DNA of 40,876 bases. Origin: Candidatus Dormiibacterota bacterium (GTDB taxonomy: Bacteria > Chloroflexota > Dormibacteria > Aeolococcales > Aeolococcaceae). The position numbers and the translations under genes were made by a program. The DNA lies in assembly GCA_003170875.1 (NCBI GenBank), contig PMYJ01000035.1:1-40876 (forward strand). The letters are read 5' to 3'. The notes under the pieces were generated by a model. The model worked only from the letters and a program-made list of their open reading frames with translations, was not told where the DNA came from and did not search any database. Within the stretch, counting starts at the first letter, position 1. The number at the start of each line of letters is the position of its first letter. Of the stretch, positions 1 to 40,876 are shown in pieces.

Positions 1-17
1 ACTTCGTGACCGGAAGG

Positions 18-542
18 CTAGACGCTCACGCCTGGCTGCACCTCGGCAAGCAGCAGGGCAACCGCGTCGTCCACATGCTGTTCCACGGTGGGCGAGAGGC
101 CCTCGCCGTGACCCTCCTCGGCAAGGGCGATCAGCAGCAGGATGAGACGCGGCGGCAGCCGTTCGAGAGCGCGCCCCAGGGCCAGTGCTGCGGCCACCCC
201 GAGGCCGTGGCTGCTGGTGCCGGCCTCAAAGCCCGAGACCGCATCCGGCGCGCTGGTCACGTCGATCCGGGTGACCCCGGTCGCCGGGGAATGTGCCCAC
301 CGGACGGCGTCCACCACCACCGCGAGATCGGCCCCCGCCCAGGCGTCGAGCAGCGCGGTCGCCTCTCCGCCCAGGGTGCGCACCTCCACGTCGGGGGGCA
401 GCAGCGGCCGTGCGCGCTCGACCACCGCGATGCCGGCGCCGTCGTCACGGCGCATCTCGTTGCCGACGCCGATGACCACGACGCGTCGCCGCGCCGAGGG
501 CGCCACCGTCTGGACCGCCACCACCGTCGCCGCTGCGCTCAC
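18..542 (-). CDS. Hydrogenase maturation protease (HyaD/HybD/HycI family)
   Basis: VVVIGVGNEMRRDDGAGIAVVERA and DAVRW motifs; directly downstream of the hydrogenase large subunit. GTG start at 542 chosen; the longer ORF to 686 overlaps hydA. Confidence 0.88.
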   Translation of the reverse strand: MSAAATVVAVQTVAPSARRRVVVIGVGNEMRRDDGAGIAVVERARPLLPPDVEVRTLGGEATALLDAWAGADLAVVVDAVRWAHSPATGVTRIDVTSAPDAVSGFEAGTSSHGLGVAAALALGRALERLPPRLILLLIALAEEGHGEGLSPTVEQHVDDAVALLLAEVQPGVSV

Positions 543-588
543 GCCCGGTCGCCCCGCTACGGGCGCGGCACCCGCCGGCCCGTCCACC

Positions 589-1884
589 TCATCGCCGCTC
601 GACGGTGAAGTCGAGGAAGTGGGTGGAGCAGGAGATGCAGGGGTCGTAGTTGCGGATCGACTGCTCGCAGAGGTGCTGCAGGTCATGGTCGTCCAGCTCC
701 AGGTTGGCGGTCACCAGCTTGCGCAGGTCGGCCTCGATCGCGTCCTGGTTCTGGGCGGTGGGGGGGACGATGTCGGCCTCCAGGATGGTCCCCTCGTCGT
801 CGATGCTGTAGCGGTGGTAGAGGATGCCGCGGGGCGCCTCGGTGGCGCCGTGGCCGACACCCGCTCGCGGCTCGACCGGGACCGCCGGCCGGTCGGGCTC
901 GGAGTACTCCTCGATGATCCTCACCGCCTCGTCGCAGGCGGCGACGGTTTCGACGGCCCGGACCACGATGCTGCGGAAGGGGTTGCGGCACTCCTTCCCG
1001 AGTCCCGCCTCCGTGGCCGCTTCACGTGCCACCGCGGGCAGCTGGTCGTAGTTGAGGGTGTAGCGCGCCAGCGGGCCCACCAGGTAGCGGCCGCGCTCGA
1101 TGATGTGGCCGTGGAGCGAGGTCGAATGGGGGACGTGCTCCTCGACGATGTGCTCCAGGAACTCAGCCACCTCGATGTCGAGACCGCGGTCGGAGACCAC
1201 CCGCCCCTGCGTGATCGCGTACTCGTCGGGATGGTGGAGCGCCACCAGCTCGTGGTCGACCTCGAGGTCGGGGAAGTCGAAGCCGGAGACCCAGCGCACC
1301 GTATCCAGGGCGGCGTCGCGCGCCCAGCGCAGCCTCTCTGCGAGCGGGCGCAGCTCCCGCTTGGTGGGCGCGCGGTAGAAGCCGCCGAGCCGGACGTTGA
1401 TGGGGTGGATCGCGCGGCCGCCGACGATCTCCATGATGTCGTTGCCGACCTTCTTGAGCTGGAGGGCCTTCTCGACGACGTCGCGATGGTCCTTGGCCAG
1501 CTCCAGGGCGCTGCCGGCGCCGAGGAAATCGGGAGCGTGCAGGAAGTAGATGTGGAGCACGTGGCTCTCGATCCACTCCCCGCAGTAGAGGAGGCGGCGC
1601 AGGGCGCGGAGCGGCTCGTCGAGGACGGCGCCGCACGCCTGCTCGATCGCCTGGCAGGAGCTCATCTGGTAGGCGACCGGGCAGATCCCGCAGATGCGAG
1701 CGGTGATGTCGGGGGGCTCAGTGTAGGCGCGGCCGCGCAGGAACGCCTCGAAGAAGCGGGGCGGCTCGTAGATGCGCAGGCGAACGTCGGTGACCTCGCC
1801 GTCGGTGACGACCACGTGCATGGCACCCTCGCCCTCGACCCGGGCGAGCCCCTCGACGGTGAGATCGCGAATCTTGTGAGTCAC
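589..1884 (-). CDS. hydA: [NiFe]-hydrogenase large (alpha) subunit, group 3b-like
   Basis: N-terminal [20 protein letters not shown] (L1) and C-terminal [18 protein letters not shown] (L2 plus cleavable tail); GTGA overlap with the upstream gene. Confidence 0.93.
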
Positions 1885-2675
1885 AGGCGTCCTGCCCCCT
1901 TCTCCTCGGCCCGGCTCGCCGCCTCGAAGGCGGGGGCGGTGGCGTTGAAGGTGCGGAAGAGCCGCATCACGGTGCCATCGTCCATTCCCCCGGAATGGAG
2001 GGCGGCGGAGAGCGAGGCCGCGTTGGGTGTCTCCATCGGCCCGAAGCAGCCGTAGCAGCCGCGCTCGAAGCTGGGGCAGATGGCGCCGCAGCCCGCCTGG
2101 GTGACCGGGCCGAGGCAGCCCGTGCCATGGGCGACCATCACGCAGACGTTGCCCCGGCGCTTGCACTCGAGGCAGACGCTGTGGGTGCGGATGTCGGGCT
2201 TGCGCTTGCGCAGGAATGCGCTGAGGACCTCCAGAAGCTGTCCCCGGTCCACTGGGCACCCGCGCAGCTCAAAGTCCACCGGAACGTGGGCGGAGATGGG
2301 GGTCGAGCTCTCGAGCGTCGAGAGGTACTCGGGGTGGGCGTAGACCACGGAGGCGAACTCATCCACCGCCGTGAAATTGCGCAGCGCCTGGATGCCGCCG
2401 GCGGTGGCGCAGGCGCCGATCGCGACCAGGTGTCGGGAGACCCGCCGGACCTCCTGGATCCGCTCCGCATCCTGGGGGGTCGTCACCGAGCCCTCCACCA
2501 GGGACACATCGTAGGGGCCCTCGACGACCGCCGACGATGCCTCCAGGAAGTGGGCGATCTCGACGGCGCCCGCGACGGCGAGCAGCTCGTCCTCGCAATC
2601 GAGCAGGGAGAGCTGGCAGCCGTCGCAGGAGGCGAACTTCCAGACCGCGAGCTTCGGGGTCGAGTGCACTGCCAC
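1881..2675 (-). CDS. hydD: [NiFe]-hydrogenase small (delta) subunit, group 3b-like
   Basis: [51 protein letters not shown] and C-terminal Cys-rich Fe-S motifs; GTG start overlaps the upstream TAG. Confidence 0.92.
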
Positions 2676-3526
2676 TAGAGCTCCCTCCGGGCAACCAGCG
2701 GGCCGACCCGCGACCAGGGGAAGACGGGTCCGTTGAGGCAGATCAGCACCGGCCCGAGCTGGCAGTGGCCGCAGCGGCCGACTCCGCACTGCACGTTCCG
2801 CTCCATCGAGACCCGCACCCGCTCGGCGGCGACGCCACGCCCGAGCACCTCGGCGGCGGTGAACCGCAGCATCACCTCGGGGCCGCAGATCATGACCGTG
2901 GTGACCTCGGGATCGATGGTGACGCGCTCGATGAGTGTGGGCACCACTCCCACCTCGCCCTTCCAGGCGGCGGTCGCGTAGTCGACCGTGGTGCGGACGG
3001 TGATCCGAGCGCTCGCCTGCCAGCTCGCCACCTCGCCGCGGAACACGATCTCCTCCGGAGAACGCGCCCCCACCAGGACGGTGACGCGTCGAAACCGGCG
3101 CCGGTTGTGGAGCAGCTCATGGACGACCGGCCGCAGCGGGGCCAGGCCGATGCCGCCGGCGATCACGATGACATCGCCCCCTGCGGCCGAGTCGACTCCC
3201 CAGTCCGTCCCGAAGGGGCCGCGGACCCCCACCATGGCACCGGCCTCAGCGGCGCAGAGCGCCTGACTCACCGCTCCCACCGCGCGCACGGTGTGCCGCA
3301 CCCGATGCCCCGCGTCGATGCCGCTGATCGAGATCGGCACCTCGCCCACACCGAACGCGTAGAGCATGTTGAACTGGCCCGGGGCCGGGGTGGCGATCGG
3401 CTGCTCCACCGGTTCGAGGCTGAGGGTGACGGTGTCCCCCGTCTCCTGGGCGCGTCCGACCACCCGGTAGGGAACCGGCACCATGGCGTCGGCGGCGCGA
3501 ACGTCAGCTGGGAGAGCCAGGACCAT
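2675..3526 (-). CDS. hydG: FAD/NAD(P)-binding oxidoreductase, hydrogenase gamma subunit
   Basis: FNR-like fold motifs ([44 protein letters not shown]) and C-terminal 2Fe-2S motif [17 protein letters not shown]. Alternative start at 3484. Confidence 0.9.
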
Positions 3527-3971
3527 AGATGTCGAGCATCCGCATGCGGACGGACTGGAGCCGGGCCAGCATGACCTTGGCAAAGCGCTGCACCAGCAGG
3601 TATCCGAGGTGCGCATCCGCGTCGCACTTGGTGCGCAGGCAGATACCGTCGAATGCCACGGCCGCCACGTCCTCGCGTGCTTCGGCGTCGAACTGCCATC
3701 GATAGGGCTCGAAGAGCCACGACCAGCCCAGCACGTCGCTGCCGTTGAGGGTGTCGATGATGACCCCGCCCCGGCCCGGCACATAGAAGCTCAGGGCGAC
3801 GCTGCCGCTGCGCAGGAGATAGAAGGTGTGCGCCGACTCACCCTGGGTGAGGATCCGGTCCCCGGCCGCGTAGTGGACGTTGCGGCCGCAGCCCGCGACG
3901 AAATCGAGGCTGGCCTGGTCCAGCCCCTGGAAGAAGGTCTGCTCGGCGATGAGATCGGCGATCGTCTTCAT
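3504..3971 (-). CDS. Cyclic-nucleotide-binding-domain protein without a DNA-binding domain
   Basis: LTQGESAHTFYLLRSGSVALSFYVPGRGGVIIDTLNGSDVLGWSWLF; 155 aa, ends after the dimerisation-helix region; ATGA overlap with hydB. Confidence 0.85.
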   Translation of the reverse strand: MKTIADLIAEQTFFQGLDQASLDFVAGCGRNVHYAAGDRILTQGESAHTFYLLRSGSVALSFYVPGRGGVIIDTLNGSDVLGWSWLFEPYRWQFDAEAREDVAAVAFDGICLRTKCDADAHLGYLLVQRFAKVMLARLQSVRMRMLDIYGPGSPS

Positions 3972-5128
3972 GGCGTTGCTCCGGCTGGGAGGCGGGTGAG
4001 CCCATCGGTGGCGCGGATTGCAGACACCTCTTCGGTGATGTCGATGCCCACGGGGCACCAGGCGATGCACCGCCCGCACCCGACGCATCCCGAGGTGCCG
4101 AACTGGTCGAACCAGGTCGCGAGCTTGTGGGTCATCCACTGCCGGTACCGCGACCGCGTGGTCCACCGCATCGAGCCGCCGTGGAGCTGGGAGTGGTCGA
4201 CGGCGAAGCAGGACGCCCAGGTCCGGTGCTGCTCGGCGTGGTCGGGGGAGAGACTCCCGGCTTCCCGGAAGTCGGCACAGAAGCAGGTTGGGCAGACCAT
4301 CGTACAGTTGGCGCAGGCGAGGCACCGGGCGGCGACGGTATCCCACCGGGGATGCTCGAGGTTGTGGAGCAGCACATCCTTGAGGCCGTCCGCCGGGAGC
4401 GCCCGGCCGATCGCCGCCGCCGCTCCCGACCACACCGCCGCCGCGGCCTCCCGGTCGGCGGGGGCCGCGTCGCGGGTGGCGAGCCGCGCGGCGACGGCGG
4501 CTCCTCTCTCGGAGCCGATCTCGACGAGGAAACGGCTGCCGGCGGCGTCCGGTATCTCGGTGAGCGCGAGGTCGTGGCCCGAGCCGACCCGGGGACCGCT
4601 CCCCATCGAGGGGCAGAAGCAGGTCGTTGCCGGGCTGGAGCAGTTGACCGCGATGAAGAGCGCCTCCCCCCGCCGGGCCGCATAGTCCCGATCGGGGTAG
4701 TTGGTCTGGACGAGCACACGGTCCTGGACGGCGATCGCGGCAAGCTCGCACGCGCGCACCCCGAGGAAGGCGTAGCGGGGCACCTCGGCCGGAGGAGCGA
4801 CCTCGACGCCGTCCCGGCTCACCTCCGCCTGCCAGGTGGTCGAGACGGGCGGGAAGAGGAACCGCTTCCAGGAGTCAGGGCCGACCGCGTAGCCGAAGAG
4901 CAGATCGTCGTCCCGCCGCCGCAGCCGGTAGCGGCCCGGCCCCTGGTCGTCCGCCCACCCGGCCGGCAGCTCTCCGATCTGGGTGATCTCGTCGTAGACG
5001 ACGGCCCCGTCCCGGACCGTGGGACCGATCACGCGGCGGCCGTCGGTGACCAGCACGTCGATCAGGGCCTGAAGTCCCGGGCGGTCCAGGACGACGGGAT
5101 GGTAGTCGGTGGGGGCCGCAGGCACCAT
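3968..5128 (-). CDS. hydB: 4Fe-4S dicluster protein, hydrogenase beta subunit
   Basis: CLACANCTMVCPTCFC and CVGCGRCIAWCPVGID ferredoxin motifs; first gene of the operon. Confidence 0.9.
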   Translation of the reverse strand: MVPAAPTDYHPVVLDRPGLQALIDVLVTDGRRVIGPTVRDGAVVYDEITQIGELPAGWADDQGPGRYRLRRRDDDLLFGYAVGPDSWKRFLFPPVSTTWQAEVSRDGVEVAPPAEVPRYAFLGVRACELAAIAVQDRVLVQTNYPDRDYAARRGEALFIAVNCSSPATTCFCPSMGSGPRVGSGHDLALTEIPDAAGSRFLVEIGSERGAAVAARLATRDAAPADREAAAAVWSGAAAAIGRALPADGLKDVLLHNLEHPRWDTVAARCLACANCTMVCPTCFCADFREAGSLSPDHAEQHRTWASCFAVDHSQLHGGSMRWTTRSRYRQWMTHKLATWFDQFGTSGCVGCGRCIAWCPVGIDITEEVSAIRATDGLTRLPAGATP

Positions 5129-5332
5129 CGCCGTCAGTCAACGCTTCCGGCCGTGGATCGCCAGAGCCGTTGGACAGTAGATGGGACGGGACGCACGTCC
5201 CGGAATGGGCCGGGGCACACGGTCGGTTGGGACGGATGGTCCCCGTCAGGCGGGGAGGCGCGACTCGCCGCGGTCCGGTGACGTTTCGGTTGTGTCCGTT
5301 TCCGGGCCGTTCGCGCGGGGCAGACTGGCCGC

Positions 5333-6778
5333 ATGTGGAACCAGGCTCGTCGGGGGGCGGCGATCGCGGGGGGGACAGCCATCGTCGCCCTGTTTCTCCT
5401 CACGGTCGGGGGCGGAGGCTACGTGGCGCCCAGCACTGGCGGGCCTACGGCAAGGGTATCGGACAGCCCGCGCGTCCCGGCGGCGGGCGCGGGCGCGGCA
5501 ACCGGCGGAACGGTGTCCGCGACGCCCGGGTCGACGCTGCCGGCGTCTCCCGGCGCCACCTCGACCGCGGCGGCATCGGCGTCCGCGACCCCCACGCCGG
5601 GCAGCTCACGGCCCTCTGCGTCCGCGAGCTCCACGCCGAGCACCTCACGGCCCTCGACGTCCACGCCATCGCCCTCTGCCGCGCCGGCGCCGGCCACGCC
5701 AGCGCCGCGGAGCACCCTTCCGCCAACCCCATCAGCCGGTGCCCCCAGCGCCATCCACGTCTCCGGCAACCGTCTCGTCAACGCCGCCGGCCAGACCGTG
5801 ACCCTGCACGGTGTGGACATGAGTGGGACGGAGTCCGTCTGCGCCCAGAACTGGAGCACGGATCCGTTCGGGGGTCAGCCCGAGGACAGCGCAGCGACCT
5901 TCGCTGCGATGCGCTCCTGGAACATCAACGCGGTGCGCGTTCCCCTCAACGAGGATTGCTGGCTCGGGATCAATGGGGTCGAGATCGGCGGATCCGCCTA
6001 TCAGAGCGCGATCGTGCAACTGGTCAACGATCTCCAGGCCGCGGGCTTCTACGTGATCCTCGACCTCCACTGGAACGCTCCGGGGACTCAGATCGCGCTC
6101 TCCCAGAACCCCGCCCCGGACGAGGACCATTCGCCCGCCTTCTGGTCGGGCGTGGCGAGCACGTTTGGCGGCTACGGGAGCGTCCTTCTTGACCTCTACA
6201 ACGAGCCCTACTTCTACTGGACGACCTCGGGGGAGAACGAGTGGCAGTGCCTCTGGCAGGGCTGCACCCTCACCCAGTACGTCACCGGAGGATCCCCCTA
6301 CACGGTCACCACCAACTGGACGACCGCGGGGTTTGACCAGCTCACCACCGACATCCGGAATGCCGGCGCGTCCAACGTGATCATGGCCGGCTGCGTGGAC
6401 TGGGCCAATGACTGCTCCGACTGGGCCTCGTCCTTCGCACAGTGGGGCTCGGGCGATGCCAACACGGTGGTCTCGTGGCACAGCTACCCGGGGGAGAGCT
6501 GCGATACCCAGTCGTGCTGGAATTCGGTGATCGCCCCATTGGCGACGGAGCGGCCGGTGGTCATCGGTGAGACCGGGGACTCGTCAGCCGGTCCCGAGAC
6601 CTACCTGCCGACCTTCCTGCCCTGGGCGAGCGCGCACGGGCTGAGCTTCCTGGCCTGGACCTGGAATGCGTGGCAAGACTCCGACGACGTCCTGGTCAGC
6701 TCCATGACCGCGGGCACGCCGACCGCGGGCGAGGGCGTCTACTACCAGCAGTATCTCCTCGACCTCAGCCTCGGCTGA
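5333..6778 (+). CDS. Secreted glycoside hydrolase family 5 (cellulase-like)
   Basis: N-terminal hydrophobic signal segment, Ala/Ser/Thr/Pro linker, then NRLVNAAGQTVTLHGVDMSG, LDLYNEPYF and VVIGETGDSSAG motifs. Confidence 0.9.
   Translation: MWNQARRGAAIAGGTAIVALFLLTVGGGGYVAPSTGGPTARVSDSPRVPAAGAGAATGGTVSATPGSTLPASPGATSTAAASASATPTPGSSRPSASASSTPSTSRPSTSTPSPSAAPAPATPAPRSTLPPTPSAGAPSAIHVSGNRLVNAAGQTVTLHGVDMSGTESVCAQNWSTDPFGGQPEDSAATFAAMRSWNINAVRVPLNEDCWLGINGVEIGGSAYQSAIVQLVNDLQAAGFYVILDLHWNAPGTQIALSQNPAPDEDHSPAFWSGVASTFGGYGSVLLDLYNEPYFYWTTSGENEWQCLWQGCTLTQYVTGGSPYTVTTNWTTAGFDQLTTDIRNAGASNVIMAGCVDWANDCSDWASSFAQWGSGDANTVVSWHSYPGESCDTQSCWNSVIAPLATERPVVIGETGDSSAGPETYLPTFLPWASAHGLSFLAWTWNAWQDSDDVLVSSMTAGTPTAGEGVYYQQYLLDLSLG
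5579..5656 (+). repeat. Two tandem imperfect 39-bp repeats encoding a 13-aa linker unit
   Basis: Units 5579-5617 and 5618-5656 match at 34 of 39 positions by eye; encode ASATPTPGSSRPS / ASASSTPSTSRPS. Confidence 0.8.
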
Positions 6779-6798
6779 GCTGCCTCGAGGCCGCCGCC

Positions 6799-7605
6799 TC
6801 AGGCGGTGAGGTCGCGACGCTCGTACAGGACCACTGACGCTCCGAGCAGGACGATCGGGCAGACGATCAGGAGCAGCATCCCGGACCAGGACACGCCGGT
6901 GGTGAGCGCCGCCGAGCCGGCGGTCCAGTGGAAGGGCGACACCGCGTTGGCGAAACCGGTCAGCCACGGCACCAGCGAGCCGACGATGCTGAGCGCGTAC
7001 ATCGCCACCGCCAGGGCGGCAGCACTGCCACCGCCGATCCCGACCGAGCCGGTCGCGGAGGCGACCAGGAACGCGAGCATCCCGAAGCCGACCCCCATCA
7101 GTGCCACCGCCAGCACGGTCAGGGTGAGGTTGCCCAGGCTGAGGGTGATGCCCTGCGAGGGGCCGACGACCACGATCGCCAGCCAGATGGCCGCGGCGAC
7201 GACCAAGAGGGGGGCTAGAGCGCCGCAGGCCTTCTCGACGGCCAGCCGAGTGCGCCGGACGGGGGTCGAGAGCAGGAGGTCGATGGTGCCGTTCTGCTCC
7301 TCTCCCGCCAGCGCGCGGCTTCCTGCGAGCACGCCCATGACCAGCAGCAGCACGGGCACGATGGCGCTGAAGAGCTCGGTGCCGAGGTAGCCGGGCGGTG
7401 AGAGGTAGCTGACGCCCGCCGGGATGAATGCAGTCCGGAATCCCTTCGGCAGGGTGTTGAGGAGCTGCTGCACGCCGGCGCCGCTGCTCTTGATGGAGGG
7501 GTAGAGGAAGACGTAGAGCGCCACCAGCAGCAGGGCCCCGACGCCACACCCGATCAGCGAGCGACGGTGATCGGCCAGCTCCCGGCGGAAGACGTCAAGA
7601 CGCAT
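6799..7605 (-). CDS. ABC-2 type transporter permease
   Basis: MRLDVFRRELADHRRSLIGCGVGALLLVALYVFLYPS plus multiple TM segments; paired with the ATPase upstream. Confidence 0.87.
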   Translation of the reverse strand: MRLDVFRRELADHRRSLIGCGVGALLLVALYVFLYPSIKSSGAGVQQLLNTLPKGFRTAFIPAGVSYLSPPGYLGTELFSAIVPVLLLVMGVLAGSRALAGEEQNGTIDLLLSTPVRRTRLAVEKACGALAPLLVVAAAIWLAIVVVGPSQGITLSLGNLTLTVLAVALMGVGFGMLAFLVASATGSVGIGGGSAAALAVAMYALSIVGSLVPWLTGFANAVSPFHWTAGSAALTTGVSWSGMLLLIVCPIVLLGASVVLYERRDLTA

Positions 7606-8605
7606 CGGCGACCTCCGCATCGTCGGCCTTGGCGGGGACGTTCTTCGCACCGGTGTTCACGGCAACGACGCTCCCCGCGTCGCCTGCCTGCGCGCCGCTC
7701 GCCGCGTCGGCACCCTCGGTCCGGTAGTAGTCGTGGAACACCTCGTCGAGGTCGACCTCGGCGCTGCGCAGGGCGTGCACCCGGTAGCGCGCTGCGGTCT
7801 TGACCACGGCGTCGAGGTCCCCGCCGGCCGTGATTGTCAGCGTCCGGTCACTCGCCGACACCTGCGAGACCCCGGGGATGGCCCGGAAGACGGCGGGATC
7901 GACCTGCTCGGAGAACTCGATGGAGAGCACGTGCCCACCCTGCTCGGAGAGCTCGTTGACATCCTGCACGGCGACCAGCCGGCCGCGGCGCAGGATGCCG
8001 GCGCGGTCGCAGAGGCGGGCCACCTCCGGGAGGTCGTGCGAGGAGACGAAGATGGTCGCCCCGCGGTCCCGCGCCTCACGGATCAGGTCGTGGACGTTCC
8101 GCTGCATCAGCGGATCGAGGGTCGCGGTCGGCTCGTCCAGGATGAGGATGGCAGGGTCGTGCATCAGCGCCTGGATGACGCCCACCTTCTGCTTCTGGCC
8201 GTGGGACATCGCCCCGCACCGCTGGCCGAGATCGCATTCCATCCGCCGGGCTAGCTCGTCAATCCGCTCGGCGGACACGCCGCCTCGCAAATGGCCAAGG
8301 TAGGTGAGGAGCTGGCGGGCGGTCAGGCGCGGGTAGAGGCGGAGGTCGCCGGGCAGGTAGCCGGTCCGCCGGCGCACCTCCACGCTGTCCGTGCCGCAGT
8401 CGAGGCCGAGAAGGGTGGCGCGGCCGCCGGTCGGCCGGATCAGGCCCAGCAGGCAGCGGATGGTCGTCGTCTTGCCGGCGCCGTTGCTCCCCAGGTAGCC
8501 GAAGATCTCCCCGGAGCGGATCTCGAGATCGACGCCGTCGAGGGCCCGCTTGGCGCCGTAGTCCTTGGTCAGCCCCTCAAAGACGATCGCGGGAGAGCTG
8601 ACCAT
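7595..8605 (-). CDS. ABC transporter ATP-binding protein
   Basis: Walker A GYLGSNGAGKTTT, Walker B ILILDEPTATLDP, H-loop FVSSHD; signature region MSHGQKQKVG. Confidence 0.93.
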   Translation of the reverse strand: MVSSPAIVFEGLTKDYGAKRALDGVDLEIRSGEIFGYLGSNGAGKTTTIRCLLGLIRPTGGRATLLGLDCGTDSVEVRRRTGYLPGDLRLYPRLTARQLLTYLGHLRGGVSAERIDELARRMECDLGQRCGAMSHGQKQKVGVIQALMHDPAILILDEPTATLDPLMQRNVHDLIREARDRGATIFVSSHDLPEVARLCDRAGILRRGRLVAVQDVNELSEQGGHVLSIEFSEQVDPAVFRAIPGVSQVSASDRTLTITAGGDLDAVVKTAARYRVHALRSAEVDLDEVFHDYYRTEGADAASGAQAGDAGSVVAVNTGAKNVPAKADDAEVADAS

Positions 8606-8655
8606 CGCCGGCAATCCTAGTGCCCCGGACCCCGGCCCGGCCGAGGAATAGGCCC

Positions 8656-9999
8656 TCAGCTTGTCGAGGCGGCTGCACCGATGGCGGCGTCCAGCACCTC
8701 CATCAGGTGCATGACCCGCACATGCGGGGCGTGGCGCCGGGCTCCCACGCGCAGCTGCACCAGGCAGGAGACGTTCTCGGTCACGAGCACGTCGGCCCCC
8801 GTCGCCACCACGTTCTCGAACTTGCGGGCGAGGATGGCGTTGCTGTGCTCGGGCTGGCCGGTGGCGTAGCTGCCGGGGCCGCCGCAGCACATCGCCGCCT
8901 CCTGGAGCGGGGTGATCCGCAGCTCGGGGATGCGCCCGAGCAGCGCACGCGCCACTCCGCGCTCCGGACCGTCGATGGGCAGCGAGCAGGGCTCGTCGAT
9001 GGTGACGTGCCAGGGCAGCGGGCCCAGCGGTGCGCGCCACCCCGCCCGCTCCAGGTGGACGCTGGCGAGGTCGGTGGCGTCCGCCACCCGCCCCGCGTCC
9101 TCAGCGAGCGCCGGGTCATCTCTGAGGATGCGGCCGTAGCGGCGGACGTGACCCACGCAGCTCGCGACGTCCCCGACCAGCCCGTCCACCGCGAGCCCCG
9201 CCAGCCCTGTGACCGTCCGCTTCGCCATCTCGCGCACCGCGGGCCCGTCGCCGAGGCTCTGCGCCGGGAGCCCGAAGCAGCCCAGCTCGGGCGCCTCCAG
9301 CTCGAATCCATTGGCGAGGAGCACCCGCATCGCCGCCTCGGTGGCCTCGGGAGCGACCAGGTTCTGGTAGCAGCAGATCAGGAAGCCGAGCCGGCCGCGG
9401 ATCGGCGGGGTCACTGCGGGGAGGCCGGCCACTCGCTGGTCAGCCCGGCGTCGGGGCAGCGGACCTATCCTCTCCGCCATCCCGCCCACGGTCCCCATCC
9501 AACGGGTGATGCGCAGCCCGCGGGCGGCGGCGTGGAGCCCGGTCAGCTGGGCTGCTCGCGAGAGGCGGTGCAGGGTGCGGGTGCCCCCCGGTCGAGGGAG
9601 GACGCGGCGCAGCAGCCAGCGCTGCCCACGCGGGTAGCCCTCCTGCTCGTGCAGCTCCTGGCGGGCGCGGGCGACGATCGCCGCGGTCGGCACCCGGGGC
9701 GGGCAGGCGGCCATGCAGTTGTCGCAGCCCAGACAGGTCGAGAGCGGGCCGTCGGCGATCTCCCGCAACTCGAGGCGCCCCTCCATGGCGTCCCGGATCA
9801 GCGCGACCCGTCCCCGCGCCGTCTCCCACTCCACCGGGTTGACCTGGTAGGTGGGGCAGACCGCCTGGCAGAGCGAGCACTTGTTGCACCGGCTCACGTC
9901 CTCGTAGATGTCGGCGAGGAAGCGGGGCGGGGGCACGGCTGTCGACTCCCCCGGGGGCTCGACGAGTGCGTCCAGGGGAGCGGCACGGGGGAGGCTCAT
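8656..9999 (-). CDS. (Fe-S)-binding protein, GlcF-like / CCG-domain oxidoreductase subunit
   Basis: CNKCSLCQAVCPTYQVNPVE, CLGCDNCMAACPPRVPT, CSLPIDG...CCGGPGSYA motifs. Confidence 0.87.
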   Translation of the reverse strand: MSLPRAAPLDALVEPPGESTAVPPPRFLADIYEDVSRCNKCSLCQAVCPTYQVNPVEWETARGRVALIRDAMEGRLELREIADGPLSTCLGCDNCMAACPPRVPTAAIVARARQELHEQEGYPRGQRWLLRRVLPRPGGTRTLHRLSRAAQLTGLHAAARGLRITRWMGTVGGMAERIGPLPRRRADQRVAGLPAVTPPIRGRLGFLICCYQNLVAPEATEAAMRVLLANGFELEAPELGCFGLPAQSLGDGPAVREMAKRTVTGLAGLAVDGLVGDVASCVGHVRRYGRILRDDPALAEDAGRVADATDLASVHLERAGWRAPLGPLPWHVTIDEPCSLPIDGPERGVARALLGRIPELRITPLQEAAMCCGGPGSYATGQPEHSNAILARKFENVVATGADVLVTENVSCLVQLRVGARRHAPHVRVMHLMEVLDAAIGAAASTS

Positions 10000-10073
10000 G
10001 GCCCGCCCGATTGTAGGGGGCGGGCGGAGCGGAGTCTCGGCAACGCCGGCGGCCAGCCGGTGACCGCCGTAAA

Positions 10074-10304
10074 ATGGTGGCCGTGTTCTCCCGTCATCAG
10101 CGCCTGTGGCTGTGGCTGCTGTTCCTCTTGCTGTGCTTCCTGGGGTGGGGGATTCATCGCTTGGTGCCGCCTGTCTGGGTCGTGATCGAGGGCGTGGGCA
10201 TCTACGCGCTCGTGCTGTGCGTCATCTACTGCATCTTCAAGGCGGTGAGGATGCAGGTGCGCTTCATGCGCAACCGCCGCCGTCGCGGGGTGCCAGCGCG
10301 CTGA
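10074..10304 (+). CDS. Small two-TM membrane protein of unknown function
   Basis: 76 aa with two hydrophobic segments and an Arg-rich tail. Confidence 0.5.
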   Translation: MVAVFSRHQRLWLWLLFLLLCFLGWGIHRLVPPVWVVIEGVGIYALVLCVIYCIFKAVRMQVRFMRNRRRRGVPAR

Positions 10305-10474
10305 ACTGGCGGCTCGGGCGCCTCCGGACATACCCTCGGCCGGATGGTAGGCGCGGGCAGGGGCCACTCGGCCCTCTCCCTCCGCGGACCGATGCCCCTG
10401 GCATCCCCAGGCCAGGGGTCCAACGTAGAGGTCGACGGCTGGAGTGAAGCTCTGCACCGCCAGGAGGTGTGGAC

Positions 10475-11263
10475 ATGAGCGGAAACAGCGTGGGAATGGT
10501 GGTCACCGCCTTCGTGGCGGGATCGACACCTCGGGGTGAGGAGGCACCGGGCTCGTATGGGCACGGGAGCAGAGAGGCGAAGGAGTGGACGGTCCGCGAC
10601 GTGATGTCGTCGCCGGTCGTGCACATCCCTCCGAACGCACCGGTCAAGGCGGTCGCCGAGCTGCTGCTGTCGGAGCGGGTCAGCGGCGTCCCGGTCGTCG
10701 ACGCCCATGGGCACCTGCTGGGGGTCGTCTCCGAGGAGGACCTACTCGCCAAGCAGATCGACCTGCCCGCCAGCGCGCACGTGCCCTGGCTCAGTGGTGG
10801 CCACTTGTCGCACGAGTTCCGCCGCCGCCGTGAGGCGCTGACGGCGGAGGGGCTGATGAGCACCCCGGTGACCTGCGTGCACCCGGACACCACCCTGCGG
10901 CAGGCCGCCAAGACCATGTACCTGCGCCACCTCAAGCGCCTTCCGGTCGTGGACGGCGGCTCGCTGGTCGGGATGGTCAGCCGCGCCGACCTGCTCCGCG
11001 TCTACCTCCTGCCCGACGAGCACCTGCGGCGAGACGCGGAGCACATGCTCCACGGGACCCTGGCCATGGGCGCCGCAGCGGTGTCCGTCACCGTGCACGA
11101 GGGCGTGGTCACGCTGGAGGGCGAGGTGGCCACCCACAGCGAGGCCGACGTGCTCGTGCGCCTCCTGGGCCGGCTCGACGGTGTGGTGGCGGTCGAGGCG
11201 CGGCTCACGTGGCGCATCGACGACCACGCCGCTCCCCAGGGGAAGCACGCGGCTCACACCTGA
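10475..11263 (+). CDS. CBS-pair plus BON domain protein
   Basis: VRDVMSSPVVHIPPNAPVKAVAELLLSERVSGVPVVD, LMSTPVTCVHPDTTLRQAAKTM, then BON VSVTVHEGVVTLEGEVATHSEADVL; AGGAGG at 10462-10467. Confidence 0.9.
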   Translation: MSGNSVGMVVTAFVAGSTPRGEEAPGSYGHGSREAKEWTVRDVMSSPVVHIPPNAPVKAVAELLLSERVSGVPVVDAHGHLLGVVSEEDLLAKQIDLPASAHVPWLSGGHLSHEFRRRREALTAEGLMSTPVTCVHPDTTLRQAAKTMYLRHLKRLPVVDGGSLVGMVSRADLLRVYLLPDEHLRRDAEHMLHGTLAMGAAAVSVTVHEGVVTLEGEVATHSEADVLVRLLGRLDGVVAVEARLTWRIDDHAAPQGKHAAHT

Positions 11264-11358
11264 CTCGGTCGCCGCCCAGGGCAGGAGCGCGGCTCGCACC
11301 TGACCCCTCCGGTGCCCCCGCACCGCGGGCCCCGGCCGGACCGTACACTTGTGCGTCG

Positions 11359-13053
11359 ATGATCGGCCCCTACCAGACGCGACGGAGTGAGGTGCAGAAG
11401 CCGCAGGCTTCGGCGCCGAGCGTAGGACCGTCTGGTATGCCGAGCGCATACCACCTCGAGACCCTCGACGACGGCGATCGGGCTCAGCTCGAGCCGTGGG
11501 TGAGCAACCTGGACTCCCCCGTATTCGCCCTGAATGGTCTCTCCCAGGTGACCGCGGCGGCGCTCTTCGCGCGCTACAGCCGGAGCCCCAAGAGCCTGCG
11601 CCGGCTCCTCCTCGACGAGTTCCTGAAGGGGGATGCGGTCGTCCCGGAGCTGGCGGCCCCGGCTCGGGACGATGCGGGCAGGGCGCGGGCGGGGCGCCTC
11701 TTCGGGCGCGTCATCGCCGAGTACGGGGACGATTCGGTCGCCCAGCTAGGTGGCATCCACCTGGCCTGCGAACAGGTCAGCCAGCCCCTGGCCAAGGCGA
11801 TCGAATGGGGCCGCCTCGCCGCCTACCTCGAGCAGTCGACCCGCTACATCCCCTACACCGACCTCCGCGATGGGCATTACCGCTACCACCGTGACCCGGA
11901 GCTGATGGGGTCGGCTCACGCCGCCACGTACCTTGCAGCCATGGACGGGCTCTTCGACGCCTATGTGGAGATGCTCCCCCTGCTGCGCGCGCATCTCGCT
12001 CAGACCCTGCCCGAGGAGGCCGACGCCAAGGCGCGCGATCGGGCGATCCGGGCGCTGTCCCTCGACCTCCTCCGCGGCCTGCTGCCCGCGGGCACGGTGA
12101 GCAACCTCGGGGTGTACGCCTCGCCCCAGGCGCTGGAGCAGCTGGTGATGCGGCTGCGAGCCCACCCTCTCCCCGAGGCGCGCGCCTACGCCGAGCTGAT
12201 CGACCGCGAGCTGCAGGCGACCATCCCCGAGATGGTCACCCGGCTCGATCGCCCGGACCGGGGTGGGGTCTGGGTGGAGTACCTGCGCGAGACCGCATTG
12301 GCCCTGGAGGCGGAGGGGGAGAGGCTGACCGGTGCCGGCGGGCTCCAGAAGGACCTTCCCGACGTCGAGATCCCATCCGCGGGCTCGGTCGCCCTGCTGC
12401 GCTGGGACCCGGACGGCGAGGAGCGGATCATGGCCGCGGCCCTGCTGCCGCACACCTCGGCCGGGCTCGAGGAGGTGGTGGCCGCGGTGCACGCGCTCCC
12501 CGAGGCAGAGCGGGACCGCCTCTTCGCCGCCGCGCTCGGGGTTCGGGGCAATCGGCGGCACCGGCCCGGCAGGGGCTTCGAGCACACCGATTACACATTC
12601 GAGCTGGTGTCGGACTTCGGGGCGTTCCGCGATCTCCAGCGCCATCGGATGCTGACCATCCAGTGGCAGGAGCTGACCCCCGCGCTGGGCTATGCCATCC
12701 CGCCCGAGGTGGTCGCCGCCGGGCTGGAGGGGCGGTGGCGAGAGGCGGTGGAGCGGGCCGAGGCGGCCTGGGTGGAGATCCGCCCCGAGCTGCCCGAGCA
12801 GGCCCAGTACCTGGTCACCCTGGCCCACCGGGTCCGCTACGTGATCAAGCTCAACGCCCGCGAGGCGCTCCACCTGATCGAGTTGCGCACCTCGCCCCAG
12901 GGGCATCCCAGCTACCGCCGGATCTGCCAGGAGATGCTCCAGCAGATCGACGCCGTGGCCGGCCACCACCGGGTGGTCCGGGCGATGAGCTTCGCCGGGC
13001 GCGAGGACGTCCACCTGCCCCGCTACGCGGCCGAGGTGGGCCGGGGCGACTGA
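11359..13053 (+). CDS. Tandem two-domain ThyX-like (FAD-dependent thymidylate synthase family) protein
   Basis: N-half LAAYLEQSTRYIPYTDL and C-half DFGAFRDLQRHRMLTIQWQELTP...NAREALHLIELRTSPQGHPSYRRIC correspond to the same ThyX region in two copies. Confidence 0.82.
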   Translation: MIGPYQTRRSEVQKPQASAPSVGPSGMPSAYHLETLDDGDRAQLEPWVSNLDSPVFALNGLSQVTAAALFARYSRSPKSLRRLLLDEFLKGDAVVPELAAPARDDAGRARAGRLFGRVIAEYGDDSVAQLGGIHLACEQVSQPLAKAIEWGRLAAYLEQSTRYIPYTDLRDGHYRYHRDPELMGSAHAATYLAAMDGLFDAYVEMLPLLRAHLAQTLPEEADAKARDRAIRALSLDLLRGLLPAGTVSNLGVYASPQALEQLVMRLRAHPLPEARAYAELIDRELQATIPEMVTRLDRPDRGGVWVEYLRETALALEAEGERLTGAGGLQKDLPDVEIPSAGSVALLRWDPDGEERIMAAALLPHTSAGLEEVVAAVHALPEAERDRLFAAALGVRGNRRHRPGRGFEHTDYTFELVSDFGAFRDLQRHRMLTIQWQELTPALGYAIPPEVVAAGLEGRWREAVERAEAAWVEIRPELPEQAQYLVTLAHRVRYVIKLNAREALHLIELRTSPQGHPSYRRICQEMLQQIDAVAGHHRVVRAMSFAGREDVHLPRYAAEVGRGD

Positions 13054-13200
13054 GCCGATTGGACCTGTCTGGGGCTACGTCAGGGTCCAAGGACCCATAC
13101 GATCCGGGAACTCAAGCCCATCTCCGGGCGGGCAGTGTCGTATGATTCCTATCGAACCACCGCCGGAGGGCGGGGCAGCCGACGTCAGAGGGACCCAGCA

Positions 13201-13563
13201 ATGATCAGCGTCTCTGAAGCAGCCGTCGGGCAGCTCAAGGAGCTCATCCCCCAGGAGCCGAAGGCAAAGGTCGGCCTGCGCGTATTCATCCAGTCGGGCG
13301 GCTGCAGTGGTTTCTCGTACGGGATGGGCCTGGACGACAACCCGCCCCGCGAGGACGACCAGGTGGTCACTGTCAGCGGGCTCAACGTCTACATCGACGA
13401 GTACTCCGCCCAGTACCTGGAGGGGGCCGAGATCGACTACGCCGACGCCCTCATGGGTGGCGGCTTCACGATCCACAACCCCAACGCGGTTCGGACCTGC
13501 GGCTGCGGCCACAGCTTCCAGACCGCCGACGGAGCCGGCGAGGCCCGCGCCTGCGGGCACTGA
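13201..13563 (+). CDS. Iron-sulfur cluster assembly/insertion protein (IscA/ErpA/HesB family)
   Basis: LRVFIQSGGCSGFSYGMGLDD and CGCGHSF cysteine motifs. Confidence 0.92.
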   Translation: MISVSEAAVGQLKELIPQEPKAKVGLRVFIQSGGCSGFSYGMGLDDNPPREDDQVVTVSGLNVYIDEYSAQYLEGAEIDYADALMGGGFTIHNPNAVRTCGCGHSFQTADGAGEARACGH

Positions 13564-13633
13564 GCCCAACTCGCCGGCTCCGCCCGGCCGCCGCGGGGGG
13601 CGGTGGCTGGGCGCGGTATCCTGTGCCCGCGAC

Positions 13634-13709
13634 GCGGGAGTAGCTCAGTTGGTAGAGCGCTAGCCTTCCAAGCTGGATGTCGCGAGTTCGAGTCTCGTCT
13701 CCCGCTCCA
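13634..13709 (+). tRNA. tRNA-Gly(TCC), CCA encoded
   Basis: Full cloverleaf: GCGGGAG/CTCCCGC acceptor, D-arm GCTCAGTTGGTAGAGC, anticodon loop CTTCCAA, T-arm GCGAGTTCGAGTCTCGT, then TCCA. Confidence 0.97.
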
Positions 13710-13712
13710 CGA

Positions 13713-13749
13713 CCTCTGGTGGTGACCACGGGTCAGCGGACACCAGAGG
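13713..13749. other. Nested perfect hairpin immediately downstream of the tRNA
   Basis: CCTCTGGTG-g-TGACC-ACG-GGTCA-gcgga-CACCAGAGG: outer 9-bp and inner 5-bp arms, both exact. Confidence 0.75.
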
Positions 13750-13882
13750 ATTGCGGTCGGCGGCCCGCGGAACTGGCTCTCGTCACTTCTCGCGATGAGG
13801 TGACTCTGCGCGTACTCCTCAGCCTCGAGGCCGTCTAACTCTGTGAGCACGTCGCACTGACACGCCACGGTCACGGGTAATC

Positions 13883-13912
13883 AGACGCCCACTTCCCGTC
13901 GGGTAGGCGTCT
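13883..13912 (-). terminator. Candidate hairpin terminator after the orphan antitoxin gene
   Basis: AGACGCC/GGCGTCT 7-bp arms with an inner CCC/GGG, just past the TAA of the 13915-14253 ORF. Confidence 0.5.
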
Positions 13913-13914
13913 TG

Positions 13915-14253
13915 TTAGGGGTCGTGCGCCGGTGCCCGGAGGGCGTGTTGGCGTGTCGATAGAATGCGGCGCGGCACCACGCGACGTGGCGTGCGCCGAG
14001 CCGGCTTCCTTGGGCGGAGAGGCCGGGCCCGAAGGCGCTCGACATCCTTCTCGAGTAGGCTCTTGATGAGGGTCTGGTAGCCGATGCCGACCTCATCAGC
14101 CACTTGTCTCAAGGTGGTCAGCAGCTCTTCTGGGAACCGAATCGAGATCGCTTGCTGGCGTTCCCGATGGGTCGCCAGGAGTCCTGAGGAGCGACGATCG
14201 AGCTCGTCGTCGGACGTGCCTTCGTAGGGGTCGGGGAATCGCCTTGTGGTCAT
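13915..14253 (-). CDS. RHH (BrnA/CopG-type) antitoxin-like protein
   Basis: QAISIRFPEELLTTLRQVADEVGIGYQTLIKSLLEKDVERL matches the ribbon-helix-helix antitoxin pattern. Confidence 0.7.
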   Translation of the reverse strand: MTTRRFPDPYEGTSDDELDRRSSGLLATHRERQQAISIRFPEELLTTLRQVADEVGIGYQTLIKSLLEKDVERLRARPLRPRKPARRTPRRVVPRRILSTRQHALRAPAHDP

Positions 14254-14339
14254 CGCAGAAGCCTCCGCTCACGTCTGCCCGCCCAGTGAGCACGACTGTA
14301 CGGGGACCAGGCGAGTGCAGCACGATCTTGTGCTATCGG

Positions 14340-15101
14340 TCACTTCGCTGTGAACCCGCCGTCCAGCACCAGACAGCTACCGACGGCGAAGCTGCTCTCG
14401 TCGGACGCCAGGAACAACGCGCCGAAGGCGATCTCCCGGGCGTCAGCGATGCGCGCGATCGGTGCCCAGCTCGCCTGTTCCTGCGCGGTCTTGGCGGGAT
14501 CCAGGCTGTTGTCAACCTCCGCCTGTAGGAGTGGCGTCCTGGTGATACCCGGGCACAGGGCATTGACACGGATCCCATAACGAATGAGGTCCAGCGCAAT
14601 TGCCTTCGTGAACATGATCACCGCCCCTTTGCTCGCGTTGTAGGCAGGGGACTCTGGAACGGCGACAATGCCCATCTCGGAACCCAGCGTGATGATCGAG
14701 CCACCGCGATCCTTCATGAGCGGGACCGCAGCCTTGACCATCATGTACATGCCCTTGACGTTGGTCCCAAGCACGCGATCCCACTCATCCTCGTTCAGGC
14801 CCTCAATGGGCATGACGCTGGTGATTCCGGCGTTGCAGACCAGCACATCGAGCCCGCCAAAGCGCTCAATCGCCGTGTTGACCAGCAACTGCGCGCCGTC
14901 GACGAGCCTGACATCGGCGTGAACGAAGGCCACGCCGGCCCCGCCCAGGGTGGGGTCTGCGGCGGCCGTTGAGAGCGCTCGGTCATCGATGTCTCCGACG
15001 ACGACGCGGGCTCCCTCCTCCGCGAACAGGGCGGCGATCGCCCGCCCGATGCCGGACGCACCTCCGGTGACGATCGCGGATTTGCCCTCTAACCTCTTCA
15101 C
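14340..15101 (-). CDS. SDR family NAD(P)-dependent oxidoreductase
   Basis: AIVTGGASGIGRAIA, NAGI, YNASKGAVIMFTKAIALDL, CPGITRTPL; GTG start at 15101. Confidence 0.92.
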   Translation of the reverse strand: MKRLEGKSAIVTGGASGIGRAIAALFAEEGARVVVGDIDDRALSTAAADPTLGGAGVAFVHADVRLVDGAQLLVNTAIERFGGLDVLVCNAGITSVMPIEGLNEDEWDRVLGTNVKGMYMMVKAAVPLMKDRGGSIITLGSEMGIVAVPESPAYNASKGAVIMFTKAIALDLIRYGIRVNALCPGITRTPLLQAEVDNSLDPAKTAQEQASWAPIARIADAREIAFGALFLASDESSFAVGSCLVLDGGFTAK

Positions 15102-15240
15102 GTACGCTCTCCAACTTCCAGCGCCTGGTTCAGCTCGGAGTCTGGCATGCTCAGTCCGCCGCCCCAAGGGCGGTGCCTGCGGCGAAGGGCGGCTCCTCGA
15201 GCCGCCCGCCCGGGGACCGAGGTGGTCTTCGACGACATGG

Positions 15241-15328
15241 CGGGGTGAGCCACCCGAGGCCTCGGCGCTGGCCCTGCCATGCCAGACCGAGGTTGGGGGT
15301 GCCCCCCGATCCCGGGCGGCTCACCCCG
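15241..15328. repeat. 11-bp perfect inverted repeat enclosing a 12-bp palindrome
   Basis: CGGGGTGAGCC at 15241-15251 and GGCTCACCCCG at 15318-15328; CCGAGGCCTCGG at 15254-15265. Confidence 0.6.
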
Positions 15329-15402
15329 GTGCAGGCCATGCTCCGGCGGGGGCAATCAGCGGGTCGTATAGGCCGTTTGGCACACAATTACTCGGGACTT
15401 AA

Positions 15403-15549
15403 GGGCTGCTGATCGGGGTGGGCATCCTGGTGGTGCTCAAGCTGCGCGGCAGGGAGGACTGGCTGCAACGAGCCGGTGACGTGATCGAGGAGCGTATCGA
15501 CCCGGCGGTGGAGGTGGGGCCAGCCGCGGGCTCACCGGCTGCGAGCTGA
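15403..15549 (+). pseudogene. C-terminal remnant of an APC-type permease
   Basis: Open frame after in-frame TAA (15400-15402): GLLIGVGILVVLKLRGREDWLQRAGDVIEERIDPAVEVGPAAGSPAAS*, resembling the tail of the permease at 28101 (GGCLMVGLHFTGRGDWMRKAELAMEEEPE). No start codon, so absent from the ORF track. Confidence 0.55.
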
Positions 15550-15615
15550 CTGGAGGAGAGACAAGGAGGCAGCTGGAGAGGGTTCCCGATCGTTCCCTAC
15601 ATGCGCGACCCCGAG

Positions 15616-16362
15616 TCAGGGCTGGCGACCGTCGAAACCATCCTCAATCCTGTCGACAACATCGCCGAGAAACCTGGCGGCGTACGCGCCGTCGACGACG
15701 CGGTGGTCGAAGCTGAGTGATAGGGTCGCCGGCCGGCCGAGCGCCGGCAGCGCCCGGAAGGCACCGATCCCCAGTACCCCCGTTTGCGGCGGCGTGATGA
15801 TCGGCGTGAACCCATCGATTCCGAGGGCGCCGAGATTGGTGATCGTGAAGGTCGCGCCTTCCACATCCGCAGCTTCGGATCGACCGGCCCGGGCACGCTC
15901 CACCATCGCCTGGAAGACGTCAGCGAGCTCCACCTCCGATCGTCTATCGGCTTCGCGGAGGACCACGATCGTCAACCCCTGAGTGGTCTCGACCGCCACT
16001 GCCACGTTGCGTTCTGGATGAACCAGGACGGCGGGGGGGTTCTCCATCCAGGATCCGTTCAAGAGCTCGTACGTGACGAGGCTACGCGCCACGGCGCCCG
16101 CGACGAGTGCATCGACGCTCGGTAGGGGATCCATGGCCCGGCGGCGCTCCAGCAACCTTGCGAACCGCACCTCACGATGAAGGGTGACAGCCGGAATCGT
16201 CAATGCCGCCTGGGTCATTCGCCGAGCGACGACTCGTCGGATGAGCGTGAGCGGTCGCACGTCCTGTGAGCCAGGGATGCCTGCCGGATACCGGGTGGCG
16301 GGATCGCCTTCGGTGTCCGTGACCCCTGAATCTCCGCCCGCGCCGTCCGAGCCAGAACCCAT
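15616..16362 (-). CDS. 2-oxoacid dehydrogenase E2 catalytic (acyltransferase) domain, stand-alone
   Basis: LTLIRRVVARRMTQAALTIPAVTLHREV, FTITNLGALGIDGFTPIITPPQTGVLGIGA, LSFDHRVVDGAYAARFL. Confidence 0.9.
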   Translation of the reverse strand: MGSGSDGAGGDSGVTDTEGDPATRYPAGIPGSQDVRPLTLIRRVVARRMTQAALTIPAVTLHREVRFARLLERRRAMDPLPSVDALVAGAVARSLVTYELLNGSWMENPPAVLVHPERNVAVAVETTQGLTIVVLREADRRSEVELADVFQAMVERARAGRSEAADVEGATFTITNLGALGIDGFTPIITPPQTGVLGIGAFRALPALGRPATLSLSFDHRVVDGAYAARFLGDVVDRIEDGFDGRQP

Positions 16363-16617
16363 TCAGTCGATCTCCTCGCCTGCTGTGGCGATGGTCCCGA
16401 TGACCGACAAGATTGCCGTCTCGGTGCCACCCGGCACGACAATCTTTCGAAGAATACCGTCCGCCGGCGATTCGACATCGAGCGAGATCTTCTCGGTCTC
16501 GACATGGACGAGCGGCTCCCCCTTGTGCACAGGGTCTCCCTCCTTCTTGAGCCACTCCACCACCAGGCCGACCTCCAGGTCCTGGCCTCCCTGCGGCATC
16601 ACGACGTTAACCAGCAT
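16363..16617 (-). CDS. Lipoyl-domain protein (E2 lipoyl domain)
   Basis: MPQGGQDLEVGLVVEWLKKEGDPVHKGEPLVHVETEKISLDVESPADGIL (lipoyl-Lys motif ETEKI). Confidence 0.92.
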   Translation of the reverse strand: MLVNVVMPQGGQDLEVGLVVEWLKKEGDPVHKGEPLVHVETEKISLDVESPADGILRKIVVPGGTETAILSVIGTIATAGEEID

Positions 16618-16673
16618 TTCGGAACCCCTAGCTCACATCAGCAGACGACGTCGACGGGTCGCGATCGAGGCAC

Positions 16674-17666
16674 TCATCTCACCGGGATTGACGCGCCCAT
16701 CGAAGCCTCGATCCCAGCGACGATTTCGTCCACGGACGGAACGGCGGCACGCTGCAGCGACGTGTTGTACGGGATCGGGGTGTTCTTGCCGCAGACGCGG
16801 ATGATGGGGCCGGCGAGACTGTCGAACGCCTGCTCGACCACCGTCGCTGCGATATCACCCCCAATCCCACCCCGCTTGACCGCTTCGTGGACCACCACCA
16901 AACGGTGCGTGCGGCGAACCGACTCGATGATGGTGTCGGTGTCCATTGGCACCAAGCTGCGAAGGTCGATGATCTCGGCACTGATCCCGCGCTCGGCCAG
17001 GCGATCGGCTGCCTCCAGGCAACGGAGGGTCATCAACGAATAGGTGACGACGGTCACGTCGGTGCCGGCACGCTTCACGTCGGCGTGGCCCAGCGGGATC
17101 ACATAGTCCTCGTCAGGAACCTCGCCTTCGGTCATGTAGAGCAGCTTGTGTTCGATGAACATGACCGGATCGTCGTCGCGGATCGAAGCCTTGAGCAGAC
17201 CCTTGGCGTCGTACGGGGTGGACGGCATCACGACCTTCAACCCCGGCACGTGGTAGAAGAGCCCCTCGAGGCTCTGCGAGTGCTGCGCGGCGAGTGCCTC
17301 GCCCGCACCGCCCTGGGTTCTGATCACGAGCGGAACCCGACCCTGGCCGCCCGACATGAACCGGTACTTCGCCGCCTGGTTCACGATCTGGTCCATGGCC
17401 AGCATGACGAAGTCGACAAAGAGGATCTCCACCACCGGTCGAGCACCTGCGATGGCTGCCCCCGCCCCGAGACCGGTGAAGCCGGCTTCGGCGAGCGGTG
17501 TGTCAATCACTCGAGTCGGCCCGAACCGCTTCAGAAGGCCTTCCGTTACCCGAAAGGAGCCCCCCCGCTCGGCGATCCCTTCGCCAATGCAGAAGACAAG
17601 GGGGTCGCGTTCCATCTCTTCGGTGAGCGCAATCCGCAGGGCGTCCCGATATTTGATCTTCGCCAC
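16674..17666 (-). CDS. 2-oxoacid/acetoin dehydrogenase E1 beta subunit
   Basis: YRDALRIALTEEMERDPLVFCIGEGIAERGGSFRVTEGL, DTPLAEAGFTGLGAGAA, EIIDLRSLVPMDTDTI. Confidence 0.93.
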   Translation of the reverse strand: MAKIKYRDALRIALTEEMERDPLVFCIGEGIAERGGSFRVTEGLLKRFGPTRVIDTPLAEAGFTGLGAGAAIAGARPVVEILFVDFVMLAMDQIVNQAAKYRFMSGGQGRVPLVIRTQGGAGEALAAQHSQSLEGLFYHVPGLKVVMPSTPYDAKGLLKASIRDDDPVMFIEHKLLYMTEGEVPDEDYVIPLGHADVKRAGTDVTVVTYSLMTLRCLEAADRLAERGISAEIIDLRSLVPMDTDTIIESVRRTHRLVVVHEAVKRGGIGGDIAATVVEQAFDSLAGPIIRVCGKNTPIPYNTSLQRAAVPSVDEIVAGIEASMGASIPVR

Positions 17667-17723
17667 TCGCTTTTCCTCAGTTCCTCGTCAGCGTCCAGTT
17701 TGGAAGGGGTCGATCCAGACCGG

Positions 17724-18689
17724 TCATGCGGCCGAGATCTCTGCCAGGAAGTCGGCCACGGCTGGCTCCGGGCTGTCGATCGCGAACTGGACGGCCTCGT
17801 CCATCAGCACCTCGATTCGCTGATCGATCTGCGCGATCTCGGCTTCAGCCACGCCAGCGTCGACCAGGTGCTGCCGCAATATGCCCACCGGGTCTCGGGC
17901 GCGCCACCGCTCCAGCTCGTCCTTTGGCATGTAGAGACCGGGGTCATTGACGTGATGGCCGCCCTGCCGGTAGGTCTTGCATTCGATGAGGGTCGGACCC
18001 TCTCCCGCCCGTGCTCGCTGGAGCGGCTTCTCCATCGCCGCACGCACAACGAGGGCATCGTTGCCGTCAACGGTCACACCAGGCATGCCGTATCCGGCCG
18101 CGCGCTCGGAGAGGTTCTCGACCAGGGCGGTATCACGGATAGGCGTCGATACGGCGTAGTTGTTGTTCTCCAGGACGAAGATCACCGGCAGGTGGTAGAT
18201 CGCCGCAAGGTTGAAGGATTCGTGGAGGGCCCCATTGGCTGCGGCACCATCGCTGCAGAACGACACGACCACATCCGAATCACCGCGCAGGTGAATGGCA
18301 AAAGCGGCACCGACCGCGAGCGGCATCCCGCCCGCCACGACACCGTTGGCTCCGAGATTGCGCAAGGCCAGGCTCGAGACATGCATGGACCCGCCCCGGC
18401 CCCGGCAGTATCCGGTGGCCTTTCCGAGAAGCTCCGCCATCATCAGGCGTGGCTCGTGGCCCTTGGCGATGGCATGACCGTGCCCGCGATGGGTGCTGAC
18501 GATGTAGTCCGATGGCCGCAGCGCAGCCACGGCGCCGACCGCGACGGCTTCCTCACCGAGGTAGGGGTGGAGGTAGCCGCGGATATTGCCGAGGCGATAC
18601 TGCTCGATGGCGCGCTGCTCGAACCGCCTGATCGTGAGCGCGGTTTCATACATTGCTGCGATCGACGCGGTTTCGACCGGCATCTGCAA
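17724..18689 (-). CDS. 2-oxoacid/acetoin dehydrogenase E1 alpha subunit
   Basis: YIVSTHRGHGHAIAKG, GRGGSMHVSS, CSDGAAANGALHESFNLAAIYHLPVIFVLENNNYAVSTP (TPP motif). Confidence 0.93.
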   Translation of the reverse strand: MQMPVETASIAAMYETALTIRRFEQRAIEQYRLGNIRGYLHPYLGEEAVAVGAVAALRPSDYIVSTHRGHGHAIAKGHEPRLMMAELLGKATGYCRGRGGSMHVSSLALRNLGANGVVAGGMPLAVGAAFAIHLRGDSDVVVSFCSDGAAANGALHESFNLAAIYHLPVIFVLENNNYAVSTPIRDTALVENLSERAAGYGMPGVTVDGNDALVVRAAMEKPLQRARAGEGPTLIECKTYRQGGHHVNDPGLYMPKDELERWRARDPVGILRQHLVDAGVAEAEIAQIDQRIEVLMDEAVQFAIDSPEPAVADFLAEISAA

Positions 18690-18861
18690 CTCCCCTTCGG
18701 CGTCCAGGCTTGCGGATTCGATTGTGGCAACCTTCAGGCTGTTTTAGCGAATTATGCCGAAACAGCTCGCCGAGGTCAAGCTTCCCGATGGCATGGCCCG
18801 CCGCGACAGGCTATAGGAGGGGGCAGGTGAGGAGCTCCCTCCAAACGCCCTCAACCCATCG

Positions 18862-18945
18862 AACCGACCATCGGTTGGACGGAGCGGATCCGGTTGGATG
18901 GAGCACCCCAACCGGCTTGTCAGGTGCCACCGATGTTGGTATTCT
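18862..18945 (+). promoter_or_regulatory. Candidate operators and promoter for the DeoR-family gene
   Basis: AACCGA-cca-TCGGTT (18862-18876); CCGGTTGG-N10-CCAACCGG (18890-18915); direct repeat CGGTTGGAYGGAGC at 18872 and 18891; TTGTCA (18917-18922)-17 nt-TATTCT (18940-18945). Confidence 0.6.
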
Positions 18946-18985
18946 GTGGAATAATCCGCGTTTGTTCCTCTATCAGGAGGCGAGT

Positions 18986-19804
18986 ATGGAGCCACTCCGC
19001 CGACGCATCCCCGCGGATCGCCAGCGAGTTATCGCGTCAATCGTTCGGCAGAGCGGCAGCGTACGGGGCAGTGAGCTGGTCGACATCCTTGGCGTCACGG
19101 ACGAGACGATCAGGCGAGATCTGCTCCAGCTCGCCCTGAGCGGCGCGGTGCGACGGTCTCGAGGCGGAGCGGTCGCCATCAGCCCACTGGATGAGTCGAA
19201 CACGGATCTCCGCCTCCGTGAGCACGCCGCCGAGAAGATCGCAATCGGAACTCGGGCGGCTGACCTCGTCGAGGATGGCAGCCGGATCATCCTGGATTCG
19301 GGGACCACCACCCTTTGCCTCGCGCGAGCTCTGCGCCAGAAGCGGAACCTGACCGTGGTCACCACCGCGGTTACGCACGCCGTCGAGTTGATGGGGATCG
19401 CTGGAGCCACGGTTGTCATGACCGGCGGAGTGATCCGGCCCGCAACGTACGGGGCGAGCGGGCAGCTCGCTGTTGCAACGATTCGCGAAGTGCACGTCGA
19501 GCAGGTGTTTCTTGCGATTCACAGCGTTTCGGTCAAGGGCGGGCTCACCTACCCGAGCTTCGAGGAGGTCGAGGTGAAGCGCGCCATGATCGGTGCCGCC
19601 AGACGAGTGATCCTCCTGGCCGACCATTCGAAATTCGGCCGCGAGGCCTTCGTCAAGGTCGCGCCGATGCTTGCCGTCCATACCATCGTCACCACCCCTG
19701 GAATCGATCCCGCCGAGGCAGACGCGATACGCGAGCTCGGCATCGAGCTGATCGTGGCGCCCCTAGCAATCGAGTCGACCGATGCATCGTCGGTGACAAC
19801 CTGA
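18986..19804 (+). CDS. DeoR/GlpR family transcriptional regulator
   Basis: RRRIPADRQRVIASIVRQSGSVRGSELVDILGVTDETIRRDLLQLALSGAVRRSRGGAV, DSGTTTLCLARAL; AGGAGG upstream of ATG. Confidence 0.93.
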   Translation: MEPLRRRIPADRQRVIASIVRQSGSVRGSELVDILGVTDETIRRDLLQLALSGAVRRSRGGAVAISPLDESNTDLRLREHAAEKIAIGTRAADLVEDGSRIILDSGTTTLCLARALRQKRNLTVVTTAVTHAVELMGIAGATVVMTGGVIRPATYGASGQLAVATIREVHVEQVFLAIHSVSVKGGLTYPSFEEVEVKRAMIGAARRVILLADHSKFGREAFVKVAPMLAVHTIVTTPGIDPAEADAIRELGIELIVAPLAIESTDASSVTT

Positions 19805-19921
19805 CTGAATCTCATGGAAGACCTTGGTGCCAACCATGTCAACGACGGTCGTAATCCGGAAGTTCGAAGCGTGCCGACGTTCGTGACAGATCCCCCAGAC
19901 CAGCGCGCCGTCCGGCGACCC

Positions 19922-20689
19922 ATGCGTCCTCTCATCGGCACCAGTTGGAAGATGCATCTGACCGCGAGCCAGGCGGTCCAATACTTGCAAACACTGCGAC
20001 CACTCGTTGCGGATCTCACAGATCGAGACCTCTTCGTTCTGCCGGCATATCCCGCGATCCCGGTCGCTCGAGAGCAACTGGATGGGAGCAACATCGCCTG
20101 GGGCGCTCAGGACGTCCACCCGGAAGACTGGGGTGCGCACACCGGTGATGTGTCCGCGCCGATGCTAGCGGACTTGGGCTGTCGCTACGTCGAGGTCGGG
20201 CACTCTGAGCGTCGGCGCGAACACGGCGAGACGACGGACGTGGTCGCACGAAAGATCGCCGCCGTCGCCCGCTGGGGTATGACGCCGATCCTCAGCATCG
20301 GCGATCAGCATCGTCACGGTCCCCAGGCTGCTCTAGCGGAGTTGATGCCGAGCCTCGAGCGCTTGCTGGCCGGCCTCCCGCGAGAATCTCTGGGCGATCT
20401 GGTCATCGCGTACGAGCCAGCTTGGGCGATCGGCGAAGGCGCCGCACCAGCCTCACCGGAGGAAGTCGGGGCCGTGCTTCGCGAGCTCCGCGCTTCGCCG
20501 CTCTTGAAAGGGGTCGAAGCATCTGGCGTTCGCCTGATCTACGGCGGCAGTGTCGACCAATCGATAGCCGAGGAGATGCTCAGCCAGCCGTGCGTCGACG
20601 GCCTGTTCATCGGACGGCAGGGACTTGATCCTTACACCTTCGCTGCACTGGCACGTACCCCCTGTTGTATGTCACACAGTGAGCCCTGA
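19922..20689 (+). CDS. Triosephosphate isomerase-family protein, EryH/LerI (tetrulose-phosphate isomerase)-like
   Basis: N-terminus IGTSWKMHLT (EryH-type, instead of GNWKMN), YVEVGHSERR, AYEPAWAIGEG, IYGGSVDQ. Confidence 0.82.
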   Translation: MRPLIGTSWKMHLTASQAVQYLQTLRPLVADLTDRDLFVLPAYPAIPVAREQLDGSNIAWGAQDVHPEDWGAHTGDVSAPMLADLGCRYVEVGHSERRREHGETTDVVARKIAAVARWGMTPILSIGDQHRHGPQAALAELMPSLERLLAGLPRESLGDLVIAYEPAWAIGEGAAPASPEEVGAVLRELRASPLLKGVEASGVRLIYGGSVDQSIAEEMLSQPCVDGLFIGRQGLDPYTFAALARTPCCMSHSEP

Positions 20690-20743
20690 CCGGTGGACAG
20701 ATGCCAGGAGCAGCCACCAATCATCTGAAGGGAAGGTGCAGCC

Positions 20744-21598
20744 ATGCCTGTCGTACGGACCAAAGCCATCCTCGAGCGCGCTTTCGAGGAGCGCTACGGA
20801 GTTGCCGCGATCAACGTGGTGGACGAACTGACCATGGAGGCGGTCCTGGCGGCCGCTGAAGAGCTGCGCGCGCCAGTCATCGTCCAGACCTCAGTCAAGC
20901 ACGTTGTGATGACCGGGGTTGGGGTCATGTACGCGATGTGGCGTGAGTTGACCAAGACGATCACCGTCCCGGTTGCGCTCCACCTCGACCACTGCCCCGA
21001 CCGTACCTTGATCAGCGAGTGTCTGGCCGCCGGCTGGAGCTCGGTGCTCTTCGACGCCAGCAAGCTGACGGTGGAGGAGAACATGCGCCAGTGCATCGAG
21101 GTGGTCGCCGAGGCGCGCCGCCACGGGGCTGACGTGGAGGGCGAGATCGAGGGCTTCAAGCGGACCGAGGAGATGACCGGCGACGAGGCGGAGCACGTCC
21201 AGTCGCTGAAGACGGTGGTCGAGTTCGTCCAGGCCACCGGGGTCGACGTCTTCGCCCCCGCGATCGGCAACGCCCACGGGGTGTACGCGACCACCCCCCA
21301 CCTGGACAGCCAGCGGGTCACCGACATCGTCGAGGCCACCGGCATCCCGGTCGCCCTCCACGGCGGGACGGGGATGACCCCCGAGCAGTTCAGCGATCTG
21401 ATCAGCCGAGGCTGCGCCAAGGTCAACATCTCGACCGCGCTGAAGATCGCCTTCATGAAATCCGGGTACGAGTACATGAGCGCGCATCCCGGGGAGTACG
21501 ATCCGCCGGCGATCTTCAAGGCCCAGCGGGGCGCGGTTATGGACATGGCCCGGCACCACATCCGCCTCTTCGGGAGCGAAGGGAAGGCGTGGGCGTGA
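20744..21598 (+). CDS. Class II fructose-bisphosphate/ketose-phosphate aldolase
   Basis: VPVALHLDHCPDRTLISECLAAGWSSVLFDASKL, AIGNAHGVY, VALHGGTGMTPEQFSDLISRGCAKVNIST. Confidence 0.92.
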   Translation: MPVVRTKAILERAFEERYGVAAINVVDELTMEAVLAAAEELRAPVIVQTSVKHVVMTGVGVMYAMWRELTKTITVPVALHLDHCPDRTLISECLAAGWSSVLFDASKLTVEENMRQCIEVVAEARRHGADVEGEIEGFKRTEEMTGDEAEHVQSLKTVVEFVQATGVDVFAPAIGNAHGVYATTPHLDSQRVTDIVEATGIPVALHGGTGMTPEQFSDLISRGCAKVNISTALKIAFMKSGYEYMSAHPGEYDPPAIFKAQRGAVMDMARHHIRLFGSEGKAWA

Positions 21599-22392
21599 GC
21601 GCCATCATCTTCGACTGCGACGGCGTGCTTGCGGACACCGAGCGGTACGGCCATCTGCCCGCTTTCAACCAGACCTTCCGGGAGGTGGGGGTGCCCCTGG
21701 AGTGGTCGGAGGAGGAGTACGGCCGCAAGCTCCAGATCGCGGGTGGCAAGGAGCGGATGGCCAGCGAGCTCACCCCCGAATTCAGCCGCGCCCACGGCCT
21801 GCCGGAGGATCCCGACGGCAGGGCTGCGCTGCTCGCCTCCTGGCACCGGCGCAAGACCCAGATCTACACCGAGATGGTGACCGCTGGGAAGCTGCCCCCG
21901 CGGCCCGGGATCCGGCGGATCATCGCCGCGGCGCAGGACGCGGGGTGGAAGCTGGCGGTGGCCTCGACCTCGGCGGAGCCTTCGGTGCGGGCGATCCTGG
22001 AGCGCGCCGCCGGCCCGGCGCGCGCGGCACGCTTCGACGTGGTTCTGGCCGGGGACTGCGTGCCGCACAAGAAGCCGGCACCCGACATCTACCTGCTCGC
22101 CCTGGAGAGGCTCGAGGCTGACCCCACCGACGTGCTCGTCATCGAGGACTCACGCAACGGCCTCGAGGCGGCCCACGCTGCGGGTCTACGCTCTCTCATC
22201 ACGGTGAACGGCTACACCGAGCACGAGGACTTCTCTGCGGCCGACCTGGTCGTCTCGTCGCTGGGTGACCCCGGTGGCGAGGAGACAGTGGTCATCGCCA
22301 ATCGGAGCCCGGCGAGGCCGCGAGCGTTCATCACACTCGCCGACCTGAAGAATCTCGTCAAGCCGGGTGAAGTTCAGGGTCAAGCCGGATAG
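21595..22392 (+). CDS. HAD family hydrolase (CbbY/phosphoglycolate-phosphatase-like)
   Basis: IIFDCDGVLADTERYGH, VASTSAEPSV, HKKPAPDIYLLAL, VIEDSRNGLEAAHAAG; GTGA overlap with the aldolase. Confidence 0.9.
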   Translation: MSAIIFDCDGVLADTERYGHLPAFNQTFREVGVPLEWSEEEYGRKLQIAGGKERMASELTPEFSRAHGLPEDPDGRAALLASWHRRKTQIYTEMVTAGKLPPRPGIRRIIAAAQDAGWKLAVASTSAEPSVRAILERAAGPARAARFDVVLAGDCVPHKKPAPDIYLLALERLEADPTDVLVIEDSRNGLEAAHAAGLRSLITVNGYTEHEDFSAADLVVSSLGDPGGEETVVIANRSPARPRAFITLADLKNLVKPGEVQGQAG

Positions 22393-22421
22393 CGGGAAGC
22401 CCAACGGTCGAGCCGACGCCA

Positions 22422-22463
22422 GACACCTGCGGAAGGTGTCAGCCAGGCGGCGGCCCCGCCGCC
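22422..22463. terminator. Two tandem hairpins between convergent operons
   Basis: GACACCT-gcgga-AGGTGTC (22422-22440) and GGCGGCGG-cc-CCGCCGCC (22446-22463); no T-tract. Confidence 0.5.
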
Positions 22464-22510
22464 AGGCGGGGCGAGGGGCGCTGATACGGCGGAGTCAGGC
22501 CGCCGAGAGG

Positions 22511-23830
22511 TCAGGCCGTCATCAGGTCGTAATTGCCCTTGACCCCGGTTTCGGAGATGCCCCAGGTGGCGAGCGCCGCCGCCAGCTCGGGCTCCTGGAC
22601 CCGGTCGCTGCGGATGAAGCCGTCGTCGGCCATCACCGCGTCGATTGCCTGGCGCAGGGCGCGTGTGCCCGCCGTCGGCCCGAGCGGGTGGCCATGGACG
22701 GCGCCGCCGGCGCCGACGATGAAGTCACGCCCCATGTCGTTGAAGAGCAGGGGCAGCATGCCCGGGTGGACGCCGCCGCCCGGCATCGGCCAGGAGCGCT
22801 TGATGTCGTGGAAGCGCCCGGTGAGGGCCTGGGCGATGCGCAGGTGCTTGGCGGGCAGCAAGGACAACTTGCCGTACGGGCTGGGATAGACCACCAGGTC
22901 GGCTCCGGCCAGGCGGGGCAGCTTGCCGAGGATGAGGTGAGAGCTCACCCCCGACCAGGGATCGCCGTATATGGCCCCGGAGAAGTTGAGGTGGGCCAGC
23001 AGCGGGACGTTGATGGCGGGATCGTCGGCCAGCATCGAGAGGGCTGAGATGCCAACCACGAGGTAGCTGACCATCAGCGCCGAGGCGCCGGCCTCCACGG
23101 CGCGGTGGGCATTCTCCACCAGCCGGTCGGGCCGGTCGGTGATGTTGACGAAGTAGAGGGTGCGGTGGCCGGTCTGCTCGAAGGCCGCCTTGGCCGCCGC
23201 CTCGTGCTCGCGGACCCGATCCAGGAAGTGGCTCCAGGGATGGGAGACCACAATCTCGTCGTCCTTGACCCCGTCCGCGCCGCCCAGGGCGGCCTGGTAG
23301 AAGGCTTCGGCACTCTGCTTGGGGGTGAGACCGATCGAGGGCTTGACCATGACCACCAGCAGCGGACGGTCGGGCACGCCGAGCAGCTCGCGCATTCCCG
23401 CAATGCCGAATTTGGGCCCCGCGAAATCGTTGGTGTAGGCCCGCGGGAAGGCGAGGTCGAGCAGCTTGAGCCGGCCCGCCGAGGCGATTTCACCGTAGAC
23501 CATGGTCAGCATCAGCGGGATCTGCGGTCCCACGTTGTGGACCGGGTAGGCGATCTGCAGGACCCAATCCCGGGTGCGCAGGTCGTGGGGGAGGCTGAAC
23601 TCGTGGTCCGGTACCTCCCAGATGGAGATGATCTTGCCCACGTGGCGCTCGCGCACCTCGGAGGTCTCGCCTTCCAGGCTGACCCAGGTCCCACCCGACT
23701 GTTGCTCGGAGATTGCCGCAGCCAGCTTGTGGATGTTGGCGGTGGCGCTCGTCTGGTAGAGGTAGGTGGCCAGGATGTGGGTGTCGAGGTCGACCCCCTC
23801 CGGAATCGGAAACGCGATCGGGTCGTACAT
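22511..23830 (-). CDS. RuBisCO-like protein (RuBisCO large-subunit superfamily, form IV-type)
   Basis: EQQSGGTWVSLEG, LLVVMVKPSIGLTPKQSAEAFYQAALGGADGVKDDEIVVSHPW, MPGGGVHPGMLPLLFNDMGRDFIVGAGGAVHGHPLGPTAG. Confidence 0.93.
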   Translation of the reverse strand: MYDPIAFPIPEGVDLDTHILATYLYQTSATANIHKLAAAISEQQSGGTWVSLEGETSEVRERHVGKIISIWEVPDHEFSLPHDLRTRDWVLQIAYPVHNVGPQIPLMLTMVYGEIASAGRLKLLDLAFPRAYTNDFAGPKFGIAGMRELLGVPDRPLLVVMVKPSIGLTPKQSAEAFYQAALGGADGVKDDEIVVSHPWSHFLDRVREHEAAAKAAFEQTGHRTLYFVNITDRPDRLVENAHRAVEAGASALMVSYLVVGISALSMLADDPAINVPLLAHLNFSGAIYGDPWSGVSSHLILGKLPRLAGADLVVYPSPYGKLSLLPAKHLRIAQALTGRFHDIKRSWPMPGGGVHPGMLPLLFNDMGRDFIVGAGGAVHGHPLGPTAGTRALRQAIDAVMADDGFIRSDRVQEPELAAALATWGISETGVKGNYDLMTA

Positions 23831-23902
23831 CGTTAACTCACTTCCAATAGGGTTGGTCGTTCTCGTGCCGGAACTCCCTCGGTTGCTGGGCTGCGCCCCG
23901 GC

Positions 23903-24910
23903 TCAGGCACTCCTCGCCTCCGCCTGCAGGGATGGCGGTTCGGCCACGGCGACGTCGAGGATGCGGCGGGCCGTGGTCTCGTCGACGATCAGCACCCCGA
24001 CGACGCCGGTGCGCAGCGCGCCGAGCAGGGTCGGCGCCTTATCGGCACTCTCGCTGGCGGTCACGATCACCATGCCTACGTTGTGCAGCTGGTCCAGGGT
24101 GAGGCCGACGATGCGATCGCTGAACGGGGAGCTGATCACCCGCCCGTCGGCGTCGAAGTAATTGCCCAGGATGTCGCCAACCGCGCCGGCGGAACGCAGC
24201 CGCTGCATCTCGGCCAGCGAGCAGCAGCCGCTCCGCACCATGGTGCAGCCGTCGTCGGTGCCGCCCGCGCCGACCACCGCGATCCGCGCCTCGGCGGCGA
24301 TGCGCAGGGTGTGGGCGACCGCCTCTTGGCGAAGCAGCCGGTCGCGCATCGCCCGGCTCTCCACGAAGGCCGGGGCAAACAGGCTCTCCCAGCGGCCACC
24401 GGCGCGCTCGGCAAGGGCGCGGCAGATGTCGTTGGGGTTGGTCGGTGCGTCCATCCTCGGGGAGCCGCCCATGGCGCTGACGAAGGTGCAGTCGAGCGGG
24501 CGCGCCGTCCGGAAGGCGGCGGCCAGCTCGCCAGTGTTGCGGCCCATGCCCACAGCGATCACCCCGCCCCGGCGGATGTGCCGCTCCAGGTAGCCGGCGG
24601 CGGACCTGGCGACGGCGCGCCGCTGGGCCTGGGGATCGGGATCACTGGGGGTCACGATGGCGTCCGCGAGCTGGAAGGTGGTGCGCAGCCGTGGCTCCAG
24701 GGCTGCCGCCGCGGCGGACGGCCCGATGATCCGGATGTCGACCACCCCGTTCTCCCGGGCGCGTCCGAGCAGGCGCTGCACCTTGGGCCGCGAGAAGCCC
24801 AGCTCGCGCCCGATCTCGACCTGGGACTTGCCCTCGATGAAATAGCGGTAGGCGATGCGCACCAGGAGCTGCTGGTCGGTGCGGGAACGCGGGGTCGGCA
24901 GTATCGTCAC
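23903..24910 (-). CDS. SorC/DeoR-type sugar-binding transcriptional regulator
   Basis: VRIAYRYFIEGKSQVEIGRELGFSRPKVQRLLGRARENGVVDIRI; C-terminal sugar-binding domain with VIAVGMGRNTGELA and AVVGAGGTDDGC. Confidence 0.9.
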   Translation of the reverse strand: MTILPTPRSRTDQQLLVRIAYRYFIEGKSQVEIGRELGFSRPKVQRLLGRARENGVVDIRIIGPSAAAAALEPRLRTTFQLADAIVTPSDPDPQAQRRAVARSAAGYLERHIRRGGVIAVGMGRNTGELAAAFRTARPLDCTFVSAMGGSPRMDAPTNPNDICRALAERAGGRWESLFAPAFVESRAMRDRLLRQEAVAHTLRIAAEARIAVVGAGGTDDGCTMVRSGCCSLAEMQRLRSAGAVGDILGNYFDADGRVISSPFSDRIVGLTLDQLHNVGMVIVTASESADKAPTLLGALRTGVVGVLIVDETTARRILDVAVAEPPSLQAEARSA

Positions 24911-24920
24911 GATGAATCGA

Positions 24921-24942
24921 TCATTTGCTCACTAAATGAGCA
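24921..24942. promoter_or_regulatory. Candidate SorC operator/autoregulatory site
   Basis: TCATTT-gctcact-AAATGA overlapping TGCTCA-ctaaa-TGAGCA, 11 bp upstream of the GTG start at 24910; AT-rich island. Confidence 0.6.
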
Positions 24943-25039
24943 GAAGCCATAGCCGCACGCTAGCACAGCCCTCGCTGACTGGCAAGCGTCCTTCGGCCCG
25001 GGTCCTCACAGAAGCGTCAAGACACCGGATTCGGCCCCC

Positions 25040-26158
25040 TCAGCCGGCGCTGGCGGGCCCTGCTGGGAGGGCGGCCACCCGGGCCGCGAAGGCGGAGATC
25101 TCCGCCTCCCCCTGCAGCGCCCCCACCTCCAGCCGGTAGGCGCGCTCCTCACCCGGCGCCAGCCACTGCAGCTCCTTCCTGGCCTGGGCGTCGAAGCGCC
25201 CCGCGTCACGGTTGGTGGTGGGCTCGAGGGCGACCCCATAGGTGCCCTCACCGAGCATCCGCCAGAGCGTGTGGAAGGGCATCGCCCGATGGTCGAAGAG
25301 CTCGTACACGCCCAGGCCGAGGGCATCGTTGACCAGCGCCACCGGAGCGGTGCCATCGGGCTCCGCGTGCACCACGTGCTCGAAGCATTGCTCGGGCCAG
25401 TGCGGTATCGGTGCGCTCATTACCCGGTAGCCGGGGACCAGCCCCGCCGCGTCCACGGGCGGCACCTCCGCAGCAGGGATCAGCAGCCGGGCACCCTCGT
25501 CGAGCACCGGGTATCCGACGTTGACGTGGTACAGCATCATGTGGCTGGTGCTCTCGAAGCCCACGTTGACCACCCGGTCGCTGATGCGCAGCGCCGAGGT
25601 GCCCACGGTGACCTCGATCCGCCGTCGCAGTTCGAGTGCCTCAGCGTAAACCGCCGCCTGGCGGACCACGCCCTCCGCCCAGAGGATGCAGTCATCGCCC
25701 TCCCAGGTCTCGCCGTAACCGAGCAGGCGGGCTGGCAGCATGCCGATGCGGCCGTGCAGCCCGTACTCGACCGCCGGCTGGATGGCCTGGTGGAAATGCT
25801 CCGCGGAGTCCCGGCCCCCGATCAGGGTGTGATCGAGACCGCAGGTGACCACCATGCCGCCGCCCCAGCTGCGCAGCCAGCCCAGGCCCATCGGATCCGA
25901 ATACCACGGAGCCACAACGTCCGCGCTGGAAAGCCAGGTCAGGGATCGCCCACTCAGGGCGCAGCGGCCGATGTCGAACGCACGGTCCACAAGCACGTCG
26001 AACTCGAAACCGCTGCCGCTGCGAAACTCCAGAACCCGCACGCCTCGGGAGATGCCGTCGCCGAGAGTCACGAGGCGCACCCCGGCCACCTGCTCCAGTC
26101 TCCCGACCCGCTTCATCAACGCAGCCCTCGCCAGATCGGACCCGAAAAGCCTGGTCAT
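25040..26158 (-). CDS. DUF4432 / aldose-1-epimerase-like protein
   Basis: GVRVLEFRSGSGFEFDVLVDRAFDIGRCALSGRSLTWLSSADVVAPWY, GGMVVTCGLDHTLIGGRD, VNVGYPVLDEGA. Confidence 0.8.
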   Translation of the reverse strand: MTRLFGSDLARAALMKRVGRLEQVAGVRLVTLGDGISRGVRVLEFRSGSGFEFDVLVDRAFDIGRCALSGRSLTWLSSADVVAPWYSDPMGLGWLRSWGGGMVVTCGLDHTLIGGRDSAEHFHQAIQPAVEYGLHGRIGMLPARLLGYGETWEGDDCILWAEGVVRQAAVYAEALELRRRIEVTVGTSALRISDRVVNVGFESTSHMMLYHVNVGYPVLDEGARLLIPAAEVPPVDAAGLVPGYRVMSAPIPHWPEQCFEHVVHAEPDGTAPVALVNDALGLGVYELFDHRAMPFHTLWRMLGEGTYGVALEPTTNRDAGRFDAQARKELQWLAPGEERAYRLEVGALQGEAEISAFAARVAALPAGPASAG

Positions 26159-26291
26159 CCGACACCTCCGCGCCGCTCCAATGGAGCCAACCCGTGATTG
26201 CCGCTGCTTCCCCTCCCCCGGTCGATCGGCTCGACCCGCAGGGGCTTCCGCTCCGAGGTCCTGAACGGCGTCAAGGCGCGCCGTCCCGGGC

Positions 26292-27341
26292 TCAGCGGGA
26301 CTGGCGGAGCAGGGATTCGTCCGCAGGGCTCAGCCGCTTCGTCACGTTGGCCGCCTGGTGCCAGTATGGATAGAGCAACGTGGGTTGTGAGACCCGGTCG
26401 AGCTCGGCTTGGTCCGCAGGGTCCAGGGCCAGCTCAGCCGCACCCAGGTTGATCTCCAGCTGCGCCAGGTCACGCGCGCCGACCACCACAGAGGTTACCG
26501 CCGGCTTGCCGATGAGATAGGCGAGGGCGACGGCGGCCGGGGACGCGCCGTGGCGCTCGGCAACGTTCACCAGCACCTCGATCACGTCATACACCGGATC
26601 CCAGTCACTGACCGGCGGCTCACCCCAGTCGGTGGTGTGACGGGCGCCCTCCGGCCAGGCTTGACCGCGGCGGTACTTGCCGGACATCAACCCACCCGCC
26701 AGGGGACTCCAGATCAGCAGGCCAAGTCCTTGGTCGATCGCCGCCGGGACCAGCTCGTACTCGGCCTCGCGGCCAATCATCGAGTAGTAGATCTGATGGC
26801 TGACGAACCGCTGGAGCCCCAACCGGTCCGAGATCCCGAGCGCCTTCATCAGGTGCCAGGCCGAGTAGTTGGAGCAGCCAATGTAGCGAACCTTGCCTTG
26901 GTGCACCAGGGTGTCCAGGGCATCCATGGTTTCCTCGGGCGGCGTCTTTCCGTCCCACTGGTGCGCCTGGTAGAGGTCGATGTGGTCGGTCTGGAGCCGC
27001 CGGAGGCTGCGCTCGCAGGCGGCAATGATGTGGTCTCGGGAGAGCCCCTCATCGTTGGGGCCATGCCCGGTCGGAACGCCCACCTTGGTGGCGATCAGGA
27101 TGTCGTCACGTCGTCCCTTCAGCACCTCGCCGACGATCTCCTCGGACCTGCCGTAGGAGTAACAGTCCGCGGTGTCGATCAAGTTCACCCCTGCCGACAG
27201 TGCACGGTCGACGAGCTGTCGAGCCTGATCGACCTCGAGCTCACCCACGCGGCGGTAGCCGCCCTTCCCCCCGAATGTCATGGTTCCAAGCGTCACCGTC
27301 GAAACCAGGATTCCGGAACGCCCGAGTTGGCGGTATTCCAT
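26292..27341 (-). CDS. Aldo/keto reductase
   Basis: MEYRQLGRSGILVSTVTLGTMTFGG, LIDTADCYSYGRSEEIVGEVL, DLYQAHQWDGKTPPEETMDAL, WSPLAGGLMSGKY. Confidence 0.93.
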   Translation of the reverse strand: MEYRQLGRSGILVSTVTLGTMTFGGKGGYRRVGELEVDQARQLVDRALSAGVNLIDTADCYSYGRSEEIVGEVLKGRRDDILIATKVGVPTGHGPNDEGLSRDHIIAACERSLRRLQTDHIDLYQAHQWDGKTPPEETMDALDTLVHQGKVRYIGCSNYSAWHLMKALGISDRLGLQRFVSHQIYYSMIGREAEYELVPAAIDQGLGLLIWSPLAGGLMSGKYRRGQAWPEGARHTTDWGEPPVSDWDPVYDVIEVLVNVAERHGASPAAVALAYLIGKPAVTSVVVGARDLAQLEINLGAAELALDPADQAELDRVSQPTLLYPYWHQAANVTKRLSPADESLLRQSR

Positions 27342-27565
27342 AGGATCGCAACCTCCGTCTGATCATTCCGCGCGGCTCGATGCCACGGTTGGTGCCAGCG
27401 GCACCCGCAAGCTGGGCTTGGCGATCGGTGACGATGAGGAGGGGCTCGATAACGGCCACAGTGCCCATTTCCGCGGAACTCGTTCAACCGCCATTCCGTT
27501 CGTCTCGAACCGTTGCCGCGCTGATCCCACCAGGGGCGCGGAGATTATCGCACGCGGCACACCCC

Positions 27566-27850
27566 TAGTTTCGCGGTCGATCGTTGCCGTACTCCTCATC
27601 GAAACGGAGCGGCTCCAGGTCGGTCCCGGCCAGAGTCGGGCCGCCCATCACTCCCACAGACTTGTTCCCGCATCCACGATAACCCGCCCGGGTTGACGGC
27701 TTATCACGGTGGTGGCCTCGCTCAGGGCCGTCTCGAAGTCGCCGAGTCGCTGGGCATGGAAGTTGTCCATTGGCAGGTAAGTTCCTGCCTGGACCTCGGT
27801 GACGTCGGGACGCTCAGCGGTCAGTCTCCACGTCACCGTGCCGCCCGGAC
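27566..27850 (-). pseudogene. Truncated, frameshifted remnant of a DSD1/D-threonine-aldolase-type PLP gene
   Basis: GGTVTWRLTAERPDVTEVQAGTYLPMDNFHAQRLGDFETALSEATTVISRQPGRVIVDAG, then a 1-nt shift gives NKSVGVMGGPTLAGTDLEPLRFDEEYG. No N-terminal part found upstream. Confidence 0.7.
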
Positions 27851-27947
27851 ATTGCGGCGAACAAGCTAAACCTACTACACGGCGCAATGCGGGCAGAGCT
27901 GGCGAAAGCCCCCCTTGCGTTCCGCCGCTGTCCACGTGACCTACATT

Positions 27948-27988
27948 GTTCGCGAACGCTTGACAAAGCTCCAGGGGCGGTGAAGAAT
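27948..27988 (+). promoter_or_regulatory. Candidate promoter with palindromic operator for the permease operon
   Basis: Perfect 10-bp palindrome GTTCGCGAAC (27948-27957), then TTGACA (27960-27965)-17 nt-AAGAAT (27983-27988). Confidence 0.5.
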
Positions 27989-28100
27989 TTCCGAAATCTA
28001 GGTGATGACCCAGCGTTGAGGGAGCCAGGGCGGCGGGGGGTCGACCCCCAGCCGAGGAGGGCGCTGCGGTCCAGCAGCCGGGTTGTAGAAGGGTGAGGCG

Positions 28101-29558
28101 ATGAGCGAAAAGTTGGCGGAGCGCGGCGGCACGATCCGGTCCGAGCTGGAGCCCAACGTCATGAGCCTGCCGGGCGTCTTCATGCAGGGCATCGCGAATA
28201 TCTCGCCGGCCTTCTCCCAGCTGGCGACGTTCACCTCCATCATCGCCCTGGCGGCGATCGTGGCCCCGGTGGCCTTCCTGCTCGCTGGAGTTGCCCTTGT
28301 TGTGCAGGCCTACGTCACCGGACAGATCGCCCGCGAGTTCCCCTCGGCCGGAGGCTGGTACACGTGGGTCGCCCGCACCCTGCACCCCGGCGCCGGCTTC
28401 TTCGCCGGCTGGGTGCTGCTGCTCTGGTGGCCCGCCTGCGGGACGATGGTTCTCGGCTACCTGGGCGCTGTCGTGCTGCAACCGGGCATCCAGGCCTACT
28501 ACGGCGTCGACATCCCCTGGTGGATCTACCCCGTTGCCGGCGTCGCCCTGTCGGCCTTCCTCTCCTATCGCGGCATGCGGATCTCGCAGAGCGTGCTGCT
28601 GATCACCGGGGGCATCGAGGTCGTGATCATGGTGGCGCTGGCAGCCTCGGGGATCGTCAGCCCGGGCAAGGGAGGCTTCACGCTCGCACCTCTGAATGTG
28701 GCGAACTTCGGCAAGGCACCCGATGTGTTCCTGGCCATCACCTTCGCCGTCTTCGCCTTCAGCGGCTGGGAGACGATCGGCCCGGTGGCCGAGGAGACCA
28801 AGCATCCCCGCCGCTACATACCGCTCGCCCTGGTCGGCTCCATCCTCTTCATGATGGTCTTCGAGCTTTTCGTGACCTACGGCAACGTGCTCGGCGTCGG
28901 GGTGTCCAACCTCAACAGCGCCGCGACCGCGGTGACGTGGCCGATCGCCACCATGGCCCAGCGGCTCTGGGGTGAGGGCTGGCTGTTGCTGCTCTTCGCC
29001 CTGATGAACTCCGGGATTGCCAACAGCCTCAGCGCCTTCAACGCCGGTACTCGCCTCTTCTTCAGCATGGGCCGCTCCGGTGTGTTCCCCGCGGCGCTGG
29101 GCGTGGTGTCCCCACGGCGGCGCACGCCAAACAACGCCATCCACACCCAGGTCGCGGTCTCGATCTTGGCACTCGTGCTGATGGCGATCTTCGGGGCCGT
29201 CAACGTCTTCCTCACCTGGGCGATCACCTTCACGTTTGGCCTGATCATCATGTACATCCTCGCCGACCTCGGGGCGATGCGCTACTACCTCGGCGAGGCG
29301 CGTGACCGGTTCAACGTCCTGAAGCACGTGGTGGCCCCGATCGCCGCCATCGTCGCGGTCGGCTACGTGTTCTACAAGTCGGCGGTCCCGCTCCCTGCTC
29401 CGCCCGAGCAGTGGTCCCCGGTCGTCCTGATCGTCTACTTCGTTGTCGGCGGCTGCCTCATGGTCGGCCTGCACTTCACCGGTCGCGGCGACTGGATGAG
29501 GAAGGCGGAGCTGGCGATGGAGGAGGAGCCGGAGAAGGTGGCCGCATCAGGTGCCTGA
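28101..29558 (+). CDS. APC-superfamily amino acid/organocation permease
   Basis: Multiple TM segments; GQIAREFPSAGGWYTWVARTLHPGAGFFAGW, FAFSGWETIGPVAEETKHPRRYIPLA. Confidence 0.9.
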   Translation: MSEKLAERGGTIRSELEPNVMSLPGVFMQGIANISPAFSQLATFTSIIALAAIVAPVAFLLAGVALVVQAYVTGQIAREFPSAGGWYTWVARTLHPGAGFFAGWVLLLWWPACGTMVLGYLGAVVLQPGIQAYYGVDIPWWIYPVAGVALSAFLSYRGMRISQSVLLITGGIEVVIMVALAASGIVSPGKGGFTLAPLNVANFGKAPDVFLAITFAVFAFSGWETIGPVAEETKHPRRYIPLALVGSILFMMVFELFVTYGNVLGVGVSNLNSAATAVTWPIATMAQRLWGEGWLLLLFALMNSGIANSLSAFNAGTRLFFSMGRSGVFPAALGVVSPRRRTPNNAIHTQVAVSILALVLMAIFGAVNVFLTWAITFTFGLIIMYILADLGAMRYYLGEARDRFNVLKHVVAPIAAIVAVGYVFYKSAVPLPAPPEQWSPVVLIVYFVVGGCLMVGLHFTGRGDWMRKAELAMEEEPEKVAASGA

Positions 29559-29641
29559 GGGCCTGGCGCCGAACAAGAACAGCTGACGGTGGCAAATCCT
29601 CCCCTCGAGCCGCACCGGAGACCCCCGAGGAGGTCGAGCAA

Positions 29642-29662
29642 CTCAGACCCAACGGGTCTGAG
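29642..29662. other. Perfect 9-bp hairpin in the SDR leader
   Basis: CTCAGACCC-AAC-GGGTCTGAG, 35 nt upstream of the ATG at 29698; no T-tract. Confidence 0.6.
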
Positions 29663-29697
29663 CCGGGATTCCACATACCGATCGGAGGTCTAAGGAG

Positions 29698-30465
29698 ATG
29701 GAACGTCGTTTCGTCGGCAAGGTGGCCCTAGTGACCGGGGCCACCAACGGCATCGGTCAGGCCGCAGCGGTCCGACTGGCCGCCGAGGGAGCCATCGTCG
29801 GTGTCAACCAGCGCCCCACCGGGGATCCCACCGAAACCCTCAGACGGATCAAGGAGGCTGGGGGTGAGGGCTTCCCTGTGGTCGCCGACATGCGAGACCC
29901 CGCTCAGATCATCACAATGGTCGCCGAGGTGGCCCATCGGGGCGGCAGGCTCGACTACCTCGTCTCCAACGCGGCCATCAACCCCTTCATGAAATGGGAC
30001 GAGACCACACTCGAGGATTTCAACGCGCTTTCCGAGACCAACTTCCGGGGCACCTGGGTGGTCTGCACTGAGGCGGCCAAGGAGATGGTCCGAGAGGGTC
30101 ATGGCGGGGCGATCTGCTGCGTCAGCTCGATCTCGGCGCATGTGGGCGCACCTGGCCAGACCGCCTACTGCGGCACCAAGGGAGCGATCAGCATGCTCGC
30201 AAAGGCCCTCGGTGCGGACCTGGGCCAGCATGACATCCGGGTCAACGTGGTGGAGCCCGGCTGCATCGACACCAAGATGGCGGCACCACTGGTCAACGAC
30301 CCGGTCGCCCTCAAGTATTACAACGAGCGAATCGCCCTGCACCGGGTGGGCCGACCCGAGGAGATCGCCAGCGTGATCGCTTTCATGCTCACCGAAGATG
30401 CCAGCTACGTCACCTCCGCCGCGCTGCTGGTGGATGCCGGCTTCATAGTCAACGCGGAGTTGTGA
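29698..30465 (+). CDS. SDR family oxidoreductase
   Basis: ALVTGATNGIGQAAAVRLA, SNAAINPF, YCGTKGAISMLAKALGADL. Confidence 0.93.
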   Translation: MERRFVGKVALVTGATNGIGQAAAVRLAAEGAIVGVNQRPTGDPTETLRRIKEAGGEGFPVVADMRDPAQIITMVAEVAHRGGRLDYLVSNAAINPFMKWDETTLEDFNALSETNFRGTWVVCTEAAKEMVREGHGGAICCVSSISAHVGAPGQTAYCGTKGAISMLAKALGADLGQHDIRVNVVEPGCIDTKMAAPLVNDPVALKYYNERIALHRVGRPEEIASVIAFMLTEDASYVTSAALLVDAGFIVNAEL

Positions 30466-30496
30466 GCCGCATGGCGCGACCCCGTAGCGCCAGGGG

Positions 30497-31960
30497 GTGT
30501 CGGTGAGCCTCATCGGGATCGACCTCGGCACCAGCGCGATCAAGGTCGCCGCCTACGCGGTGGACGGTACCCTCTTGGCCGAGGCTCGCCAGGCCGTCCC
30601 CGCCCACCGGCCCCAGCCCGGTTACTGGGAGGTCGACGTCGGCGAATCGCTGACCGCCTTCCGCGAGGCGTTGACCACCGTCGCCAACCACCCGAGAGTG
30701 CGCGCCGACCCACCGCGAGCGATCTCCTTCAGCTCGTCTGGAAGGGAGATCTTCCCCACCGCGAGTGACGGCGCACCTCTCGGGCCCTGCCTGATGACGG
30801 CTGACGTCCGCGGCGATGACGTGGCGGCGAGGACGGCTGCCCGGCGCAGCACCGAAGAGTGGTTTCGTCTCGCCGGACACGTGCCCGGGCGGATGGATCC
30901 CGTGAATCGCATTCTCTGGTGGCAGGAGACCAATCGTGAGGCTGTGGCGTCAGCCCGGTGGTTCATGAATTGGCACGACTTCTACGCGCTGCTCCTGAGT
31001 GGCGTTCCCGTCGCCGACGCCAGCGGCGCCGGGGCATGGGCCGTCTACGATCTCAGCTCGAAGACATGGTCGGCAGACCTGGTTGCCGAGGTCGGCCTGG
31101 ATCCGCAGTGGCTCCCGCTCATCCAACCCAGTGCCAGTCCGATTGCACCGGTAACCCCCGCGGCCGCACGGGAATTTGGCCTTCCTGAGGACACTCTGAT
31201 CGTGACCGGGGCCTGGGACTTCTGCGCCGCCGCCCTGGGGACCGGGGCCGTCGACGCCCGCACCGTGGCCCTTGCCTCCGGTTCGTGGCATTCCTTCCTC
31301 CTCCCCGTCCCGTCAGGTTGGAAGGAGGATCTGGTCGACGAGGGGATCGCCGCGATCCCTCACCCCGGTCCCCTCGGCTTTGCACTCGCCAGTTTCGATC
31401 CCAATGGCATGAGCGTCATCGACTGGGCTCGTGACTTGCTCGGGCTCAGCCATCGCGAGCTCGAAGAAGGGCTTAAGGGCTGCGGCCCCGGTCCCGGCCC
31501 GATCTTCGCCGAGCCCACCTTCACCCCACTCCCTCACGTCCCCGCCACGGGCCGTGGCGGGTTGCTCTCGGGTCTGTGTCTGTCCAGCAGCAAGGTGGAC
31601 GTGGTGAGGGCTCTCCTGGAGGGAATCGCCTGCGACTTCTCGCTGGCGCTGGACAGGCTTCACCGTCATGGCTGCTCTCCTCAGGTCATCCGAGCCTCGG
31701 GGGGTGGCGCCGGCTCGGCGTGGTTCATGCAGCTGCACGCCGACCTCACCGGCCTCCCCGTCGAGGTCGTGAGCCAGGGCGAGCCGGGGGCCTTTGGCGC
31801 CGCTCTGATGGCTGGCGTGGGATGCGGCGCGTACTCCGATCTGACGACGGCCATCGACCGCCTGGTGGTCGTGTCCCGCCGCTTCGAGCCGGACCCGGAG
31901 CGCGGCCGGCGCTTCGATCCGATCCGCACCAGGCTGGCCACGGCCGGCATGGGAAGATGA
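30497..31960 (+). CDS. FGGY family carbohydrate kinase
   Basis: LIGIDLGTSAIKVAAYAVDG, VTGAWDFCAAALGTGAVDARTVALASGSWHSF, VIRASGGGAGSAWFMQLHADLTGLPVEV. Confidence 0.9.
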   Translation: MSVSLIGIDLGTSAIKVAAYAVDGTLLAEARQAVPAHRPQPGYWEVDVGESLTAFREALTTVANHPRVRADPPRAISFSSSGREIFPTASDGAPLGPCLMTADVRGDDVAARTAARRSTEEWFRLAGHVPGRMDPVNRILWWQETNREAVASARWFMNWHDFYALLLSGVPVADASGAGAWAVYDLSSKTWSADLVAEVGLDPQWLPLIQPSASPIAPVTPAAAREFGLPEDTLIVTGAWDFCAAALGTGAVDARTVALASGSWHSFLLPVPSGWKEDLVDEGIAAIPHPGPLGFALASFDPNGMSVIDWARDLLGLSHRELEEGLKGCGPGPGPIFAEPTFTPLPHVPATGRGGLLSGLCLSSSKVDVVRALLEGIACDFSLALDRLHRHGCSPQVIRASGGGAGSAWFMQLHADLTGLPVEVVSQGEPGAFGAALMAGVGCGAYSDLTTAIDRLVVVSRRFEPDPERGRRFDPIRTRLATAGMGR

Positions 31961-33054
31961 GAAGAGTGATCCACGCACCCTCGCCGACCGTCGAGATCGA
32001 GACCCAGCGGACCTTCTCAACTCCCGCTCTGGTGGTCGACCTCGACACCTTCGAGCGAAACGTGAGGGCGATGTCCGAGCTGCTCGAGGGCACGGGCAAG
32101 AGCGTCCGCCCCCACGTCAAGACCCATCGCACTCCGGAGCTCGCCAGGCGTCAGCTGGGTGGTTCGGCTCGAGGGGTCACCTGCGCGACCGTCGGCGAGG
32201 CCGAGGTCATGGTCGCGGCGGGGATCACCGACGTGCTGCTGGCCAACGAGCTGGTCGACCCCCTCAAGATGGACCGGCTGGTCGGGCTGGCTCATGAGGC
32301 CGCCGTGACCGTTGCGGCCGATGATCCCGAGCCGGTCACGTCGCTCTCCACTCGAGCGGCGCGGGCCGGAGTGACCGTCGGGGTGCTCATCGACGTGGAC
32401 GTCCTCCTTCATCGCTGCGGCGTCGCCTCGGCGGCGGAGGTGCTGCAGATGGCAGCGGTCATCGACCGATCGCCGGGCCTCCGGCTGGATGGGCTGATGG
32501 GCTATGAAGGCCGTCTGCGCCCTGGCGTCCAGGACCGCCAGGCCAAGATTGGCCGCGCCTACGCCCTGCTGGCGGAAACCCGCGACGCGCTCCTCCGTGC
32601 CGGTTTCGCGGTTGAGAGAGTCTCGGCTGCGGGAACGTCGACGTTGTTGGAGGCCCTGACCGATCCCACCATCACAGAGATCCAAGCCGGTGTCTACGCC
32701 CTGATGGAGCCGGAGTTGCTCGGCATGGGCCTCCCCTTCAGCTGCGCCGCGGCGATCCGCGGCACGGTGATCAGCCGGCACGATGATCGCTTCGTCCTGG
32801 ACATTGGTCGCCGGGTGGTGGGGGTGGAGTATGGCCCGCCGCTCAGCGCCGGCTTCGAGGTGACCAGCATCACCTTGGGGGACGAGCACACCATCGTCAC
32901 CGCCGAGGGGCCGCCACCGGCGCTCGGCGCCGAGCTGGACTTCATTCCCGGCCAGATCCGGACCACCTTCAACCTCCACGATCACGTGTGGGTGAGCCGT
33001 GGCGGCGAGCTGATCGACTGCTGGCCGATCTCGGCGCGGGGCAGCTCACAGTGA
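31957..33054 (+). CDS. Alanine-racemase-fold PLP protein, DSD1/D-threonine aldolase family
   Basis: TPALVVDLDTFERNVRAMSELLEGTGKSVRPHVKTHRTPELARRQL, ITEIQAGVYALMEPEL; ATGA overlap with the kinase gene. Confidence 0.88.
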   Translation: MRRVIHAPSPTVEIETQRTFSTPALVVDLDTFERNVRAMSELLEGTGKSVRPHVKTHRTPELARRQLGGSARGVTCATVGEAEVMVAAGITDVLLANELVDPLKMDRLVGLAHEAAVTVAADDPEPVTSLSTRAARAGVTVGVLIDVDVLLHRCGVASAAEVLQMAAVIDRSPGLRLDGLMGYEGRLRPGVQDRQAKIGRAYALLAETRDALLRAGFAVERVSAAGTSTLLEALTDPTITEIQAGVYALMEPELLGMGLPFSCAAAIRGTVISRHDDRFVLDIGRRVVGVEYGPPLSAGFEVTSITLGDEHTIVTAEGPPPALGAELDFIPGQIRTTFNLHDHVWVSRGGELIDCWPISARGSSQ

Positions 33055-33178
33055 CGGCGGGTGGCGTGGACGCTGTGCTCGTCCGCTCCGCTGGTATGGC
33101 GGGTGGGAGGCTCCCTTTCCGGCCCTACATTGGGTGCCACCCGGATTGCCGCCGCTCGGGAATTCATGGGAGGTCCAG

Positions 33179-34147
33179 ATGAGTGAGCCACAGAGCCCGA
33201 CACCGGGCAGCCTCGTCTCCCACGAGGAGTTCGACCAGATCTTCGAGGCGGTCAAGAACTGGGGCAGGTGGGGGCCCGACGACCAGCTGGGCACCCTGAA
33301 CTACATCACCCCGGAGAGGATCAGCACTGCCGCCGGCCTGGTGAAGTCTGGCCGCCGGGTGTCCATGGCCCTGCCGGTCAACAAGGTGGCCGGCCCCGAC
33401 AACCCCAACCCGGCGGTCCACTTCGTGAGCCAGGGGCATGACGTCGACATCAAGTCGGGCGGGGTGCGCTTCGGCATGGACTACCTGGGCATGGCCTGCC
33501 ATGGCGACTCGCACACTCACGTCGATGCGCTCTGCCACATCTCCTACCGGGGTCTGGTCTACAACGGCCAGCCGGCAGGTGCGGTCCTCACGTCGCAGGG
33601 GGCCACCTCGCTGGACGTGGCCGCCTATTGCCGCGGCGTGGTCGGGCGTGGGGTGCTCCTGGACGTCCCCCGCCATCGCGGAGTCAAGTGGCTGGAGCCG
33701 GGGGAGGCGGTCACCCGGGGGGAGCTCGAGGAGATCGAGCAGGCCGAAGGGGTGCGACTCGGCGAGGGTGACATCCTGGTGTTCCGGACCGGGCACAACC
33801 GGCGCCGCCTGGAGCTCGGTCCCTGGAGCAACGACGCGCCCCCGCGCGGCGAGGGCAAGGCCGGTCTCCATGTCAACACCATCCCCTGGATGCACGAGCG
33901 CCGGATCGCCGCCTTCCTGCCCGACGGCGACGGTGAGGCCATCCCCAGCTCGGTGGAGGGCATCGTCTACCCGATCCATCCACTCCAGATCGTGGCCATG
34001 GGCATGCTGGCCTCCGATAGCCTGGACCTGGAGGAGGTCGCCGCCGCCTGCGCGGAGGAAGGGCGCTTCGAGTTCATGGTGGTCGGCCTTCCCCTGCGTC
34101 TGGGGGGCGGCACCGGCTCGCCTTGGAACCCCATCGCCCTCTTCTAG
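33179..34147 (+). CDS. Cyclase family protein (putative cyclase/kynurenine formamidase-like)
   Basis: WGPDDQLGTLNYITPERISTAAGLVKSGRRVSMALPVN, MACHGDSHTHVDALCHISYRG. Confidence 0.88.
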   Translation: MSEPQSPTPGSLVSHEEFDQIFEAVKNWGRWGPDDQLGTLNYITPERISTAAGLVKSGRRVSMALPVNKVAGPDNPNPAVHFVSQGHDVDIKSGGVRFGMDYLGMACHGDSHTHVDALCHISYRGLVYNGQPAGAVLTSQGATSLDVAAYCRGVVGRGVLLDVPRHRGVKWLEPGEAVTRGELEEIEQAEGVRLGEGDILVFRTGHNRRRLELGPWSNDAPPRGEGKAGLHVNTIPWMHERRIAAFLPDGDGEAIPSSVEGIVYPIHPLQIVAMGMLASDSLDLEEVAAACAEEGRFEFMVVGLPLRLGGGTGSPWNPIALF

Positions 34148-34153
34148 AGCGAC

Positions 34154-35200
34154 ATGGCCGCTGACGAGAACATGACCAACCGGCCCCGGCCGGCGGACGC
34201 AGCCGGCCAGGAGGCGGACGGGGTCGACCGGGGCGCGGTTCGCCGAGCTCGAGACAGGCGGGCAGCTCCTCCGGCTCACGTCCACCTCCGTCCCCGAGCC
34301 GTGGCCGATCTCGTCCCCATCCTGGCCCGACGCTTCCTCGGCGAGCTGGAGCCGGGCTCCCCCATGCCGACGGTGCGGAGCCTGGCGGTCCAGCTCCACT
34401 CCAGCCTGGCCTCGATCCACGTGGCCATCACCCGGCTGGAGGAGGCGGGGGCCATCGAGTTCGAGACCCGCGGTCGGGCCGGCGCCCTCCTGGTGGACCG
34501 CTCGCTGGGCTCGCTGTGGTCGATCGCCGAGGGCGGGCCGCTGGTCGTTGCCATGCCGCTGGCCTCGTCGGAGCGCTACGAGGCGCTCGCCACCGCGCTC
34601 AAGCAGGTGATGACGGAAGCCGGGCTCGACGTCTTCTTCATCTTCGTGCGCGGCTCGCGGCAGCGGCTGCAGGCGATGCACGACGGTCGCTGCCACCTGG
34701 CGGTGATGTCGAGCTTCGCCGCCGGCGAGGTGTGCGGCCCGGATGAGGCGGTGGTGGCCGAGCTTCTGCCTCTCTCCTACAACACCGGGCACCGGGTCTT
34801 CTTCGTGGCCGGCCGGGAACCGGCGGTGCCGCTCCGGGTAATCATCGACCGCTCCTCGGCCGACCAGCAGCTGCTCACTCGCATCGAGTTCGCCGATCCG
34901 CAGGTGCGCCTCGTCCCGGCCATGTACTCTCAGATCGTCCGGCTGCTGGAGACCGGGGCGGCGGACGCGGCGGTGTGGACCGTCGACGAGATGGATGCTC
35001 GGCGCTCGCCGGCGCTCACGGGCCGGCCCATGTCGGAGATGGCGCAGCGGCGGGTCGGCGACCGCGACACCCGGGCCACCCTGGTCGGTGCCGCCGTCGA
35101 CGCCGCGGCGCTCCGCGCCCTGGCCTCGGTGCTCATCCCGGAGCGCGTCGAGGCCATCCAGCACGACGTCATGTCGGGCAGGCTGGTGGCGGAATACTAG
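34154..35200 (+). CDS. YhfZ-like GntR-type transcriptional regulator
   Basis: N-terminal wHTH (GELEPGSPMPTVRSLAVQLHSSLASIHVAITRLEEAGAIEFETRGRAG) followed by a YhfZ-C-like ligand-binding domain. Confidence 0.72.
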   Translation: MAADENMTNRPRPADAAGQEADGVDRGAVRRARDRRAAPPAHVHLRPRAVADLVPILARRFLGELEPGSPMPTVRSLAVQLHSSLASIHVAITRLEEAGAIEFETRGRAGALLVDRSLGSLWSIAEGGPLVVAMPLASSERYEALATALKQVMTEAGLDVFFIFVRGSRQRLQAMHDGRCHLAVMSSFAAGEVCGPDEAVVAELLPLSYNTGHRVFFVAGREPAVPLRVIIDRSSADQQLLTRIEFADPQVRLVPAMYSQIVRLLETGAADAAVWTVDEMDARRSPALTGRPMSEMAQRRVGDRDTRATLVGAAVDAAALRALASVLIPERVEAIQHDVMSGRLVAEY

Positions 35201-35265
35201 CCGTGCCCACGCGGCATCGCCCTGCCCCTGGCCTCCTCCCAGCGCCACGAGGCTCTCGCGTCGTG

Positions 35266-36201
35266 ATGGACGTTGACGTGGCGCTCGTTCCCGCTCAGGC
35301 GGACTCGTGGGGGCCGAGAGTGTGTGTGATGGTCGACGAGCTTCGCGCCAGTTCGACGCTCACCACGCTGCTCGATCTCGGCTGCCCGGGCGTCCTGGTC
35401 ACCGCCAGTCTCAGCGAAGGACGCCGCCTCGCCAGGGAACGCGGCAGCCTGCTCGCCGGAGAGCGCAAGGGCCAAACCCCGCGCGGGTTCGACGCGAACA
35501 ACTCACCGACCCAGCTCCGGGGGATGGGCGTGGGGGGTCGTGAGGTGATCCTCTGCACCACCAATGGAACCGCGGTGCTGAGCCGGTTGCGCCGCATGCC
35601 CTCGGTGCTCGTCGGGTGCCTGCTCAATGCCCGTGCCACCGCGGAGGTGGCCCTCCGCCTGGCCGATCGTCGCCACACAGGGATCGGGATCGTCTGCGCC
35701 GGCCAGCGTGGCCGCTTCGCGCTCGATGACACGGTCGCCTCGGGCCTGATCGTGGAGCACCTGCTCGCCGCCGCCAGCAGGCAGGGTCGGGAGTGCCGCT
35801 TGACCGACGCCGCCCACGCCGCCGTGCGCCTCCGGGCAGCACAGCCGGATGACCTCACGGCACTTCGCGAGTCGGGCAGCGGGCGTCAGCTGGCCGCCCT
35901 GGGGGCTGGTGCCGACATCGAGTTCTGCAGCCGGGCCGACAGCACCGCGACAGTCCCGTTTCTACGGCCCGGGGATGTTCTCACCATCGCTGTCTTCGAG
36001 GATGGCGGTGACGGCGATGGCCCGGCCGGGCGCCTCGCTGGTCGAGGCGCGCCCGGACCGCCGTCGACGGAGGTCCCGCCGGGAGCCGCGGACCGCCGCA
36101 GGCCCGATCCATCTGGGGCGGAGGCCCACTCAGACTCGTCTCAGCCGGGCTCGCGCGGGCCCGTGAGCCCCGGGAGAGCCCGTTACCGGAGGTCCCCATG
36201 A
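35266..36201 (+). CDS. ComB family (2-phosphosulfolactate phosphatase-like)
   Basis: VCVMVDELRASSTLTTLLDLG, LLAGERKGQTPRGFDANNSPTQL, GGREVILCTTNGTAVL; low-complexity C-terminal tail; ATGA overlap with the next gene. Confidence 0.82.
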   Translation: MDVDVALVPAQADSWGPRVCVMVDELRASSTLTTLLDLGCPGVLVTASLSEGRRLARERGSLLAGERKGQTPRGFDANNSPTQLRGMGVGGREVILCTTNGTAVLSRLRRMPSVLVGCLLNARATAEVALRLADRRHTGIGIVCAGQRGRFALDDTVASGLIVEHLLAAASRQGRECRLTDAAHAAVRLRAAQPDDLTALRESGSGRQLAALGAGADIEFCSRADSTATVPFLRPGDVLTIAVFEDGGDGDGPAGRLAGRGAPGPPSTEVPPGAADRRRPDPSGAEAHSDSSQPGSRGPVSPGRARYRRSP

Positions 36202-38600
36202 CCACTCCACCAGACCTGGCGACAGCCGCCCGCAGCGCAGCGGGATCGGCTGCCGACGTGGCTCGGCTGCATGCCGCGGCAGAGCCGGACTTCGCTCGCT
36301 ACGAGGTCCTCAAGGACATTGTCGACGAATGCATCGACCTCTCCCTCAACTATCGGCAAAGCGGTCACCCGGGCGGCTCGCGCTCGAAGGTCCACCTGCT
36401 GCTCGCCCTGCTGCTCTCCGGAGCGATGCGCTGGGACATCAGACGGCCGTGGCTTCGGTTCGCAGATCGCTTCGTGCTCTCCGCCGGACACACGGTGCCC
36501 GTGGTCTACTCCACCCTTGCCGTGCTGAACGAGAGCCTCCGGGCGCGGCACGAGCGGAGCGGCGACCCCCGGTTCGCCTTTCCCGCCGGCGGGCGCCACG
36601 CCCTGACCTGGGAGTGGCTCCTCGAGCTGCGGCGCCGGGGCGGCCTACCCGGCCACCCGGAGATGGCAGGGCGCACCCTTTTCCTCAAGTTCAATACCGG
36701 GCCGTCGGGGCATGGCATGCCACCGGCCGCCGGTGAGGCCCTCGCCCTCAAGCTGGCCGGCGCCGGGGAGGTGAAGGTCTTCGTCGTCGAGGGGGAGGGT
36801 GGGCTGACCGCCGGCGCTGCTCATGAGACCCGGACCTTGGCCTGGGGACTTGGCCTCGGCAACCTCGTCTTCCTGGTCGACTGGAACGACTTCGGCATCG
36901 ATCCCCGCCCGGCCTCGAGCGTGGTGGCGGGTACCCCGGTCGACTGGTTCGCTCCCTACGGCTGGAGGGTCAACGGGACCGAACAAGGCTCGGATTGGGA
37001 GCCGGTGACGCGCGCCGTCCTTGAGGCCGCCTGCGGTGACAACCCGGAGGGGGTGCCCAGCATGGCCTGGTTCCGGACCCGCAAAGGTCGTGGCTATGGC
37101 AAGCAGGACGCCGCCAGCCATGGCAGCCCATGGCCGATGAACTCCGCGGAGTTCTGGGCGACCCGTCACCAGTTCATGGCGCGGTATGGGGTGGAGTACA
37201 AGGGCGTCGATGCCCCGGCGCCCGCGGCTGCGGCGGAGCTGCGCGGGCAGGCTGAAGCCAACCTGCGCGTGGCCATGGATGTCCTCCGCCGGGACGACGC
37301 CCTGGTGGGGTGGCTCTCCGACCGTCTCCTGGCTCTCGCGGACAGCGTGCCGGAACAGATCGACGGCTTTCGCCTGGACGGCACGACCGCTAGGGTCTTC
37401 ACCGACCGGAGGCTCTTTGACGTGCAGAGCTACCCGGCGGGGATGTGGAAGCAGCCGGGGGAGAGGGCACCCAACCGCGCTGCGCTGGGAGCCTGGGGCG
37501 CGTACGTCAACGCGGTCGCCAGGCGGGACTACGGGCGTCCCCTCTTCATCGCCGCCTCGGCCGACCTCGCCGAGTCCACCAACATCGCAGGCTTCGCCCA
37601 CGACTCCGGTGATCTGCCGGGTTCCGGCTGGTACGAGCGGAGTTCCAACCCGCACGGAGCGCTGCTGCCCACCGAGATCACCGAGTTCACCAATGCCGGT
37701 TTGCTGGCCGGCATGGCATCCGTGAATCTGGCGGCGGACCCGTTCACCGGCTACGACGGCTTCTGGGGGGCGTGCTCGACCTACGGGTCGTTCTCGTACC
37801 TCAAGTACGGCCCCATGCGTCTCTTCAGCCAGCTCGCCCAGGACTGCGACCTGCGAGTGGGGAGGCTGCTCTGGATCGCCGGGCATTCGGGCCCCGAGAC
37901 CGCGGAGGACTCGCGGACCCATTTCGGCATCTTCGAGACCGGCGTCACCCAGCTCTTCCCCGAGGGGCAGGTCATCGACCTCCATCCGTGGGAGTACAAC
38001 GAGGTGCCGGTCGTCCTCGCTGCGGCCTTCTCGTCCCAGGTTCCGATCGTCGTCCTGCATCTGACGCGGCCGGCCATCCAGATCCCGGACCGGGTCGCTC
38101 TGGGCATGCCCTCTCACCTGGAGGCGGCGCGGGGGGCATATGTCCTCCGTCCCTTCCGAGACGGCCCGGCGAAGGCGGGCACGGTCTATGTCCGGGGCAC
38201 GATGGCGACCCACAACGTTCTCCAGGTGCTGCCCGAGCTGGACCGGCTGGAGCTCAACGTCAAGGTCGTGGCGGCGATCAGCCCCCAGCTGTTCGCGATC
38301 CAGGACCGGGCTTACCGAGAGAGCGTGGTCGGCCCCGCCGACCGTGTGGACGCCATGGTGGTCACCAACGGCGCGTTCTCCCTCATGCACCACTGGGCCG
38401 GAGGCCCTCTGGTGCGGGAGTACTCGCTGTCCGCCGACTGGGATGACCGCTGGCGGACCGGGGGGACACTCGAGGAGGTCATCGAGGAAGCCCATCTCGA
38501 CCCCGGGCACATCCTCGAGGCGATCGAGCGGTTCGCCGTTGAGCGCTCGAGGCGGCTGGGTGCGCTCCGGGATGACCTCGAGTCCGCGCTTGGTCGCTGA
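36198..38600 (+). CDS. Transketolase-family TPP enzyme (about 800 aa)
   Basis: SLNYRQSGHPGGSRSKVHLLLALLLSGAMRW, GHGMPPAAGEALALKLAG, VEGEGGLTAGAAHETRTLAWGLGLGNLVFLVDWND. Confidence 0.85.
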   Translation: MTTPPDLATAARSAAGSAADVARLHAAAEPDFARYEVLKDIVDECIDLSLNYRQSGHPGGSRSKVHLLLALLLSGAMRWDIRRPWLRFADRFVLSAGHTVPVVYSTLAVLNESLRARHERSGDPRFAFPAGGRHALTWEWLLELRRRGGLPGHPEMAGRTLFLKFNTGPSGHGMPPAAGEALALKLAGAGEVKVFVVEGEGGLTAGAAHETRTLAWGLGLGNLVFLVDWNDFGIDPRPASSVVAGTPVDWFAPYGWRVNGTEQGSDWEPVTRAVLEAACGDNPEGVPSMAWFRTRKGRGYGKQDAASHGSPWPMNSAEFWATRHQFMARYGVEYKGVDAPAPAAAAELRGQAEANLRVAMDVLRRDDALVGWLSDRLLALADSVPEQIDGFRLDGTTARVFTDRRLFDVQSYPAGMWKQPGERAPNRAALGAWGAYVNAVARRDYGRPLFIAASADLAESTNIAGFAHDSGDLPGSGWYERSSNPHGALLPTEITEFTNAGLLAGMASVNLAADPFTGYDGFWGACSTYGSFSYLKYGPMRLFSQLAQDCDLRVGRLLWIAGHSGPETAEDSRTHFGIFETGVTQLFPEGQVIDLHPWEYNEVPVVLAAAFSSQVPIVVLHLTRPAIQIPDRVALGMPSHLEAARGAYVLRPFRDGPAKAGTVYVRGTMATHNVLQVLPELDRLELNVKVVAAISPQLFAIQDRAYRESVVGPADRVDAMVVTNGAFSLMHHWAGGPLVREYSLSADWDDRWRTGGTLEEVIEEAHLDPGHILEAIERFAVERSRRLGALRDDLESALGR

Positions 38601-38688
38601 TCCATGTCAACGCCGAAAGATGAGCCGTGCGTGCTGACCGCGCCGGCCCAGCACGTCCCGATGGATCCGTTCAACTGGAGATGATGAG

Positions 38689-39894
38689 ATGTCGGAGATG
38701 AGATTCGCGGAGCGGATGTCGCGGCTGGGGACCGAGTCGGCGTTCGTGGTGCTGGCCCGCGCCCGCCAGCTCGAGGCCGAAGGACGGGAGATGATCCACC
38801 TGGAGATTGGCGAGCCCGACTTCTCCACCCCGGACAACATCATCGAGGCCGCGGTCCAGGCCCTGCATGCCGGTGCGACGCACTACACGCCGGCGAGCGG
38901 GATCCGGGAGGTGCGCGAAGCGACCGCGCGCCACGTCACCCGTCAGACCGGGAGTCCGACCAGCCCGGAGCAGATCGTGCTCGTCCCGGGGAGCAAGAAC
39001 ATCCTCCATTTCCTCCTCCTCGCCCTGGTAGAACCGGGGGACGAGGTGCTGGTCCCCGACCCCGGCTATCCCATCTACAGCTCCCTGGTCAGCTTCGTCG
39101 GTGCCAAACCGGTTTCGGTGCCCATCCGCGAGGCCAACCAGTTCCGCCTGGACGTCGAGGAGCTGCGCTCCCTGGTGACCGAGCGGACCCGGGTCCTGGT
39201 GGTGAACAGCCCGGCCAACCCGACCGGTGGGGTGCTCACCCGCGAGGACTGCGAGGCGATCGCGACGCTGGCCCAGGAACGCGACCTCTTCGTGCTGAGC
39301 GACGAGATCTACTCGCGGATCGTCTATGACGGCGCCCACGTCTCCCTCTACGGCATCGACGGGATGGCGGAGAGGTGCGTCCTCATGGACGGGCTCTCCA
39401 AGACCTGGGCGATGTGCGGCTGGCGCCTCGGCTTCGGCGCGATGCCGGTGGAGCTCGCCCAGCGGATGGACACGCTGATGATCAACACCTCCTCGTGCGC
39501 GGCCGCCTTCACCCAGCTGGCGGCGATCGAGGCCTTCGAATCGCCGGAGTCGGATGCCGCCGTCGCGGCGATGGTGGCCGAGTTCTCCGCTCGGCGTGAT
39601 CTGATCGTGGACGGCCTCAACGGCATCCCCGGGATCCGCTGCCACAAGCCGTCGGCCACCTTCTACGTCTTCCCCAACGTGGAGGGGACCGGCTGGGACG
39701 AGCGCGACCTCCAGCGAGGGCTCATCGAGGAGGCGGGCGTCGCGGCCCTCTCGGGGACCGCCTTCGGCAGCTGGGGCAGGGGGTACTTGCGCTTCAGCTA
39801 TGCCAACAGCCAGGCCAACCTGCGCAAGGCCGTCGATCGCGTGGCCGCCTTCCTGGCCACGGCGCACGCCCAAGCCGTGAAGCCGAGCAGGTGA
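38689..39894 (+). CDS. PLP-dependent aminotransferase class I/II
   Basis: MIHLEIGEPDFSTPDNI, THYTPASGIREVREA, VVNSPANPTGGVL, LMDGLSKTWAMCGWRLGF. Confidence 0.93.
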   Translation: MSEMRFAERMSRLGTESAFVVLARARQLEAEGREMIHLEIGEPDFSTPDNIIEAAVQALHAGATHYTPASGIREVREATARHVTRQTGSPTSPEQIVLVPGSKNILHFLLLALVEPGDEVLVPDPGYPIYSSLVSFVGAKPVSVPIREANQFRLDVEELRSLVTERTRVLVVNSPANPTGGVLTREDCEAIATLAQERDLFVLSDEIYSRIVYDGAHVSLYGIDGMAERCVLMDGLSKTWAMCGWRLGFGAMPVELAQRMDTLMINTSSCAAAFTQLAAIEAFESPESDAAVAAMVAEFSARRDLIVDGLNGIPGIRCHKPSATFYVFPNVEGTGWDERDLQRGLIEEAGVAALSGTAFGSWGRGYLRFSYANSQANLRKAVDRVAAFLATAHAQAVKPSR

Positions 39895-40046
39895 CGGCTC
39901 ACGAGCGTGCCAACTGAGGTAAGCGTGGAGGCACTCCTCAATCAGCTTCTTCTGTCTCGCCGACGGACGGCAAACGGCGTTACGCGGCCTCGTGGTGGGA
40001 CCGGTCACCAAGCCCAACTGCGGTTGTCTAGACGGAGGTGCACATC

Positions 40047-40241
40047 ATGGCGGTAGAAGCGGTTATCCCGGCAGAGGCGGTCGAGGATCCCTGGCTCAAT
40101 GCGCAGCGGCAGTTCGACGCCGCAGCCGACGTCCTCCATCTCGATCAGGGTGTACGGGCAATCCTTCGCGAGCCCCAACGCCAGCTGATCGTCAGCTTCC
40201 CGGTCAAGATGGACGACGGGTCGGTCCGGGTGTTCGAGGGC
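40047..40241 (+). pseudogene. 5' fragment of a Glu/Leu/Phe/Val dehydrogenase (glutamate dehydrogenase)
   Basis: DPWLNAQRQFDAAADVLHLDQGVRAILREPQRQLIVSFPVKMDDGSVRVFEG, then similarity stops; GGAGGT RBS. Confidence 0.75.
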
Positions 40242-40876
40242 CCATCTGCGAGGCCTCCTCGTCCTCCGCGGTCCATGCGGGGTCCGGGGCGAGGAAGCGG
40301 TCCCGGAGAGCGAGGGCCCAGCTGACGTGCGCCACCCAGGTCGGCTCCTCCGGGGGTGGCCAGATCCATGGCGACTACCTGCTCGGCGATGGCGCGGGCG
40401 TCGTCGATGTCGCGCCGGATGGCCGCGCGGCGGGCGTCGGTGAGGTCGCCTGCTTCCTCCAGGTGGGCGAGCTGCCGGGCCCGTGAGCCCGCGAGCTGGG
40501 TGAGACGGGAGCGCCATTGGTCCGCGCCGCGGACGGCGCCGGCGTCGCGGGAGAGCTGGTCCCAGCGCGCCTGGCTGCGCAACACGCCTCGGCGGTGAGG
40601 GAGACCGGACAGCCAGGCGAGAACCGCCGGGCGGGCGAAGTCCTGCTCCCGCAGCCGGATCAGGCCGAGCAGCCCGCGGGCCGCCACGGAGTCAGCGAGC
40701 GGGCGACCGCCGAGCGCCACCGGGGTGATCCCGGCCGCTCGTAGGGTGTCGCGCAGGGCGCTCCCGTACGTCTCGTCATCGGCGTGGACGATGGCGGCGC
40801 GGTGAAGTGGGACCGCGTGGTCGCCCTCCATGGCGGCGAGGACATCGCGAACGGCGGCGCGCACCTCCTCGATGGG
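40240..40876 (-). pseudogene. AddB/RecB-like exonuclease-helicase fragment, frameshifted, running off the window
   Basis: LHRAAIVHADDETYGSALRDTLRAAGITPVALGGRPLADSVAARGLLGLIRLREQDFARPAVLAWLSGLPH; after a C5 run the sensible frame shifts to TPEEPTWVAHVSWALALRDRFLAPDPAWTAEDEEASQM. Confidence 0.65.

Follow-up and report, generated by a model that had tools for sequence, protein, structure and literature searches.

A RuBisCO-like protein of a Candidatus Dormiibacterota bacterium that keeps the metal/carbamate site and loop-6 lysine and lacks the distal-phosphate ligands

RuBisCO is believed to descend from RuBisCO-like proteins (RLPs; PMC12663927), and the known RLP reactions all go via an enediolate but diverge in the step that follows it (PMC10176493). 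Which of these later steps, if any, is carried out by the RLP encoded in a contig of a Candidatus Dormiibacterota bacterium (PMYJ01000035.1, positions 1–40,876, referred to here as the window)? An earlier sequence-only reading held that the metal/carbamate site is intact while phosphate-binding and CO2-fixing residues are remodelled, and took this to argue for a decarboxylase, enolase or isomerase acting on a related enediolate.

The interval 22511–23830 is exactly one open reading frame on the minus strand, running from ATG to stop and encoding 439 amino acids; the plus-strand reading contains an internal stop. The product matches PF00016 (RuBisCO_large, E = 1.6e-43) and PF02788 (RuBisCO_large_N, E = 3.7e-8), and an AlphaFold2 model calculated from a 38-row family alignment has a pLDDT of 93.2 and a pTM of 0.92. 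In a Foldseek search with this model, solved structures of MtnW (IV-YkrW) ranked top with TM-scores (target) of 0.90–0.94, followed by the RLPs of Chlorobium and R. palustris and then by form III and form I RuBisCO. The reading frame is real and encodes a RuBisCO fold, far above chance matches.

In RuBisCO, the substrate cannot be enolised without Mg and the carbamate; R295 and H327 are the ligands of the C5 phosphate, and K334 works with E60 on the carboxylate side. MAFFT alignment with a form I large subunit (spinach numbering) showed that the query keeps T65, W66, K175, K201, D203, E204, H294, K334, G380, G381 and G403, and that it carries E60Q, N123E, T173M, K177S, R295L, H298S, H327V, S379G and G404A. 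The carbamate lysine and Mg ligands (KxDE) of RuBisCO forms I–III are present as K189, D191 and E192 in a KDDE motif (residues 189–192, equivalent to K201-D202-D203-E204; 23255–23266, minus strand, as are all residue coordinates below). K163 is equivalent to K175 (23342–23344), loop-6 K334 is retained as K321 (22868–22870), and the C1-phosphate site is kept as T48, W49, G353 and G376. Absent are R295, H327 and K177 of forms I–III: H280, equivalent to H294, is followed by L281 at the R295 position (22988–22993), with V314 at the H327 position (22889–22891) and S165 at the K177 position (23336–23338). Met161 and Ser284 occupy the T173 and H298 positions, G351 (22778–22780) the S379 position, E114 (GAA; 23489–23491) the N123 position and Q43 (CAA; 23702–23704) the E60 position. 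Read from residue types, the C5-phosphate site formed by R295 and H327 is replaced by apolar Leu and Val, with Met for T173.

All motifs quoted in the sequence-only reading (KPSIGL, KDDE, LLAHLNFSGAI, DLVVYPSPYGKL and MPGGGVHPGM) occur in the protein. The alignment bore out its reading of the Lys in VKPSIGL as the first Lys of the KPK-type motif (K175), its intact metal/carbamate triad and its five substitutions (K177 to S165, N123 to E114, R295 to L281, H327 to V314 and S379 to G351), and the loss of the distal ligands R295 and H327 agrees with its remodelled phosphate-binding residues. It had, however, overlooked the retention of K334, which lies in PSPYGK inside one of the quoted motifs, and had not noted that E60, T173 and H298 are changed. 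The assertion that CO2-fixing residues are remodelled holds for E60 and N123 of the query, but the query has K334, K175 and H294 unchanged, and its relatives have kept E60 and N123 as well.

This family was collected by an alignment-based search that yielded 80 loci; a single-protein search of genome contigs and of viral contigs returned no relatives. The closest relative, L036, is 86% identical and comes from a second genome of the genus, while five further genomes of that genus yielded no homologue. Identity is 75% in Chloroflexi GWC2_73_18 (L037/L055), 67% in an Ornatilinea metagenome-assembled genome (MAG; L056) and ~43–52% across some 80 loci from Chloroflexota, Actinomycetota, Bacillota, Caldisericota, Archaeoglobus, Theionarchaea, Bathyarchaeota and Asgard archaea. 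In the tree, the query, L036, L055 and L056 form a group with 100/100 support; this group and a loose Bacillota/Deltaproteobacteria set lie near a large group that holds the members linked to FGGY kinases and the Archaeoglobus sequences. Bona fide MtnW branches separately, together with Firestonebacteria proteins (98/89). Because the split between the rest of the family and MtnW has support of only 86/74 in the careful tree (82 in the wide tree), with two Firestonebacteria members falling with MtnW, monophyly of the family against MtnW is not proven. The Firestonebacteria RLPs L118 and L129 group with MtnW yet keep K334, E60 and N123, where MtnW has Ser, Gly and Lys.

Four Archaeoglobus RLPs (L128, L130, L131 and L134) fall inside the family at ~44–47% identity to the query, although their neighbourhood differs from that of the query's subclade. 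An IV-Aful subgroup, after Archaeoglobus fulgidus, is listed in PMC10173188 following Tabita 2007, and the family members from other Archaeoglobus species suggest that it belongs here; AF1587 of A. fulgidus was reported to be up-regulated on H2/CO2 (PMC3949148). The IV-Photo-type RLP of Thiodictyon (L051) resembles the query in having Glu for N123, Val for H327 and Gly for S379, but has Arg at K334 and Asn at K177 and sits on a very long, separate branch.

Across the 83 aligned proteins (82 relatives and the query), K175, K201, D203, E204, H294, K334, T65, W66, G381 and G403 are invariant, and T173, K177, R295, H298 and H327 are lost in every member. The replacements are shared as well: Cys (77), Ser (4) or Asp (2) at K177, Met, Leu, Pro or Ser at R295, Val, Ile or Leu at H327 and Met at T173 throughout. 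The query fits this pattern, with K334 alongside its residues at R295, K177 and T173. Among the substitutions named earlier, those at K177, R295 and H327 are thus family-wide; Gly at S379 is found in 13 of 83 members (Ser in 69), and Glu at N123 is ruled out as a family trait, Asn standing there in all 82 relatives. The E60 position is Glu in 80 members, Asp in 2 and Gln in the query only. Neither of the query's two private residues is an alignment effect, since its codons differ from those of L036 by two bases at each position (CAA versus GAG at 43; GAA versus AAC at 114). They nonetheless rest on one MAG, and base errors cannot be fully excluded, though AAC to GAA needs two changes. With E60Q and N123E specific to the query, conclusions carried over to it from the family are risky. 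Within this largely uncharacterised RLP family, the query is a divergent member.

The genes around the RLP point to sugar metabolism. Directly upstream on the same strand is a SorC/DeoR-type sugar-binding regulator (23903–24910), assigned from profile matches and probably in one operon with the RLP, preceded by a DUF4432 protein resembling aldose 1-epimerase (Pfam; 3ty1; 25040–26158, minus) and an aldo-keto reductase (profile matches; 26292–27341, minus). Converging on this run are four plus-strand genes: a DeoR-family regulator (18962–19804), a triosephosphate isomerase (TIM) paralogue (19814–20689), a class II fructose-bisphosphate-type aldolase (20744–21598) and a HAD hydrolase similar to beta-phosphoglucomutase (21589–22392). 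This convergent operon may be unrelated to the RLP. An FGGY kinase at 30497–31960 was considered as a partner and rejected: it lies on the opposite strand at a distance of 6.7 kb and is only distantly paralogous (XylB model score 179, versus 341 for an operon kinase). Farther along, 31966–39894 holds a cluster of a BhcC-like PLP enzyme, a cyclase, a YhfZ_C regulator, a ComB-like phosphatase, a transketolase-like protein and an aminotransferase.

Neighbourhoods of the relatives fall into two kinds, counted over 72 loci outside the query's subclade and 11 loci within it (window included). Outside, an FGGY kinase lies on the same strand within 300 bp in 44 of 72 loci and within 2.5 kb in 50; none lies within 2.5 kb in the 11 subclade loci. 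These kinases are xylulokinase-like, with model scores under the cut-off. We found no description of an RLP paired with an FGGY kinase in the open-licence papers searched. Near the pair (loci L058–L134) there is either a saccharopine-dehydrogenase-like gene akin to carboxynorspermidine synthase (22 loci) or a class III aminotransferase akin to glutamate-1-semialdehyde aminomutase (20 loci), never both; the two may replace each other, as both could aminate a carbonyl.

The loci of the query's subclade are instead SorC-regulated and contain sugar-catabolic or Tm-1-like genes. SorC is adjacent in 6 of the 11 loci (5 of 10 relatives) and in 0 of the 72 others, and L122 combines SorC, the RLP and a class II aldolase with a galactitol-type PTS (EIIC-GAT), EI and an alcohol dehydrogenase (ADH). 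UPF0261 and PEP-hydrolase-like genes are present in five subclade loci, and a ComB-like phosphatase accompanies them in two. The RLP genes at L037:13200–18502, L057, L099, L107 and L126 neighbour UPF0261 and PEP_hydrolase-like (TIM-barrel) genes; in the Tm-1L family of plant virus-resistance proteins, these two domains occur as a fusion (PMC5028733). Another contig of the query genome (C87; L140:258–12087) holds two ComB–UPF0261 cassettes, one with PEP_hydrolase (ComB–PEP_hydrolase–UPF0261) and the other with 2-oxoacid dehydrogenase E1-like genes. Taken together, the FGGY kinase, SorC, PTS, ADH and class II aldolase genes beside the relatives support a sugar-phosphate substrate. The query's neighbourhood and residue pattern match no characterised RLP among those tested.

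Based on these data, we propose a plausible mechanism. First, Mg2+ would be bound through carbamylated K189 (K201), and a ketose (or diketose) with a single phosphate at C1 would be deprotonated to give the Mg-bound enediolate. Because the R295/H327 site is apolar (Leu and Val, with Met for T173), the substrate should carry no phosphate at its distal end, which is probably apolar or deoxy. The enediolate of the query would then most likely be re-protonated; this isomerase/enolase step would belong to a sugar-catabolic locus under SorC control, and the product would feed the aldolase/isomerase set. Such a fate is the simplest one and is consistent with the aldolase/isomerase neighbours; we place it first for the query since neither E60 nor N123 is conserved there. 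We give about an even chance to the query being a non-carboxylating Mg-carbamate enediolate enzyme acting on a monophosphorylated ketose, most likely as an isomerase or enolase. Enediolate chemistry on another substrate, as proposed from the sequence at the outset, is the right frame, but decarboxylase, enolase and isomerase are not separable by sequence.

The strongest alternative starts from the loop-6 lysine. K334 is replaced (by Ser, Arg, Thr, Pro or Ala) in MtnW, the IV-Photo type and the other Chloroflexota RLPs aligned, and kept in OiaX, in RLPs linked to four-carbon-acid-sugar kinases and in carboxylases; its invariance here, against Ser or Arg in MtnW and the IV-Photo type, therefore favours C–C/CO2 chemistry over simple re-protonation at the level of the family. 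The family could accordingly consist of decarboxylases or transcarboxylase/hydrolases like OiaX/OiaT (3-oxo-isoapionate-4-phosphate decarboxylase/transcarboxylase), activities that have been reported for RLPs (PMC6302742), whose substrate would be a mono-phosphorylated beta-keto sugar acid; in that case the query would hand a tetrulose or pentulose 1-phosphate to the nearby TIM paralogue. That paralogue has GTSWKM, with Ser for the canonical NWKM Asn, and the GLFIGR loop, both as in the L-erythrulose-1-phosphate isomerase (LerI) 11ef, and the genome's other TIM is canonical and lies beside apparent PGK and GAPDH genes. A Rhizobium OiaX operon also includes a TIM (OiaX–kinase–TIM–RpiB), and OiaX keeps K334, K175, H294 and the metal triad, as the query does. 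The TIM link is not conserved, however, the TIM/aldolase operon being absent beside the RLP relatives examined. OiaX retains R295, which the query's family lacks, has Gly at N123, and forms a separate, fully supported branch. Its partner is a DUF1537 kinase, not the FGGY kinase of the query's family, and Pfam scans of the window proteins found no DUF1537 four-carbon acid sugar kinase. The query scores 178.7 with the OiaX model against a cut-off of 700, so OiaX itself is rejected as its identity, and we regard the wider decarboxylase or transcarboxylase reading as possible though on the unlikely side.

A fuller version of CO2-linked chemistry would have the FGGY kinase supply a ketose with one phosphate and an apolar distal end, which the family would carboxylate, decarboxylate or transcarboxylate; the product would be aminated by the saccharopine-dehydrogenase-like enzyme or the class III aminotransferase, and the query would be a divergent copy in which amide and carboxylate are exchanged at E60 and N123. 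As a whole, we hold this scheme to be unlikely.

Loss or change of the family's ancestral reaction in the query, by degeneration or neofunctionalisation through E60Q, N123E, D282N and N255S, would account for a protein that departs from the family at five of 74 near-invariant columns, more than any other member (at most three elsewhere), with several of the changes next to the active site, and for a terminal branch ~2.7 times that of L036. Yet the reading frame is intact, the catalytic Lys, Asp, Glu and His residues and K334 are kept, and a dN/dS of ~0.11 between the query and L036 indicates purifying selection on the RLP; the single MAG again leaves room for base errors. We consider this distinctly unlikely.

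MtnW, the 2,3-diketo-5-methylthiopentyl-1-phosphate (DK-MTP-1-P) enolase of methionine salvage, is nearest to the query in sequence (35–40% identity) and fold, and the two share an apolar distal pocket and the absence of R295, H327 and K177. They differ at other positions: Lys98 is reportedly the general base of MtnW (work attributed to Imker, 2007), and its position, equivalent to N123, is Glu114 in the query and Asn in the relatives, while MtnW has Ser where the query has K334. The query also misses both curated MtnW cut-offs (373.2 versus 409; 337.5 versus 513.6), and there are no methionine-salvage (mtn) genes among the window proteins scanned, whereas methionine-salvage neighbours are present for L047 and L145; with bona fide MtnW on its own branch, this identity is very improbable. 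A genuine RuBP carboxylase, for which the presence of K175, K201, D203, E204, H294 and K334 would speak, is almost certainly wrong, because the distal-phosphate ligands R295 and H327 are gone, K177, T173 and H298 are lost along with them in all 83 members, and the NCBIfam form III RuBisCO score is 227 against a cut-off of 497.

Few RLPs have a known reaction. In this family of anaerobic bacteria, Archaeoglobus and Asgard archaea, E60, N123 and K334 are kept without a distal-phosphate site, so that CO2-handling residues are separated from RuBP-binding residues, and the conserved FGGY-kinase operon offers a concrete route to the substrate. The change of the query at two otherwise invariant positions provides a natural test of their role.
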